Shown piece after piece: positions 1-64,000 of a stretch of DNA of 64,000 bases. Below the pieces are notes generated by a model that saw only the letters and a program-made list of their open reading frames with translations, had not been told where the DNA came from and did not search any database. This DNA is from Tabrizicola flagellatus (GTDB lineage: Bacteria; Pseudomonadota; Alphaproteobacteria; Rhodobacterales; Rhodobacteraceae), in the NCBI RefSeq assembly GCF_008271465.1, contig NZ_VMDU01000003.1, forward strand, positions 186,001 through 250,000, in the 5' to 3' direction. The position numbers and the translations under genes are program-made. Position 1 is the first letter of the stretch; each line of letters starts with the position of its first letter.

Positions 1-860
1 TGCTGTCCAGCCTTCTGGCCCATGGCCATGACATCCGCAGTCTTGCCGCGCGCGGCACGTATCCGGCGCTGGGCATCCTGGCCGAGGCGGCGGGCTACGA
101 GCAGCGGCGCAACGAGCTTTACAGCTGGGACGGGATGAAGCGGGGAAGCGCGCCTTTCCTGGTGATCCAGCACACGATCCTGGGCGAGGGACGGCTGGAC
201 TTCGCCGGGGTGCGGCATCGGCTGGGTCCGGGGCAGACCATGCTGGTGACGATGCCGCACGCGCACCGCTACTGGCTGGAGCGGGGCGGGCAGTGGGAGT
301 ATTTCTGGCTCATCCTGTCGGGGCGCGAGGCGCTGCGGCTGGCGCGGGAGGTGCTGGCCGCAGCGGGGCCGGTGCTGAAGCCGGGGCCGGAGGGGGCCGA
401 GCGGCTGGCCGGGGCCTGTCACGCGCTGCTGACCCGGTCGCTGACGCCGGCGCAGGCCTCGGTCCTGGGCCACGAGGCGCTGGCGGTGCTGTATGACGCG
501 GCCTTTGCCGGAGCCGAACCGCGCCCGGCGCTGGCGCCGGAGTTGGCGCGGGTGCTGGCCCATGTCGAGGCGAACCTTGCGGGCGACCTGCGGGTGGAGG
601 CGCTGGCAAGGGTCGCGGGCCTGAGCCGGGCGCATTTCGTGCGCCGCTTTGCCGCCGAGGTCGGCCTGCCGCCTTCGGCGCATGTGCTGGCGCGGCGGAT
701 GGACCGGGTGGAGCGGCTCCTGACGGCCTCGGAGATGAAGGTGGCCGAGATTGCCCGGGCCACGGGCTTTGCCGAGGCGAACTATCTGGCCAAGGCCTTC
801 CGGCGGCACCGGGGGCTGTCGCCGATGGCGTTCCGCGCCTTGCGCGACGAGGCGGTCTGA
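1..860 (+). CDS. AraC-family transcriptional regulator (5' end outside window)
   Basis: The frame is open from the left edge (first full codon at base 3) and stays homologous-looking well before the first ATG at 135, so that ATG is internal and the true start lies at or beyond the edge. About 285 residues are visible. An N-terminal cupin-like sensor region (SYSWDG-type segment, then a GPGQTML turn and HAHRYWLE) is followed by a C-terminal AraC DNA-binding domain with two helix-turn-helix units (VEALARVAGLSRAHFVRRF and VAEIARATGFAEANYLAKAF, ending in GLSPMAFR). It converges on the halogenase-like gene. Its target is not evident; regulation of the neighbouring sugar operon is only a guess. Confidence 0.85.
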   Translation, partial: LSSLLAHGHDIRSLAARGTYPALGILAEAAGYEQRRNELYSWDGMKRGSAPFLVIQHTILGEGRLDFAGVRHRLGPGQTMLVTMPHAHRYWLERGGQWEYFWLILSGREALRLAREVLAAAGPVLKPGPEGAERLAGACHALLTRSLTPAQASVLGHEALAVLYDAAFAGAEPRPALAPELARVLAHVEANLAGDLRVEALARVAGLSRAHFVRRFAAEVGLPPSAHVLARRMDRVERLLTASEMKVAEIARATGFAEANYLAKAFRRHRGLSPMAFRALRDEAV

Positions 861-882
861 GGTGCTCACTGGGGGCCTGCGG

Positions 883-935
883 CGTCGCGCCTTCGGCTTC
901 GCGTCGGATGGCGCGGAGCGCCGGAGGCTGCGACG
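883..935. repeat. Imperfect inverted repeat between convergent genes
   Basis: The left arm (CGTCGCGCCTTCGGC, 883-897) pairs with the right arm (GCCGGAGGCTGCGACG, 920-935) with one bulge and one mismatch. A small GGCGC-GCGCC hairpin lies inside. It fills the gap between the two convergent genes, so a bidirectional terminator is the simplest reading. No U-tract is present. Confidence 0.5.
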
Positions 936-941
936 AACGGT

Positions 942-2444
942 TCAGGAGGATGCGCGCAGCGATTGCAGCCAGGCGCGGTGCGGCAGGGCCAGCGATGCGG
1001 CGCGGCGGTATTCGGCGACCAGTGCCGCATGGGTCTTGCGGGCATGGTCGCGCGCCCTGGGGTCGGCAGCCATCTCGGCCCGCGCGGCGTCGCGGTTCAG
1101 CAGGCCGAGGCCGTCCAGGACGGGCACGTAGAGCTGTTCCTGCACATGGGCGAGGCCCAGATGTTCCAGGCCCGGCGGAAAGCGGGGGAAGTCGTCGCGG
1201 GTGGGGGTCTTCTTCTGCCACAGCGCCAGCCGGTCGGTGACGAAGTCGGGGTGGCTGGCGGTGATGTCGCGCCAGAAGGCGCTGTCGCGGCGTTCGGTGA
1301 CATAGTGCAGCCGCACGAAATCGCGGAAATCGTCCACCTGCCGGGCGAAGGCGGTGTTGTAGCGGTCGCGGCCCTCGGGCGTGCCCAGCCATTCGCCGAA
1401 CATGATGAGCTGCACCACGGTGCCGTGGATCGAAGTCGCCTCCAGGGGTTCGAGGAAGCTGGAGGCCAGCCCCATCGCCAGGCAGTTGCCGATCCACGGC
1501 CGCTCCATCCGACCCGCGTCGATGCGGATGTCGCCGCGCGGTTCGACCTCGTGCCCCAGCGCCGCCTCGATCTCGCGCTTTGCCTCGTCCGGCGAGATGT
1601 GGCGGTCGGAATAGACATAGCCCGCGCCGATCCGGTCCTGCGTGGGGATGCCCCACATCCAGCCGTTCTTCTGCGCCCAGGCGAGCGTGCAGGGCGTGAT
1701 CTCCTCGCCGTCCTTGAGGTCGATCCAGAACGGGAGCGCGCGGTTGATCGGCAGCACGTCGCTGTAGCTGATCCAGCGGGGGCCGAGTTCCGAGATCAGC
1801 CGGCGGCGGAAGCCGGAGCAGTCGAGGAAGAAGTCGCCATCGACCCGCTGGCCGCTTTCAAGCGTCAGCGCCCTGATCCCGTCGTCGCCAAGTTCGACGC
1901 CCGTCACCCGATCGTCGATCAGCGCGATTCCCCTGGCCTTCCTGCGCAGCCACTGGCCGACCAGCGCCTGGTCGAAGTGGAAGGCGTAGTGGAAGGGGCC
2001 GACCGGAACCGGGCGGCCGTCCTTCAGCGCGTAGGGGCCCTTGTTGCCGTCCAGCAGATGCTGGAACAGATGCGCCTCGGCCACCGGGCGGCCGGCAGCG
2101 ATGGCATAACGGTCGAGCTGCGCGCCACCCGCCACCAGATGCGGGTCGTCGATCGGCCCGTCGTAGGTGTAGCCCACCCGCCGCCAGTCCTTGTGCCGGA
2201 TGCCGAGCTTGATCGTGGCGCCGGTCTCGCGCAGGAATTCGGTCTCGTCCAGGTCGAAGTGGCGCAGCATCTGGCGGAAGACGGCGGTCGAGCCCTCGCC
2301 GACGCCGATGACGCCGATCTTCGAGGACTCGATCACCGTGACCCTGGTGGCATGCCCGCGCCGTTTCGCCAGGTCGGTCAGCATCATGGCGGAAAGCCAC
2401 CCCGCCGTGCCGCCGCCGACGATGACGATATGCGCGGGCCACAT
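942..2444 (-). CDS. Tryptophan-halogenase-like flavoprotein
   Basis: This is a 500-residue protein of the flavin-dependent tryptophan halogenase family. Visible features: a Rossmann FAD motif GGGTAGW (residues 10-16); GVGEGS (48-52); Lys79, at the position of the catalytic lysine of PrnA-type enzymes; the halogenase signature W-M-W-G-I-P (262-267); and Glu335 in LEPLEATSI, matching the second catalytic residue. The family uses FADH2, O2 and halide to make HOCl/HOBr that passes to the lysine. The substrate here is unknown, and no flavin reductase gene is nearby. It starts 5 bp after melA and ends the galactoside operon. Members of this family sit beside carbohydrate genes in some other proteobacteria, but their role there is unclear. 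The active-site residues argue against a decayed copy. Confidence 0.85.
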   Translation of the reverse strand: MWPAHIVIVGGGTAGWLSAMMLTDLAKRRGHATRVTVIESSKIGVIGVGEGSTAVFRQMLRHFDLDETEFLRETGATIKLGIRHKDWRRVGYTYDGPIDDPHLVAGGAQLDRYAIAAGRPVAEAHLFQHLLDGNKGPYALKDGRPVPVGPFHYAFHFDQALVGQWLRRKARGIALIDDRVTGVELGDDGIRALTLESGQRVDGDFFLDCSGFRRRLISELGPRWISYSDVLPINRALPFWIDLKDGEEITPCTLAWAQKNGWMWGIPTQDRIGAGYVYSDRHISPDEAKREIEAALGHEVEPRGDIRIDAGRMERPWIGNCLAMGLASSFLEPLEATSIHGTVVQLIMFGEWLGTPEGRDRYNTAFARQVDDFRDFVRLHYVTERRDSAFWRDITASHPDFVTDRLALWQKKTPTRDDFPRFPPGLEHLGLAHVQEQLYVPVLDGLGLLNRDAARAEMAADPRARDHARKTHAALVAEYRRAASLALPHRAWLQSLRASS

Positions 2445-2449
2445 GCGCC

Positions 2450-3817
2450 TTAGCCCGCCTTGCGCACGGGCACCCGCGCCCAGTCGGGCAGCCAGTCGCC
2501 GTGGGCCTCCAGAAGCTCGGTCGTCAGCTGCCAGATCTGGTCGAGGTCCAGTTCCGCCCCGGTGTGCGGGTCGAGCATGGCGGCGTGGTAGATGTGGTCG
2601 GGGTTTTCGGTCAGCAGCGCCTGGACGGTCAGGTCCTGGACGTTGATGTTGGTCCGCATCAGCGCGATGAGTTGCGGCGGGATGTCGTGGACCACGGTCG
2701 GTTGCAGGCCCGAGGCATCGACCAGCACCGGCACCTCGACCGCGCAGCCTTCGGGCAGTTGCGGGATGTAGCCGCGGTTGCCGATGTTGCCGTAGATCAC
2801 CGAAGGTTCGCCCGTCACCACCGAGTTCACGATCTCGGACGCATATTCGTGGCTTTCCTTCACCTCGACGGTGTTGGCGTTCTTCAGCGCCTCGGCCTCC
2901 TTCTTCCAGCGCGCGATCTGTTCGACGCAGCGCTTGGGGTATTCGTCCAGCGGGATGCCGAATTTCTCGATCAGGTCCGGGCGGTCGCGCTTGATGAACC
3001 AGGGCGTGTATTCGGCGAAGTGTTCCGAGGACTCGGTGACGAAATAGCCAAGCCGCGTCAGCATCTCGTAGCGGACCCTGTTCGGGCAGCGCGGGTTCCA
3101 GTGCGAGGGCTTGGGGAAGCGCCCCTCGCGGTAGCCCCTGACGAGGTCGGGGTAGAGGTTGCGGTAGCTGCCGTCCGGCTGGCGGTGTTCGAAGGTCAGG
3201 AAGAAGGCCATGTGGTTGATGCCGCCCGCGCGGTAGCGGATCTCTTCCACGGGAATGTCGAGGTCGCGGGCCAGTTCCCAGGCCGTGCCCTGCACGGAAT
3301 GGCAGAGGCCGACCTGCCGGATCTTGGGGTATTTCGCGGCGATGGCCCAGGTGTTGATCGCCATGGGGTTGACGTATTGCAGCATGATCGCGTTCGGGGC
3401 GACCTCAGCCATGTCCTCGCAGATCGACCAGAGGTGCGGGACGGTGCGCAGGCCGCGCATGATGCCGCCGATGCCCAGCGTGTCGGCGATGGTCTGGCGC
3501 AGGCCGAACTTCTTCGGCACCTCGAAATCGGTGATGGTGCAGGGGTCGTAGCCGCCGATCTGGAAGCAGACGACGACGAAATCCGCCCCGTCCAGCGCGC
3601 GGCGCTGGTTGGTGTAGGTCTTGACCGTCGCGGTCCCGCCCAGGGTCTGGGCCATCTTGCCGACGATGATCTCGGATTCCTCCAGCCGCTCGGGATTGAT
3701 GTCCATCAGGCGGATTTCCGCGTTGGCGAGCGCCGGGCGCGAGAGGATGTCGCCGGCGATGTTCTTGGTGAACACGGTCGATCCGGCGCCGATGAAGGTG
3801 ATGACGGGGGTGGGCAT
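2450..3817 (-). CDS. melA: Alpha-galactosidase, glycoside hydrolase family 4
   Basis: 455 residues, the usual GH4 size. An N-terminal Rossmann fold (FIGAGSTVFTKN, 8-19) binds NAD+. GH4 enzymes work by an NAD+- and Mn2+-dependent redox-elimination mechanism. The metal-binding Cys and His are visible as C172 in LCHSVQGT and H202 in GGINHMAF. Conserved NPM (150-152) and GGIMRGLRTVP (118-127) also fit. The enzyme should split intracellular melibiose or raffinose-type oligosaccharides delivered by the ABC transporter encoded upstream on the same strand. Alpha-glucosidase and alpha-galacturonidase are related GH4 activities, but the MelR-like regulator and AgpA-type binding protein favour alpha-galactosides. 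Confidence 0.88.
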   Translation of the reverse strand: MPTPVITFIGAGSTVFTKNIAGDILSRPALANAEIRLMDINPERLEESEIIVGKMAQTLGGTATVKTYTNQRRALDGADFVVVCFQIGGYDPCTITDFEVPKKFGLRQTIADTLGIGGIMRGLRTVPHLWSICEDMAEVAPNAIMLQYVNPMAINTWAIAAKYPKIRQVGLCHSVQGTAWELARDLDIPVEEIRYRAGGINHMAFFLTFEHRQPDGSYRNLYPDLVRGYREGRFPKPSHWNPRCPNRVRYEMLTRLGYFVTESSEHFAEYTPWFIKRDRPDLIEKFGIPLDEYPKRCVEQIARWKKEAEALKNANTVEVKESHEYASEIVNSVVTGEPSVIYGNIGNRGYIPQLPEGCAVEVPVLVDASGLQPTVVHDIPPQLIALMRTNINVQDLTVQALLTENPDHIYHAAMLDPHTGAELDLDQIWQLTTELLEAHGDWLPDWARVPVRKAG

Positions 3818-3826
3818 GATGCTCCT

Positions 3827-5440
3827 CTAGGCTGCGATTTCGAAGGCCGCCTTGACGAGGCGGCGGGTGTAGTCGGTCGTGGGGTTCTCGAGCACCGCGT
3901 CAACGGGGCCCTGTTCGACGATGCGGCCGTGCTGCATGACGATGACCCGGTGGCAGAGCGCGCGGACGACCTTGAGGTCGTGGCTGATGAAGAGATAGCT
4001 CAGCCCCTTGTCGCGCTGCAGCTTGCGCAAGAGTTCGATGATCTGGGCCTGGACGGACAGGTCGAGCGCCGAGGTCGGTTCGTCCAGGAGGATGAACTCG
4101 GGTTCCAGCGCGATGGCGCGGGCGATGGCGAGGCGCTGGCGCTGGCCGCCGGAAAACTCGTGCGGAAAGCGCGACAGGATCGTGTCGGGCAGGCCCGCGT
4201 CGCGCAGCGCCTGCCTGACGCGCGCCTCGCGGTCGGCCCGGCCCTGGCCGATGCCGTTGACGATCAGGCCCTCCTCGATGATCTGGCGGACCGACATGCG
4301 CGGGTTGAGGCTGGCGAAGGGATCCTGGAAGACGATCTGCATCCGCTGGCGGTAGGGCTTCATGCCGCGCCGGTCCAGCCCGTCGATGCGGTGGCCGAGG
4401 AAATCGACCTCGCCCTCGGTCAGATTGTTCAGCCGCAGCAGCGCCTGGCCGAAGGTGGTCTTGCCCGAGCCGCTTTCGCCGACCAGCCCCAGCGTTTCGC
4501 CGCGCTTCAGCGCCAGCGACAGACCGTCCACGGCTTGCAGCTTAGACCAGGTGCCCCGGAAGGCGCCGCCCTTGCGCAAGTTGTAGGTGACGCGGATGTT
4601 GCGGCCCTCCAGCACGGTTTCCTCGCCCACCTGCGCCGGGTCGGCCCGGCCCCTGGGCTCCGAGCCGAGCAGGCGGCGGGTATAGGGGTGCCGGGGGCTG
4701 GTGAAGATGGTTTCGGTCGGCCCGGCCTCGCGCACCACCCCATGCTGCATGACATGGACATGGTCGGCGAACTGGCGGACCACGGTCAGGTCATGGGTGA
4801 TGAGGATTACGGCGAGGCCGGTCCGGTCCTTCAGGTTCTTGATGAGGTTCAGGATTTCCGCCTGAACGGTCACGTCCAGCGCGGTCGTCGGTTCGTCGGC
4901 GATCAGCACGTCGGGGTTGTTCGCCAGCGCCATGGCGATCATCACCCGCTGGCGCTGGCCGCCCGAAAGCTGGTGCGGATACTGGTTCAGCCGCGCCTCG
5001 GGATCGGGGATCTGCACGTCCTTCAAGAGCGCGAGCGCCCGGTCCTTCGCCTCGGCCTTCGACATCCGGTTGTGGATGCGCAGGACCTCGGCGATCTGGG
5101 TGCCGATGGTATAGACCGGGTTCAGGGAGGACATCGGCTCCTGGAAGATCATCGACAGCCGGTTGCCCCGAAGGGCGCGCATCTCGGCCGGCGAGAGCCG
5201 CGCCATGTCGCGCCCGGCATAGAGGATCTCGGTCTGCGGGCTGACGATGGCGCGCTTGGACAGAAGCCGCATGATCGCCCGGGCGGTCACCGACTTGCCG
5301 CTGCCGCTCTCGCCCACCAGCGCGATGGTCTGGCCCCTGCGCAGGGTGAAGGAGACATCCCTGACGGCCTCGATCGTGCCGCCGTCCACCTTGAAGCTGA
5401 CCCCGATGTTGCGGGCGTCGATGACGATGTCGTCGGTCAT
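3827..5440 (-). CDS. ABC transporter ATP-binding protein, two fused nucleotide-binding domains
   Basis: 537 residues with two complete ATPase halves, like DppD and DppF in one chain. Walker A is GESGSGKS at 43-50 and GESGSGKT at 321-328. The first ABC signature LSGGQ is at 158-162, with ADEPTTALD as Walker B. The second half has FSGGQ and LDEPTSALD. It would power the two permeases encoded upstream. The start at 5440 was chosen because GGAGGA lies a few bases before it, between it and the stop of the preceding permease gene. A longer in-frame start at 5470 would lie inside that gene. The role is alpha-galactoside uptake (AgpD-like), from operon context. Confidence 0.9.
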
Positions 5441-5450
5441 GGCGTCCTCC

Positions 5451-6575
5451 TCAATAGGGGTCGATGGCATCGCGCAGCCCGTCGCCCAGCGCGTTGAAGG
5501 CGAAGACGGCCATGAGGATGAAGCCCACCGGGGACAGGATCCAGGGATAGGAGCCGATGACCGAGAAGGTCGAGGCGTCCTGAAGCATCAGCCCCCAGGA
5601 GATCAGCGGCGGCTTCACGGCAAAGCCGAGGTAGCCGAGGAAGGACTCCAGAAGGACGATGGCGGGGATGCCGAGCGTGATGGAGACGATCACATGGCTC
5701 ATCACGTTGGGCAGGATGTGGCGCGTGACGATGCGCGCGTCCGAGGCGCCCACCGCCTGTGCCGCGCGGACATAGTCCACCCGCGCCATGGCCATGGTCT
5801 TGGACCGGACCTCGCGCGACAGCTGCGCCCAGCCGAGGCCGGCGATGACCAGGATCACGAAGGTGATGAACAGGGACGAAGGCGCGGTCACGGGGATCAG
5901 GGTGGTGAGCGTCAGGTAGAGCGGCAGTTGCGGGAAGGCGAGGACGATCTCCACGAAACGCTGGAACCACAGGTCGAAGCGCCCGCCGACATAGCCCGAG
6001 ACGATGCCCAGAAGCGTGCCGGCGATGGTGATGAGCGTGATCGAGGTCAGCGCGATGATCAGCGTGATCCGGCTGCCGATGATCCCGCGCGACAGGATGT
6101 CCCGCCCCAGCTTGTCGGTCCCCAAGAGCCGCAGCGGCGTGCCGTCGGAGAGGCCGATGAAATGCGTGTTCATCGGGATCAGGCCGAGGAAACGGTAGTC
6201 CCAGCCGTCCACGAAGAAGGCCAGCGGGCGGGGATTGTCGAGATCCGGCCCCATCAGCGGCTGGAAGGTGATCGGGTCCAGCTCGTCGCTTTCGGTGATG
6301 GCATAGACCACCGGCCAGGGGGTGAAGCCCTCTTTCGTGAAGAAGCTGATCCGGTCCGGCGGCGCGAAGGAGGCGCCGTTGGCGTTGGGGTTCTGGGGGG
6401 CGAAGAACTCGGCGAAGATCGAGATCAGGAAGAGGAGCGAGACCAGCACCAGACCCAGCATCCCCGGCACCGACTTGCGGAACCGACGCCAGACCAGCGC
6501 CCGATAGCTTTGCGAGGCGGTCGAGACCGTGGAGAGCCTGGCATCGGCCTCTTCGCCGTCATGGATCGCGGTCAT
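5451..6575 (-). CDS. ABC transporter permease, DppC/OppC type
   Basis: 374-residue inner membrane protein. A hydrophilic N-terminus precedes a first membrane segment (about 38-55). A long periplasmic region typical of OppC proteins follows (about 60-160), then five more hydrophobic segments. The BPD_transp_1 signature is seen in EVRSKTMAMARVDYVRAAQA followed by LPNVMSHVIV. Its ATG overlaps the stop of the upstream permease gene by four bases (ATGA), so the two permeases are translationally coupled. It forms one half of the translocation channel for the oligosaccharide importer. Confidence 0.9.
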   Translation of the reverse strand: MTAIHDGEEADARLSTVSTASQSYRALVWRRFRKSVPGMLGLVLVSLLFLISIFAEFFAPQNPNANGASFAPPDRISFFTKEGFTPWPVVYAITESDELDPITFQPLMGPDLDNPRPLAFFVDGWDYRFLGLIPMNTHFIGLSDGTPLRLLGTDKLGRDILSRGIIGSRITLIIALTSITLITIAGTLLGIVSGYVGGRFDLWFQRFVEIVLAFPQLPLYLTLTTLIPVTAPSSLFITFVILVIAGLGWAQLSREVRSKTMAMARVDYVRAAQAVGASDARIVTRHILPNVMSHVIVSITLGIPAIVLLESFLGYLGFAVKPPLISWGLMLQDASTFSVIGSYPWILSPVGFILMAVFAFNALGDGLRDAIDPY

Positions 6576-7600
6576 GCGTTGCCTCCCACCCGGATGCGCG
6601 GGTCGAGCAGGGCCAGCAGGAGGTCGGCGATGATGTTGCCGATGATGAGCGTGGCGCCGAGCACCAGCAGCAGCGTCGCGGTGACATAGACATCGCCGAT
6701 GGCCATGGAGCCGACGATGGCCGGGCCGATGGTGGCCAGGCCGAAGACGATGGCGACCTCGATCTCGCCGGTCAGCATGTAGGGCAGGACGACGCCCTGG
6801 TAGGCGACCAGCGGGTGCAGCGCGTTCGGCACCGCGTGGCGCATGATGACCGCGCCTTCGCCGAGGCCCTTGGCGCGGGCGGTTTCGATGTACTGGGCGT
6901 TCAGCGTGTCAAGAAGGTTCGCCCGCATCACCCGCATGTTGTAGGCCAGCCCCCCGAAGGCCGCCACCGCGATCACCGGCCAGATGTGCTGGATCAGGTT
7001 CCAGAGCTTGGCCCAGTTGAAGTCGAGAAAGCCCAGCCAGTAGGGCTGCCCGCCGTAGCGCGAGGAATAGAACGAGCCGATTTCCTGCACGTTCAGCTGG
7101 AAGACGAGGATGTAGAGGATGATGAGCGCAAGAAGGAAGCGCGGGATCGTCATACCCATGAAGCTGACGAAGGACAGGACGGTATCGATCCAGGTGTATT
7201 GCCGGGTCGCGGCCAGGATGCCGAAGCCGATGCCGATGAAGGTGGCCAGGAGGTGGCAGGTCAGCGCGATGGCGATGGTCGGCGGCAGGCGCTGGGCGAG
7301 GATCTCGGCCACGGGCTTGTTGTAGGCGTAGGACTGGCCGAAGTCGCCGCGGCTGACGATGCCCCAGATCCAGCGGACATATTGCACGACCAGGGGATCG
7401 TTCAGGCCATGCGTCTCGCGATAGCGGTTGGCGGCCTCGGTCGCGGCCTCGGGCGAGGCGCCGCCCTGCACGATCATGTTGGTGCGGATGAAGTCGCCAT
7501 AGTCGCCCGGCGGGGCCTGGATGATCAGGAAGGTGATGAAGCTCATCACGATCAGGACCGGCACCGATTGCATCAGGCGGACGCCAAGAAAGCCCAGCAT
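6572..7600 (-). CDS. ABC transporter permease, DppB/OppB type
   Basis: 342 residues from the ATG at 7600, which has an AGGAG seven bases upstream; an ATG 18 bases earlier has no comparable site. The protein opens with the membrane segment typical of DppB-like permeases (SVPVLIVMSFITFLIIQ). A periplasmic loop with NDPLVVQYVRW follows, then five further membrane segments. The EAA-like loop is NAQYIETARAKGLGEGAVIMR. It pairs with the OppC-type permease encoded next. The gap to the binding-protein gene holds a strong hairpin, which probably sets lower expression for the permeases. Confidence 0.9.
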   Translation of the reverse strand: MLGFLGVRLMQSVPVLIVMSFITFLIIQAPPGDYGDFIRTNMIVQGGASPEAATEAANRYRETHGLNDPLVVQYVRWIWGIVSRGDFGQSYAYNKPVAEILAQRLPPTIAIALTCHLLATFIGIGFGILAATRQYTWIDTVLSFVSFMGMTIPRFLLALIILYILVFQLNVQEIGSFYSSRYGGQPYWLGFLDFNWAKLWNLIQHIWPVIAVAAFGGLAYNMRVMRANLLDTLNAQYIETARAKGLGEGAVIMRHAVPNALHPLVAYQGVVLPYMLTGEIEVAIVFGLATIGPAIVGSMAIGDVYVTATLLLVLGATLIIGNIIADLLLALLDPRIRVGGNA

Positions 7601-7638
7601 CGCGGGTCTCCTGTCCATGGGTGAGATGGGAGAGGGCG

Positions 7639-7670
7639 CCCGGGGGCGGCGGTCGTCTGCCGCCCCCGGG
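7639..7670 (-). terminator. GC-rich intra-operon hairpin behind the binding-protein gene
   Basis: Two perfect 12-base arms (CCCGGGGGCGGC at 7639-7650 and GCCGCCCCCGGG at 7659-7670) enclose an 8-base loop. It lies between the stop of the binding-protein gene and the start of the first permease gene. There is no U-run, so it is more likely a partial terminator or a 3' mRNA-stabilising structure than a full stop. Such hairpins commonly keep binding-protein mRNA more abundant than permease mRNA. Confidence 0.7.
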
Positions 7671-7686
7671 CCTCGGGAGGATCCCG

Positions 7687-9759
7687 TCAGTTCGCCGCGA
7701 CCGGCCCGGCCGAGCCGGGCGCGCCGGGCAGGGTCTGCGGATGCAGTTCGGCGCCGATCTGCTTGTCCGTGGGCACATACACCCGTTCGCGGATGATGTT
7801 GTCCTCGGCCCAGTTGTACATGAAGATCGGAGCCCCCGCCGGGATGTTGGCGAAACGCTTGTTGATTATGAGCGCGCCGGGATAGGCGGTCAGACCTACG
7901 GCGGCGACGTTTTCGGTGAAGACCTTCTGCCAGGTCTTCATCGCCTCGACCTTGGCCGCCGGATCGCGGGTGCCGGTGAAGGCCTTGATCGCGGCGACGA
8001 GCTCTTCCTCGTAGGGCAGGAGGTCCATCTCGCCGGCCCCGTTCGCCCGGTGCCAGACCGCCGTCATCGGACCCATAGGGGCAAGCCGGTCGGTGCCCTG
8101 GACGACCGAGACGAATTCCTGGTCGTTGCGCCGCAGCAGCCAGTCCCAGGCCCCGGCGTCGCGGGCATTGTCGTAGTCTTTGCCTGTCAGGCTGTTCAGC
8201 GTGACCTTGACGCCCACGTCCGCCATCATCGCGACCACGCCCTCGGCGAGGTTCTTGTCGGTGGCATAGTCGGCGTTAACCAGAAGCGTGACGTTCAGGT
8301 CCCCGCCGCCGGGCAGGTTGACCGCGCCGTTTCCGTCGGTGTCGGTCAGCCCCGAGGCTTCGAGAGCCATCCTCGCGCTTGCCTGATCGAAGGGGTAGAA
8401 CACCGTCGAGCCGGCGTCATAGTAGCTGGTCGAGGTGAGGAGCCCCCCGGCATAGGGCGCGGTGAACGGGCCCTTGACCAGGCTGTCGCCCAGCCGCTGG
8501 CGGTCCAGCGCATAGGTCACGGCCTTGCGGAAATCGAGGTTCCGGTTCAGCTCGCGCACCGCCTGACCCCGGGCATCGGGCTCGCCCCAGCCGTTGGCCG
8601 ACTGGTTGAAGAACAGCTGATAGCCGATGGACCGCGGCCCGAAGGCCAGACGCGCGGGACTGGCCGGATCGGCGGCCTTCTTCAGGCTTTCGACATAGTT
8701 TTCCGGCTGTTCCAGGTTCGAGAAATCGCCCGTCCCCGCCACGGCCTGCACGTCGCGGTCGCCCCAGGTGGAAAGCCGGTAGTGCATCTCGTCGAGGTAG
8801 GGGAGCTGCTGGCCGGTCTCGTCCACCTTCCAGTAATAGGGATTGCGGCGCATCACCACGATGTCGTCGGGGCGGTGTTCCACCACGGTCCAGGCGCCCA
8901 TGGTCGGGAAGTTCATGTAGTTCGACGGGAAGGCGTTCAGGAAGGCCTCATAGCTTTCGCCGCCATACTTGGGGTGCTTGGGTTTCAGAAGGTGCGCCGG
9001 GCCGGGGCAGAAGTTGCCGTAGGCCATGGCGTAGAGCACCTGTTCGGGGAAGGGATCCGCGAAGCTGAGGGTGAAGGTGTAGGGGTCCACCACCGCGAAG
9101 GTCGCATTGTCGTAGGTCGCGGGGCTCGCGCCCATCAGGGGTGTGACGTTCTCGTCCATCACCACGTCGTTCCAGTAGAACTCGATGTCCTCGACGTCGA
9201 AGGGGTCGCCGTCCGACCATTTCGCGCCCTCGATCAGGTGGACGGTCAGCGTCTTGCCGTCCTCGGACCATTCCCAGCTTTTCGCCAGGTTCGGCAGCGG
9301 TTGCAGGTCGTCGGCGTTGACGGTGAACAGGGGGCCGGTGCGCGTCAGGCATTCCACCAGGCCAATGTCGATGCCGCCCCAGCCGTAGCTTTGCCCGGCC
9401 CAGAAGTTCCAGCCCTCGGGCCGCCCGCCGATCACATGGCGCATCACGTCGCCATAGACGCCGGGCCCGTCGGGCATGTTGGCGGTCTTGTAGACCAGCG
9501 GTTCCTTCGGCAGGCGTTCGGCTACCGGCGGCAGCTTGCCAGCCTCGACGAAGGCCGTGACCCAGGCCGGTTCGGAATAGGCCGGCAGGGCCTTGAACTC
9601 GAAGATGTCCGCGCGGTTGACGAAGACCGGCTCGGTCTGCGCCTCGAACTTCGGAGCCTCCGGCGGTGCGGTCGGCGCGGCCATCTCGGCCTGCACCGCA
9701 GCAGCGGACACCCCCATGAGCAGCGCCGCCAATGCGGCGCGCCGGCTATGGATCGTCAT
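7687..9759 (-). CDS. Periplasmic oligosaccharide-binding protein, AgpA-like (SBP family 5)
   Basis: 690 residues, beginning with a Sec signal peptide (MTIHSRRAALAALLMG, predicted cleavage after AAVQA). The start at 9759 has AGGGAGG just upstream; the open frame before it would spoil the signal peptide. The body is a family 5 (Opp/Dpp) binding protein. WSEDGKTLTVHLIEGAKWSD is the family hallmark, and GWGGID, FNQSANGWGEP and a DTDGNGAV loop also appear. At about 690 residues it is longer than peptide-binding DppA/OppA and matches the size class of the rhizobial alpha-galactoside-binding protein AgpA. With melA downstream, melibiose/raffinose binding is the best guess; peptide binding cannot be excluded. 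Confidence 0.82.
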   Translation of the reverse strand: MTIHSRRAALAALLMGVSAAAVQAEMAAPTAPPEAPKFEAQTEPVFVNRADIFEFKALPAYSEPAWVTAFVEAGKLPPVAERLPKEPLVYKTANMPDGPGVYGDVMRHVIGGRPEGWNFWAGQSYGWGGIDIGLVECLTRTGPLFTVNADDLQPLPNLAKSWEWSEDGKTLTVHLIEGAKWSDGDPFDVEDIEFYWNDVVMDENVTPLMGASPATYDNATFAVVDPYTFTLSFADPFPEQVLYAMAYGNFCPGPAHLLKPKHPKYGGESYEAFLNAFPSNYMNFPTMGAWTVVEHRPDDIVVMRRNPYYWKVDETGQQLPYLDEMHYRLSTWGDRDVQAVAGTGDFSNLEQPENYVESLKKAADPASPARLAFGPRSIGYQLFFNQSANGWGEPDARGQAVRELNRNLDFRKAVTYALDRQRLGDSLVKGPFTAPYAGGLLTSTSYYDAGSTVFYPFDQASARMALEASGLTDTDGNGAVNLPGGGDLNVTLLVNADYATDKNLAEGVVAMMADVGVKVTLNSLTGKDYDNARDAGAWDWLLRRNDQEFVSVVQGTDRLAPMGPMTAVWHRANGAGEMDLLPYEEELVAAIKAFTGTRDPAAKVEAMKTWQKVFTENVAAVGLTAYPGALIINKRFANIPAGAPIFMYNWAEDNIIRERVYVPTDKQIGAELHPQTLPGAPGSAGPVAAN

Positions 9760-9926
9760 GATACCTCCCTTGACCTGTGGCTGTTCCCGGTCATCCGGCT
9801 TTGCAGTCCTTGCCGGGCGGGACTCCGTCCTTCCCGGTCCGGCAGGCAAAGCTTGCGGAAAGCGGCGGGGTGCAGCAATGTCAGTTCGTCAGAAACTTTT
9901 CCGGTTTTCTAAGATCGGCCGAGACC
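9760..9926. promoter_or_regulatory. Divergent promoter region of the galactoside operon and its regulator
   Basis: This 167-base gap separates the divergent binding-protein and MelR-like genes and should hold both promoters and the operator. The least GC-rich part (9878-9913) has a GTCAG direct repeat (9880-9884 and 9888-9892) and an AGAAA/TTTCT inverted pair (9891-9895 and 9906-9910). I could not recognise a convincing -35/-10 pair. Confidence 0.4.
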
Positions 9927-10853
9927 ATGGACGGCGACCGCAGCACGGCACTCAGACGGCGCAACCCGACTCCGGTCCCGAACCACGAGCGGCATTTCTA
10001 CGCGCGCAACCGCGCCTTCGGCCGGTTCGGCATCCGCATCTTCGAGCCGCAGCTGATGCCGATGCCGCACTGGCACGGCCACGTCGAGATGAACTTCGCG
10101 ACCGGCGTGCGGATGACCTACGACTTCGACGGCAGCCGCCTGACCGTGCCCGAAGGCCGGCTGGTGCTGTTCTGGGCCGGGGTTCCGCACCAGCTGACCG
10201 GGCTGGAGCCGGTGGGCGAGGGGCCGATGCGGCTGGCCAACATCTACCTGCCGCTCGACAGCTTCCTGCAGATGCGCCACATCATGACCCTGCAGGCGGC
10301 GCTGATCGGCCGGGGGATGGTCGCCCTGCCGGACACGCTGTGCGACGCCGGTCTGGTGCAGCGCTGGTATGCCGACTACCGATCCGGCGATTTCGAGCGC
10401 GCCGAGATCGTCAAGATGGAGCTGAACGCGCTGTTCCGCCGCGCGCCTGTCGCCGGGTTCGACTTCCTGCGCGACCCCCTGCACGAGATCGGCAGCGACC
10501 GTTCGCTGAGCACCGCGCATGTCCGGCATGTGATCGCGATGGTGCGGCATGTGCTCGAGAATCTGGAAAAACCGCTGCTGAACGCAGAGGTCACAGCCGT
10601 CACTGGCCTGCACGAGAACTATGCGCTGGCGTTGTTTTCCCGAACCATGAAGGTGCCCCTGAAGCAGTTCATCAACCGGATGCGGCTGATGCGGGCGCGG
10701 GCGCTCTTGGTCGAAAGCTCGACCGCCATATCCGAAGTCGCCGAACAGAGCGGCTTCAGTTCACTGACCCAGTTCTACGCCCGGTTCCGGGCCGGCTACG
10801 GGATATCGCCCGCCGCGCTGCGCCAGCACTACGTCCGCATGGACCTGCGATAG
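9927..10853 (+). CDS. melR: MelR-like AraC-family regulator of galactoside use
   Basis: 308 residues from the ATG at 9927, close to the length of E. coli MelR (302, from memory). The N-terminal cupin region has PHWHGHVEMNF and VLFWAGVPHQLTG, which closely resemble MelR's HWHGQVEVN and LFWACTPHQLT. The C-terminal domain has two helix-turn-helix units (LNAEVTAVTGLHENYALALF, ISEVAEQSGFSSLTQFYARF). MelR activates melibiose genes when melibiose binds the cupin domain. Divergent placement from the operon head supports the same job here. An open frame reaches back to 9777 but runs across the intergenic region, so that start is not used. Confidence 0.8.
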   Translation: MDGDRSTALRRRNPTPVPNHERHFYARNRAFGRFGIRIFEPQLMPMPHWHGHVEMNFATGVRMTYDFDGSRLTVPEGRLVLFWAGVPHQLTGLEPVGEGPMRLANIYLPLDSFLQMRHIMTLQAALIGRGMVALPDTLCDAGLVQRWYADYRSGDFERAEIVKMELNALFRRAPVAGFDFLRDPLHEIGSDRSLSTAHVRHVIAMVRHVLENLEKPLLNAEVTAVTGLHENYALALFSRTMKVPLKQFINRMRLMRARALLVESSTAISEVAEQSGFSSLTQFYARFRAGYGISPAALRQHYVRMDLR

Positions 10854-10867
10854 CCTCCCCGGCCTTC

Positions 10868-14197
<3,330 letters not shown>

Positions 14198-14230
14198 CTC
14201 AGCCCCCATCCGCTGCGCAAAATTGGGCGG

Positions 14231-14258
14231 GTTATAGACAGAAGCGGTGGGGGCGCAA
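14231..14258 (-). promoter_or_regulatory. Candidate sigma-70 promoter of carB
   Basis: Read on the minus strand, TTGCGC (14253-14258) and TATAAC (14231-14236) are separated by 16 bases. This lies about 35 bases upstream of the carB start codon. TATAAC is a good -10 in an otherwise GC-rich region. Confidence 0.45.
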
Positions 14259-14432
14259 GGGGCAAACGGGGCCTTCAGCAGAGGGCTCGGCCCCCTGACG
14301 CCGGATTCCTTGCCAGGGGTCAGAGCATCCGGTCCAAGGGTGCCCGTGCAGCGCGCCAAGGCGCTTGCGACCTTTGACGATAAGCGCCTAGACTGACCCG
14401 GTGTCACGTGCCGTTTGTGAGGAGCAGCGAGT

Positions 14433-15089
14433 TTGCAGCAAGGCACCCCATCCACCCCCGCAGGCCAGGGTGCGTGGATCAGCGATGTCTTTATCAATAC
14501 CAGGAACAGTCGCAGCTTCCGGCACATCCCGGACGACCCCTATGACAAGATGGAACTGCTGCGGAAGGGCGCTGACCTTCTGAAACGGATGCAGCGTGGC
14601 GAGCCCTTTGCCGCGGGCGAAATCGAGCGTGACCGGCACCACATCAACAATTGGCCGTTCGAGGAAACCCTGCCGCCGGTGATCCTGTTCGGCTGGGTTG
14701 CGCTGCATCGGGACGTGGCGGCGGTCTTCTCGCGCTTCGATCCGGGACAGGGCAGGCTGCACCCGATCCGGCTGATCGACCATGACCGCAGGAAGGTGAT
14801 TTCCGAGGAATATTCCATCCTCACGCCCGGCAATGCCGCCGATACGCTGGACCTTGACCGCTCGACTTCGATCAAGCGGATGAAGGCTCAGGAAAAGATC
14901 TTCTACTTCCACGAGACGGTCCCCAAGCCCGGCACCTTCGTGCTGCGGTCGGGGTTCGGCATGGGGCCGGATTTCTGGGTTGACAGTCGGGTGGTGAACT
15001 CGTTCTTCCTGTCCGACCGGCTGGTTGCGGCGCTGGCGGCGGAGAAGTTGGACCGGCATTTCGGGCTCAGGCGCTGCGTTCCGGGCTGA
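14433..15089 (+). CDS. Hypothetical protein, Imm11/DUF1629-like
   Basis: 218 residues starting with TTG at 14433, nine bases behind GGAG. No signal peptide or membrane segment. The C-terminal segment ([23 protein letters not shown]) has the look of the Imm11 (DUF1629) family, where a short 'D-x-x-F-x-S-D-R-L' motif near the end is typical. Members of that family serve as immunity proteins of polymorphic toxins. Here no toxin gene is adjacent: carB diverges on the left and pabB follows on the right. The assignment rests on this C-terminal pattern and general length only. It could also be an uncharacterised cytosolic protein. Confidence 0.6.
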
Positions 15090-15232
15090 CAGAAGAGCTC
15101 CGGGCGCGCAAGTGGACCGGGCGGGCAAGGCGCAAACGCGCGGCTGTGGGTCGCGAACGGCTCTGGAACCCTGGTGGCTCCTGTCCTAAGACCCGGAGTG
15201 CCGCGCAACGGCACGGGCGCTGACAGGGAACG

Positions 15233-16375
15233 GTGGGCGTGATCCTTCTGGAACATGGACCGGGTGGCAGACCGGCGCTGTTTGACGCGCCGCGCGAGGT
15301 CATTGCCGCCCATGCCCCTGGCGAGGTCGTGCGCGCGCTTGCCCGGGCCGAGGCCGCTCGCGCCGCAGGGGGCTGGGTCGCGGGTTACGTTGCCTATGAG
15401 GCGGGCTATGCGCTGGAGCCGAAGCTGCGCCGGCTGATGCCGCGCCGGCGGCCGGGGCCCTTGCTGGCGCTTGGCGTCTTCGACGGGCCGCGCCCGGCCG
15501 AGGCTGCGCTCGCGCGGGCGGCGGAGGAAGGGCGCGCGACCGCGATGACCGAACCCGCGCCGCAGATCGGCAGGCGCGCCTATGGCACGGCCGCGCGGAA
15601 GGTGTTCGACTACATCGCCGCGGGCGACTGCTACCAGGTGAACCTGACCTTTCCGATGACGGCGCGGCTGGTTTCCGGCACCCCGCTGGGGCTGTATGGC
15701 GCGTTCCGGCGTACGGGGGCGGTGGGACACGGGGCCTATGTCGATCTGGGCGTGGGGCCCGTGGTCGTGTCGCGCAGCCCGGAGCTGTTCTTCAAGGTCG
15801 GACAGGGCCGGATCGTCACCCGGCCGATGAAGGGCACGCGGCCCCGCGGCAAGGATGCCGCCGAGGATGCGGCGATCATTGCCGAGTTGCAGGGGGCCGA
15901 AAAGGACCGGGCCGAGAACCTGATGATCGTGGACCTTCTGCGCAACGACATCAGCCGGCTTTCGAAGGTGGGCACGGTGAAGGTGCCGGCGCTTTACGCC
16001 ATCGAAAGCTATGCGACGGTGCACCAGATGACCTCGACGGTCGAGGGGGTGCTGGAGCGCCCGGCGACCCTGCCCGGCCTGATGGCGGCGCTGTTTCCCT
16101 GCGGCAGCGTGACGGGCGCGCCGAAGATCCGGGCGATGGAGATCATCCGGGAAATGGAGCCCCATCCGCGCGGCGTCTATTGCGGCGCGGTGGGCTGGAT
16201 GTCGCCCTCGGGGGACGCGGATTTCTCGGTCGCGATCCGCACGCTGTCGGTCAGCGGCGACCGGATCGTGATGAACGTGGGCGGCGGGCTGACGCATGGG
16301 TCCACCGCCGAAGGCGAATGGGAGGAGGCGCTGTGGAAGGCGCGCTTCGTGAAGGCGGCGGTGAGCCGGGACTGA
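15233..16375 (+). CDS. pabB: Aminodeoxychorismate synthase component I
   Basis: 380 residues, starting at a GTG with AGGGAA upstream. It lacks most of the N-terminal lobe of anthranilate synthase-like proteins, as short bacterial PabB forms do. The chorismate-binding domain is complete: AAGDCYQVNLTFP, SRSPELFF, the Mg2+/chorismate segment RPMKGTRPRG, ENLMIVDLLRND, and SVTGAPKIRAMEII near the C-terminus. With a glutaminase subunit (PabA/TrpG, not in the window) it makes 4-amino-4-deoxychorismate for folate. The next gene, an aminotransferase class IV protein, overlaps its end and probably supplies the following lyase step. Confidence 0.9.
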   Translation: MGVILLEHGPGGRPALFDAPREVIAAHAPGEVVRALARAEAARAAGGWVAGYVAYEAGYALEPKLRRLMPRRRPGPLLALGVFDGPRPAEAALARAAEEGRATAMTEPAPQIGRRAYGTAARKVFDYIAAGDCYQVNLTFPMTARLVSGTPLGLYGAFRRTGAVGHGAYVDLGVGPVVVSRSPELFFKVGQGRIVTRPMKGTRPRGKDAAEDAAIIAELQGAEKDRAENLMIVDLLRNDISRLSKVGTVKVPALYAIESYATVHQMTSTVEGVLERPATLPGLMAALFPCGSVTGAPKIRAMEIIREMEPHPRGVYCGAVGWMSPSGDADFSVAIRTLSVSGDRIVMNVGGGLTHGSTAEGEWEEALWKARFVKAAVSRD

Positions 16376-16941
16376 AGCTGATCGAGACCGTCCTCTGGGA
16401 CGGCCGCGCCGCGCCGCGCTGGCCGCTGCATCGGGCGCGTATGCGGCGGTCGGCAGAGCTGCTGGGCTGGGCCTGCCCCGACGTGGCGCCCTCGGGCCCG
16501 GATCATCCCGCGCGGTTGCGGCTGACGCTGGACCGCGCGGGCCGGGTGGAGTGGCAGGTCGCCCCCTTGCCCCCGACGAAGGCCGCATGGCGGGTCGGCC
16601 TGGCCGAGGCGCGGCTTCGGTCGGACGATCCCTGGCTGCGGGTCAAGACGACCCGGCGCGCGGTCTATGACGCGGCGCGGGCGGGGCTTCCCGAGGGGCT
16701 GGACGAGGTGCTGTTCCTGAACGAGCGGGGCGAGGTCTGCGAGGGCACGATCACCACGGTCTTCTTCGACCGGGGGCAGGGGATGCGGACGCCGCCCCTG
16801 TCGTCCGGCCTCTTGCCCGGGGTGCTGCGCGCCGAACTGTCCTGTCCCGAGGAGGTCTTGGGCGCCGAGGACCTGGGCGCCGTACGGCTCTGGGTCGGCA
16901 ACGCCTTGCGCGGGCTGATACCGGCGGTCTGGACAGGGTGA
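16333..16941 (+). CDS. pabC: Aminotransferase class IV protein, likely 4-amino-4-deoxychorismate lyase
   Basis: 202 residues from a GTG at 16333 that overlaps the end of pabB by 43 bases. The start is chosen because GGAGGAGG lies just before it and because the frame then opens with LKLIETVLWDG, the usual N-terminus of such proteins. Fold type IV PLP features: VKTTRRAVYDAA (the lysine is the likely PLP lysine), DEVLFLNERGEVCEGTITTVFF and a TPPLSSGLLPGVLR segment. PabC releases p-aminobenzoate and pyruvate from the PabB product. The order pabB-pabC supports that role, but a related D-amino acid or branched-chain aminotransferase activity is possible. Confidence 0.82.
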   Translation: MEGALREGGGEPGLKLIETVLWDGRAAPRWPLHRARMRRSAELLGWACPDVAPSGPDHPARLRLTLDRAGRVEWQVAPLPPTKAAWRVGLAEARLRSDDPWLRVKTTRRAVYDAARAGLPEGLDEVLFLNERGEVCEGTITTVFFDRGQGMRTPPLSSGLLPGVLRAELSCPEEVLGAEDLGAVRLWVGNALRGLIPAVWTG

Positions 16942-16949
16942 GGCCGCCC

Positions 16950-16966
16950 GGGGGCGCTTCGCCCCC
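16950..16966 (+). terminator. Hairpin after the pabBC pair
   Basis: GGGGGCG and CGCCCCC arms around a CTT loop begin eight bases after the stop codon. A short GC-rich stem without a U-run; probable terminator or first half of the repeat module that follows. Confidence 0.5.
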
Positions 16967-16976
16967 CGGACCCCCC

Positions 16977-17041
16977 GAGAGTATTTGGAAAAGGGCAAAT
17001 CAGGGTAAGCGGACTGCGTCTTGCCCTTTTGCAAAATACTC
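16977..17041. repeat. Long inverted repeat with GAGTATTTGG arms
   Basis: The left arm (16979-16998, GAGTATTTGGAAAAGGGCAA) and the right arm (17021-17041) are almost perfectly complementary around a 22-base spacer. The left arm, with its preceding CCCCCGGACCCCC run, recurs before glcE at about 42193-42226. The unit looks like a dispersed intergenic palindrome. It may also end transcription from pabBC before aspS. Confidence 0.75.
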
Positions 17042-17152
17042 CCGCCGGAGGCGTCCGACCGCGGTCCGGGGCGGTGCCGCGGGGTTGACTCGGACCGCGC
17101 GGCAAGGTGTATCGGCGCGATGACCTTTGAGGCCCTGGAAAGGGGAATGACG

Positions 17153-18949
17153 ATGCATGCCTATCGCAGCCATACCTGTGCCGCGCTGAACAAGTCCCAT
17201 GTGGGTGAAACCGTCCGCCTGTCGGGCTGGGTCCACCGGGTGCGCGACCATGGCGGCGTCCTGTTCATCGATCTGCGCGACCATTACGGGATCACCCAGA
17301 TCCTGTGCGACGGCGACAGCCCGGCCTTCGCCGCGCTGGAGAAGGTGCGTGCCGAATGGGTGATCCGCGTCGATGGCCGGGTCAAGGCGCGCGATGCGGC
17401 TCTGGTGAACCCCAAGATCCCGACCGGCGAGATCGAGGTCTATGTGACCGACCTGGAAGTCCTGGGCGCGGCCGAGGAGCTGCCGCTGCCGGTCTTCGGC
17501 GACACCGAATACCCTGAGGAGACGCGGCTGACCTACCGCTTCCTCGACCTGCGCCGCGACACGATGCACCAGAACATGATGCTGCGGTCGAACGTGGTGC
17601 GCTGGCTGCGCAATGCCATGTGGGACCAGGGCTTCACCGAGTTCCAGACACCGATCATCACCGCCTCCAGCCCCGAGGGGGCGCGCGACTTTCTGGTGCC
17701 GAGCCGCCTGCACCCAGGCAAGTTCTACGCGCTGCCGCAGGCGCCGCAGCAGTTCAAGCAGCTGATCCAGGTCGCGGGCTTCGACCGCTATTTCCAGATC
17801 GCGCCCTGCTTCCGCGACGAGGACCCGCGCGCCGACCGCTCGCCCACGGATTTCTACCAGCTCGACATCGAGATGTCCTTCGTCACCCAGGACGACGTCT
17901 TTGCCGCCGTCCAGCCGGTGTTGCAGGGGTTGTTCGAGACCTTCGGCAAGGGTCGCAAGGTCTATTCCGACTGGCCGCGCATTGCCTACCGGGATGCGCT
18001 GAAGTGGTATGGCTCCGACAAGCCCGACCTGCGCAACCCGATCCGCATGCAGGACGTGAGCGAGCATTTCCGCGGCTCGGGCTTCGCCATCTTTGCCAAG
18101 CTTCTGGAGCAGGAGGGCAACGAAGTCCGCGCGATCCCCGCGCCGAAAGGGCCGTCGGGCGAACCCGTGGGCCGCAAGTTCTGCGACCGGATGAATGCCT
18201 TCGCGCAGAGCCAGGGCCTGCCGGGGATGGGCTACATCTTCTGGCGCGACGCCGAGGACGGTTCGGGCATGGAGGCCGCGGGGCCCTTGGCCAAGAACAT
18301 CGGGCCGGAGCGGACCGAGGCGATCCGGCTGCAACTGGGGCTGGAGAAGGGCGACGCGGCCTTCTTCCTGGGCGGCAAGCCGGAAACCTTCGAGGGCATC
18401 GCCGGCAAGGCGCGCAACGTGATCGGCGAGGAGCTGGGGCTGACCGAGAAGGACTGCTTCCGCTTTGCCTGGATCGTCGATTTCCCGATGTACGAGAAGA
18501 CCGACGAGGGGAAGATCGACTTCAGCCACAACCCGTTCTCGATGCCGCAGGGGGGCCTCGAGGCGCTGAACGGCGACCCGCTGAAGGTTTATGCCTATCA
18601 GTACGACCTGGCCTGCAACGGCTATGAGGTCATCTCGGGCGGCATCCGCAACCACAAGCCCGAGATCATGTACAAGGCGTTCGAGCTGGCCGGCTATCCG
18701 AACAGCGAGGTGGACAAGCGGTTCGGGGGCATGGTGAAGGCGTTCAAGTATGGCGCCCCCCCGCACGGCGGTTGCGCGGCGGGGATCGACCGGCTGGTGA
18801 TGCTGCTGGCCGATACCCAGAACATCCGCGAGGTCATCATGTTCCCGATGAACCAGCGCGCCGAGGACCTCTTGATGGGCGCGCCTTCGGAACCGACGCT
18901 CCAGCAGTTGCGCGAGCTGTCCTTGCGCGTCGTCCCGAAGGACAGCTGA
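17153..18949 (+). CDS. aspS: Aspartyl-tRNA synthetase
   Basis: 598 residues from MHAYRSHTC. The start at 17153 has AGGGG seven bases upstream; an ATG six bases earlier is too close to it. The chain has an OB-fold anticodon-binding domain ([24 protein letters not shown]). The class II catalytic core shows motif 2 ([20 protein letters not shown]) and motif 3 ([13 protein letters not shown]). A bacterial-type GAD insertion (about 310-400) lies between them. It charges tRNA-Asp. Many alphaproteobacterial enzymes of this type are non-discriminating and also charge tRNA-Asn, but that cannot be judged here. Confidence 0.97.
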
Positions 18950-19416
18950 TGTACCAGGCTTCGGTCCCCGTCTTCCGCCACTACCTGTCGCGCGTCAGCG
19001 ACATCGTGGCGGTCGCGGGGCCGGATGCGCTGGACGCGCAGATCGCCGACAGCTTCCCCGCCCGCCAGCAGTTCGCCACCGCGGCGGGCTTTGCCTTGCG
19101 GATCGCCTGCCCGCTGGCCGGGCGCGAGGTGCCGGACCTGCCGCAAGGCCTTGGTCCGCGCCTTGCGGTCGCGCGCGCGCTTCTGGGTGCGATGACGCCG
19201 GCCGAGTTCGAGGGCGCCGAGACGCGGGTGATCCGCCACCGCGCGGGCTTTGCCGAGCTGGAGCAGACGGGCAGCGATTTCCTGTTTCTCTACGGCCTGC
19301 CGAATTTCTTCTTCCACCTCACCATGGGCTATGCCGCGCTGCGCGCCGCCGGGGTGCCGCTCGGCAAGGCCGATTTCGACGGGTTCCACAGCTATCCCTC
19401 CGACTTCCGTTTCTGA
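18949..19416 (+). CDS. DUF1993 family protein
   Basis: 155 residues; its ATG shares one base with the aspS stop codon (TGATG). The family features are the N-terminal [16 protein letters not shown] and the C-terminal GLPNFFFHLTMGYAALRAAGVPLGKADF. These proteins are predicted four-helix DinB-like bundles of unknown function. No enzyme activity can be assigned. Co-transcription with aspS is likely from the overlap. Confidence 0.85.
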   Translation: MYQASVPVFRHYLSRVSDIVAVAGPDALDAQIADSFPARQQFATAAGFALRIACPLAGREVPDLPQGLGPRLAVARALLGAMTPAEFEGAETRVIRHRAGFAELEQTGSDFLFLYGLPNFFFHLTMGYAALRAAGVPLGKADFDGFHSYPSDFRF

Positions 19417-19480
19417 GCGGCCAGCTTGCGCGCGACCTGTCCGGGGCCTAGCCTGTGGCCTGGGCAGGGGAGGATCGGGC

Positions 19481-20197
19481 GTGTCCGACGAACGACTGGG
19501 TGCCGTGGTCGAGGGCTGGCAGCCGCCGCCCCGGCCGGACCGGGCGGCGATGGAGGGGCGCTACGTCCGGCTGGAGCCGCTCGAGGCCGAGGCCCATGCC
19601 TTCGACCTGCACGCCGCCTTCCAGGGTCACGATGCGCTGTGGGACTACATGCCTTACGGGCCCTTCGCCTCGGGCTCGGCCTATCACCGCTGGGCGCGCG
19701 AGCGCGAGGCGAGCGAGGATCCGCGCTTTTTCGTGCTGCGCGACCGGGCCAGCGGCCTGCCGGGCGGGATCGCGAGCTATCTGCGCATCGCGCCCGAGGC
19801 GGGGTCGATCGAGGTGGGCCACATCTGCATCTCTCCGTCGATGCAGCGCAGCCCGGCGGCGACCGAGGCGATGTTCCTGATGATGGACTGGGCCTTCCGC
19901 GCGGGCTACCGGCGGTATGAATGGAAGTGCAACGCGCTGAACCTCGCCTCGCGCCGGGCGGCGCAGCGGCTGGGGTTCAGTTTCGAAGGCGTGTTCCGCA
20001 ATCACCTGGTGGTCAAGGGGCGCAACCGCGACACGGCCTGGTTCTCGGTCATCGACAGCGAATGGCCGGCCTTGGCCGAGGCATTCGCCTTCTGGCTGTC
20101 TCCGGCCAATTTCGACGCGCAGGGCCGCCAGCGCGAGCGGCTGTCCGACCTGACCCGGCTGGTGCGCGCAGGCAGCGACCCGGCGCTGGAGGGCTGA
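19481..20197 (+). CDS. GNAT-family N-acetyltransferase, RimJ/RimL type
   Basis: 238 residues from a GTG at 19481 with AGGGGAGG seven bases before it. The GNAT core spans about residues 25-200, with strand IEVGHICISPSMQRSPAATEA (acetyl-CoA binding region) and YEWKCNALNLASRRAAQRLGF, the C-terminal motif of the RimJ/RimL-like branch. These enzymes acetylate protein N-termini or small amines such as antibiotics. The substrate cannot be told. It lies on the same strand as aspS and the DUF1993 gene. Confidence 0.85.
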   Translation: MSDERLGAVVEGWQPPPRPDRAAMEGRYVRLEPLEAEAHAFDLHAAFQGHDALWDYMPYGPFASGSAYHRWAREREASEDPRFFVLRDRASGLPGGIASYLRIAPEAGSIEVGHICISPSMQRSPAATEAMFLMMDWAFRAGYRRYEWKCNALNLASRRAAQRLGFSFEGVFRNHLVVKGRNRDTAWFSVIDSEWPALAEAFAFWLSPANFDAQGRQRERLSDLTRLVRAGSDPALEG

Positions 20198-20215
20198 TCC
20201 GGATGGCCGGGGCGG

Positions 20216-20893
20216 TCAGGCAAGCGAGCGGAGCGCCTCGAGCCGGTCCTCGATGATCCGCGCCACGCGCGCCCGGTCGAAGGGGGTCGTCCCGCCGCGG
20301 ACCGCGTCTTCCAGCGCCTGGTCGCCCGCGGCCCGTGCCAGGCTTTGCACGAAGGCGCGCGCATAGGCCGGATCGCCCGGGGCACGGATCAGGCCGGCCG
20401 CCCGCGCCAGATCGTCGCGCAGCGCCACGGGATCGCCCGCCGGGGTAGGAACCTCCTCGCCCTTGGCGATCGGGCCGACCCCGGTCGTCAGTTGCCGAAT
20501 CAGCCGCACCAGCCCGGCGACGGAGCCAAGCGGCTTTTCCAGGAAGGCGGCCGCCCCGGCATCGAGCGCCGGATCGCGCCCGTCGGGATCGCCCGAGATC
20601 CCGAGGACCGGGAAGCCCTGACCCGACAGTTCGGCGATCAGGTCCTCGCCCCGGCCATCAGGCAGGCCGAGGTCGATGATGGCCAGGTCCGGCCGGTAGC
20701 AGTTGAGATGAAGTCGCGCGATTTCAAGGCTTTCCGCACGCCTCAGCTTGGCGCCGGCGCGTTGCAGGATCAGGCGCAGGGCATCGCAGGTGAACCGGCT
20801 GTCATCGACCAGCATCAGCGTCAGGCCCTGAAGCGGAAGGTCCTGGCCCGCAGCAGGCGCGGTGGGGAGGGTCGGGTGGGGGCGAAACGGCAT
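20216..20893 (-). CDS. Response regulator with an atypical C-terminal region
   Basis: 225 residues. A receiver domain (about 24-140) is complete: an acidic pair in LMLVDDSRF, phosphoacceptor Asp in LAIIDLGLPDG, and Lys in AAAFLEKPLG. The remaining 80 residues are helical with Ala/Arg-rich stretches and show no DNA-binding motif I recognise, so output may be through protein contacts. No histidine kinase gene is adjacent. It ends 18 bases from the stop of the convergent GNAT gene. Confidence 0.82.
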   Translation of the reverse strand: MPFRPHPTLPTAPAAGQDLPLQGLTLMLVDDSRFTCDALRLILQRAGAKLRRAESLEIARLHLNCYRPDLAIIDLGLPDGRGEDLIAELSGQGFPVLGISGDPDGRDPALDAGAAAFLEKPLGSVAGLVRLIRQLTTGVGPIAKGEEVPTPAGDPVALRDDLARAAGLIRAPGDPAYARAFVQSLARAAGDQALEDAVRGGTTPFDRARVARIIEDRLEALRSLA

Positions 20894-21030
20894 GGCGGAC
20901 CTCGTATCTGGCGGTCAGAGTGTCGCCGCACCCCGTAAAGCGGCGGTTAACGCGCCTGCGACCATCGCGCCGCTTGCAGGTCCGCGCCCGGCACCGCATA
21001 ACGCGGGCCACGAGCCGCGCGAGGAGCCCC

Positions 21031-21435
21031 ATGATCGGACGCCTGAACCACGTCGCCATTGCCGTGCCCGACCTTGCGGCGGCGGCAGAGCAGTATCGGT
21101 CGACCCTGGGCGCGAAGGTCGGCGCGCCGCAGGACGAGCCCGATCATGGCGTCACTGTGGTGTTCATCGAACTGCCGAACACCAAGATCGAGCTTCTGCA
21201 CCCCCTGGGCGAGGCATCCCCGATCGCGGGATTCCTGGAGAAGAACCCCGCGGGCGGGATCCATCACATCTGCTACGAGGTCGATGACATCCTGGCCGCG
21301 CGCGATCACCTCAAGGCTTCGGGCGCGCGGGTACTGGGGTCGGGAGAGCCGAAGATCGGCGCGCATGGGAAGCCCGTGCTGTTCCTGCACCCAAAGGATT
21401 TCAACGGTTGCCTGGTGGAGCTGGAACAGGCATGA
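21031..21435 (+). CDS. mce: Methylmalonyl-CoA epimerase
   Basis: 134 residues, start supported by GAGGAG. A vicinal oxygen chelate fold with two beta-alpha-beta units. Metal ligands are visible: His in GRLNHVAIAV, His in GIHHICYEVDD, and Glu in CLVELEQA. The family hallmarks PDLAAAAEQYRSTLGA and FLHPKDFNG fit. It interconverts (2S)- and (2R)-methylmalonyl-CoA in propionyl-CoA breakdown. Its stop overlaps the ATG of the DUF1467 gene (ATGA). Confidence 0.92.
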   Translation: MIGRLNHVAIAVPDLAAAAEQYRSTLGAKVGAPQDEPDHGVTVVFIELPNTKIELLHPLGEASPIAGFLEKNPAGGIHHICYEVDDILAARDHLKASGARVLGSGEPKIGAHGKPVLFLHPKDFNGCLVELEQA

Positions 21436-21701
21436 CCATCACGGCCGCCCTTGTCCTCTATTCCGTGACCTGGTTCATGACGCTGTTCTGCGTGCTGCCC
21501 TTCCGCACCCAGTCGCAGGACGAGGCCAACGAGATCGTCCCCGGCACGCCGCCCGGTGCCCCTGCGGGCGAGGTCATGAAGCGCAAGGCCTGGATCACCA
21601 CTCTGATCGCCACGCCGATCTGGGCGGTGATTGCCGGGATCATCCTGTCGGGCTGGATCACCGTCCACGACCTGGACTGGTTCGGCCGGATGAAGCCCTG
21701 A
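21432..21701 (+). CDS. DUF1467 family small membrane protein
   Basis: 89 residues with two predicted membrane helices (about 5-25 and 55-76) separated by a hydrophilic loop with PFRTQSQDEANEIVPGTPPGAP, a pattern seen in DUF1467. Function unknown. Four-base overlap with mce implies translational coupling; the same pairing is familiar from other alphaproteobacteria. Confidence 0.85.
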   Translation: MTITAALVLYSVTWFMTLFCVLPFRTQSQDEANEIVPGTPPGAPAGEVMKRKAWITTLIATPIWAVIAGIILSGWITVHDLDWFGRMKP

Positions 21702-21728
21702 CGGCCGGTCCGGGGGCAGGAGCCTTCG

Positions 21729-21747
21729 AAGGATTCTGCAAATCCTT
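21729..21747. terminator. Small hairpin between convergent genes
   Basis: AAGGATT and AATCCTT arms flank CTGCA, followed by a T-rich stretch. It is in the 68-base gap between the DUF1467 gene and the convergent EI24 gene, so it may end transcription from the left. Confidence 0.45.
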
Positions 21748-21769
21748 TCGGAAAGATTTTCGCCCATCG

Positions 21770-22465
21770 TCAGCGGCCTGCTTGCGCCAATCGGTGGAAG
21801 ATATGGGTGAAGGTCGCGACCCCCAGCGTCGGGATCACGAGGTTGACCAGCGGCAGCGACAGGGGTGCGGCCATCAGCGTCCCTGCGGCCCAGAGCGTCC
21901 AGCGGTTGCGCCGCCGCATGGCCCTGACCTCGGACGGCGGCAGGCGGCGCAGGGCGACGAGGCTGAAATACTCCCGTCCCAGCAGGAAGCCGTTCACCGC
22001 CCAGAAGACAAGCGGCGCGCCCGGACCGACGAAGGGATACAGGAACACCGCGCCCAGGTTCACCGCGATGACCACGCCGAGGAAATTGACCGCCTGGCGC
22101 AGGCTTTCGCTCAAGGACAGGGGCGTCGCCGGAGGCAGATGCGGATAGTGGCGGTCCTCGACCGCGTCGGCCACGTCCTCGAGGAAGAAGCCGGTGAAGG
22201 CGGCAGCGACCGGGATCATCAGGAAGACCGACAGCCCCAGCATCAGGAACAGCGAGGTCCAGCCGAGGAAGCTGTCGATCCCCGAGACCGGGCCGATCAC
22301 CGGCAGGTCCACCGTGTCGGGGGCCAGCCACCAGATGCCTTGCAGGAAGAGGAGATAGGCCGCGAACAGAAGCGCCAGCGCCAGTAGGACGCCAAGCCCC
22401 AGCACCCGGCGGAACCGCCGGTCGCCCAGTTGGCCGAGCGCCGCGAAGAAGGCGGCGAAGATCAC
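21770..22465 (-). CDS. EI24 domain membrane protein, CysZ-like
   Basis: 231 residues with about four to six hydrophobic segments, including LGLGVLLALALLFAAYLLFL near the N-terminus and a long segment around 70-95. FTGFFLEDVADAVEDRHYP and FWAVNGFLLGREYFSLVALR match the EI24/CysZ family, the latter being its best conserved part. Bacterial CysZ imports sulfate; whether this one does is uncertain, as no sulfur assimilation gene is next to it. Its ATG overlaps the stop of the nitroreductase gene by four bases. Confidence 0.8.
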   Translation of the reverse strand: MIFAAFFAALGQLGDRRFRRVLGLGVLLALALLFAAYLLFLQGIWWLAPDTVDLPVIGPVSGIDSFLGWTSLFLMLGLSVFLMIPVAAAFTGFFLEDVADAVEDRHYPHLPPATPLSLSESLRQAVNFLGVVIAVNLGAVFLYPFVGPGAPLVFWAVNGFLLGREYFSLVALRRLPPSEVRAMRRRNRWTLWAAGTLMAAPLSLPLVNLVIPTLGVATFTHIFHRLAQAGR

Positions 22466-23040
22466 GCCTCGACCCAGGTCACGAGCCGCGACAGGTCGGG
22501 GCGCGGGCGGTCGGGGCCGTCGGTTGGCGGGGTGGCGATGTGGACGATGCCGGCCACCGTCTCGCCCTCGGCGCAGCCGAAGGCGCGGGCGGCGAAGACC
22601 GGATCATGCGCGGGCCAGCCGGTCAGCCAGCAGGCGCCCCAGCCCGCCGCCTCGGCCGCGTTGACGATCCCGAAGCAGAGCGCGGCCGCCGACATGAGCT
22701 GTTCAACGGGCGGGATCTTGGGCGAGGGTTTCGGCGAGGCGATGACCACCACCGCAAGCTTGCCGGTGTCGTATTGCCCGCGCCCCTTGCCGACCATCTC
22801 CTCGTCGCCGCCGAGGTCCCGCGCCCGCGCCTCGGCCAGGTCGGCCAGCCGCGCGAAGGCAGCGCCCTGCACCACGATCAGCCGCCAGGGTTCCAGCTTG
22901 CCATGATCGGGGACGCGGGTCGCCGCGGTCAGGATCTCTTCCAGTTCGGCGCGCGAGGGCACGGGCAGGGTGAAAAGCTTCGCCGGGCGCGAGCGGCGGG
23001 ATTTCAGGAAGGCGAGGGCGGCATCGTTGCGGGCAGGCAT
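22462..23040 (-). CDS. Nitroreductase family protein
   Basis: 192 residues from MPARNDAALAF; the open frame continues to 23076, but that part overlaps a palindrome. An FMN-binding fold of the YdjA-like branch is indicated by the N-terminal FLKSRRSRPAKLF (FMN phosphate contact), RVPDHGKLEPWRLIVVQ, and AAEAAGWGACWLTGWPAHD. These flavoproteins reduce nitro or quinone compounds with NAD(P)H. The natural substrate is unknown. Confidence 0.87.
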   Translation of the reverse strand: MPARNDAALAFLKSRRSRPAKLFTLPVPSRAELEEILTAATRVPDHGKLEPWRLIVVQGAAFARLADLAEARARDLGGDEEMVGKGRGQYDTGKLAVVVIASPKPSPKIPPVEQLMSAAALCFGIVNAAEAAGWGACWLTGWPAHDPVFAARAFGCAEGETVAGIVHIATPPTDGPDRPRPDLSRLVTWVEA

Positions 23041-23070
23041 GTCGGGTCTTTCGGTTAGGGTCAGGGGCAA

Positions 23071-23101
23071 CCCCAAGATTTTTCGACGAAAAATCTTGGG
23101 G
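23071..23101 (-). terminator. Near-perfect 31-base palindrome
   Basis: Two 15-base arms (CCCCAAGATTTTTCG and its complement) around one central A, in the gap between the deacetylase gene and the nitroreductase gene. A strong stem that would form on either strand. It is a terminator candidate for the deacetylase transcript. Confidence 0.65.
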
Positions 23102-23109
23102 CGGGGGTG

Positions 23110-24213
23110 TCAGAGGCCAAGGGCGGAGGCGGCTTCGTCGATCCAGGCGCGGGCGAAGGCGTCGAAGCGCGCTTCGGGCTGGCGCCGGGCCAGGGTCGCG
23201 GCCAGGGGATCGGCGGCCGAGATGTCCGACCCGCTCAGCTCTTCCAGCACGGCATGGCCGCAGAAGGGGACATAGACCTCGGAATAGCCGCCCTCGTGCA
23301 CCATGACCAGCCGCCCGTCGCACAGCCGGTCGGCGGCCTGCATCGCCATGCGGGTCAGGACGCGGAAGGTTTCGGCCGAGCAGAGCATGCGGCCCAGCGG
23401 ATCCACCGCCGCCGCGTCGAAGCCGCAGGCGACGACGATCGCCTCGGGGCGGAAGCGGTCGAGCGCGGGTAGGACCACCCGCTCCATGGCGTATAGATAG
23501 GCCGCATGGCCGCAGCCGGGCGGCAGGGGGAGATTCAGGTTCGACATCGGCGCCGCAGGGCCGCCCGTCGCCTCCACCCCGCCGGTATCCAGCGGATAGT
23601 TGCGCTCCTGGTGGAGGCTGATCGTCAGCACCTCCGGGTCGTCCCAGAAGATCGCCTCGGTCCCGTTGCCGTGATGCACGTCCCAGTCGATCACGGCGAC
23701 GCGGCGGACCAGCCCCTGTCCTTGCGCGGCGCGGATCGCCACGGCGATGTTGTTCAGAAGGCAGAAGCCGTTCGGCCAGTCGGAGGTCGCATGGTGCCCC
23801 GGCGGGCGCGAGAGCGCATAGGCGTTCCGCGCCTCGCCTGTCAGCACCGCCCGCAGCGCGGCGCTGGCCAGCCCCGCCGACAGCGCCGCGATCTCGTAGC
23901 CGCCGGCACCGAAGGGGCTGCGCAGGCCCAACTCGCCCCCGCCCGCGTCCGAGGCCGCCTTGAAGGCCGACAGATAGCTGTCGGGGTGGACGCGCAGGAG
24001 GTCCTCGCGGCTGGCCGGTTCCGCCCCGCGCATCGACAGGTGCCGGGCAAGGCCGGTGACCTCGATCAGGTTGCGCAGGCGGCGCTTGGTTTCCGGGTTC
24101 TCGGGCAACCCGCCGGGGCTGGGCTGCACAAGGCCGCCGGCGGGCAGGGTGAAGGCATAGTTGCCGCCGCCGTGCCAGAAGCAGCGTTCGTCGGAATAGA
24201 AGGCGGTGGTCAT
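23110..24213 (-). CDS. Class II histone deacetylase-like amidohydrolase
   Basis: 367 residues; the start at 24213 has GGAGA upstream. Zn-dependent deacetylase fold: SRPPGHHAT (catalytic His pair), VAVIDWDVHHGNGTEAIFWD (Zn-binding Asp and His), and CGFDAAAVDPLGRM (second Zn Asp). Bacterial members act on acetylpolyamines, acetoin-related or protein acetyl-lysine substrates. The order of motifs places it with the class II bacterial group. It is followed by the nitroreductase and EI24 genes on the same strand, but a palindrome separates it from them. Confidence 0.88.
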   Translation of the reverse strand: MTTAFYSDERCFWHGGGNYAFTLPAGGLVQPSPGGLPENPETKRRLRNLIEVTGLARHLSMRGAEPASREDLLRVHPDSYLSAFKAASDAGGGELGLRSPFGAGGYEIAALSAGLASAALRAVLTGEARNAYALSRPPGHHATSDWPNGFCLLNNIAVAIRAAQGQGLVRRVAVIDWDVHHGNGTEAIFWDDPEVLTISLHQERNYPLDTGGVEATGGPAAPMSNLNLPLPPGCGHAAYLYAMERVVLPALDRFRPEAIVVACGFDAAAVDPLGRMLCSAETFRVLTRMAMQAADRLCDGRLVMVHEGGYSEVYVPFCGHAVLEELSGSDISAADPLAATLARRQPEARFDAFARAWIDEAASALGL

Positions 24214-24303
24214 GCGGGTCTCCGTTTCGGGCAAGCCTAATCAGGCGGCGCGCGATTGGCCAGCGTCGGGCGACAATGGCGGGAGGCGCGGGCCTCTCAC
24301 GAT

Positions 24304-24335
24304 CATTTGTGTCAAGTCGCCTTTTGCCATTTGTG
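24304..24335. promoter_or_regulatory. Direct repeat CATTTGTG upstream of moxR-like gene
   Basis: CATTTGTG occurs at 24304-24311 and again at 24328-24335, a 24-base period. It lies in the least GC-rich part of the 178-base gap between the divergent deacetylase and MoxR genes. Possible regulator site; no clear -10. Confidence 0.3.
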
Positions 24336-24391
24336 CCCGGCGGGATAGTTCGCTTTACTGACGGCAACGGACCCTGAAGGGAGCATGAGGC

Positions 24392-25392
<1,001 letters not shown>

Positions 25393-25396
<4 letters not shown>

Positions 25397-26268
25397 CCAC
25401 CGCTGCCCCCGATCTGCGCACCCGCGCCGAGGCGCTGGGGCAAAGCCTGCCGCCCCTCCTGGCCGAGGCCGAGATGCTGGCCTCGACCGTGATGATGGGC
25501 GAACACGGCCGGCGCAGGGCGGGGCTGGGGGACGAGTTCTGGCAGTACCGCCCGGCGCATCAGGGCGATTCGGCGCGGATGATCGACTGGCGGCGTTCGG
25601 CGCGGTCGGACGCGCATTTCGTGCGCGAACGCGAATGGCAGGCGGCGCAGTCGGTGACGATCTGGATCGACCCGGCGAAAAGCATGGCCTTTACCGGCGA
25701 CCGGGCGCGGCCGCCCAAGTCCGACCGGGCGCGGCTTCTGGGTCTGGCGCTGGCGGTCCTGCTTCTGCGCGGGGGCGAGCGGGTCGGGCTGGCGGGCCTG
25801 GCCAGCCCGCGCGCGGGGCGGGCGCAGCTTCTGCGGCTTGCCGAACGGCTGGCGGCGGAGGCGGCGGGCGCGGATTACGGCGCGCCGGAAACCGAGGGCA
25901 TGGTCAGCCATGGCCGGGCGGTGTTCCTGTCGGATTTCCTGGGCGACCTGAAGGCCATCGAGGCGGGGCTGGCCCGCGCCGCCGACCGGGGGGTGAAGGG
26001 GGTGCTGATCCAGGTGCTTGACCCGGCGGAAGAGGAGTTTCCCTTCGACGGCCGCACGATCTTCGATTCCATGGGCGGGACGCTGACGCACGAGACGCGG
26101 CAGGCGGGCGATCTGCGCGCGCGCTACCTGGCGCGGCTGGCCGAACGCAAGGAGCGGCTCGCGGCGCTGGCCCGGGCGGTCGGCTGGCATTTCACCACCC
26201 ATCACACCGGCGCCCCGGCGCAGGGGGCACTGCTCTGGGCCTACATGGCCTTGCAGGGGGGGCGGTAG
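25393..26268 (+). CDS. DUF58 domain protein
   Basis: 291 residues from a GTG overlapping the MoxR stop (GTGA). The DUF58 core is the D-x-R-x-Y-x-x-G-D-x-x-R-x-I-D-W-x-x-x-A-R pattern, here FWQYRPAHQGDSARMIDWRR at about 50-70. A VWA-like fold follows: WIDPAKSMAF is a degenerate metal-ion site. DUF58 proteins are regular partners of MoxR ATPases; the molecular role is unknown. The protein has no obvious membrane segment. Confidence 0.9.
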
Positions 26269-29070
26269 ATGTTCACGCTCGGACCCCTCGGTTTTGCCAC
26301 GCCCTGGCTTCTCGTGGCGCTGGTGGCGCTGCCGATCCTGTGGCTTCTGCTGCGCGCCGTTCCGCCCGCGCCGATCCGGCGGCGGTTCCCCGGCGTGGCG
26401 CTGCTTCTGGGCCTGAAGGACGAGGAGGTCGAGGCCGACAAGACGCCCTGGTGGCTCCTGCTGTTGCGGACGATCGCGGTCGGGGCGCTGATCCTGGGCT
26501 TTGCCGGGCCGGTCCTGAACCCCGAGGACCGCGGCGCGGGCTCCGGCCCTCTCCTGATCGCGGTCGATGGCGGCTGGGCCGATGCCCGCGACTGGCCCGA
26601 GCGGCAGGCCCGCATCGAGGCGCTGGTCGAGGAGGCAGGCTCTCGCGGCCGCCCCGTTGCGCTGGTCCGGCTCAGCGATCCGCCGGATCAGGTGGCCTTC
26701 CAGACGGCCGAGGCCTGGGCCGGCCGCGCCGCGGGGCTTGCGCCGCAGGCCTGGGCGCCCGGAGACTTCGCCGGCTGGGCCGCGGCGCTGCCCGAGGGCG
26801 GGTTCGAGACGGTCTGGCTGTCCGATGGCCTTGCGCACGAAGGCCGCGAAGATCTGGTCGCCGCCCTGCGCTCGCGGGGCGATCTGCGCGTGACCGAGAC
26901 TGCGCGCCCGGTCCTTGCCCTGCACCCGGCCGCGCATGCCGAGGGACAGGTGACGGTCGCAGCCTCGCGCGTGCCGGCGGGGGCGCCCGTGTCGGTCGAC
27001 GTGCTGGCCCAGGGGCCGGACCCGTCAGGGGTGGAGCGCGACCTGGGCCGCGTCACGCTGAACTTCGAGGCCGGCGCAACCCGTGCCGAGGCGGCGATCG
27101 ACCTGCCGCCGGAGTTGCGCAACCGGATCACCCGCTTCGTGCTGGAGGGCGCGCGCACCGCAGGGGCGGTCAGTCTGGCCGACGACAGCCTCAAACGGCG
27201 CAAGATCGCCCTGGTGCGGTCGGGCGCGGACCAGGAGACCTTGCAGCTTCTGTCGCCGATGCACTACCTGCGCCAGGCGCTGGCCCCGACCGCCGACCTG
27301 ATCGAGGCCAACCTGGCCGACTCGCTTCTGGCCAGCCCGGATGTGGTGATCCTGGCGGATGTGGCCGATGTCTCGGGACCCGAGCGGGCGAGCCTGACCG
27401 AATGGGTGCAGAAGGGCGGTCTGCTCCTGCGCTTTGCCGGGCCGGTGCTGGCGGCCAGCGATGTCAGCCGCATCGAGGAGGATCCCCTGCTGCCCGTCCG
27501 CCTGCGCGAAGGCGGCCGCACCGTGGGCGGCGCGATGAGCTGGGGCGAGCCCAAGACGCTCGCGCCCTTCCCGGAAGGCTCGCCCTTCTTCGGCCTGGTG
27601 CCTCCGGCGGACGTGGTGGTGCGCCAGCAGGTGCTGGCCCAGCCCGATCCCGACCTGGCCGAGCGGACCATCGCCGCGCTCGACGACGGCACGCCGCTGG
27701 TCACGCGCAAGGTGATGGGGGCGGGGCAGGTGGTGCTGGTGCATGTGACGGCCAATGCCGAATGGTCCTCGCTGCCCCTGTCGGGCCTCTTCGTGCAGAT
27801 GCTGGAGCGGTTGGCCGTGTCCACGAAGCCCGCGACGCCCGAGGCGGGCGACCTGGCCGGGCAGACCTGGTCGCCCGAGGTGGTGCTGGATGCCTGGGGC
27901 CAGACCGGCGATGCCGGGGAACTGCCGGGCGTGGAGGGAGAAGTCCTCGCCCGTGCCATCGCCGAGGGGCCGACCGCGGCCACCCCGCCCGGCCTCTACG
28001 CCGGGGCCGACCGGCGCGTGGCGCTGAACGTGGTGGGGGCGGAGACGGTGCTGGAACCGGCCGTCTGGCCCGCCGGCGTTCCGGTGGACCGGCTGGAAGC
28101 CCGCGCAGCGCGGCCCCTGAAGGGCGAGTTCCTGACGCTGGGAACGGTGCTGCTGCTCCTGGACGTGCTGGCCGCGCTGTGGCTGGCCGGGCGTCTGCGC
28201 GGGATCCTGCGCGGGGCGACGGCGGTTCTGGCCGTGGTGGTGGTCTCGGGCGCCCCGCAAGGGGCAAGGGCGCAGGACGCCGCCGCCCCGCCGCCCGACC
28301 CGAAGGCCGAGGAATTTGCGCTCGAGGCGACCAGCGCCGTCGTGCTGGCCTATGTCCTGACCGGCGATCCCAAGGTGGACGAGATGTCGCGCGCGGGGCT
28401 GCTGGGCCTGTCCGACAAGCTGTGGCAGCGCACCTCGGTCGAGCCGATGATGCCGATGGGCGTGAACATCGAGACGGACGAGCTTGCCTTCTTCCCCTTC
28501 CTCTACTGGCCGGTGGTGGCGGGGGCGACGCAGCCCTCGGACGCGGCCTATGCGAAACTGAACCAGTATCTGCGCACCGGGGGGATGATCCTGTTCGACA
28601 CCCGCGATGCCGATCTGGCGGGCTTCGGCGGCGGCACCACGCCCGAGGGCCAGGCGCTGCAAATCATCGCCTCGGGCCTAGACATCCCGCCGCTGGAACC
28701 CATGCCGCCCGACCATGTCCTGACCCGGACCTTCTACCTGCTCCAGGATTTTCCCGGCCGGCATCAGGGCGGGCAGGTCTGGGTCGAGGCCTCGCCCGAC
28801 GCCGAGGCGCAGGCGGCCGAGGGCATGCCCTTCCGCAACCTCAATGACGGGGTGACGCCGGTGGTGATCGGCGGGAACGACTGGGCCTCGGCCTGGGCCA
28901 CGGACGATGTCGGCGTGCCGCTGGTGCAGATCGGCCGGGGATTTGCCGGGGAACAGCAGCGCGAGATTTCCTACCGCTTCGGCATCAACCTCATCATGCA
29001 TGTGCTGACCGGCAACTACAAATCCGACCAGGTCCATGTGCCGGCGCTGCTGGAAAGGCTGGGACAATGA
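26269..29070 (+). CDS. BatA/DUF4159 membrane protein
   Basis: 933 residues. The N-terminus carries an aerotolerance regulator (BatA) N-terminal segment with two hydrophobic helices (about 8-25 and 62-82). A large periplasmic part (about 90-620) follows, then another membrane segment (about 625-660). The C-terminal region has the pattern of DUF4159 (LNQYLRTGGMILFDTRDAD, HVLTRTFYLLQDFPGRHQGG, YRFGINLIMHVLTGNYKSDQ). Function is not known. The cluster resembles the Bat/aerotolerance gene groups and probably forms an envelope complex. Confidence 0.88.
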   Translation: MFTLGPLGFATPWLLVALVALPILWLLLRAVPPAPIRRRFPGVALLLGLKDEEVEADKTPWWLLLLRTIAVGALILGFAGPVLNPEDRGAGSGPLLIAVDGGWADARDWPERQARIEALVEEAGSRGRPVALVRLSDPPDQVAFQTAEAWAGRAAGLAPQAWAPGDFAGWAAALPEGGFETVWLSDGLAHEGREDLVAALRSRGDLRVTETARPVLALHPAAHAEGQVTVAASRVPAGAPVSVDVLAQGPDPSGVERDLGRVTLNFEAGATRAEAAIDLPPELRNRITRFVLEGARTAGAVSLADDSLKRRKIALVRSGADQETLQLLSPMHYLRQALAPTADLIEANLADSLLASPDVVILADVADVSGPERASLTEWVQKGGLLLRFAGPVLAASDVSRIEEDPLLPVRLREGGRTVGGAMSWGEPKTLAPFPEGSPFFGLVPPADVVVRQQVLAQPDPDLAERTIAALDDGTPLVTRKVMGAGQVVLVHVTANAEWSSLPLSGLFVQMLERLAVSTKPATPEAGDLAGQTWSPEVVLDAWGQTGDAGELPGVEGEVLARAIAEGPTAATPPGLYAGADRRVALNVVGAETVLEPAVWPAGVPVDRLEARAARPLKGEFLTLGTVLLLLDVLAALWLAGRLRGILRGATAVLAVVVVSGAPQGARAQDAAAPPPDPKAEEFALEATSAVVLAYVLTGDPKVDEMSRAGLLGLSDKLWQRTSVEPMMPMGVNIETDELAFFPFLYWPVVAGATQPSDAAYAKLNQYLRTGGMILFDTRDADLAGFGGGTTPEGQALQIIASGLDIPPLEPMPPDHVLTRTFYLLQDFPGRHQGGQVWVEASPDAEAQAAEGMPFRNLNDGVTPVVIGGNDWASAWATDDVGVPLVQIGRGFAGEQQREISYRFGINLIMHVLTGNYKSDQVHVPALLERLGQ

Positions 29071-31139
29071 CCGCAAGCCTCGTCTTCGCGCCGCTGGTGC
29101 CGTGGGCGCTGCTCTACGTCCTTGCGGGGCTGGCGCTGGCGCTGGTCGCCTTCGCGCTCTGGCGCGGGCTGTCGGGCTGGTGGCTGCGGGGCCTTGCGCT
29201 TGCCGCGCTGGTCGCGGCGCTGGCCAACCCGGCCCTGCAGGAGGAAGAGCGGCAGACCCTGTCGGACATCGTGATCCTCGTCGTAGACGAAAGTGCGAGC
29301 CAGGGCCTTGCCGACCGCCGCGCCCAGACCGAGGCCGCCGTCGCCGCAATCGAGGCCGAGGTCGCGGCGCTGCCCAACACCGAACTGCGCATCCGTCGGG
29401 TGGGCGACGGGGCCGAGGATGCGGGCAGCCTGGTGATGACCGCGCTGTCCGAGGCGCTGGCCGAGGAACCCCGCGCCCGTGTCGCCGGGGCCATGGTCAT
29501 CACCGACGGGCGGGTCCATGACGCGGGCGTGGTGCCGAACTTGCCCGCGCCGCTGCATGTCCTGCTGACCGGCCGCGCCGCCGACTGGGACCGCCGCATC
29601 GTGGTGAAGAACGCGCCCGCCTTCGCCATCATCGGCGAGGAGTTCATGCTGGAACTCAGGGTCGAGGATGTGGGCGCCCCGCCCGCCTCGGCGGGGACCG
29701 AGGTCGCGCTCACCATCGCCATCGACACCGAGGAACCGGTAACCTACACCGTGCCGCTGAATGAGGATCTGGAACTGCCGGTGACGCTGCCGCATGGCGG
29801 GGCAAACGTGCTGCAATTCAGCGTGGCGCCGGTCGAGGGCGAGATCACCGACCGCAACAATGCCTCGGCCGTGCAGATCAACGGGGTGCGCGACCGGCTG
29901 CGGGTGCTCCTGATCTCGGGCGAGCCGCATGCCGGCGAAAGGGTCTGGCGCAACCTCTTGAAATCCGACGCGGCGGTGGACCTGGTGCATTTCACCATCC
30001 TGCGCCCGCCGGAAAAGCAGGACGGCGTGCCGGTGGACGAGCTGTCGCTGATCGCCTTCCCGACGCGCGAACTGTTCGTCGAGAAGATCGAGGAGTTCGA
30101 CCTGATCATCTTCGACCGCTACCGGATGCGGGGCATCCTGCCGATGTCCTACATCGACAACATCGTGTCCTATGTGCGGAACGGCGGCACCGTTCTGGTC
30201 GCGGCGGGGCCGGAATTCGGCGCGGTGGACAGTCTCTACCGCTCGCCGCTGGCGGAAATCCTGCCGGTCGCCCCCACGGCGCAGGTGATCGAGGGCGGGT
30301 TCCGCCCGGCGCTGACCGATCTCGGCCGCCGCCACCCGGTGACCGAGGGGCTGGAGAAGGAGGCGCCCGAGGGCGGCTGGGGCCGCTGGTTCCGCCAGAT
30401 CGAGGTGCGGCAGACAGCCGGCCAGGTGCTGATGTCGGGGCCGCGCGACCTGCCGCTTCTGGTGCTGAACCGGGTCGATCAGGGGCGCGTCGCGGTTCTG
30501 GCCTCGGATCATGCCTGGCTCTGGCGCCGGGGGTATGAGGGCGGCGGGCCGCAGCTGGAACTCCTGCGCCGGCTGGCGCACTGGATGCTGAAGGAGCCGG
30601 AGTTGGAAGAAGAGACCTTGACCGCCGAGGTGCGTGGCGAGGCCCTGACCATCACCCGCCGGACGCTCGCCGAGGCCGATCCGGGGCCGGTGACGGTGAC
30701 GGGCCCGGACGGGACGGCGGTGGAACTCGCGATGCCGCTTGTCGGGCCGGGGCGCTACGAGACGGTCTGGCAGGCGCCGGCACTGGGGCTTTACCGGCTG
30801 GAACAGGGCGAGCTGACCCGGGTGATCGCGGTCGGCCCCGCCACCCCGCGCGAGTTCGCCGAGACCATCGCCTCGGGCGAGCTTCTGCAACCTGTGGCCG
30901 AGGCGACGCGCGGCGGAGTGACCCGGCTGGAGCCGGGCGTGCCCGACATCCGCGCGGTGTCCGAGGGCAGGGTCGCCGTCGGTCGCGGCTGGATCGGCAT
31001 CACTCCGCGCGAAGCCTATCTGACGGCCTCGGTCAACGTTGTCCCGGTGCTGCCGGCCTGGGCCTGGCTCCTGATCGCCGCCGGCCTTGCCGTGCTCGCC
31101 TGGCTGATCGAGGGCCGCAAGGGCGCGAGGGCGGCCTGA
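29067..31139 (+). CDS. Membrane protein with VWA-like/glutamine-amidotransferase-like fold
   Basis: 690 residues; ATG overlaps the preceding stop (ATGA). Two N-terminal hydrophobic helices (about 8-28 and 35-52), a large soluble periplasmic region, and one C-terminal helix (about 660-680). The soluble part starts with IVILVVDESASQG, a metal-ion-site-like segment, and later has FDLIIFDRYRMRGILP, NGGTVLVAAGPEFG and RVAVLASDHAWLWRRGYEGG, features of the class I amidotransferase-like fold used in this group without the catalytic Cys. It is the fourth and last gene of the MoxR cluster. Confidence 0.85.
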   Translation: MTASLVFAPLVPWALLYVLAGLALALVAFALWRGLSGWWLRGLALAALVAALANPALQEEERQTLSDIVILVVDESASQGLADRRAQTEAAVAAIEAEVAALPNTELRIRRVGDGAEDAGSLVMTALSEALAEEPRARVAGAMVITDGRVHDAGVVPNLPAPLHVLLTGRAADWDRRIVVKNAPAFAIIGEEFMLELRVEDVGAPPASAGTEVALTIAIDTEEPVTYTVPLNEDLELPVTLPHGGANVLQFSVAPVEGEITDRNNASAVQINGVRDRLRVLLISGEPHAGERVWRNLLKSDAAVDLVHFTILRPPEKQDGVPVDELSLIAFPTRELFVEKIEEFDLIIFDRYRMRGILPMSYIDNIVSYVRNGGTVLVAAGPEFGAVDSLYRSPLAEILPVAPTAQVIEGGFRPALTDLGRRHPVTEGLEKEAPEGGWGRWFRQIEVRQTAGQVLMSGPRDLPLLVLNRVDQGRVAVLASDHAWLWRRGYEGGGPQLELLRRLAHWMLKEPELEEETLTAEVRGEALTITRRTLAEADPGPVTVTGPDGTAVELAMPLVGPGRYETVWQAPALGLYRLEQGELTRVIAVGPATPREFAETIASGELLQPVAEATRGGVTRLEPGVPDIRAVSEGRVAVGRGWIGITPREAYLTASVNVVPVLPAWAWLLIAAGLAVLAWLIEGRKGARAA

Positions 31140-31320
31140 CGTCGTTGCGGTCGGGTGCCTGCGGTTGCCCGGCGCCCCCCGGCGCACGGCCCATTCGCGC
31201 CGCGACGTGCCCGGCATCGGCATCCGGGGTCGGCGGGTCGCTTTCCGCGCCTCACCGGTCCCCTTCGGCTTGGAAACCCTGTGCCGCCCCGCTACTCTCG
31301 GCACCAAAAAGGAGACCCCG

Positions 31321-31731
31321 ATGCCCCGCGCCGAGACCATTGCCCTGATCCGCCGCTACTATGACGCCTTCAACGCCGGCAGGCCCGAGGAGATGCTTGC
31401 CTGCCTGACCGACGACATCGAGCACCGGGTGAACGAAGGCGGGCACCGGATCGGCAAGGCGAAGTTCGCCGAGTTCTGCAGCCACATGGGGGTCAGCTAC
31501 CGCGAGCAACTGAAGGACATGGTGATCTTCGCCACTGACGACGGCAGCCGCGGGGCGGCGGAATTCGTGGTTCACGGGCAGTATCTCAAGACCGACCCCG
31601 GCCTGCCCGAGGCGAAGGGCCAGACCTACATCCTGCCCGCCGGCGGGTTCTTCGAGGTGCGCGACGGCCTCATCTCCCGCATCACCACCTTCTACAATCT
31701 CAACGACTGGATCCGGCAGGTCAGCCAGTGA
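31321..31731 (+). CDS. SnoaL/ketosteroid-isomerase-like protein
   Basis: 136 residues; AAAAGGAG precedes the ATG. An NTF2-like fold: YYDAFNAGRPEEMLACLTDDIEHRVNEG at the N-terminus and FFEVRDGLISRITTFYN at the C-terminus. Such proteins may be isomerases, hydrolases or simple binding proteins. Nothing points to a substrate. Its stop overlaps the GTG of the following GNAT gene. Confidence 0.83.
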   Translation: MPRAETIALIRRYYDAFNAGRPEEMLACLTDDIEHRVNEGGHRIGKAKFAEFCSHMGVSYREQLKDMVIFATDDGSRGAAEFVVHGQYLKTDPGLPEAKGQTYILPAGGFFEVRDGLISRITTFYNLNDWIRQVSQ

Positions 31732-32327
31732 ACATCGACGACATCGACGTCCGCGTCCTGCGCGGCCCCGAGCTGGAGGCCGCCCTGGACGGTGTCGCCC
31801 GGCTGCGGATCACGGTGTTCCGCGACTGGCCCTACCTCTACGACGGCTCGCTGGACTACGAACGCGAATACCTTGCCACCTACCGCGACAATCCCGGCGC
31901 GCTGCTGGTCGGCGCGTTCCACGAGGGCCGGCTGGTCGGCGCCTCGACCTCGACGCCGATGGAGGACCACGCGCCGGAATTCTCGGCCCCGTTCCGAGAG
32001 ATGGGCATCCCGGTCCAGAAGATCCTCTACGGCGCCGAATCCGTCCTCCTCCGCCCCTATCGCGGTATCGGCCTCGGCCACCGTTTCATCGACCTGCGCG
32101 AGGCCCATGCCCGCGCGCTGGGACGGACGCATGTCGCCTTCTGCTCGGTCATCCGGCCCGAGGACCACCCGGCCCGCCCCGCCGTCTATCGCGGCAACGA
32201 TGCCTTCTGGCGCGGCAGGGGCTATGAACCCCTGCCCGGCGTGGTCGCCCGTTTCAGCTGGAGGGATCTCGGCGACACGGAAGAGACCGAGAAACCCTTG
32301 CAATTCTGGATGCGGTCCCTTGATTAG
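31728..32327 (+). CDS. GNAT-family N-acetyltransferase
   Basis: 199 residues starting with a GTG in a GTGA overlap with the previous stop. The chain shows a GNAT-like pattern: VARLRITVFRDWPYLYDGSLDYEREYL near the N-terminus, VGAFHEGRLVGASTSTPM, and ILYGAESVLLRPYRGIGLGHRF as the acetyl-CoA binding region. It probably forms a two-gene unit with the SnoaL-like gene. The substrate is unknown. Confidence 0.82.
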   Translation: MNIDDIDVRVLRGPELEAALDGVARLRITVFRDWPYLYDGSLDYEREYLATYRDNPGALLVGAFHEGRLVGASTSTPMEDHAPEFSAPFREMGIPVQKILYGAESVLLRPYRGIGLGHRFIDLREAHARALGRTHVAFCSVIRPEDHPARPAVYRGNDAFWRGRGYEPLPGVVARFSWRDLGDTEETEKPLQFWMRSLD

Positions 32328-32344
32328 ACAGAAGGATCAGGGAC

Positions 32345-34978
32345 ATGGCAGCAGAGAGCACTCCGGCCATCCACGCCGAGACCGTCCGGGGCGCGCTTGA
32401 AGCCTTCGCGGCCCGGGCAGAAGGGCTGACCTCTGCCGAGGCGGCGCGGCGGCTGGCCGAACACGGGCCCAACCGCCTGCCCGAGGCGCGTGCACGCGGG
32501 CCGGTCGTCCGGTTTCTGGCGCAGTTCAACAACGTGCTGATCTATGTGCTGCTTGGCGCGGCGGCCGTGACTGCGGGCCTGCAGCACTGGGTGGACACCG
32601 GGGTGATCCTGGCCGTGGTCCTCGCCAATGCGGTGATCGGCTTCATCCAGGAAGGCAAGGCCGAGGCGGCGATGGCCGGGATCCGCTCGCTCTTGGCGCC
32701 GAAGGCGACGGTCCTGCGCGACGGTGCAAGGGTCACGGTGCCGGGGGCGGATCTGGTGCCCGGCGACATCGTGCTCTTGGAGGCGGGCGACAAGGTGCCG
32801 GCCGACCTGCGGCTGATCGAGGCGCGGGGGCTGGCGGCGCAGGAGGCGATCCTGACCGGAGAGTCTGTGCCGGTGGACAAGGACCCGCGGCCGGTCGGGG
32901 CCGACGTGCCGCTGGGCGACCGCCGCTCGATGCTGTGGTCGGGGACGCTGGTCACCCAGGGCACCGCGAAGGGGCTGGTGGTGGCCACGGGGCAGGGCAC
33001 CGAGATCGGCCGGATCGGCGGGCTGCTGGCGGGGGTCGAAAGCCTGACAACGCCGCTGGTCGCGCAGATGGACCATTTCGCGCGCTGGCTGTCCTTCCTG
33101 ATCCTGCTGATCGCCGCGCTGATCCTGGTCTGGGGCTATTTCGTCGGCCACCACGACTTTGGCGAACTGTTCATGGTGGTGATCGGCGTGGCCGTCGCCG
33201 CCATTCCCGAGGGGTTGCCGGCGGTGATGACGATCACCCTGGCCATCGGCGTGCAGGCCATGGCCCGGCGCAACGCAATCGTCCGCCGCCTGCCCGCGAT
33301 CGAGGCGATCGGCTCGGTCTCGGTCATCTGCACCGACAAGACCGGCACGCTGACCCGCAACGAGATGGTTGTCGCCGCCGCCCAGACGGAGGAGGGGGTC
33401 TTTGCCGTCACGGGCGACGGCTACGGGCCCGAGGGCGGGATCACCCCGGCGGGCGATCTGTCGCGCCTCGCGCGGGCGGCGGCGCTGTGCAACGACGCGG
33501 CCTTGCACCTGCGCGATGGGCAATGGATCGTCGAGGGCGACCCGATGGAGGGGGCGCTTCTGGCCTTTGCCGCGAAGGCGGGCGGTGTAGCGCCCTCGGC
33601 CCGCGTGGATGCGGTGCCCTTCGACAGCCGCCACCGCTTCATGGCAGTGCTGGGCAGCGACGGCGTGACCCATGTCAAGGGCGCGCCGGAACGGGTGCTG
33701 CGCATGTGCCGCGACGTCGACTACGGGCATTGGCACGACCGGGCCGAGGCGATGGCGCGGCAGGGGTTGCGGGTGCTGGCCTTCGCCGAACGCGCCGAGG
33801 CGAGCGACCGGATCGACACGGCGACGCTGGACGGCGGGCTGACCTTCATCGGCCTTCTCGGCCTGATCGATCCGCCGCGTCCCGAGGCGATCGCTGCGGT
33901 GGCCGAATGCCGGGCGGCGGGGATCCGGGTCAAGATGATCACCGGCGACCATGCCGGGACCGCCGCCGCCATCGCGGCGCAGATCGGCCTCGCCAAGCCC
34001 GGGCGCGTCCTGACCGGGGCAGACCTCGACAAGCTGGACGATGCCGAACTGGCGTTGGAGGCTCTGGATGTCGATGTCTTTGCCCGCACCAGCCCCGAAC
34101 ACAAGCTGCGCCTGGTGACGGCCTTGCAGTCGCGCGGTCTGTCGGTGGCGATGACCGGCGACGGAGTGAACGACGCCCCCGCGCTGAAACGGGCGGATGC
34201 CGGCATCGCCATGGGCCTGAAAGGGTCGGAGGCCGCGAAGGAGGCCGCCGATCTGGTGCTGGCCGACGACAATTTCGCCTCGATCGCCGCGGCGGTGCGA
34301 GAGGGGCGGACGGTCTATGACAACCTCAAGAAGGTGATCAGCTGGACCCTGCCGACCAATGCCGGCGAAGCCGCGGTCGTGGTGCTGGCGCTGCTTCTGG
34401 GCCTCGCGCTGCCGGTGACGGCGGTGCAGATCCTGTGGATCAACCTGATCACCGCGATTACGCTGGGCCTGGCGCTGGCCTTCGAGCCGACCGAGGACGG
34501 CACCATGTCGCGCCCGCCCCGCCCGCGCGATGCGCCGCTGCTGACGGGGGGGCTTGTCTGGCAGGTGATCCTGATCGCGGGCCTCTTCGTGGCCGCGACT
34601 TTCGGCGTCTTCAGCTATGCGATCCAGAAGGGCCATTCGCTGGCCCTGGCCCAGACCATGGCGATGAACACCCTGGTCGTGCTGGAGATCTTCAACCTGT
34701 TCTTCATCCGCAACATGCACGGCACCTCGCTGACATGGGCCGCGGTGCGGGGCACCCCGGTCGTCTGGGCGGTGGTGATCGTGGTCACCCTGGCGCAGGT
34801 CGCGGTCACCTATCTTCCGCCCCTGCAGGCGGTGCTGGGCACGGAAGCCGTGCCGTTCCGGGACGGCATCCTGATCGTGGCCGTGGGCGTGGTGTTCTTC
34901 GCGCTGACCGAAATCGAGAAACAGGTCCGGCTTGGCCTGCGCGCCCGGCCCGGGGTGGCGAACGAAGAATCCGCTTGA
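32345..34978 (+). CDS. P-type cation-transporting ATPase (P2-like)
   Basis: 877 residues. Order of domains: cation-ATPase N-terminal segment (about 10-65), membrane helices, actuator domain with [11 protein letters not shown]4 helix with PEGLP, phosphorylation motif [12 protein letters not shown] (Asp331), nucleotide-binding domain with KGAPERVL, hinge [17 protein letters not shown], and six C-terminal helices. It resembles SERCA-type P2 pumps, but the M6 helix reads [16 protein letters not shown]: Asn700 and Thr703 are kept, while the Ca2+-ligand Asp of SERCA is Ala704. The transported ion is therefore uncertain. Confidence 0.9.
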
Positions 34979-35058
34979 AAACCGGCCCTTTCGGGGGCAT
35001 ACGGCCCGGCGGAAGCCTGCGGGACATGCCGCGCGGGCCCATCTGCAATGGAGAGACC

Positions 35059-35277
35059 ATGGCCAAGGAAGACATTCTCGAATTCCCCGGTGTCGTGAAG
35101 GAACTCCTGCCGAACGCGACATTCAGGGTCGAACTCGAGAATGGCCATGAACTGATCGCGACCATGGCGGGCAAGATGCGCAAGAACCGCATCCGGGTTC
35201 TGGCCGGCGACAAGGTGCAGGTCGAGATGACGCCCTACGACCTGTCCAAGGGCCGCATTAACTATCGTTTCAAGTAA
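35059..35277 (+). CDS. infA: Translation initiation factor IF-1
   Basis: 72 residues, the exact family length. The single S1/OB fold is clear: [41 protein letters not shown] and the C-terminal [14 protein letters not shown]-1 occupies the ribosomal A site during initiation. GGAGAG lies ahead of the ATG. It is the first gene of a tight block: infA, maf, RNase E/G-like gene, yacG, tRNA-Phe. Confidence 0.98.
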
Positions 35278-35278
35278 A

Positions 35279-35854
35279 TTGCGCCTGATCCTGGGATCGG
35301 GCAGCCCGCGTCGGAAAGAGCTTCTGGCGCAGCTTGGTATCCTGCCCGACCTGATCCTGCCCCCCGACATCGACGAAGATCCCCGCAAGGGCGAACTGCC
35401 CCGCCCGTACTGCCTGCGTCTGGCCGAGGAAAAGGCCCGCGCCGTCCCCGCCGGTCCGGATGACGTGGTCCTGTGTGCCGACACGACGGTGGCGCTGGGC
35501 CGCCGGATCCTCGGCAAGCCCGCCGATGCCGGCGAGGCGGCGGCCTTCCTCACCGCGCTCGGCGGGCGCCGCCACCAGGTGATCACCGCGCTGGCCGTGC
35601 GGCGGGGCGACCGGGTTCTGCTGCGCGAAAGCCTGAGCACGGTGAAGATGAAGCGGCTGTCGGATGCCGAACTCAATGCCTATCTCGCCAGCGGCGAATG
35701 GCAGGGCAAGGCCGGCGGCTACGGGATCCAGGGCCTTGCGGGGGCGTTCATCCCGTGGATTTCCGGGTCCTTCACCGGGATCATGGGCCTGCCGGTGGCC
35801 GAGACGGCGGCGCTTCTGACAGCCATCGGCTATCCGGTCTGGAGACGGGAATGA
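35279..35854 (+). CDS. maf: Maf family nucleotide pyrophosphatase
   Basis: 191 residues. No ATG or GTG fits; the TTG at 35279, two bases after the infA stop, gives the normal N-terminus ([14 protein letters not shown]). Other hallmarks: [23 protein letters not shown] (catalytic Asp), [17 protein letters not shown], and [13 protein letters not shown]. Maf proteins hydrolyse dTTP/UTP or modified pyrimidine nucleotides and are linked to septum inhibition. Translation is probably coupled to infA. Confidence 0.92.
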
Positions 35855-36900
35855 AGGGACGGCTTCTGGTTCTGGACGAGATCGACGGCCGGCAGGCCGC
35901 GGCACTTCTGGTGGATGGGCGGATCGAGGAACTCGCCATCGACCCGGCGGACGACGTGGCGATCCCCGGCGCGATCTACCGCGCCGTTGCCGACCGGCCC
36001 GTGAAGGGCCAGGGCGGCATCTTCGTGAAACTGCCGGGCGGCTCGGGCTTCCTGCGCCAGATCTCCGGCGTGGCGCCCGGCCAGCGGCTTCTGGTGCAGG
36101 TCACCGGCCCCGCCGAACCCGGCAAGGCGGTCCCCGTCACCACGCGTCTCCTGTTCAAATCACGCTTCGCCATCATCACCCCCGACGCTCCGGGCCTGAA
36201 CATCAGCCGCCGGATCAAGGACGAGGAGCGCCGGGCCGAGCTTTCCGTCCTGGCCGAGGCCGGCATGTCCGGCGCGGACGAAAGGCTTGGCCTTATCCTG
36301 CGCTCCGGCTGCCTCGAGGCCGAGGATAAGGCCATCGCCGAGGACATCGCCGCGATGCGCAGCCTGGCCGAGGCGGTGCTCGCCGACCTCTCCGGCGGGC
36401 CGGAGCTGCTGGTGGACGGACCCTCGGCGCATGACCTTGCGTTCCGCGATTGGCTCGACCCGGCGGTGGACGACGCCGACACCGACCCCGAAAGCTTCGA
36501 GCGTCACGGTGTGATCGAGGCGATCGCGGCGCTGCGCCGCCCCCGTGTCGTGCTGGAGGCGGGCGCGCACATGATGATCGAGCCGACCCGCGCGCTGGTG
36601 GCTGTCGATGTGAACACCGGCCCCGATACCTCGCCAGCGGCGGCGCTGAAGGCAAATGTCGCCGCCGCCCGCGACCTGCCGCGTCAGCTGCGGCTGCGGG
36701 GTCTGGGGGGGCAGGTGGTGGTGGACTTCGCCCCGATGCCAAAGCGCGACCGGCACATCCTCGACCAGGTGCTGAAGGCCGCCTTCAAGACGGATGGCGA
36801 GGCGAACCTTGCCGGCTGGACGACGCTGGGCCTCTACGAACTGACCCGCAAGCGCGACCGTGTGCCCTTGTCGGAGCTTCTGCCCGAGGATCTGCCATGA
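35851..36900 (+). CDS. Ribonuclease E/G family protein, short form
   Basis: 349 residues, ATG overlapping the maf stop. It has the S1-containing sensor region and the RNase H/DNase I-like catalytic part. Both catalytic acidic motifs are visible: [12 protein letters not shown] and [14 protein letters not shown]. Length is far below RNase E or RNase G (about 490 and more), with a reduced S1 domain and no Zn-link Cys motif (no CPxC), so tetramer formation may differ. This short version beside maf and yacG is usual in this family of bacteria. Its RNA targets are unknown. Confidence 0.87.
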
Positions 36901-37076
36901 CCGCCTGCCCGATCTGCGGCAAGCCCGCTGTCCCTTCCTACCGCCCCTTCTGCTCGCGCCGTTGCGCCGATGTGGACCTTGGCCGCTGGCTGACCGAGGG
37001 CTATCGCATCCCTGCCGGGACCGAGGAGGAGGCCGAGGACGTTTCCGAGGACGGAACGCCGCCAAAGCCGCATTGA
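36897..37076 (+). CDS. yacG: DNA gyrase inhibitor / zinc ribbon protein YacG
   Basis: 59 residues. One treble-clef zinc site is formed by CPICGKP (Cys4, Cys7) and FCSRRCADVDLGRW (two more Cys). The conserved SRRCADVDLGRWLTEGYRIP is diagnostic. In E. coli YacG binds GyrB and inhibits gyrase. ATG overlaps the RNase gene stop by four bases. Confidence 0.95.
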   Translation: MTACPICGKPAVPSYRPFCSRRCADVDLGRWLTEGYRIPAGTEEEAEDVSEDGTPPKPH

Positions 37077-37137
37077 GGGGGCGTTTTCCCTCTGGACAGC
37101 CCCCCGCCCCTTGAGTATCACCCGCCCACCAACCGGT

Positions 37138-37213
37138 GCCCAGATAGCTCAGTTGGTAGAGCAGCGGATTGAAAATCCGCGTGTCGCTGGTTCGATTCCG
37201 GCTCTGGGCACCA
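37138..37213 (+). tRNA. tRNA-Phe (GAA)
   Basis: 76 bases including an encoded CCA. Acceptor stem GCCCAGA/TCTGGGC, T-loop GGTTCGATTCC, anticodon GAA in the loop TTGAAAA (positions 34-36). It sits 61 bases after yacG and immediately before a broken integrase gene, so its 3' end probably served as the integration site. Confidence 0.97.
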
Positions 37214-37274
37214 CCTCTACCGCCAAGCCATTGAATAGACCCAGCTTTGTCCTTGGATAGAGCGAGCGTAGAAC

Positions 37275-37790
37275 ATGGCGGAGAACAAAGCTGCACCCCA
37301 CTCATTTGTGAAAGACGGGGTCTACTACTTCATCAGACGCGTTCCGAACGACCTTCGGCACCACTACACCTCATCGAAAATCTCCTACTCCTTGCGAACA
37401 AGGTCGGTCACAGTGGCCGCTCCCCGTGCTGTCAGGACAGCTCAGAAGCTCGACGAGTATTGGTATCACCTCAGGATCAACGACAGCGACCTGCCGGGAA
37501 AGCACATGCTCCGCATGGCTGGGAAACATCGGTGCGGCCCCTTCCACCCTGCCGATGCCCCCTGCGGCGGCTATAGCGGCCAGTGTGAAGCTGTCGGAGG
37601 CGGTGAGCATCTACTTGCGCCTGAAGGGCAAGGGTCGCCCCATCACCTTCCAGCGGTCCGCTGAGAGATCGTGCGGCTACATCATCAACGTGAGCGGCGA
37701 CAAGGACATCACGGCCTACACCAAGGCGGATTCGAACGTCTTCCGCGACGATCTGCTGTAGCGCGGTCTCACCGGCAGCAGCAGCTCACG
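37275..37790 (+). pseudogene. Broken tyrosine site-specific integrase
   Basis: The first about 83 codons read as the N-terminus of a DUF6538-type integrase (FVKDGVYYFIRRVPNDLRHH, then EYWYHLRINDSDLPGKH). A frameshift near 37520 moves the homology to another frame: KLSEAVSIYLRLKGKGRP, then ITAYTKADSNVFRDDLL. A TAG follows at 37759-37761, yet the frame carries on with RGLTGSS before the transposase sequence starts. The catalytic domain with R..H-R-Y is missing. It lies 61 bases after tRNA-Phe, as expected for a tRNA-targeting element. Confidence 0.85.
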
Positions 37791-38657
37791 GTGAAGTTCT
37801 CCTTCATCGATGCGGAGATTGCCAGCTTTCCGATCAGCCGGATGTGCCGTGTTCTTGGTGTCAGCCAGAGCGGCTTCTTCGCCCGGCAGCAACGGCCTGC
37901 CTGTCGCCGCCAGCAGCAGGACTGGTCTATCTGGCGCAGGTCCGGACGGCCTTCGCGCTGTCGAACGGCACCTGTGGCAGGCCGCGCATGCACCGCGATC
38001 TCGTCGATGATGGCCAGGAGATCGGTTGGAATCGCACGGCGCGCCTAGTGCACGAAAACCAGTTGATCGCGCGGCAGAAGCGGCGCTTCAAACGGACGAC
38101 GGACAGCGAACATGCTTGGCCCATCGCCCCAATCTGGTGGCGCAGGACTTCATGGCGGATGGGCCGGACCGAAAATGGGGGGCGCAGACATCTCCTGCAT
38201 CTGGACGGCAGAGGGTTGGTTGTACCTCGCCGTCGTGCTGGATCTCCCTTCTCGGCGCGTCGTCGGCTGGGCCACGAGTGCCCGCATGAAGCGCGATCTC
38301 GCGGTCGAAGCCCTGCGCCGTGCTCTGGCGGCTCGCAACCCTGCGCCGGGGCTGGTTCACCATTCCGACCATGGATCGCAATACTGCTCTGTCGACTATC
38401 AGACGTTGCTCCGCCGAGGTGGCATCCTGATCTCTATGAGCGGGCGCGGAAACTGCTACGACAATTCGATGGTGGAAACGTTCTTCAAGACCGTCAAGCC
38501 GGAGCTGATCTGGCCGGTCGCATGGCAATCCCGCCAGCAGGCCGAAAACGCCGTCGCCAGATATTTTGACGGGTTCTATAACCCCGTCAGGCGGCATTCA
38601 TCGCTCGGATTCCAGAGCCCCATCGCCTTCGAGCGAAAGGTCTGGGAAGTGAGCTGA
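37783..38657 (+). mobile_element. Truncated, frameshifted IS3-family transposase (orfB remnant)
   Basis: OrfB-like sequence begins abruptly with KFSFIDAEIASFPISRMCRV behind the integrase remnant. It then needs at least three frame changes (near 37915, 38125 and 38165) to reach the end at WEVS. The DDE catalytic residues are readable in pieces: D in GADISCIWTAEGW, D in VHHSDHGSQYCS, E in NSMVETFFKTVKPEL. No orfA is present, and I see no clear left terminal repeat. The right side ends with ordinary sequence 94 bases before the amine oxidase start. The element is immobile. Confidence 0.85.
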
Positions 38658-38751
38658 ACGCTCTCCACAGAAACCGGGCAAGTCCAGGCCGTCCTTGGCC
38701 CGAATCGCGCATGGAGGCATCCTGACGCCATTTCAGGCGGAGGATTTCGGG

Positions 38752-40002
38752 ATGACGGATGTCGATGTGGTCGTCGTGGGTGCGGGGTGCGCAGGGCTTG
38801 GGGCGGCGAAGCGGCTGCGGGCGGCTGGGCGGTCGTTCCAGGTTGTCGAGGCGATGGACCGGATCGGCGGGCGGGCCTGGACCACGACCTCGGACTTCGG
38901 CGTTCCCTTCGACGTTGGCTGCGCCTGGCTGCATGCCGCCGACCGCAACCCTTACTTCGCCGAGGCGCAGGCGGCCGGCTGGACGCTCTCTCATCATGAC
39001 ATGGGTCTGGATCACCTTTGGTTCGGCAGGCGCCGGGCGAGTGACGAGGAGATGGCGCGTGTCGCGGCCGCGGACTCGGCGCTGCGGGCCTGTCTGGAGG
39101 CGCATCAGGGGACGGATGACCGGCTGTCGGGCCTGATCGCGGATTGCCATTGTCTGCGGGCGAATTCCACCTTTGCCGGCCCGATGGATTTCGGTGCGGA
39201 CGACGACGAGATTTCCATCGCGGATTTCAGGGCTGCGGCGGATCTGGACCCGAACTATTTCACCAAGGAGGGTTTCGGCGCCCTGATCCATCGCTGGGGC
39301 GCGGATGTGCCGGTGACGCTGGACTGCCCGGTGCGACGCATCCGCTGGGACGGGCCGGGGGTAGAGGTCGAGACCGTGCGCGGCACGATCCGGGCGCAGG
39401 CCGTGATCGTCACCGTCTCGACCGGAGTCCTGGCATTCGAGGACATCGCGTTCACCCCCGAGCTGCCCGCAGGCCATCAGGAAGCGATCTTCGACCTGCC
39501 GATGGGCCTTCTGACCAAGGTTCCGCTAAAGATCGAGGGCACGCGGCTGGGCCTGAAGCCCTTTGACGATCTGCTGATCGAACGCCATGCGCGGCATGAT
39601 CTCTATTTCCTGGCCTTTCCCTTCGATCTAGACCTGATGGTCGGCTTCGTCGGCGGCGATTTCGCCTGGGAGATGGAGGCGGCGGGCGCGGCGGCGGCGG
39701 TGGATTTCGTGACGGACCGGCTGGCGGATATCTTCGGATCCGACGTGCGCCGCGCGGTGCGGCACGGGACGATGACCAATTGGGGCGCCGAGCGCCATGT
39801 CAGGGGAGGCTATGCCGCCGCGCGCCCGGGCAAGGCCCATGCCCGCGAAGTGCTGAAGGACCCCGTGGGCGAGCGGATCTGGTTCGCGGGCGAGGCGCTG
39901 GCCGGGGGACTTAAACAGACTGCGGCCGGGGCGCGGCTTTCGGGCGAGGCGACGGCGGGGCAGGTGGCCCTATGGCTCGCGGGCCAGGATCACCCGGCGT
40001 GA
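38752..40002 (+). CDS. Flavin monoamine oxidase family protein
   Basis: 416 residues from MTDVDVVVVG; GGAGG precedes the ATG, while the open frame back to 38695 runs toward the IS remnant. FAD-binding motif VVVVGAGCAGLGAAKRLRAAG, then GRAWTT and a C-terminal RIWFAGEALAGGL motif that contacts FAD. Related enzymes oxidise polyamines or amino acids. The substrate is unknown. Its 3' end overlaps the convergent DUF599 gene by 33 bases. Confidence 0.88.
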   Translation: MTDVDVVVVGAGCAGLGAAKRLRAAGRSFQVVEAMDRIGGRAWTTTSDFGVPFDVGCAWLHAADRNPYFAEAQAAGWTLSHHDMGLDHLWFGRRRASDEEMARVAAADSALRACLEAHQGTDDRLSGLIADCHCLRANSTFAGPMDFGADDDEISIADFRAAADLDPNYFTKEGFGALIHRWGADVPVTLDCPVRRIRWDGPGVEVETVRGTIRAQAVIVTVSTGVLAFEDIAFTPELPAGHQEAIFDLPMGLLTKVPLKIEGTRLGLKPFDDLLIERHARHDLYFLAFPFDLDLMVGFVGGDFAWEMEAAGAAAAVDFVTDRLADIFGSDVRRAVRHGTMTNWGAERHVRGGYAAARPGKAHAREVLKDPVGERIWFAGEALAGGLKQTAAGARLSGEATAGQVALWLAGQDHPA

Positions 40003-40656
40003 GGTGCTGGCGAACTCGCGCCTGATCAGGATGGCGGTCGCAAGCCCCGTGCCCACGGCAAGGCCCCAGGGGCCTAGAAGCCAGCCGAGCGCGGCCAGCG
40101 CGTAGTAGATCGACCGCAGACCCCGGTTGAAGCTTTTCGCGGCGGTGATGTTGATCTCGGCCGCCTGGCCCGCACGATGGAAGGCCAAGGGATCACCGGG
40201 GTCGTTCGGCACCGCAGCCATCAGGATGGAGCAGTAGCCGAACAGCCGGTGCGCCCAGACGAATTTCAACAGCGCATTGGCCAGGAAGCCGATCACCGGC
40301 AGCATCTTGACCGCGACATCCGGCCCGTCCGCGATCGGCAACTCCTCGGCCAGCCTCTGCACCGCCGCCGCATTGCCGATCACCGCCACCCCGCCGCCGA
40401 TGGCGATCATGCAGGCCGAGGCGAAGAAGGCCGTCCCCTGGCGCAGGGAGTCGATCAGCGTGGCGTCGAAGATGCGCGGCTGACGGGTGACGAAGGTGCG
40501 CATCCAGTCGCGCCGGTAATCCTCCATCAGCCACGAGACCGAGGGCAGGGCGCGGGGCGGATGCTCGCTGATCCAGCCCGCGGCAAGCCAGGCGGCGATC
40601 AGAAGGCCCAGCATTGCCAGGTCGAGCACTGGGATCGCGGCAAGGTTCATCGTCAT
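39970..40656 (-). CDS. DUF599 family membrane protein
   Basis: 228 residues with about four hydrophobic segments (about 8-28, 75-98, 118-136, 195-215). Family features include RRDWMRTFVTRQPRIFDATLIDSL and FVWAHRLFGYCSILMAAVP. Function unknown. It converges on the amine oxidase gene, overlapping its end, and diverges from glcD with an 82-base gap. Confidence 0.83.
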   Translation of the reverse strand: MTMNLAAIPVLDLAMLGLLIAAWLAAGWISEHPPRALPSVSWLMEDYRRDWMRTFVTRQPRIFDATLIDSLRQGTAFFASACMIAIGGGVAVIGNAAAVQRLAEELPIADGPDVAVKMLPVIGFLANALLKFVWAHRLFGYCSILMAAVPNDPGDPLAFHRAGQAAEINITAAKSFNRGLRSIYYALAALGWLLGPWGLAVGTGLATAILIRREFASTSRRVILAREP

Positions 40657-40686
40657 GGCATGGCACAGTAGGGCTGGGGTTTTTCC

Positions 40687-40722
40687 TTGTCATCCGGCGA
40701 AATTGGTTATATTTGTTTACCA
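40687..40722 (+). promoter_or_regulatory. Candidate promoter/operator of glcDEF
   Basis: TTGTCA (40687-40692) and TATATT (40708-40713) are 15 bases apart, a short spacing. Overlapping the -10 is a TGGT...ACCA inverted pair (40704-40722), reminiscent of GntR/FadR-type operators that control glycolate and lactate genes. It is the only AT-rich island here and ends 17 bases before the glcD ATG. Confidence 0.4.
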
Positions 40723-40738
40723 GTCAGGAGGGGTTTCC

Positions 40739-42172
40739 ATGCAGATGCCGGAACCGGATCGGGGCGTGCTGGAGCGGAGGGCGGCCATTCTGGCCCGGCT
40801 GCGGGCGGTGCTGCCGGCTGACGGGCTGATCGACGCGCCCGAGGAGCTGCGCGTCTATGAATGCGATGCCCTGACCGCCTATCGTTGCCCTCCGCTTGCC
40901 GCCGTGCTGCCGCGCACGACCGAAGAAGTCGCGGCGGTGCTGCGGGTCTGCTGGGAGGAGGGGGTTCCGGTCGTGCCGCGCGGCTCGGGCACCTCGCTGG
41001 CCGGGGGGGCGATGCCGACGGCGGACAGCGTGATCCTGGGCGTCGCGCGGATGAACGCGGTGCTGGAGACCGACTACGAGAACCGCTTCATCCGGGTGCA
41101 GTCGGGCCGCACCAACCTGTCGGTCACCGGCGCGGTCGAAGCGGATGGGTTCTTCTACGCGCCCGACCCCTCCAGCCAGCTGGCCTGCGCGATCGCCGGG
41201 AACATCGCGATGAACTCGGGCGGGGCGCATTGCCTGAAATACGGGGTCACGACGAACAACCTTCTGGGCGTGACGCTGGTCCGGATGGACGGGACGGTGG
41301 TCACGCTGGGCGGGCCCTGGGGCGAGCCGGCCGGGCTTGACCTCCTCGGCGTGGTCTGCGGGTCCGAGGGGCAGCTTGGCGTCGTCACCGAAGCCTGGCT
41401 CCGCATCCTGCCCAAGCCCGAAGGCGCGCGGCCGGTGCTGGTGGGGTTCAATTCGAACGAGGTCGCGGGTGCCTGCGTCAGCGACATCATCAAGGCGGGC
41501 ATCCTGCCGGTGGCGATCGAGTTCATGGATCGCCCCTGCATCCGCGCCACCGAAGCCTTCGCCAAGGCGGGCTACCCGGATTGCGAGGCGCTTCTGATCA
41601 TCGAGGTCGAGGGGTCCGAGGCCGAGATCAGCGAACAGCTGGCCCGCATCCGCCAGATCGCCCTCGCGCATGACCCGGTCGAATTCCGCGAGGCCGAGGA
41701 CGAGGATCAGGCCAAACGCATCTGGCTGGGGCGCAAGTCGGCCTTCGGCGCGATGGGGCAGATCAATGACTACATGTGCCTTGACGGGACGATCCCGGTT
41801 TCCTCCCTGCCGCATGTGCTGAAGCGGATAGGCGAGATGAGCCGCGAGTTCGGCCTGGACGTGGGCAACGTGTTCCATGCCGGCGACGGCAACATGCACC
41901 CCCTGATCCTGTTCGACGCCAACAAGCCCGGCGACCTGGAGAAATGCGAGGCCTTCGGCGCCGAGATCCTGAAGCTGTGTGTCGAGGTCGGCGGCTGTCT
42001 GACCGGCGAGCACGGCGTGGGGATCGAGAAGCGCGACCTGATGGCGGTGCAGTTCTCGGCCGCCGACATGGAGGCGCAGATGCGGATCAAGGACGTTTTC
42101 GATCCGAAATGGCTGTTGAACCCGGCAAAGGTGTTTCCGCTTGAGACCAGTGCCGGGCGGCGCGCGGTCTGA
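40739..42172 (+). CDS. glcD: Glycolate oxidase subunit GlcD
   Basis: 477 residues; GGAGGGG precedes the ATG. An FAD-binding type 4 domain has VPVVPRGSGTSLAGGAMP and PDPSSQLACAIAGNIAMNSGGAHCLKYG. The C-terminal FAD-oxidase domain ends with HAGDGNMHPLILFD and GCLTGEHGVGIEKRDLM. With GlcE and GlcF it oxidises glycolate to glyoxylate, passing electrons to the membrane quinone pool. It is first in a glcDEF operon. Confidence 0.95.
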   Translation: MQMPEPDRGVLERRAAILARLRAVLPADGLIDAPEELRVYECDALTAYRCPPLAAVLPRTTEEVAAVLRVCWEEGVPVVPRGSGTSLAGGAMPTADSVILGVARMNAVLETDYENRFIRVQSGRTNLSVTGAVEADGFFYAPDPSSQLACAIAGNIAMNSGGAHCLKYGVTTNNLLGVTLVRMDGTVVTLGGPWGEPAGLDLLGVVCGSEGQLGVVTEAWLRILPKPEGARPVLVGFNSNEVAGACVSDIIKAGILPVAIEFMDRPCIRATEAFAKAGYPDCEALLIIEVEGSEAEISEQLARIRQIALAHDPVEFREAEDEDQAKRIWLGRKSAFGAMGQINDYMCLDGTIPVSSLPHVLKRIGEMSREFGLDVGNVFHAGDGNMHPLILFDANKPGDLEKCEAFGAEILKLCVEVGGCLTGEHGVGIEKRDLMAVQFSAADMEAQMRIKDVFDPKWLLNPAKVFPLETSAGRRAV

Positions 42173-42176
42173 ACCG

Positions 42177-42226
42177 TCCGGGGGTTTTGCACCCCCGGAC
42201 CCCCGCAGAGTATTTGGGCAAAGGGC
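42177..42226. repeat. Hairpin plus GAGTATTTGG repeat before glcE
   Basis: A 9-base-pair stem (TCCGGGGGT/ACCCCCGGA, 42177-42199) is followed by CCCCCGCAGAGTATTTGG and AAAGGGCAAGG. The second part is the same unit as the left arm at about 16977-16998. Here it supplies the weak ribosome-binding AAGG ahead of the glcE start, so the repeat has become part of the operon leader. Confidence 0.7.
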
Positions 42227-42231
42227 AAGGC

Positions 42232-43314
42232 ATGCGGCCTTCGAGCGAAGCGGAACTGGCGGAAGCCGTGGCGGGGGCTGCGGGGCCGCTGCTGGTGCGG
42301 GGCGGAGGCACGCGCACCCTGGGCCATGCGGTCGGTGAGGTGCTGGAGACCGCGGGCATCTCGGGGGTCGAACTCTACGAACCTGGCGCGCTGACGCTGG
42401 TCGTCCGGGCAGGCACGGCCCTGGCCGAGGTGGAGCACGTTCTGGCGGGGGAACGGCAGCGGTTGGCCTTCGAGCCGCCGGACCTGCGCGCGATCCTCGG
42501 GCGCGAGGGCGTTTCGACCATCGGCGGAGTGGTGGCCGCCAACGGCTCGGGCCCGCGCCGGGTGCAGGCGGGCGCGGCGCGGGATGCCTGCCTGGGGGTG
42601 CGGTTCGTGGATGGCACCGGGACGGTGGTGCGGAACGGCGGGCGGGTGATGAAGAACGTCACCGGCTATGACCTGGTGAAGCTGATGGCCGGCAGCCGGG
42701 GCGTGCTGGGCGTATTGACCGAGGTGAGCCTGAAGGTGCAGGCGATACCGGAGGCGGAGGCGACGCTGGTCGTCGAGGGTCTGGACGATGCGGCCGGGCT
42801 CGCTTGTCTGCGGACGGCGCTGGGTTCGCCCTTCGACGTCTCGGGCGCGGCGCGACATTCCGGGCAAAGCCTGATCCGCGTGGAAGGCATGGCCGGGTCC
42901 GTCGCCTACCGCATCGGGCGGCTGAAGGCGCTGGTCGGGGGCGAGGCGACGGTGGTCGAGGGGGAGGAAAGCGCCGCGCTCTGGCGCAGGGTGCGCGATG
43001 TCGTGCCCTTGCAGGGCAAGGCGGGGGAGATCTGGCGGATTGTCACCCTGCCCACGGCTGCGGCCGGGATCGTGGCGGCCGTGGGCGGCACCGCGCTCTG
43101 GGACTGGGGCGGGGGGCTGATCTGGCTGTTGTCCGAACCCGGACGCGGTGCGGAGGTCGCGGCAGCCGTTGCGGGCAAGGGCCATGCGACACTGGTGCGC
43201 GGGCAGGGCGGCCCGGTCTTTCCCCCCGAGGCGCCGGAGGTGGCGGCGCTGGTGGCCGGGTTGAAGGCAAGGTTCGATCCGAGGGGGATTCTCAATCGCG
43301 GGATGATGGGCTGA
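42232..43314 (+). CDS. glcE: Glycolate oxidase subunit GlcE
   Basis: 360 residues from the ATG at 42232. An FAD-binding type 4 domain without the C-terminal oxidase domain: GGGTRTLGHAV (GlcE form of the FAD loop), LAEVEHVLAGERQRLAFEPPD, and GRVMKNVTGYDLVKLMAGSRG, which is characteristic of GlcE. It forms the glycolate oxidase complex with GlcD and GlcF. Stop and the next ATG overlap by one base (TGATG). Confidence 0.93.
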   Translation: MRPSSEAELAEAVAGAAGPLLVRGGGTRTLGHAVGEVLETAGISGVELYEPGALTLVVRAGTALAEVEHVLAGERQRLAFEPPDLRAILGREGVSTIGGVVAANGSGPRRVQAGAARDACLGVRFVDGTGTVVRNGGRVMKNVTGYDLVKLMAGSRGVLGVLTEVSLKVQAIPEAEATLVVEGLDDAAGLACLRTALGSPFDVSGAARHSGQSLIRVEGMAGSVAYRIGRLKALVGGEATVVEGEESAALWRRVRDVVPLQGKAGEIWRIVTLPTAAAGIVAAVGGTALWDWGGGLIWLLSEPGRGAEVAAAVAGKGHATLVRGQGGPVFPPEAPEVAALVAGLKARFDPRGILNRGMMG

Positions 43315-44603
43315 TGCAGACGACCTTCACGCCTGAACAGCTGGCCGACCCCGGCATCGCGCGCGCTAACGAGATCCTGCGCTCTTGCGTGCATTGCGGC
43401 TTCTGCACCGCGACCTGCCCGACCTATCAGGTTCTGGGCGACGAGCTCGACAGTCCTCGCGGGCGGATCTACCTCATCAAGGACATGCTCGAGGCCGGTC
43501 GGCCGGCCGACGAGAAGACGGTGAAGCACATCGACCGCTGTCTTTCGTGCCTCGCCTGCATGACGACCTGCCCCTCGGGCGTGCATTACATGCATCTGGT
43601 CGACCACGCGCGGGCGCATGTCGAGAAGACCTATCGCCGACCCTTCATGGACCGGGTGCTGCGCGCGGTGCTGGCCCGGGTGATCCCCTATCCGGGGCGG
43701 TTCCGGCTGGCGCTGCTGGCGGCGAAGATCGGCAGACCCTTCGCCCGGGCGATCCCCGATGCCCGGCTGCGGGCCATGCTGGCCATGGCGCCGAAGACCA
43801 TCCCGCCGGTCAGCCGCAACGACGACCCGCAGGTGTTCCCGGCGCTAGGCGAACGCCGGATGCGCGTGGCCCTGATGACCGGCTGCGCGCAGAAGGCGCT
43901 GAACACCGACATCAACGATGCGACGATCCGCCTGTTGCGCCGGCTCGGCTGCGAGGTGGTGGTGGCGAAGGGTGCTGGCTGCTGCGGGGCGCTGACGCAT
44001 CACATGGGCAAGGAGGACCTGGCCCATGCCAGTGCCGCCGCCAACATCCGCGCCTGGATGGCCGAAAAGCGGGAGGGCGGTCTCGATGCCATCGTCATCA
44101 ACACCAGCGGCTGCGGGACCACGGTCAAGGACTATGGTCACATGTTCCGCACCGATCCCGCCCTGGCCGAGGATGCAGCGACGGTCGCGGGGCTGGCGAA
44201 GGACATCTCCGAGGTGCTGACCCGCCTCGGCCTGCCCGAGGGCGCGCCCAAGGGCCTCCGCGTGGCCTATCACGCGGCCTGTTCGCTGCAGCACGGGCAA
44301 CAGATCAAGTCCGCGCCGAAGGACCTTCTGAAGCGGGCCGGCTTCGAGGTGGTGGAGCCCGCCGACAGCCATCTCTGCTGCGGCAGCGCGGGCACCTACA
44401 ACCTGTTGCAGCCCGAGATCAGCGCCGAGTTGAAACGGCGCAAGGTGGCCACGCTCGAGGCGAAGGCCCCCCAGGTCATCGCCGCGGGCAACATCGGCTG
44501 CATGATGCAGATCGGCTCGGGCACCGGGATTCCGGTCGTCCACACGGTCGAACTGCTCGACTGGGCGACCGGCGGGCCACAGCCGCGGGCGTTGCAGGGC
44601 TGA
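43314..44603 (+). CDS. glcF: Glycolate oxidase iron-sulfur subunit GlcF
   Basis: 429 residues. Two 4Fe-4S clusters: C25, C28, C31, C35 and C76, C79, C82, C86, both followed by Pro. Two CCG domains follow in the C-terminal half (GAGCCGALTHHMG and HLCCGSAGTYNLLQPE), the heterodisulfide reductase-like repeat. It passes electrons from the flavin subunits onward. It is the last gene of the glc operon; two protease genes follow after 86 bases. Confidence 0.95.
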   Translation: MQTTFTPEQLADPGIARANEILRSCVHCGFCTATCPTYQVLGDELDSPRGRIYLIKDMLEAGRPADEKTVKHIDRCLSCLACMTTCPSGVHYMHLVDHARAHVEKTYRRPFMDRVLRAVLARVIPYPGRFRLALLAAKIGRPFARAIPDARLRAMLAMAPKTIPPVSRNDDPQVFPALGERRMRVALMTGCAQKALNTDINDATIRLLRRLGCEVVVAKGAGCCGALTHHMGKEDLAHASAAANIRAWMAEKREGGLDAIVINTSGCGTTVKDYGHMFRTDPALAEDAATVAGLAKDISEVLTRLGLPEGAPKGLRVAYHAACSLQHGQQIKSAPKDLLKRAGFEVVEPADSHLCCGSAGTYNLLQPEISAELKRRKVATLEAKAPQVIAAGNIGCMMQIGSGTGIPVVHTVELLDWATGGPQPRALQG

Positions 44604-44689
44604 GCGCAACGCCGCGCTTGCGCGACCGGCCGCAAATCCGCCAAACTTCCCGCGTAACGCTGAGGTCCGCGCGGAAAGGGAGGGGCTCC

Positions 44690-45517
44690 ATGCGTCATCT
44701 GTTCCCCGGGCTTCTGGCGGCGGGGCTTGCGCTTTGGGTCGCGATCGGGACGGTCAAGCCGGTCCTGTCCGAGGAGGCCGGGATGGTCCGGCTTCAGACG
44801 GCAGACGATTCCCGCGGTTGGGATGCGGTCGGCAAGCTGATCCTTGGTGACCGGGGCTTCTGCACCGGGGCGCTGATCGGGCCGCAACTGGTGCTGACCG
44901 CTGCGCACTGCCTTTACGACAAGACCACCGGCGTGCAGCTGCGCCCCGAGGAGATCGAGTTTCAGGCCGGCTTCCGCAACGGCCGGGCCGTCGCCTACCG
45001 CCGGGTCAGTCGGGCGGTTGCCCATCCGGGCTATCGCTACGGCACGGCCGACAAGCTGGACCGCGTGACCGACGATGTGGCCCTGCTGGAACTTAGCCAG
45101 CCGATCCGGTTGCCGTCGCTGTTGCCCTTCGAGACCGGCGCCGCCCCGGTCGAGGGCGATGCGGTCGATGTCGTCTCCTATGCGCAATACCGCGAGGAGG
45201 CACCCTCGATCCAGGAGGCCTGCGAGGTGCTGGCGGGCCGCCGCAATGCCCTGATCCTGACCTGCAACGTCGATTTCGGCTCGTCCGGTGCGCCGGTGTT
45301 CAGCGTCCGCGACGGGGTCGCGCGGGTGGTCTCGGTCATCTCGGCCAAGGCCGAGGTCGATGGCCGCAAGGTCGCCCTGGCCGTGCCGCTGGCCGAGCCG
45401 CTGGCCGCACTGCGCAGCGCGCTCGAGGCCAGCAAGGCCGGCTCGACGGCCGGGGGCAAGTCGGTCAGCATCCTGTCGGGCGGTACCGGATCCGGGGCAA
45501 AGTTCCTGAAGCCATGA
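44690..45517 (+). CDS. Secreted trypsin-like serine protease 1
   Basis: 275 residues with an N-terminal signal or anchor segment (about 4-26). Chymotrypsin fold, all triad residues present: His73 in LTAAHC, Asp129 in DDVALLEL, Ser199 in GSSGAPV. Paired Cys residues at 58/74 and 178/192 could form two disulfides. GGAAAGGGAGGGG lies upstream of the ATG. The next gene is a homologue overlapping by ATGA, so the pair is a tandem duplication. Substrate unknown; periplasmic or exported. Confidence 0.87.
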   Translation: MRHLFPGLLAAGLALWVAIGTVKPVLSEEAGMVRLQTADDSRGWDAVGKLILGDRGFCTGALIGPQLVLTAAHCLYDKTTGVQLRPEEIEFQAGFRNGRAVAYRRVSRAVAHPGYRYGTADKLDRVTDDVALLELSQPIRLPSLLPFETGAAPVEGDAVDVVSYAQYREEAPSIQEACEVLAGRRNALILTCNVDFGSSGAPVFSVRDGVARVVSVISAKAEVDGRKVALAVPLAEPLAALRSALEASKAGSTAGGKSVSILSGGTGSGAKFLKP

Positions 45518-46392
45518 AAAGCATTTTCGTTCTGCTTGCGGCCCTTCTTGGCGCGACGGTGTCGCCGCAGGGTGCCGCTGCGCAGAATTCGGGACTGGAC
45601 GCCTTGCTCACGCGCGAGGAGCTGCGTGGGTTCGAACCCGTAGGCCGGGTCGATATCGAAGGCGGCGGCTTCTGCACCGGCGCGCTGATCGCCCCCGATC
45701 TGGTGCTGACTGCCGGTCATTGCGTGCTGAACCGCGACCAGTCGGCGGTCCCGGCCGAACGGATCAGGTTCCGCGCCGGACTGGCCAACGGAACCGCGCT
45801 GGCCGAATCTGCCATCGCCCGCACTATCGTCGATCCCGCCTATCGCAGCCTCGACCCGGCCCCTCCCGAGATGATCGCCCGCGACGTGGCCCTGTTGCAG
45901 CTGGCGGAACCGATCCCGACCTCGCTGATCTCGCCCCTGACAGTGGCGCGGCCCGGCAACGGTGACGAGGTGAGCGTCGTCTCCTATGCCATGGGCCGGG
46001 AAGAGGTCCTGTCCTGGCAGCGACTCTGCCATGTCGTCGGGCGGCAGGACCAGCTGATCGCGATGGATTGCGATGTCACCTTCGGGTCGTCGGGGGCGCC
46101 GGTGCTGGACCGCTCCGGCTATCGCGCGCGGATCGTCTCGATCATTTCGGCGGGCGCCGACGACGACGGCAAGCCCGTTGCGGTCGGCATGGAACTGCCC
46201 GCGCTCGTCGATCGGCTGAAAGACGCGCTGCGCCGCGGGCAAGCGACCAGCGTCGCCCAGGCGCCGGAGGCCGTGACTGTCGGCCTTGCCGCGCCGTCGA
46301 TGCCCGGAAAGCCCGTGCGGCGGATCGAGCTTCAGGGCGACAAGCGCATCGGCATCGGGGGCGGGTCGGGCGTCCGCATCATCTCGCCCTGA
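45514..46392 (+). CDS. Secreted trypsin-like serine protease 2
   Basis: 292 residues; cleavable signal peptide ending AAAQN (about 24). Triad His69 in LTAGHC, Asp124 in RDVALLQL, Ser193 in GSSGAPV. The same pattern of conserved segments as the upstream protease (GGGFCTGALIAPDLVLTAGHC-like start, VVSYA, CDVTFGSSGAPVL) shows common origin. Its C-terminus extends with a Pro/Gly-rich tail ending GIGGGSGVRIISP, similar to the SILSGGTGSG tail of the first. ATGA overlap couples their translation. Confidence 0.87.
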   Translation: MKSIFVLLAALLGATVSPQGAAAQNSGLDALLTREELRGFEPVGRVDIEGGGFCTGALIAPDLVLTAGHCVLNRDQSAVPAERIRFRAGLANGTALAESAIARTIVDPAYRSLDPAPPEMIARDVALLQLAEPIPTSLISPLTVARPGNGDEVSVVSYAMGREEVLSWQRLCHVVGRQDQLIAMDCDVTFGSSGAPVLDRSGYRARIVSIISAGADDDGKPVAVGMELPALVDRLKDALRRGQATSVAQAPEAVTVGLAAPSMPGKPVRRIELQGDKRIGIGGGSGVRIISP

Positions 46393-46430
46393 CCCGAACC
46401 TCGATCCGGTGCGCAGCCTGCGCCCAGGGT

Positions 46431-46459
46431 CTTGAAAGCCGGTTTCTGCCTTCCTACCT
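46431..46459 (+). promoter_or_regulatory. Heat-shock (RpoH-type) promoter of hsp20
   Basis: CTTGAAA (46431-46437) and CCTACCT (46453-46459) have 18 bases between CTTG and CCTA. This fits the alphaproteobacterial RpoH pattern CTTG-N17/18-CYTAT. It lies 92 bases before the small heat shock gene start and 39 bases after the protease stop. Confidence 0.65.
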
Positions 46460-46470
46460 CACGGCTATCC

Positions 46471-46550
46471 GGGTGCCATGACGGGCCCGGTGACACCCGC
46501 CTTGCCCTTGCCGAGGGAAGGCCCCTGACATCGCTTCCAGGAGGATGACA
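46471..46550 (+). ncRNA. ROSE-like RNA thermometer in the hsp20 leader
   Basis: Three consecutive hairpins can be drawn in the leader: GGGTG/CACCC (46471-46498) with inner CGGGCCCG, CCTTgCCCT/AGGGaAGG (46500-46521), and a last one in which ATCGCT (46530-46535) pairs with AGGAT (46542-46546), covering the ribosome-binding AGGAGG. The UCGCU (46531-46535) with its G opposite the Shine-Dalgarno is the ROSE hallmark U(U/C)GCU. ROSE elements block translation of small heat shock mRNAs at low temperature. The pairing was drawn by hand, not computed. Confidence 0.5.
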
Positions 46551-47021
46551 ATGCGCAACCTTGATTTCGCCCCGCTTTACCGCGCCACCGTCGGCTTCGA
46601 CCGCATCGCCGATCTGATGGACCGGGTCCTGTCCACTGACGTGGCCCAGCCGACCTATCCGCCCTACAACATCGAAAAGACCGCCGAGGACGCCTATCGC
46701 ATCTCGATCGCCGTGGCCGGGTTCACGCCCGAGGAACTGAGCGTCGAGGTTAAGGACGGTTCGCTCTTCATCTCGGCCCGCAAGTCGGCCGACGAGACCG
46801 AGCGCACCTACCTGCACCGCGGCATCGCCACCCGCGCCTTCGAGCGTCGCTTTGCCCTGGCCGACCATGTCCGCGTGACCGGCGCCGTGCACGAGAATGG
46901 CATGCTGCACGTCGATCTCGTCCGCGAAGTGCCCGAGGCGATGAAGCCCCGCCGGATCGAGATTACCCGTGCCAACGGCGCGACCCCCGTCATCGAGGCC
47001 AAGCCCGAGACGGTGAACTGA
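46551..47021 (+). CDS. Small heat shock protein Hsp20 (IbpA-like)
   Basis: 156 residues from the ATG at 46551, seven bases behind AGGAGG; an ATG at 46545 is too close to it. The alpha-crystallin domain covers about 35-130: PPYNIEKTAEDAYRISIAVAGF, EELSVEVKDGSLFISARK, and the conserved YLHRGIATRAFERRFALADHVRV with NGMLHVDLVREVPEA. The N-terminus MRNLDFAPLYRATVGFDRI is that of class A rhizobial/IbpA proteins. An ATP-independent chaperone that holds unfolded proteins. Heat control is suggested by the promoter and leader upstream. Confidence 0.96.
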   Translation: MRNLDFAPLYRATVGFDRIADLMDRVLSTDVAQPTYPPYNIEKTAEDAYRISIAVAGFTPEELSVEVKDGSLFISARKSADETERTYLHRGIATRAFERRFALADHVRVTGAVHENGMLHVDLVREVPEAMKPRRIEITRANGATPVIEAKPETVN

Positions 47022-47042
47022 TCCATCCCTGGCCGCTTGCAG

Positions 47043-47069
47043 GAGCCCGGGTTCCCGCCCGGGCTCTTT
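47043..47069 (+). terminator. Rho-independent terminator of hsp20
   Basis: GAGCCCGGG and CCCGGGCTC arms around a six-base loop, followed by TTT. It lies 22 bases after the hsp20 stop. Confidence 0.75.
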
Positions 47070-47127
47070 CACGTCTTGCAAGCCGGTTGCGGGCAGCGGA
47101 TGAAGGGCCAAAGGAAAGGCTCGCCGA

Positions 47128-48348
47128 ATGTCCGATCAGCCGCTGCCCCCCGATCAGATGCAGCCCGCAACCCGCGCCCTGGATGCCGGTCTCGTGCCCG
47201 ACCCGCTGACCGGGGCCATCGCGCCGAACCTGGTCGCTTCGGTGAACAATGTCTTCGCGCCGGGCTCGGCCGGGTTCTCGGCCGAGGGTGCCGACCTGAC
47301 CGAACAGCCCTTCCTCTATGCCCGCTGGACCAATCCGACGGTTCGCGCCCTGGAAGAGCGGCTTGCCGGCCTCGAAGGCGCCGAGGATGCGCTGGCCACC
47401 GCGACCGGCGTCGCCGCCGCCGCCGCCGTGTTCCTGACCTTCCTGAAGGCAGGGGATCATCTGATCGTTTCGGACGTGTGCTACGCGGGTGCCTACGAAC
47501 TGGCCACCCGCGTCCTGCCCGACCTCGGCATCGCGGTCACGCCCTGCGACCTGACCGATCCTGCCGCAGTGCGTGCGGCGCTGCGCCCCGAGACCCGGCT
47601 GATCCATGCCGAAACGCCCTGCAATCCGATCCTGCGGCTGACCGATCTTGCACCCCTGTCCGCCCTGGCGCGCGGGGCAGGGGTGCTTCTGTCGGTGGAC
47701 AGCACGCTGGCGACGCCGGTCATCACCCGGCCGCTCGATCACGGGGCCGACCTCGTGATCCATTCGCTGACCAAGTTCATGAACGGTCATGGCGATGCGC
47801 TGGGCGGGGCGGTGATAGGCCGGAAGGATCTCGTCTCGCGCCTCCGCTCGCGTGCCGGGGTGTATCTCGGGGCGAGCCTCTCGGCGCAGAACGCCTGGCT
47901 GATCCTGCGCGGACTGGACACGCTGTTCCCCCGGATGCGCATGGCCTGCGCCACGGCGGAACGCCTGGCCGCCTGGCTTGCCGGGCACCCTGCCGTCTCG
48001 CGCGTCACCTGGCCCGGGGCGGCGGACCATCCGCAGCATGACATCGCCCGGCGCCAGATGGCCCTGGGCGGCGCGATGATCGCCTTCCAGACCCGCTCGG
48101 ACCCCGCGACCGTCGCCGCCCGCATGGCGGAACGGTTCCGCGTGATCCATTACGCCTTTTCCCTGGGCCACCAGCGGTCGATCTGCGTTCACATCGGGAC
48201 CGGGGAAATCCAGCGCAGCACCTTCCGCATGGAGGGTGCTGCATTGGAGCGTTGGAAGGACTGGGCGGGCGAGGGGGTCTTCCGGTTGTCCGTGGGCCTG
48301 GAAGACCCCGCCGACCTGATCGCTGATCTGGCCCGCGCCCTCGACTGA
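47128..48348 (+). CDS. Cys/Met metabolism PLP-dependent enzyme
   Basis: 406 residues of the cystathionine gamma-lyase/methionine gamma-lyase family. YARWTNPTV (64-72) is the YxRxxNPT element; PLP lysine is K216 in HSLTKFMNGHGD; DSTLATP and SVGLEDPADLIADL also fit. Reactions in this family include transsulfuration, O-acetylhomoserine sulfhydrylation and beta/gamma elimination. I cannot pick among them. It stands alone between the hsp20 terminator and a convergent VWA gene. Confidence 0.9.
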   Translation: MSDQPLPPDQMQPATRALDAGLVPDPLTGAIAPNLVASVNNVFAPGSAGFSAEGADLTEQPFLYARWTNPTVRALEERLAGLEGAEDALATATGVAAAAAVFLTFLKAGDHLIVSDVCYAGAYELATRVLPDLGIAVTPCDLTDPAAVRAALRPETRLIHAETPCNPILRLTDLAPLSALARGAGVLLSVDSTLATPVITRPLDHGADLVIHSLTKFMNGHGDALGGAVIGRKDLVSRLRSRAGVYLGASLSAQNAWLILRGLDTLFPRMRMACATAERLAAWLAGHPAVSRVTWPGAADHPQHDIARRQMALGGAMIAFQTRSDPATVAARMAERFRVIHYAFSLGHQRSICVHIGTGEIQRSTFRMEGAALERWKDWAGEGVFRLSVGLEDPADLIADLARALD

Positions 48349-48350
48349 CC

Positions 48351-48410
48351 GCTCCTCGTCGACTGCGTCGCTCGTCGCTGCGACGAGACGGCGCAGCCGA
48401 TCGAGGAGCC
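48351..48410. repeat. Palindromic repeat between convergent genes (copy A)
   Basis: GCTCCTCGTCGACTGCGTC at the left and GGCGCAGCCGATCGAGGAGCC at the right form a long imperfect inverted repeat. An inner hairpin CTCGTCGC/GCGACGAG (48371-48387) fills the middle. A second copy lies at 62850-62916. Both begin a few bases after a stop codon and end before a convergent gene's stop, so a two-way terminator function is likely. Confidence 0.7.
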
Positions 48411-48415
48411 GCCGC

Positions 48416-50536
48416 CTATTTCGACAGGCTCTGCGCCAGCCGCATCAGGTTCACCGCCTCGATGCGGTAGCCGAACGGATCGTCGCCCCGGTTCGCCACC
48501 GCAAGTTCGATGGCCTCGTCCCAGCCCCAGTCTCCCAGGTAGGCCGAGCCTTGCAACAGCTGGCCGAACCCGGCGATCGCGGCGGCAAAGCGGGTTTCGG
48601 CGCTGGCCGGTTCCTGCCCGGTGATCGGCGTCTCGACCAGCGTCGAGGTTTCCGCGCCCGGCGCCTTCCAGCGCAGGCGCAGGAAGCCCAGCTCGCCCGA
48701 AGCCTCGCCCGTCGCCGTCGCGGTGCCGTAGCGCAGCGGATCGTTCAACAGCGCGTCCGACCCCGGTGCCGTGACTTCATAGATCGCCGTGACCTGCCGC
48801 CCCGCGCCGATCTCGCCCGCGTCCACGCGGTCGTTGTTGAAATCCTCGCGACGCAGGGCGCGGGTCTCGTAGCCGATCAGCCGGTATTCGGCGACCGTGG
48901 CCGGGTTCCATTCCACCTGGATCTTCACATCGTCCGCGATGGGGAACAGCGCGCCCGTCAGCTGGTCCACCAGCACCTTCCGCGCCTCGCCAAGCGTGTC
49001 GATGTAGGCCGCGGTCCCGTTCCCGTTCTGCGCCAACGCCTGCATCACCGCATCGTCCAGGTTCCCCCGCCCGAAGCCCAGGACCGACAGGTAGGTCCCC
49101 GTCGCCCGCTGCCTGGCGACATAGGCCTCCAGCCCGTCCGGGTCGCTGACGCCGACATTGAAGTCGCCATCCGTCGCCAGAAGGATCCGCGTGACCTCGC
49201 CGTCCGCCTTCATCCCCTCGGCCACCTGGTAGGCCAGCTCCAGCCCCTCGGCCCCCGCCGTGGACCCGCCCGCCATAAGGTTGTCGAGCGCCGAAAGGAT
49301 CGCCGCCCGGTCCCCCGCCCTGGTCGGCGGCAGCACCTCGCCGGCCGAGCCGGCATAGGTGACGATGGCCACCTGATCCTCGGGGCGCAGCTCCGCCAGC
49401 ATCAGGGACAGCGACTGCTTCAGCAGCGGCAGCTTGTTGGCATCCTCCATCGACCCCGAGGTGTCGATCAGGAACACAAGGTTCAGCGGAGGCCGTGCGG
49501 CCACTTCGGGCAAGGCCCCCTGGATGCCGATGGTCACCAGCCGCGTGCCGGGGTTCCAGGGCGTCGGCATCACGGCTATGGTCGAGGCGAAGGCCGCGTC
49601 CCCCTCGGGTGCCGCATAGGCATAGGGGAAATAGTTCACCATCTCCTCGATCCGCACCTGGTCGGGCGTCGGCAGATAGCCCGCGGTCAGCGAGGACCGC
49701 ACCACGGCATAGGACGCGGTATCCACGTCGATCGAGAAGGTCGAGACGGGTTCTTCCGCCGCCACCTTCACCGGGTTCGGGGCGGCGTTGGCATAGGCCT
49801 CGGTGTCCTCCATCGGGAAGACCCGGACATCCGGGGCAGACACGGAGGGCAGGGCTGCCGGAGCAGAGGCGAAGTCCTCCGTCCGCTTGGCCTCGGTCCG
49901 GGCGCGGGGGGCGGCATCCATGGCCAGCCCGACGGCCCCCGGATCGACGGGCAGCGCGTCTGTTGCCATCTCCGGCTCCGGCATCTCGGCAAGGTTGTCG
50001 CCTTCCGGGCTGATGGCGGTCGGCGGCGGGGCGGGCTCGACCGGAGCCAGCCGGGCAAGGTCATCGGGCACGGGAAGCGCAAGGGGTTCAGGCGCCGCCG
50101 GTTCGGCCTCGGCCATCGTCGAGTCGGTTGTGCCCGCGCCAGTCACCGGAGCGACCGGCGCAGTTTCGGTCTGGCTCTGCGCCGCGACGGTGTCGGGCTT
50201 CGGGGCCTCGGCATCGGTGATCGCCGGTGCGGGTCTGTCGGGCGCACCGATCCGCAGGTCGGTGACCGGCAGGATCACTGCCACCCCGATCAGCAGGGCG
50301 GCTGCCGAGGTGGTCATGGCAAGGGCAGGGCGGGCAGTCAGGTAGTGGAACATGCGACGTACTCCGTTCAGGGGGGCCGCGCCGTGGCGGTCCTCACTGG
50401 AACGGACGGGCCCGTTCGATTCTTGGAGCCGGTCGAAATTTTCCACCGCCAGCCGCATCGCCCGCGCCTTCGCATCGCCGTCCGGGGGCGGCGCCGCCTT
50501 CAGGGCACGGCGGAGGTCGTCGAGATCGTCGGTCAT
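48416..50536 (-). CDS. VWA-domain protein with anti-sigma-like N-terminus (YfbK/DUF3520 type)
   Basis: 706 residues. The first 60 residues (LDDLRRALKAAPPPDGDAKARAMRLAVENF) and a single membrane helix (about 72-92) resemble anti-sigma factors without zinc ligands. A Pro/Ala-rich, poorly ordered stretch (95-255) follows. Then come a VWA N-terminal region (EEPVSTFSIDVDTASYAVVRSSL), a VWA domain with an intact metal site DTSGSM (358-363), and a DUF3520 C-terminal domain. It should be anchored in the inner membrane with the VWA part outside. The sigma factor gene upstream overlaps it by four bases. Confidence 0.87.
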   Translation of the reverse strand: MTDDLDDLRRALKAAPPPDGDAKARAMRLAVENFDRLQESNGPVRSSEDRHGAAPLNGVRRMFHYLTARPALAMTTSAAALLIGVAVILPVTDLRIGAPDRPAPAITDAEAPKPDTVAAQSQTETAPVAPVTGAGTTDSTMAEAEPAAPEPLALPVPDDLARLAPVEPAPPPTAISPEGDNLAEMPEPEMATDALPVDPGAVGLAMDAAPRARTEAKRTEDFASAPAALPSVSAPDVRVFPMEDTEAYANAAPNPVKVAAEEPVSTFSIDVDTASYAVVRSSLTAGYLPTPDQVRIEEMVNYFPYAYAAPEGDAAFASTIAVMPTPWNPGTRLVTIGIQGALPEVAARPPLNLVFLIDTSGSMEDANKLPLLKQSLSLMLAELRPEDQVAIVTYAGSAGEVLPPTRAGDRAAILSALDNLMAGGSTAGAEGLELAYQVAEGMKADGEVTRILLATDGDFNVGVSDPDGLEAYVARQRATGTYLSVLGFGRGNLDDAVMQALAQNGNGTAAYIDTLGEARKVLVDQLTGALFPIADDVKIQVEWNPATVAEYRLIGYETRALRREDFNNDRVDAGEIGAGRQVTAIYEVTAPGSDALLNDPLRYGTATATGEASGELGFLRLRWKAPGAETSTLVETPITGQEPASAETRFAAAIAGFGQLLQGSAYLGDWGWDEAIELAVANRGDDPFGYRIEAVNLMRLAQSLSK

Positions 50537-51075
50537 TCCGCCTCCTCCCTTGCCATGGCCCGCAGCCGTTTCTTCACTTCACTCATCCGCCAGGCGATCG
50601 TGCCCTCGGACACGCCCAGCACCGCCCCGGCCTCGGCCTGGGTCATCTCCTCGCCCAGGACCAGCGCCACGGTATCCCGCAACTCGGGCGAAAGCCGCGT
50701 CATCGCCTGGGCCAGCCAGTCCGCCGCCTCGGCCTGCGACGCGATCTCGTCCTGGCGCGCGATCTCCCAGTCGCCCCAGCCCTGCGCGGCGCGCGCCCGG
50801 GTCGCCTGCCGCCGCCGCAGGTCATGCGCCGCATTCACCACCACGCGGTAAAGCCAGGTTGTGAACCTGGCCTCGCCCCGCCAGTTGCGCAGCTTGGACG
50901 GAAGCGCGGCGCAGATGTCCTGCGCCAGGTCCTCGGCCTCGGCCTTCGAGCCGGTCAGCCGCCAGGCCAGGCCGTGAACCCGGTCATAGTGGCGCCCGAC
51001 CAGCGTGGCAAAGGCCGCCCGGTCGCCCCGGGCGGCAGCGGCAGCCAGCAACTCGTCGGACGTTTCCATCAGCAT
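50533..51075 (-). CDS. ECF-type RNA polymerase sigma factor
   Basis: 180 residues from MLMETSDELLAAAAARGD. Region 2 (AFATLVGRHYDRVHGLAWRLTGSKAEAEDLAQDI, with WRGEARFTTWLYRVVVNAAHDLRRR) and region 4 (LSPELRDTVALVLGEEMTQAEAGAVLGVSEGTIAWRMSEVKKRL) are complete; region 3 is absent, as usual for ECF sigmas. A frame extends to 51207, but the extra sequence is Arg/Pro-rich and untypical. Two ATG codons six bases apart (51075 and 51069) are both possible. Coupled to the VWA/anti-sigma-like gene by ATGA. Confidence 0.88.
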   Translation of the reverse strand: MLMETSDELLAAAAARGDRAAFATLVGRHYDRVHGLAWRLTGSKAEAEDLAQDICAALPSKLRNWRGEARFTTWLYRVVVNAAHDLRRRQATRARAAQGWGDWEIARQDEIASQAEAADWLAQAMTRLSPELRDTVALVLGEEMTQAEAGAVLGVSEGTIAWRMSEVKKRLRAMAREEAE

Positions 51076-51215
51076 CACGTTACCTGTGACGCAGCCCGGC
51101 CGGCAATCCTTGGGCCGGGCACGGAAATCCCGACCCCGCACGAAAAGCGACCCGGCCCGGGACGGAGCCGGGCCGGGCGACGGAACGGGGTCCGGTTCGG
51201 CGCGCAAGGCGGCGA

Positions 51216-51710
51216 TCAGTAGATCATGCCGTCGTAGAGGCCATAGGCACCCGAGGTGCTGCGCAGGCTGGCCGAGGCGCCCTCGTCGCGGGCATAGGCC
51301 ACGATCGCGTTGTAGGTGCCGGGCCCGAAGGCGCCGTCGATGCCGCCGCGATAGTAGCCCCAGGCGCGCAGGTTGCGCTGGATCGCCTTGCGTTCCGACA
51401 GCGAATAGCTCTGGAAGGCGCGGGCGGCGGGGGTCGAATAGATCGAGGTGCCGACCGTGCGGCGCGGCTCGACATAGCTGTGGCGCGGCTCGACGAAGTT
51501 CGGCGCCGGAGCGACATAGACCGGGGCCGCCATCCGGGCGCGGCGGCTCTTGATGATCTCGTCGACGATCACCGCAGTTGCGACACCGGCGACGAAGCCC
51601 TGTTCCCTGTCGCCCCAGGCAAGCGCAGGGGTGGCGGGAACGGCGGCGATAGAAAGCGCGGTCAGGCCGGCAAGGAGGGTAGTCTTCGCAGCGTTGAACG
51701 AGAGCAGCAT
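51216..51710 (-). CDS. Exported protein with peptidoglycan-binding-like domain
   Basis: 164 residues. A signal peptide (about 1-31, ending ATPALAW) is followed by a low-complexity region (50-85, EPRHSYVEPRRTV). A C-terminal peptidoglycan-binding-like repeat follows: SERKAIQRNLRAWGYYRGGIDGAFGPGTYNAIVAYAR. These modules bind cell wall or serve in protein contacts. AGGA precedes the ATG. The role is unknown. A region with two direct repeats and a palindrome lies upstream. Confidence 0.8.
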   Translation of the reverse strand: MLLSFNAAKTTLLAGLTALSIAAVPATPALAWGDREQGFVAGVATAVIVDEIIKSRRARMAAPVYVAPAPNFVEPRHSYVEPRRTVGTSIYSTPAARAFQSYSLSERKAIQRNLRAWGYYRGGIDGAFGPGTYNAIVAYARDEGASASLRSTSGAYGLYDGMIY

Positions 51711-51778
51711 GGCATGTCCTTTCGTGAGTGACCCGAGGCAGCCGGGCCGATGCGATCGGTTATGGCCATCCCGCTCAC

Positions 51779-51834
51779 GCTAGGCAAAATCAGCCGCGCG
51801 CTAGGCAAGAACGCGCGTCTGTTATCGGATAACA
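51779..51834 (-). promoter_or_regulatory. Operator-like region upstream of the exported peptidoglycan-binding-like gene
   Basis: The near-identical direct repeats GCTAGGCAAAA (51779-51789) and GCTAGGCAAGA (51800-51810) have a 21-base period, two helical turns. Next to them is a perfect 15-base palindrome TGTTATCGGATAACA (51820-51834). The elements lie 69-124 bases upstream of the gene starting at 51710 and 9-65 bases past the aminotransferase stop. Confidence 0.5.
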
Positions 51835-51843
51835 CCTGGATTT

Positions 51844-52977
51844 TCAGATGGTTGAGCGATCCGGCAGCTCTCGCAGGGCAGCAGAAAGCCGGTCTAAACC
51901 TTCGTTGAGACGCGCTTCCGGCCCCCCGCCCGCCCCGATGCGCAGATGGTGGGGCAGACCGTAGGCCGAACCGGGCAGCAGGAAGGTCCGGTAGGGCGGG
52001 CGCAACAGCGCGCGGGCCAGCGATTCGCCGTCCGAGCCCTCCAGCCGGGCGAGGCCGATCAGCCCGGCCTGCGGGCGATGCCAGGAAAGCCGCGGCTCGT
52101 CCGCGACAAAGCGGTCGAGCAGGTCCAGCGTCGCCCGCCCCTCGGCCCGCGCCCGCTCCAGCGCCGCCGCCAGCCTGTCGGGCCGCAGCGCCACCTCGGC
52201 GATATGCTCCCCCAGCACGTTCATGATTTCCGAGCCGTTCTCGCGCAGGATCATCGCGTCGCGGATCACCTCTGGCGCCTGGCAGATCATCCAGCCGGTG
52301 CGCAGCCCCTGAAGCCCCAGCGCCTTCGACACCGATCCGGTGGTGATCCCGAACCGCGTCATCCCGGCGATGGCCGGCGGGCGCGGTCCGGCCCACTCCA
52401 GCCCGGCATAGACTTCGTCCACCACCAGCCAGATACCGTGCCGCTCGGCCACCCGGGCGAGCGCTTGCAGATCGGCCTCCGGGATCAGCCGCCCGGTGGG
52501 GTTGTTCGGGTTGGTCAGGAAGATCATCCGGGTCTTCGGGGTCACCGCCCGCGCCACCGACTCCGGGTCGAGCCACCAGCCGCGCGCTTCGTCCCGCGCC
52601 ACCTCGACCAGCCGCGCGCCGATGGCCCGGGCCATCACCCTCGCCTGCGGCCAGCCGGGCGCCTCGGTGACGATCTCGTCGCCGGCGGACAGAAGCTGGC
52701 GGAACAGAAGATAATTCGCCTCGGCCGCCCCCGCCGTGATGAGGACAGACTCCAACGGCACCGAAAGCCCCGTCTGGTCCAGCACCCGCTGCCGAAGCGC
52801 GGGAAGGCCGAGGAAGCTTTTCCCGTTCCAGTCCAGCGACAGCTCGGGGTCGAGGTCGGGCAGGAAGTCCTTCAGCCGCGGCGACCGCGCGAGCGAAAAG
52901 CCGATGAAACACTCCGGCGGGTCCTGCGCGGTGGTCTCCAGGAGGTAATCGAACAGCTTGTGAATGGTGACCTTCAT
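51844..52977 (-). CDS. Class I/II aminotransferase-like PLP enzyme
   Basis: 377 residues. Fold type I features: SVLITAGAAEANYLLFRQLL, NPNNPTGRLIPE, VVDEVYAGLEW (PLP Asp) and GSVSKALGLQGLRTGWM with the PLP lysine. C-terminal RIGAGGGPEARLNEGLDRL fits the family. The amino donor is unknown. The SDR gene upstream is separated from it by a triple palindrome. Confidence 0.87.
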   Translation of the reverse strand: MKVTIHKLFDYLLETTAQDPPECFIGFSLARSPRLKDFLPDLDPELSLDWNGKSFLGLPALRQRVLDQTGLSVPLESVLITAGAAEANYLLFRQLLSAGDEIVTEAPGWPQARVMARAIGARLVEVARDEARGWWLDPESVARAVTPKTRMIFLTNPNNPTGRLIPEADLQALARVAERHGIWLVVDEVYAGLEWAGPRPPAIAGMTRFGITTGSVSKALGLQGLRTGWMICQAPEVIRDAMILRENGSEIMNVLGEHIAEVALRPDRLAAALERARAEGRATLDLLDRFVADEPRLSWHRPQAGLIGLARLEGSDGESLARALLRPPYRTFLLPGSAYGLPHHLRIGAGGGPEARLNEGLDRLSAALRELPDRSTI

Positions 52978-52994
52978 CCGCCCTCTCGCGCCCC

Positions 52995-53062
52995 CCGGAC
53001 TTTTCGAAAAGTCCGGACCGGAGCCTTCAAAGGCTCCGTTGCGATTTCTTCGAAGAAATCGC
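52995..53062. repeat. Triple-palindrome repeat, copy 1
   Basis: Three perfect palindromes in a row: one with CCGGAC...GTCCGG ends (52995-53016), CGGAGCCTTCAAAGGCTCCG (53019-53038), and one with GCGATTTC...GAAATCGC ends (53041-53062). A second copy of the same three lies at 56465-56531. Copy 1 is between the SDR stop and the aminotransferase start. Confidence 0.85.
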
Positions 53063-53068
53063 TCCCCC

Positions 53069-53803
53069 TCACCGCACGTCGCGTCCCTGGTTCAGGATGA
53101 TGACATTGCCCGAGGACACATCCCCCGCGGGCGAGATCAGGAACCCGACCCAGGCCGCGATCTCCTCGGGCCGCATCGCGTGCCCATGCGGCATGGCGCT
53201 GATCGCCCGCGCAAGGACCTCTTCGGTCAGCACGTTGAACAAGGGTGTCTCCGTCATCGCCGGCGCGATCGAGTTCACCGCGATCTTGTCCCGCGCATAG
53301 CGGCGGGCAAGGTCCTTCGTCAGCGTATCCATCGCCGCCTTCGAGGCCCGGTAATGCGGCGGGTCGAAGACATCGAAGTTGTAGGCGCCGTTCGACGAGA
53401 TGTTCACGATCTTGCGCACCCCCGGTCGCCCGGCCATCGCCTTCACCGCCTGCTGACAGCAATGGAAGGCGGACGAGAAGTTGATCGACATCTGCCGGTC
53501 AAGTTCATGCGCCGGGATCTCCGGGAAGTCCGACATGAAGCATGTCCCGGCGTTGTTGACCAGCGCATCCACCCCGCCGAACCGCGCCACCAGCCGGTCG
53601 AAAAGGTCCGCGATCGCCTCCGCATCGGTCAGGTCCACCGCCTCGGCCACGAAGCCCTTGCGGTCCGCGGCCATCGCCAGCAATGCCCCGCCGTCGATGT
53701 CTACACCGACGACGGTAAACCCGTCCGCAAGCAGCCTGTCGACAAAGGCCCGGCCCAGCCCGCCTGCGGCTCCGGTTACGACGGCAATGCGGGCGGTGGT
53801 CAT
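53069..53803 (-). CDS. Short-chain dehydrogenase/reductase
   Basis: 244 residues. NAD(P) motif VVTGAAGGLGRA (8-19), NNAGT (86-90), catalytic Ser in VNISSNG and YRASK for Tyr/Lys. The region near the active site (FDVFDPPHYRASKAAMD) is typical. Substrate not predictable. It shares orientation with the GST-like and aldehyde dehydrogenase genes, with 57 bases to the GST gene. Confidence 0.92.
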   Translation of the reverse strand: MTTARIAVVTGAAGGLGRAFVDRLLADGFTVVGVDIDGGALLAMAADRKGFVAEAVDLTDAEAIADLFDRLVARFGGVDALVNNAGTCFMSDFPEIPAHELDRQMSINFSSAFHCCQQAVKAMAGRPGVRKIVNISSNGAYNFDVFDPPHYRASKAAMDTLTKDLARRYARDKIAVNSIAPAMTETPLFNVLTEEVLARAISAMPHGHAMRPEEIAAWVGFLISPAGDVSSGNVIILNQGRDVR

Positions 53804-53860
53804 GGCGGCTCTCCTTACTGGAAGGCCAGCCTAGGCGAAGGCCCGTGCCGGCTCAACCGC

Positions 53861-54712
53861 TCAGGGAGCCTTGGGAAGTTTGTCGAAGTCCGACGGGGAA
53901 TGACGCTCCGGCAGCTTCTCCCAGTCCTCGCCCCAGGAGCGGTTGACCTTGCGGCCCCGCACCACGGCAGGCCGCGCGTCGATGCGCTTGGCCCAGGCCA
54001 TGACGTGCTTGTAGCTTTCCACGTCCAGGAACTCGGCCGCGTTGTAGGCCCGGCCCAGCACCAGGCTGCCATACCAGGCATAGATCGCCATGTCGGCCAG
54101 CGAATAGTCCCCGGCCATCCACTCATGTGTCGCCAGATGCCGGTCGAGCACGTCGAGCTGTCGCTTCGTCTCCATCGCATAGCGGTTGATCGCGTATTCG
54201 ATCTTCACCGGCGCGTAGGCGTAGAAATGCCCGAAGCCGCCGCCGACAAAGGGCGCCGAGCCCATCTGCCAGAAGAGCCACGAAAACATCTCGGTCCGTT
54301 GCGACGGGTCCTTCGGGATGAAGGCGCCGCCGAATTTCTCGGCGAGGTAGAGCATGATCGAGGCGCTTTCGAACACCCGCTGCGGCGGGTTGACGGAGTG
54401 GTCCATCAGCGCCGGGATCTTCGAGTTCGGGTTTACCGCGACGAAGCCCGACCCGAACTGGTCGCCCTTGCCGATGTCGATCAGCCAGGCGTCGTATTCG
54501 GCATCGTGGCCGGCCTCCAGAAGCTCCTCCAGAAGGATCGTGACCTTTATCCCGTTCGGCGTCGCCATGGAGTAAAGCTGCAAGGGGTGCTTGCCCACCG
54601 GCAGTTCCTTGTCGTGCGTGGCACCTGCGACGGGGCGGTTGATGTTGGCGAAGGCGCCGCCCGAGGGCTGCTCCCATTTCCAGACCTTGGGCGGAGTATA
54701 GTCGTTCGGCAT
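53861..54712 (-). CDS. yghU: YghU-type glutathione S-transferase / disulfide reductase
   Basis: 283 residues from MPNDYTPPKVWKWE. This N-terminus with the NRPVAGATHDKELPVGKHPLQLYS stretch is specific to YghU. The thioredoxin-like domain has TPNGIKVTILLEEL and VNPNSKIPALMDHSV; the helical domain has SWLFWQMGSAPFVGGGFGHFY and EWMAGDYSLADMAIYAW. E. coli YghU binds two glutathiones and shows disulfide reductase activity. GGGGGA lies ahead of the ATG. The frame's extension to 54817 has no matching features. Confidence 0.92.
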   Translation of the reverse strand: MPNDYTPPKVWKWEQPSGGAFANINRPVAGATHDKELPVGKHPLQLYSMATPNGIKVTILLEELLEAGHDAEYDAWLIDIGKGDQFGSGFVAVNPNSKIPALMDHSVNPPQRVFESASIMLYLAEKFGGAFIPKDPSQRTEMFSWLFWQMGSAPFVGGGFGHFYAYAPVKIEYAINRYAMETKRQLDVLDRHLATHEWMAGDYSLADMAIYAWYGSLVLGRAYNAAEFLDVESYKHVMAWAKRIDARPAVVRGRKVNRSWGEDWEKLPERHSPSDFDKLPKAP

Positions 54713-54824
54713 CGGAAATCCCCCGAGTTGCGGATCGGTAACGAAGCTAGTGCCTCGGGTCGCCTTGCACCAGAGGCCCGAAACAGCGGGTCGGGACTGC
54801 CGGAATGCACAGCACAAATGGCAA

Positions 54825-54848
54825 GGGGCGGCCCCAGCGGACCGCCCC
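54825..54848 (-). terminator. Hairpin after the succinate-semialdehyde dehydrogenase gene
   Basis: GGGGCGG (54825-54831) and CCGCCCC (54842-54848) flank a 10-base loop, with AA/TT extending the stem. It lies 20 bases past the dehydrogenase stop on the minus strand. The rest of the gap to the GST start shows nothing else. Confidence 0.55.
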
Positions 54849-54868
54849 CCTTCGCCAAGTCCAGCCCG

Positions 54869-56347
54869 TCAGATCGACAGGCAGACGTATTTCAGCTCCA
54901 TGTAGTCATCGAGGCCATGCCGCGAACCCTCGCGCCCCAGGCCCGACTGCTTGACGCCCCCGAAGGGCGCCATCTCGTTGGAAATCAGGCCGGTGTTGAC
55001 CCCCACCATCCCGTATTCCAGCGCCTCCTGCACCCGGGTGATGCGGCCGATGTCGCGGGCGTAGAAGTAGGAGGCCAGGCCGAAGATCGTGTTGTTGGCC
55101 ATGGCGATGACCTCTTCCTCGGTCTCGAATTTGAAGAGGGGGGCGAGCGGGCCGAAGGTCTCTTCCTGTGCGACCTTCATGTCGGGTTGCACGCCGGTCA
55201 CCACGGTCGGCTCGAAGAAGGTCCCGCCCAGTTCGTGCCGGCGGCCCCCGGTGACGACCTTGCCGCCGCCGGCGAGCACGTCCTGGATATGCTCCTCGAC
55301 CTTCTCGACCGCAGCCTCGTTGATCAGGGGGCCGGTCGTGACGCCCGGCTTCAGCCCGTCGCCGATCGACAGCTTCTTCACCGCCGCCGCCAGCTTCTCG
55401 GCGAAGGCGTCATAGACCCCGGCCTGCACATAGATGCGGTTCGCGCAGACGCAGGTCTGGCCGTTGTTGCGGAACTTCGAGACCATCGCCCCTTCCACCG
55501 CCGCATCCAGATCGGCGTCGTCGAAGACGATGAAGGGCGCGTTGCCGCCAAGCTCCATGCTGCATTTCAGGATCTGGTCGGCGGCCTGCTTCAACAGGAT
55601 GCGCCCCACTTCGGTCGAGCCGGTGAAGGTCAGCTTGCGGATCAGCGGGTTCTCGCAGAACTCCTTGCCGATGTCCGAGGACCGCTTCGAGGTGATGACC
55701 GAGAAAAGGCCCGCCGGAACCCCGGCGCGTTCGGCCAGCACGGCCAGGGCCAGGGCCGACAGCGGGGTCTCGGCGGCGGGGCGCGCGACGAAGCCGCAGC
55801 CAGCGGCCAGCGCCGGGGCCACCTTGCGCGCGATCATCGCGTTCGGGAAGTTCCATGGCGTGATGGACGCGGCCACGCCGATCGGCTGCTTCAGCACATG
55901 GATGCGCTTGTCGCGCTGGTGGCCGGGGATGATGTCGCCATAGGTGCGCTTGGCTTCCTCGCCGTAGAACTCGATGTAGCTGGCGCCATAGGCGATCTCG
56001 CCCTTGGCCTCGGCCAAGGGCTTGCCCATCTCGGCGGTCAGGATCGTGGCCAGGTCGTCCTGGTTCGCCATGCAGAGGTCGAACCAGCGGCGCAGCACCT
56101 GGGCGCGTTCCTTGGCGGTGCGGGCCGCCCATTCGCGGTGGGCAGCATGGGCAGCCTTGATGGCGCGGGCGGTTTCGGCCCGGCCCAGATTCGGCAGTTC
56201 GCAGATCACGTCGCCGCGCGCGGGGTTGGTGACGGGGAAGGTGGTGGCGTCATCGGCGGCGATCCACTCTCCGGCAACATAGGATTTCGTCGCCAGAAGC
56301 GAGGGATCTTTCAGAAGCGATGCGAGATTGGTCACGGAATCGAGCAT
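54869..56347 (-). CDS. gabD: Succinate-semialdehyde dehydrogenase
   Basis: 492 residues. ALDH landmarks: [34 protein letters not shown], catalytic Glu in [19 protein letters not shown], catalytic Cys in [12 protein letters not shown], and [13 protein letters not shown] with [11 protein letters not shown]. Residues C-terminal of the Cys and the [32 protein letters not shown] tail fit the SSADH (GabD) group. It oxidises succinate semialdehyde to succinate, usually with NADP+. No gabT or gabP is adjacent, so the source of its substrate is not clear. Confidence 0.92.
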
Positions 56348-56464
56348 GGGTGGGCCCTCCTTGTGCTTAGGCCGACAGGTGCCATGCGAGGGGCGCCATG
56401 TCCAGTTGCAAGGCGGTTGTCAGGCCAGGGTTTGATCAAATTCCCGGCAAGCTGGACCTGTTCC

Positions 56465-56531
56465 CCGGAGTTATCGAAAACTCCGGACCGGAGCCTTCAA
56501 AGGCTCCGATGCGATTTCTTCGAAGAAATCG
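56465..56531. repeat. Triple-palindrome repeat, copy 2
   Basis: The same three palindromes as at 52995-53062. The first has CCGGAG...CTCCGG ends (56465-56486, one mismatch inside), the second is identical (56489-56508), and the third has GCGATTTC...GAAATCG ends (56511-56531). Compared with copy 1, GAC/GTC has become GAG/CTC, keeping the base pairs. It lies a few bases past the stop of the coiled-coil gene. Confidence 0.85.
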
Positions 56532-56536
56532 ACGCC

Positions 56537-56866
56537 TCACCCGTTCGCGTGCATCCGCTCGATATAGGCGCGCATTTCCTCGGCCTCGTGGCGGGCGTCG
56601 CGCAGGCCCTCCATCGCGGCCTTCAGTTCGGCCTCGGTCTGGCTCAGCTGGTTGGACAGTTCCGCCTCGCGCTGTTCCATGTAGGCCAGCGCCTGGTCGC
56701 GCAGTTCCTCGGCCTCGTGCAGCGATTGCGCCAGCTTGTCCATCTCGGCCATGTCCCCGCCCTGTACCCGGGTGAAACGGTGCAGAAGCCAATGGGCGAA
56801 CCAGCCCATTGCGAAGGAGACGAGCAGGATGATGGCGGTGGCGACGACGAATTCGGTGCGGTTCAT
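56537..56866 (-). CDS. Small membrane protein with coiled-coil
   Basis: 109 residues from MNRTEFVVATAIILLVSFAM. One N-terminal membrane helix (about 8-28) is followed by an almost entirely helical Glu/Ala-rich part (about 42-105) with heptad-like spacing (LAQSLHEAEELRDQALAYMEQ, LSNQLSQTEAELKAAMEGL). I recognise no family beyond that. Its ATG overlaps the OmpA-family stop by four bases, so the two proteins are made together. Probably an inner-membrane partner of the OmpA-like protein. Confidence 0.8.
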   Translation of the reverse strand: MNRTEFVVATAIILLVSFAMGWFAHWLLHRFTRVQGGDMAEMDKLAQSLHEAEELRDQALAYMEQREAELSNQLSQTEAELKAAMEGLRDARHEAEEMRAYIERMHANG

Positions 56867-58881
56867 GGGGTGTCCTGGGCCTTCAGGCCGTCGGGTCGGG
56901 GCTTCGGAGCGATCGTCTTTTCGGTCGGCGCGACCGACGGGCTGATGTCGTTCGAGAAATCGGATCCGGTCGCGGCGGAAGGATCGGCACCCGTTGCCAC
57001 CGGCGCGGCGGGTGCGGGGGCCTCGCTCGCGGCCATCACGTTGCCCGGTGCGCCTTTCAGCACGAACTCGATCCGGCGGTTCGCCTCGCGGCCTTCCTCG
57101 GTGCCGTTGTCGGCGATCGGCTGCGCCTCGCCGTAGCCGACCGCCGTCATCCCCGAGACATCGACCCGCCGGCCCTGCAAGGCCAGAAGCACCGCCTCGG
57201 CCCTTGCCTGGCTCAGCGCCTTGTTGCCGCCCTCGGAGCCCTGGCTGTCGGTATGGCCGGCGATTTCCATCTGCATCGCCGGACAGTTGGCCAGGATCTT
57301 TGCCAGCTCGTCCAGCACCGGGCGCGCGGTGGTGGCGATCTCGGCCGAGGCGGGGGTGAAGGTGATCTTGGTCCGGGCAATGACCGCATTCACATCCGCC
57401 GCGCATTCCTCGGGCGTGGGCAGCGCGGCCAGCGGGTCCAGCGCCTCGTCGTAGCGCACGTTGACCCGGAAGGTCTGGCCCTGGCCCAGCGCCTCGGACA
57501 GGATCTGCGTGATCCGCCCGCGCGTCTCGGTCGATCCGGTGACGCCGGTCACCTCGACCAGATCGGGCCTAACCAGAAGCCGCCCGGTCTGCACCTCGGC
57601 CAGCGCCTTCAGCCCGGCCAGCACCCGGATCGCCCAGCCATCGGGCAGGCCCTCGTCCAGCCGGGTCGCGGTCAGGACCTCGGCCCCGGCAAAGGCCGAA
57701 CGCGCGAAGGCGTCCACCGCGCTGCGCTGCATCTCGTCGGTCAGCCGTCCGCGCAGCTCGACCCGGCTGTCTTCGGCAAGGGTCGCGGTGAATTCGGCCG
57801 GACCCTGGGTCGCCGTTTCCTTCCGCTCCAGCGTCGAGGTCAGCGAGAAGACATCCGGGAGCCCGGTCTCCAGCTCGCCCACCACCTTGTCGAACACATC
57901 CTGCGGCACGTCGCTGCCCGCCAGGAGCGTGACATCGGCGTCCGAGAAGGTGATCGACCCCGACCCGAGTTCGGTCACCGCCCGCATCCCAAGGCTCACC
58001 GCGTCCGCCCAGCGCGGGGTCGGCGTGCCAAGCCCGACCTGGCAGACGGTCGTCCCGGTGACCCCGACCGCAGCCGCCGCCCGCAGGATCTGGGTCCGCG
58101 CGCGGTCGGTGTCGGCAGAACAGCTGTCGAAACGCGCGCCCTCGTCATCGACGACGAAGCGCAGACTGAAGGGGGTGATGACCGGACGCGGCGCCGAGAT
58201 TTCCATCACCAGCTGCACAGTTTCTGGCGCCAGGCCCCGCAGGTCCGCCTCGACCTTGCGCTTTTCGTCGGCGCTGTCGGTGATCGCCTTGACCTCCACC
58301 CGCTCGGCGGTGACCGAGACCTTGGACAGTTCCAGCCGCTCCAGCGCCTTCAGGCCGAAAGCCAGCGCCTCGTTCCAGCCCTCGGGCGCCGGATAGTCCG
58401 CCGTCTCCAGCATGTCGGGCAGTTCGCTCCCCTGCGCCAGCGCCGCCGCCGCTGCGGCAAGGTCCGCCTCGGTCATCCCGCCCTCGTCGGGGGTTTCCGG
58501 GATCAGGCCGCTCAGCTGGACCTCGTCCTCGGTGCGCAGCATCTCGACGCTGAACTTCGGCGCCTCGATGGCCGAGGCGGGCGCCACGTCCAGCCCGTCG
58601 CGGATGCGCGAGGCGTCGATCAGTTCGCCCACCTTGTTCACTGCGCGGAACCGGGCCGCCTCGTTCGGCGCGGTCCCGGTAAGCCGCACCTGCAATCCGT
58701 CCGTCGTCACCGTGATCCAGTCGATCCCGGCCTCGGTCAGCTTGCCGCTTACCACCTTCTGGGTGCGCGACTCGATCACCTTCGCCGCCCCCAGCGCGAC
58801 CGACACCATTACCACCCCGGCAAGCAGGAAGGCGAGAAGGGCAAGCGTGGTCGAGGACAGTCTGGCGAGGCGATGCAGCAA
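56863..58881 (-). CDS. OmpA-family protein with BON-like repeats
   Basis: 672 residues. One N-terminal membrane segment (about 12-32). Several repeated domains of BON/OmpA-linker type follow (examples: GKLTEAGIDWITVTTDGLQVRLTG, DSRVELRGRLTDEMQRSAVDAF, FRVNVRYDEALDPLAALPTPE). Then comes an OmpA C-terminal peptidoglycan-binding domain: KITFTPASAEIATTARPVLDEL, IAGHTDSQGSEGGNKALSQARAEAV, GYGEAQPIADNGTEEGREANRRIEF. The tail after residue 630 is Ala/Pro-rich. It probably anchors the inner membrane to the cell wall. Functional partner: the small coiled-coil protein encoded next. Confidence 0.88.
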   Translation of the reverse strand: MLHRLARLSSTTLALLAFLLAGVVMVSVALGAAKVIESRTQKVVSGKLTEAGIDWITVTTDGLQVRLTGTAPNEAARFRAVNKVGELIDASRIRDGLDVAPASAIEAPKFSVEMLRTEDEVQLSGLIPETPDEGGMTEADLAAAAAALAQGSELPDMLETADYPAPEGWNEALAFGLKALERLELSKVSVTAERVEVKAITDSADEKRKVEADLRGLAPETVQLVMEISAPRPVITPFSLRFVVDDEGARFDSCSADTDRARTQILRAAAAVGVTGTTVCQVGLGTPTPRWADAVSLGMRAVTELGSGSITFSDADVTLLAGSDVPQDVFDKVVGELETGLPDVFSLTSTLERKETATQGPAEFTATLAEDSRVELRGRLTDEMQRSAVDAFARSAFAGAEVLTATRLDEGLPDGWAIRVLAGLKALAEVQTGRLLVRPDLVEVTGVTGSTETRGRITQILSEALGQGQTFRVNVRYDEALDPLAALPTPEECAADVNAVIARTKITFTPASAEIATTARPVLDELAKILANCPAMQMEIAGHTDSQGSEGGNKALSQARAEAVLLALQGRRVDVSGMTAVGYGEAQPIADNGTEEGREANRRIEFVLKGAPGNVMAASEAPAPAAPVATGADPSAATGSDFSNDISPSVAPTEKTIAPKPRPDGLKAQDTP

Positions 58882-58948
58882 ATCGGGTTCCGGAAGACTC
58901 AGGCGCCGTGGCGCGATTCCTGCTTCCTAGGGGTTCGGGGCGCCGGGT

Positions 58949-59935
58949 TCAACCAAGCCAGGCGGCAGCGGCAAGAAATGGCACGGGGATCAGCCCGGCA
59001 TCGCGGTTCGACCGGAAGACCGCCAGGCACGAGGCCGGGTCGTCCAGGTCCAGCCGCCGCATCTGCCAGCCGATGTGCAGCCCCATCGCCCAGACGCCCG
59101 CCAGCGCCACGACAAAGGCCAGGGGGCGCCCGGCCCCGGCATGGGCCAGCACCACCGCCGCCGCGAACAGCGCGAGCGTCGCCGCGAAGAAGCCCCAGAG
59201 CCAGGCCCGGCTTTTCGCGCCGAACAGCCGCGCCGTGGATTTCACCCCGATCAGCGCGTCGTCCTCCCGGTCCTGATGCGCGTAGATCGTGTCGTAATAG
59301 AGCGTCCAGGCGATCCCGGCGGCATAAAGCGCGATGGCTGCCGGTGGCACCTCGCCGGCATGGGCGGCCCAGGCCAGCAGCGCGCCCCAGTTGAACGCCA
59401 ACCCCAGAAAGACCTGCGGCCACCAGGTGAACCGCTTGGCAAAGGGATAGATCGCCACCAGCGCCAGCGATGCCACGCCCAGCCCGACGGCCAGCCAGTT
59501 GTAGGTGAACAGGATCACGGCGGCCAGGGCCGCCTGCACCACCATCCAGACCAGCGCCGCCTTCACCGTCACCTGCCCCGAGGGCAGGGGCCGCGACCGC
59601 GTGCGCGCCACCTGCGCGTCGATGTCGCGGTCGGTGATGTCGTTCCAGGTGCAGCCCGCCCCCCGCATCAGGAAGGCTCCGATCCCGCAGGAAACCGCAA
59701 GCCACAAGTCCCAGGCCCGGAACCCGCCGACCCCGCCGGCCAGCGCGATCGCCCAGAGACAGGGGATCAGCAGCAGCCAGGTGCCGATCGGCCGGTCGGC
59801 GCGGCTCAGCCGCAGATAGGGGCGCGCCCGGACCGGGGCGTAGCGGTCCACCCAGTTTTCCGGTGGGGCATCCGCGACCCGGCCCCCGTGCGCATCCGCC
59901 GCGGCGGCCTCTGGCAATTCGGGCGCTTGGGTCAT
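58949..59935 (-). CDS. ubiA: 4-hydroxybenzoate octaprenyltransferase
   Basis: 328 residues from MTQAPELPEAAAADAHGG; the open frame beyond 59935 covers the divergent rsmE gene. Membrane prenyltransferase with both Asp-rich motifs: WNDITDRDIDAQVARTRSRPLPSG (first) and YYDTIYAHQDREDDALIGVKST (second). About eight hydrophobic segments. It prenylates 4-hydroxybenzoate in ubiquinone synthesis. It diverges from rsmE with a 12-base gap. Confidence 0.94.
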   Translation of the reverse strand: MTQAPELPEAAAADAHGGRVADAPPENWVDRYAPVRARPYLRLSRADRPIGTWLLLIPCLWAIALAGGVGGFRAWDLWLAVSCGIGAFLMRGAGCTWNDITDRDIDAQVARTRSRPLPSGQVTVKAALVWMVVQAALAAVILFTYNWLAVGLGVASLALVAIYPFAKRFTWWPQVFLGLAFNWGALLAWAAHAGEVPPAAIALYAAGIAWTLYYDTIYAHQDREDDALIGVKSTARLFGAKSRAWLWGFFAATLALFAAAVVLAHAGAGRPLAFVVALAGVWAMGLHIGWQMRRLDLDDPASCLAVFRSNRDAGLIPVPFLAAAAWLG

Positions 59936-59947
59936 AGGGTCCGGCTC

Positions 59948-60700
59948 ATGGAAGCGAAGATCAGGCTTTATGTAGATCAGCCGCTCGGGGCGGGGCAAGC
60001 CGTGGCCCTGTCGCAGGACCAGGCGCATTACCTGACCGGGGTCATGCGGCTGGGCGAAGGCGCGGCCATCCTGCTCTTCAACGGCCGCGATGGCGAATGG
60101 CGCGCCACGCTCGCGCAGGCCGGAAAGCGCAACGCCATCGCGGTCTGCGACGCGCAAACCCGGCCCCTGCACCTGCCGCCCGACCTCTGGCTGCTCTTCG
60201 CGCCGATCAAGAAGGCCCGCACCGATTTCATCGTGGAAAAGGCGGTGGAGCTTGGGGCCGCGCGAATCCTGCCGGTCCAGACCCGCCACACCAATTCCGA
60301 ACGCATCCGCCAGGACCGCCTGCAAGCGCACGCCGTCGAGGCAGCCGAACAATGCGGCGCGACCTTCGTGCCCGAGGTCGCCGATCTCCAGCCGCTCGAC
60401 CGTCTCCTGCGGACCTGGCCGGAGGACCGCGCGCTCATCTGGTGCGACGAGGCTTCCGCCAGCGCGCCTCCCTCCCCCCCGCGTGGCGGAGGGATGGGGT
60501 GGGGGGGCGCGACGCTGCCACCTGCGCCCGCCGCCATCCTGATCGGCCCCGAGGGCGGCTTCTCCGCCGACGAGGCCGCGACGCTGCGCTCGCGCCCCAA
60601 TGTGACCCCCCTCTCGCTCGGCCCCCGGATCCTGCGCGCGGACACCGCCGCCGTCGCCGCGCTGACGCTCTGGCAGGCTGCCTGCGGGGACTGGCGATGA
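59948..60700 (+). CDS. rsmE: 16S rRNA m3U1498 methyltransferase
   Basis: 250 residues. SPOUT methyltransferase with PUA-like N-terminus (IRLYVDQPLGAGQAVALSQDQAHYLTGVMRLGEG). The catalytic domain has KKARTDFIVEKAVELGAARILPVQTRHTNSE and the knot region AILIGPEGGFSADEAATL...LGPRILRADTAAVAAL. A Pro/Gly-rich insert of about 20 residues (SAPPSPPRGGGMGWGGAT) between WCDEAS and the knot is unusual and matches a palindromic DNA element at 60463-60511. Confidence 0.94.
   Translation: MEAKIRLYVDQPLGAGQAVALSQDQAHYLTGVMRLGEGAAILLFNGRDGEWRATLAQAGKRNAIAVCDAQTRPLHLPPDLWLLFAPIKKARTDFIVEKAVELGAARILPVQTRHTNSERIRQDRLQAHAVEAAEQCGATFVPEVADLQPLDRLLRTWPEDRALIWCDEASASAPPSPPRGGGMGWGGATLPPAPAAILIGPEGGFSADEAATLRSRPNVTPLSLGPRILRADTAAVAALTLWQAACGDWR
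60463..60511. repeat. Palindromic element inside rsmE
   Basis: Nested arms CGCGCC/GGCGCG (60463-60468 and 60506-60511) and TCCCTCC/GGAGGGA (60469-60475 and 60488-60494) enclose C- and G-runs. It encodes the Pro/Gly-rich insert of RsmE. The length fits the reading frame and adds no stop. Confidence 0.6.
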
Positions 60701-61248
60701 GCTTCATACGGCCCGAACTTTCCGCCGCGCTCTGGCGCTGGCGCGAAGTGGGGGCGGGGGCGGCGCTCGCCGCGCTGGGCGCCTGGACCGCCACGCGCGG
60801 TGGCTATCTGCTCTTGCCCCTCGGCCTTGCCCTCATGGCGCTCGGGCTCGGCTGGACGCTGACCGCCTGGCGCCGCCTGCGCTTTCGGCAAGAGGGCGAG
60901 GCCCCCGGCATCCTGCGCGTGACCGAGGCACAGATCGCCTATTACGGGCCGAGGGTGGGCGGCTTCGTCGGCCTGCCCGACCTGTCCGAGATCCGCCTTC
61001 TCACCCTGCGCGGCCGCCGGATCTGGAAACTGAAGCAGGCCGACGGTCATCTGCTGCACATCCCGGTCGAGGCCGAGGGCGCCGAAGCCCTGTTCGACGC
61101 CTTCGCCACCCTGCCGGGGATCGACATGGCCGCGCTGGTCGCGGCGCTGGGGACGGATGCGCCGGCCTCGGACGCCCGCGTCATCGCGCTGGCCGAGGTC
61201 GATCGCCTGATCTGGGCGCGGCCGGGGCAGGGTATCCTCCGGGCCTGA
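60697..61248 (+). CDS. Hypothetical membrane-associated protein
   Basis: 183 residues; ATG overlaps the rsmE stop (ATGA). Two hydrophobic segments near the N-terminus (about 18-34 and 36-58), then a soluble part with strand-rich ILRVTEAQIAYYGPRVGGFVGLPDLSEI and HLLHIPVEAEGAEALFDAFATLPG. I recognise no family with certainty. Coupled to rsmE and followed by a terminator. Confidence 0.75.
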   Translation: MSFIRPELSAALWRWREVGAGAALAALGAWTATRGGYLLLPLGLALMALGLGWTLTAWRRLRFRQEGEAPGILRVTEAQIAYYGPRVGGFVGLPDLSEIRLLTLRGRRIWKLKQADGHLLHIPVEAEGAEALFDAFATLPGIDMAALVAALGTDAPASDARVIALAEVDRLIWARPGQGILRA

Positions 61249-61279
61249 GCCGAAAATTCTTCGCCAAAGAATTTTCGGC
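61249..61279 (+). terminator. Hairpin terminator after the rsmE operon
   Basis: GCCGAAAATTCTT (61249-61261) and its complement (61267-61279) enclose CGCCA, a perfect 13-base stem that starts just after the stop codon at 61246-61248. The A/T-rich inner stem matches the style of the 23071-23101 palindrome. Confidence 0.7.
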
Positions 61280-61498
61280 CCGCGCAGACCCCGCGTTCCG
61301 GACAATTTCTCTGTTCACCTGTTAACAGAAACTGAATCCGCTTCTGTAACCATCTGAATTCATTGTGGTCGATTCTCTGACCACGCTGGACGGCCGCTCT
61401 GGGCTCCGCGACCCCCCTTGACTTGGCACCGCCCGCGCGACAGGTCTTGGCCTCCGGTCCGGCAGGCCGGAGCCCGAGACAGCGAAGGTCCGAAATCC
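61280..61498 (+). promoter_or_regulatory. Leader and promoter region of gshA
   Basis: 219 bases without a gene. An AT-rich part (about 61300-61380) contains CTGTT...AACAG and GTTAAC. A good -35-like TTGACT (61419-61424) has no convincing -10 at the right distance. A weak AAGG lies ahead of the ATG. No RNA element was recognised. Confidence 0.3.
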
Positions 61499-62845
61499 AT
61501 GTCCATCCCTCAGACCGGCGGCGGCCTCATCGAAAGCTTCGACCAGCTCGCCGCCTACATGGAGGCCGGCTGCAAGCCCAGGGCCGACTGGCGGATCGGG
61601 GCCGAGCACGAGAAGTTCGGCTGGCTGACCGACACCCGCCAGCCGCTGCCCTACGCCGGCGACCGCTCGATCTCGGCCATCTTCGCCGCGCTCGAGGCCC
61701 GTTATGGCTGGCAGCCGGTCCGCGAGGGCGAGAACGTGATCGGCCTCACCCGGAACGGCGCCAACATCAGCCTCGAACCGGGCGGCCAGTTCGAACTGTC
61801 GGGCGCGCCGCTGACATCGACCCTCGCCGTCGCGGCCGAGTTGCAGACCCACCTCGACGAGGTCCGCTCGATCGCCGAGCCGATGGGCGTCCGCTTCATG
61901 GGGATCGGCGCGGCACCGGAATGGACGCACGACCAGATGCCGGTGATGCCCAAGGGCCGCTACCGCCTCATGACCGATTACATGGGCCGGGTCGGCACGC
62001 ATGGCACGCAGATGATGTACCGGACCTGCACGGTGCAGGTGAACCTCGACTACGCCTCCGAAGCCGATTTCGTGAAGAAGCTGCGCGTGGCGCTGGCCCT
62101 GCAACCCGTCGCCACCGCGCTCTTCGCCTCGTCGCCCTTCTTCGAGGGCCGGCCCAACGGCCACCGCAGCTGGCGCAGCCGCATCTGGCGCGGCCTCGAC
62201 GACAGCCGCACCGGAATGCTGCCCTTCGCCTTCGAGGAGGGGATGGGCTTCCAGCGCTATGTGGACTGGGTGCTGGATGTGCCGATGTATTTCGTCTACC
62301 GCGACGGAAGATACATCGACGCCCTGGGGCAAAGCTTCCGCGACTTCCTGGCCGGACGCCTGCCCGCGCTTCCGGGCGAGAAGCCGACGCTGTCGGACTG
62401 GGCGGATCACATGACCACCGTCTTCCCCGAGGCGCGGGCGAAGAAGTTCATCGAGATGCGCGGCGCCGACGCCGGCGACCAGGCGCATATCGTGGCCCTG
62501 CCGGCCTTCTGGGTCGGGCTGATGTACGACCAGACCGCGCTCGACGCGGCCTGGGATCTGGTCAAGGGGCTGGACACGGAAACGCGCGAGGGCCTGCGGG
62601 TCGCGGCCTCGGTCTCGGCGCTCCAGGGCGAGGCGGGGGGCGTGAGGCTTCTGGACCTTGCGCGGGCGGCGGTGGGGCTGTCGCACGCGGGGCTTGTCGC
62701 CCGGGGCCTGGGCGAGGAAGCGCAGCTTGCTCCGCTGGTCGAAAGCCTGAAGACCGGCCGGGTCCAGGCGGACCGCTGGCTTGAGCTTTACGAAGGCGCC
62801 TGGGGCCGGGACCTGACCCCGATCTACGCGGCCGCCTCTCTCTGA
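61499..62845 (+). CDS. gshA: Glutamate-cysteine ligase
   Basis: 448 residues from MSIPQTGGGLIESFDQ. The proteobacterial/plant-type GCS fold is shown by WRIGAEHEKFGWL, ISLEPGGQFELSGAPLTS, MGIGAAPEWTHDQMPVMPKGRY, TCTVQVNLDYASEADF and SSPFFEGRPNGHRSWRSRIW. It joins glutamate and cysteine in the first step of glutathione synthesis. The earlier ATG at 61418 is not used because homology starts at MSIPQ. Confidence 0.94.
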   Translation: MSIPQTGGGLIESFDQLAAYMEAGCKPRADWRIGAEHEKFGWLTDTRQPLPYAGDRSISAIFAALEARYGWQPVREGENVIGLTRNGANISLEPGGQFELSGAPLTSTLAVAAELQTHLDEVRSIAEPMGVRFMGIGAAPEWTHDQMPVMPKGRYRLMTDYMGRVGTHGTQMMYRTCTVQVNLDYASEADFVKKLRVALALQPVATALFASSPFFEGRPNGHRSWRSRIWRGLDDSRTGMLPFAFEEGMGFQRYVDWVLDVPMYFVYRDGRYIDALGQSFRDFLAGRLPALPGEKPTLSDWADHMTTVFPEARAKKFIEMRGADAGDQAHIVALPAFWVGLMYDQTALDAAWDLVKGLDTETREGLRVAASVSALQGEAGGVRLLDLARAAVGLSHAGLVARGLGEEAQLAPLVESLKTGRVQADRWLELYEGAWGRDLTPIYAAASL

Positions 62846-62849
62846 GGCG

Positions 62850-62916
62850 CCTCCTCGTTCGACTGCGTCCCCTCGTCGGACCGCCCCGCGAGGAGTGGCG
62901 CAGCCATCGACGAGCC
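62850..62916. repeat. Palindromic repeat between convergent genes (copy B)
   Basis: Shares CTCCTCGTTCGACTGCGTC at its left end and GGCGCAGCCATCGACGAGCC at its right end with the repeat at 48351-48410; the middle differs. It fills the gap between the convergent gshA and plsY stops. Confidence 0.7.
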
Positions 62917-62926
62917 GCCAGCAGCG

Positions 62927-63538
62927 TCAGGCCTTCTTCGCCCCGATCCGCGGCTCGGTCCCCGCCTTGATCCGCTTCAGGTTCTCGGCATGCCGGACAT
63001 AGATCAGGATCGTCAGGGCCAGGGCCAGCAGCAGAAGGCTGCCATCCGTCAGCGCCAGGATCCAGAGGCCCGAACTTGCCGCGGCCACCAGCGCCGCAAT
63101 GGACGAGGTGCGGGTGACGACTGCGGTCAAAAGCCAGGTGCCGCAGACCGCAAGACCGACCGGCCAGTTCAGCGCGAGAAGGACGCCGAGAAAGGTCGCC
63201 ACCCCCTTGCCGCCGCGAAAGCCCAGCCAGACCGGGAACAGATGGCCGAGGAATGCGGCCAGACCCGCTACCTGTGCCGCGTCCTCGGCCAGAAGCCAGC
63301 GCGCGATCAGCACGGCAAGTGCTCCCTTGCCCCCGTCCAGCAGAAGCGTCGCCAGCGCCGCGCCCTTGTTCCCGGTGCGCAGCACGTTGGTCGCGCCGAT
63401 GTTCCCCGACCCGATCTGGCGCAGGTCGCCCAGACCCAGCATCCGCGTCACGACCACGCCGAAGGGGATGGCGCCCAGCAGATAGCTCAGCACCGCGGTC
63501 AGCAGAAGAAGCCCCGGCGAAGTCACAAGTTCAGGCAT
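62927..63538 (-). CDS. plsY: Acyl-phosphate:glycerol-3-phosphate acyltransferase
   Basis: 203 residues with about five membrane helices. The three PlsY motifs are seen: [31 protein letters not shown], and [20 protein letters not shown]. PlsY uses acyl-phosphate to acylate glycerol-3-phosphate, the first step of phospholipid synthesis. It starts 3 bases after the stop of the dihydroorotase-like gene on the minus strand. Confidence 0.96.
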
Positions 63539-63541
63539 GTC

Positions 63542-64000
63542 TCAGGCATCCGCAGCGAAGACCTGTGTCCCCGCGACCCAGGTGCCCAGCACCTTACCTT
63601 CCATCCGCGCGCCGTCAAACGGCGTGTTCTTCGACTTGGACCGCAGGCGGAAGCGGTCCATCAGGAAGGGGGCATCGGGGTCGAACAGGACCAGATCGGC
63701 CGGCGCGCCCTCGGCCAGCCGGCCCTGCGGCAGGCCCAGCCGGCGGGCGGGGTTCAGCGCCATGGCCCGGAACAGCGCGGGCAGGTCGAGATGGCCGGCA
63801 TGGAACAGCCGCATGGCCGCGGGCAGGAAGGTTTCCAACGCTACGGCGCCCGGCGCGGCCTCTTCGAAGGGCAGGCGCTTCGATTCCTCGTCGGCAGGTG
63901 TGTGCATCGAACAGATGATGTCGATCGTCCCGTCCGCCACCGCCGCGACCATCGCCAGCCGGTCCTGTTCCGACCGGAGCGGCGGGGTGAACTTGAAGAA
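63542..64000 (-). CDS. pyrC: Dihydroorotase-like protein, C-terminal part (5' end outside window)
   Basis: About 152 residues are visible and the frame runs off the right edge (FFKFTPPLRSEQDRLAMVAA). The C-terminal amidohydrolase pattern is clear: EESKRLPFEEAAPGAVALET, FRAMALNPARRLGLPQGRLAEGAPADLVLFD and SKNTPFDGARMEGKVLGTWVAG. In class I dihydroorotases the DHAPH motif lies here; in this protein the segment reads ICSMHTPADE. The catalytic Asp is Met and the last His is Ala. Such DHOase-like proteins in other bacteria are non-catalytic partners of aspartate transcarbamylase. pyrB may lie beyond the right edge. Confidence 0.9.
   Translation of the reverse strand, partial: FFKFTPPLRSEQDRLAMVAAVADGTIDIICSMHTPADEESKRLPFEEAAPGAVALETFLPAAMRLFHAGHLDLPALFRAMALNPARRLGLPQGRLAEGAPADLVLFDPDAPFLMDRFRLRSKSKNTPFDGARMEGKVLGTWVAGTQVFAADA

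Follow-up and report, generated by a model that had tools for sequence, protein, structure and literature searches.

A halogenase-type flavoprotein gene that travels with an AgpA/MelB-type importer in Tabrizicola flagellatus and other bacteria

The melA-agp operon of Sinorhizobium meliloti is described as serving the use of melibiose and raffinose (PMC4254191). On pSymB this operon contains the genes for an AraC regulator (agpT), a GH4 enzyme, a binding protein, permeases, an ATPase and a second GH4 enzyme, in that order. The operon reported here has counterparts of these genes and lies in a 64,000-nucleotide stretch of the Tabrizicola flagellatus genome (contig NZ_VMDU01000003.1; hereafter the window). 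The source organism is an aquatic bacterium. The binding protein, the fused ATPase and the second GH4 enzyme of the two operons are 63, 70 and 78% identical, respectively, and S. meliloti has two permease genes, one of which was matched in DNA only and is missing from the gene table. Unlike the window, the pSymB region contains no halogenase gene, and its GH4b gene lies at the opposite end of the operon.

In tryptophan halogenases the residues of the HxF motif are reported to stack on the indole ring (PMC8269204), and Lys79 and Glu335 are described as needed for halogenation (PMC5945002). BrvH and Xcc4156 accept indole, but their native substrate is given as unknown (PMC5945002, PMC7336383), and assayed halogenases such as BrvH illustrate that this can hold even after biochemical work (PMC7336383). 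In the open-licence literature we found no link of a halogenase to an alpha-galactoside, an alpha-galactosidase operon or polysaccharide utilization, none of a flavin-dependent halogenase to a TonB-dependent sugar receptor and, judging by titles and the openings of abstracts, none of a tryptophan halogenase to a TonB-dependent system for sugars or to galactose. For many genes that carry a tryptophan halogenase annotation no role is known; here, one clade of them is tied to a single importer.

Organization of the operon

A first-pass annotation of the window had placed a halogenase-like gene 5 bp behind melA, in an operon with an AgpA-type importer, and this description was borne out, since all the genes that it named are present and open (Table 1). 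All six operon genes lie on the minus strand, and the gap between melA and the halogenase gene is indeed 5 bp. The binding protein, two permeases, fused ATPase, GH4 enzyme and AraC-type regulator that mark an AgpA/MelB-type uptake operon were all found, and the GH4 enzyme passes the MelA subfamily model. The nearest solved chain to the binding protein is 6epy, a periplasmic alpha-galactoside-binding protein (E 3e-288), and homology, including that to 6epy, suggests that the importer is of the alpha-galactoside type.

Table 1. Features of the operon and its regulators in the window
Feature	Position	Strand	Evidence
Halogenase-type flavoprotein ORF (500 aa) closing the operon	942..2444	-	PF04820, 349 bits
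GH4 alpha-galactosidase, MelA type	2450..3817	-	PF02056/PF11975; NCBIfam PRK15076, 665 bits (cut-off 486)
Fused two-domain ABC ATPase, dipeptide/AgpA-type importer	3827..5470	-	two ABC_tran stretches
OppC-type inner-membrane permease	5451..6575	-	PF00528, PF12911
OppB-type inner-membrane permease	6572..7618	-	PF00528, PF19300
AgpA/MelB-type periplasmic binding protein	7687..9759	-	SBP_bac_5; ATG at 9759
Divergent AraC-family regulator, MelR-related	~9777..10853	+	HTH_18; NCBIfam MelR, 147 bits (below cut-off 253); true start may lie further inside the ORF
Second AraC-family regulator	135..860	+	AraC_binding + HTH_18

The second AraC-family gene separates the halogenase gene from a further GH4 gene located beyond the window edge (L062, 9556-10917, minus strand, its nearer edge 84 bp before base 1), and it occupies the equivalent position in several congeners (L064-L067). 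No sigma-70-like or terminator-like signal of the window exceeded shuffled controls. A flavin reductase gene was found neither in the window operon nor among the annotated accessory genes of the other loci, and four flavin reductase domains scored over the cut-off in the source genome.

Association of the halogenase gene with the importer

GH4 or importer genes flank 63 of the 68 named clade loci and none of 12 more distant homologues, and the importer binding protein is present in 31 of the 35 clade loci whose flanks reach 8 kb or more in each direction. The expectation that close homologues would usually lack sugar genes, which the first-pass annotation had set against its own proposal, was therefore contradicted, and the link to a sugar importer held. 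The five loci without sugar genes are L102, L118, L121, L137 and L149, two of which are cut at the gene. The halogenase gene lies directly behind melA in 43 of the 68 loci and directly behind the ATPase gene in 10; four others have the order GH4b-halogenase-SBP, in three it follows GH4b convergent to the operon, in two it is convergent to the operon across a 1.2-kb gap, and six show other or cut arrangements. In genome G220 it lies on another contig. The association thus outlasts rearrangement, and the arrangement, which recurs across dozens of genomes, is beyond chance; in these tallies genomes are treated as independent, the named and second clade sets overlap, and near-identical genomes are included. 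At three loci (L075, L079 and L081) the next gene encodes an IlvD/EDD-type dehydratase, followed by genes for a galactose-dehydrogenase-like SDR, DGOK and a KDPGal aldolase.

A survey for co-occurrence of the enzyme with melA and the importer had also been proposed; the co-occurrence stood for the importer and failed for melA alone. Among 394 Rhodobacteraceae genomes, melA was found in 92 and the AgpA-type binding protein in 21, all of which also carry melA. An intact clade gene is present in 19 of these 21 genomes, whereas none was found in the remaining 71 melA genomes, which lack the binding protein; the enzyme thus tracks the importer and not melA. Every genome that has the clade gene intact (19 of 19) falls inside the binding-protein set (Fisher 1.9e-30, genomes treated as independent), and the link is not due to chance. 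Since only the best two to four first-look candidates were scored per genome, a gene could have been missed. In G149 and G365 the importer operon is present but lacks the halogenase gene, and in G368 both importer and halogenase are in pieces. A general partnership of the enzyme with melA was rejected, given 92 genomes with melA and 19 with an intact clade gene.

Forty melA loci were fetched as those without an adjacent halogenase gene, so that its absence there is by choice; 38 come from the 72 melA genomes in which neither the clade gene nor a fragment of it was found, and two are second loci of genomes that carry the gene elsewhere. The AgpA-type binding protein occurs in three of the 40. 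Locus L175 has an importer of the CUT1 type, together with MalK and a regulator of the IclR family; others may be of the same kind, judging by weak ATPase matches, and about ten received no assignment. Many of the 40 carry galactose-route genes without the enzyme, which argues against galactose as its substrate.

In three congeners (G001, G021 and G010) melR is kept and melA is 93-95% identical, but the clade gene was not found genome-wide and the importer is absent at the locus. The importer binding protein was found nowhere in the G001 genome, and a 42-codon ATPase remnant is left at the locus in G010, whose genome is 59% complete. In a fourth congener (G015) melA, 92% identical, lies at a contig edge; no halogenase gene was found in the 4.2 kb behind it or elsewhere in the 81% complete genome. 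The window halogenase is 62-63% identical to those of congeners, as against 92-93% for melA, and it looks like a divergent version that took over the original slot; the placement of the window among congeners in the MelA tree (FastTree) is weak (group support 0.70).

Among plasmid records, to which this search was confined, the agp binding protein was found on 247 and the clade halogenase on one, a Sulfitobacter plasmid. The rhizobial agp operons found there combine this importer with two GH4 genes and manage with no halogenase gene, so that ordinary alpha-galactosides do not need the enzyme. The suggested detoxification of an ordinary aglycone leaves these operons unexplained.

Features and possible roles of the protein

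The window protein passes the PF04820 superfamily profile by a wide interval (349 bits, cut-off 21), its nearest solved chains are tryptophan halogenases, and its AF2 model (pLDDT 90.7) gave a Foldseek TM of 0.88 to PyrH. The sequence confirmed the earlier statement that the FAD motif (GxGxxG; GGGTAGW, residues 10-16), Lys79, Glu335 and WMWGIP (262-267) are intact. In a set of 91 clade proteins, which includes duplicates and the window's own copy, Glu335 and WxWxIP are kept in all 91 and Lys79 in 89, the other two sequences showing a stretch of N and a disturbed N-terminus, respectively. Because the named and viral sets were picked by motif patterns (EPLEATSIH, GGGTAGWL[AS]; [IV]GVGEG[TS]T, EPLEATSI), agreement there is due in part to the choice of sequences; GPI, Trp224 and Asn234 fall outside these motifs. 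In place of the Trp2 motif HxF the clade has GPI (89/91) or GPL (2/91), followed by Asp in all 91, which weakens the earlier proposal of an aromatic (aryl) substrate. At the Trp1 place at least 89 of the 91 have Thr followed by Ala, Ser or Gly, and in 23 of the 24 cellular homologues outside the clade this place has Pro at its end. Neither Trp4 pattern published for the tryptophan halogenases of groups A and B (PMC8269204) matches any of 92 clade sequences or of the 24 other homologues, so that this absence is not specific to the clade. Pocket residues were located by sequence alignment and not by coordinates. The dN/dS of the gene is 0.037-0.081 (10 pairs), and the gene is under purifying selection.

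Functional coupling of the enzyme to the AgpA-type importer is very probable, and HOX-type chemistry is a reasonable expectation. An indole-like substrate is improbable, and so is galactose; the protein is most likely a flavin/HOX-type enzyme that handles the non-galactose part of something imported. GH4 cleavage would come first and the enzyme would act afterwards; with FADH2 supplied by a general flavin reductase, it would generate a flavin hydroperoxide and, where halide is present, HOX. Lys79 and Glu335 would serve to halogenate or oxidise the target, which may be the moiety other than galactose in a single kind of imported galactoside, or that galactoside uncleaved. The complete proposal, substrate included, that the gene represents a distinct halogenase-type subfamily and a dedicated accessory of the AgpA/MelB-type importer is put forward tentatively.

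The replacement of the aromatic-stacking HxF and the altered Trp1 place would also suit a protein that is not a halogenase in the cell but a flavin monooxygenase or oxidase with a halogenase scaffold, whose substrate is some polar compound from the galactoside route. The wider superfamily does include proteins named as monooxygenase or maturases (QhpG, GoxB and LodB; weak matches, far below the cut-off), but Lys79 and Glu335, with their described role in halogenation, are kept together with WxWxIP in essentially all members, and this alternative appears rather unlikely. It is unlikely that the operon regulator, on sensing algal or plant galactosides, turns on the enzyme and that the enzyme halogenates a cell metabolite as a signal or weapon against neighbours that accompany the sugar. 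Algae-pointing names among the members (Devosia rhodophyticola, Devosia algicola), the absence of the enzyme from those rhizobial plasmids that carry the agp binding protein and the divergence of the window copy, as might suit a diversifying product, agree with such a role; however, the enzyme tracks one importer and not any galactoside operon, it is missing along with the importer where the regulator gene remains, and, besides operon and regulator genes, no gene family (annotated in part) occurs in more than 4 of 34 clustered sequences.

That the gene is a passenger, spread within one successful operon and with no tie to the transported substrate, would fit the predominance of the melA-halogenase arrangement, but it is already disfavoured and very improbable in view of five further arrangements or positions (one on a separate contig), the joint absence with the importer, the apparent in-slot replacement and a dN/dS below 0.1.

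Returning to the accessory-enzyme proposal, a sugar operon that ends in a halogenase gene travelling with one importer means that a branch of a "secondary metabolism" family seems to work in sugar use. As the ligand class of the importer is structurally known, the substrate search narrows from all aromatics to the ligands of the binding protein and their aglycones. More doubtful is a wider suggestion, that an enzyme subfamily common to mostly aquatic bacteria and phages acts on a non-aromatic polar substrate (a sugar, a polyol or another importer-delivered aglycone). Such a substrate would, to our knowledge, provide the first catabolic, non-biosynthetic role for the family; it would be unusual chemistry for this scaffold and may help explain the related phage genes.

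Comparison with phage proteins and known halogenases

The closest among the sequences compared are phage halogenase-like proteins (IMG/VR contigs and cyanophages S-PM2 and S-RIM44), which group with the clade with a support of 0.995 (FastTree, as for all trees; how the phage groups branch relative to one another has weak support, 0.41) and share a GPI/SPI-type motif where other cellular homologues have HxF. They differ in their phage genome setting, in an identity to the clade of at most 41% among the matches listed (79 loci) and, in S-PM2 and S-RIM44, in a Gln that replaces the catalytic Glu. IMG/VR contigs may contain cellular DNA, and the two isolate cyanophages fall within the main viral group. 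The presence of clade genes proper on viral contigs was not supported, 41% being the best identity among those matches. BrvH and Xcc4156 share the PF04820-type fold and the catalytic residues with the window protein at 31-32% identity in structural alignments. The tryptophan 5/6/7-halogenases PyrH, SttH, AbeH, PrnA, RebH and Thal share the fold, the FAD motif, the catalytic Lys and Glu and WxWxIP, at about 26-32% identity in structural alignments, whereas in the clade the Trp1 and Trp2 residues are replaced and the Trp4 patterns are absent, and the window gene sits in a catabolic operon.

The operon and its association with the importer

As the first-pass annotation had proposed, a halogenase-like gene ends an alpha-galactoside operon, which was confirmed by six co-directional genes with the halogenase gene located behind that of the GH4 alpha-galactosidase (melA). 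In operon order, a spacer of 68 bp behind the binding-protein gene is followed by overlaps of 4 and 20 bp and then by spacers of 9 and 5 bp. The halogenase gene gave the sole strong PF04820 match in its own genome (349 bits; two others scored 25 and 19 bits), and the closest solved structure to the binding protein was 6epy, a periplasmic alpha-galactoside-binding protein (E 3e-288). Four flavin reductase domains encoded in this genome could be suppliers for the halogenase-type enzyme.

Features of the operon region and of two related loci
Feature	Position	Orientation	Remark
Binding protein, two permeases, fused ATPase, GH4 alpha-galactosidase, 500-aa halogenase-type protein	window 942-9759	-	operon members, six genes
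MelR-like regulator	upstream of operon	divergent	
Second AraC regulator and second GH4 gene (GH4b)	downstream of halogenase gene		GH4b just beyond window
Patatin-like protein gene (Mesorhizobium sp. BR1-1-16)	L110 11600-12694		between halogenase gene and melA
Importer-ATPase remnant (congener G010)	L207 12925-13050		directly before melA

When 394 Rhodobacteraceae genomes of 393 genera were surveyed (E <= 1e-60 for the halogenase protein and E <= 1e-140 for melA), the halogenase matches split into a set of 49-89% identity and another of at most 38%, the former comprising 18 genomes besides that of Tabrizicola flagellatus plus a broken copy in genome G368. The AgpA-type binding protein was present in 21 of the 394 genomes, and these included all 19 with an intact gene of the close clade, the exceptions being G149 and G365, which have the importer operon without the halogenase gene. 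The melA gene was found in 92 genomes, including all 21 with the binding protein, and none of the 71 melA genomes lacking this protein contained an intact clade gene. The halogenase gene therefore follows the importer rather than melA. Of 40 melA loci picked because the halogenase gene is not beside melA, 3 had the binding protein.

In the named set, GH4 or importer genes lay in the available flank at 63 of 68 loci with homologues of at least 46% identity and at 0 of 12 below this value, and the binding protein was found at 31 of the 35 loci having 8 kb on both sides; close homologues are thus not usually devoid of neighboring sugar genes. Six more loci with more distant homologues (L056-L061) had neither GH4 nor importer genes nearby. 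The proposed link to sugar uptake was accordingly confirmed and made more specific, being narrowed to the importer; judged by titles and abstract starts, it is described in none of the papers found in an open-licence library. In G368 (locus L054), the binding-protein, ATPase and halogenase genes match in pieces only, and the adjoining melA matched nearly full length.

Distribution, possible loss and apparent replacement

Clade carriers belong to the Rhodobacterales, the Hyphomicrobiales (Devosia, Kaistia and Mesorhizobium) and uncultured alphaproteobacteria with AG- isolate names, which we take to be marine single-cell genomes; G582, taken as one such carrier, has 1.6 Mb and 96% completeness. 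Three further contigs carry the clade, two bearing the label Deltaproteobacteria and the third, which contains an N run, the label Trueperaceae. Across the 68 loci, the halogenase gene was directly behind melA at 43 and placed otherwise at 25, and in G220 the operon lacks the gene, which sits on a different contig. Kaistia soli (L111) shows a gap of about equal size matching the position of the patatin-like gene of L110.

Within the genus, melA at least 92% identical was found in 10 of 32 genomes, six of which have the halogenase gene. Neither this gene nor the importer was present at the melA locus of G001, G021 and G010, which retain melR-melA, and in G015 no halogenase gene lies behind melA, the region before melA being beyond the contig edge. 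In G010, the ATPase remnant of 42 codons suggests that the importer genes were removed by an internal deletion. Compared with five halogenase-carrying congeners, the window melA (92-93% identity), importer genes (88-95%) and GH4b (89-92%) follow the genus, whereas the halogenase is only 62-63% identical; it shares 88% identity with that of L068, from another genus, and groups with it at support 1.00. These values point to the halogenase gene alone having been swapped in its slot for a divergent homologue. The halogenase dN/dS was 0.037-0.081 in 10 pairs, some of which have rough dS values near 1.

Active site and viral relatives

The AF2 model of the halogenase protein was confident (pLDDT 90.7, pTM 0.89) and matched PyrH (TM 0.88) and other halogenases, and the catalytic Lys, Glu and WxWxIP are retained in the clade. 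One account (PMC8269204) names the tryptophan-binding regions Trp1 to Trp4, Trp2 being HxF. The Trp2 place reads GPI in 89 of 91 clade proteins and GPL in 2, followed by Asp in all 91, and its third residue is Phe in 24 of 24 other cellular homologues. Because GPI or GPL stands instead of HxF, the clade pocket is likely less aromatic, and the substrate may be polar or larger. The earlier proposal of an imported aryl galactoside, or its aglycone, is thus weakened in its aryl part.

In a tree of 92 clade, 24 other cellular, 79 IMG/VR (L213-L291, among the matches listed) and 5 isolate-phage sequences, the clade was monophyletic (support 0.996) and joined the viral sequences and four of the five phage isolates (0.995), apart from the other cellular homologues. 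Among the viral matches listed, GPI was again the most frequent form of the Trp2 place (42 of 79). Viral contigs seem to encode halogenase-like proteins commonly; in IMG/VR, at least 600 stretches fit a search pattern, and 582 of those listed encode a relative. The halogenase-like proteins of cyanophages S-RIM44 (L293) and S-PM2 (L294) have Gln for the catalytic Glu (EPLQATSIH), and the S-RIM44 gene is near transaldolase, gnd and plastocyanin genes.

Catabolic setting and possible substrates

At three loci (L075, L079 and L081), genes for an IlvD/EDD dehydratase, an SDR similar to sugar dehydrogenases, 2-keto-3-deoxygalactonokinase and KDPGal aldolase lie behind that of the halogenase, and L075 and L081 have GH36 as well; L080 has the SDR, kinase and aldolase genes plus GH42. 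This gene set is that of the De Ley-Doudoroff galactose route, and the operon setting is catabolic.

If the enzyme goes with the importer rather than with galactose utilization, and the raffinose/melibiose systems of rhizobia function in its absence, the likely substrate is importer cargo besides galactose or a metabolite altered only upon sensing of that ligand. We tentatively favor the former, i.e. that the enzyme may act on something brought in by the importer other than the galactose unit. A non-halogenating flavoenzyme, our second choice, appears rather unlikely, as the retained Lys and Glu speak for hypohalous-acid-type chemistry. The absence of HxF disfavors indole substrates. Slightly less probable still is a sugar-triggered signalling or defence chemistry, in which a metabolite would be modified only upon sensing of the importer ligand.

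On plasmids of S. meliloti and R. leguminosarum, the same importer is encoded together with two GH4 genes but no halogenase gene; among plasmid records, the binding protein was found in 247 and the clade halogenase in 1, counts that cover plasmids only. Because these plasmids combine importer and GH4 genes without the halogenase gene, common alpha-galactosides are unlikely to require the enzyme.
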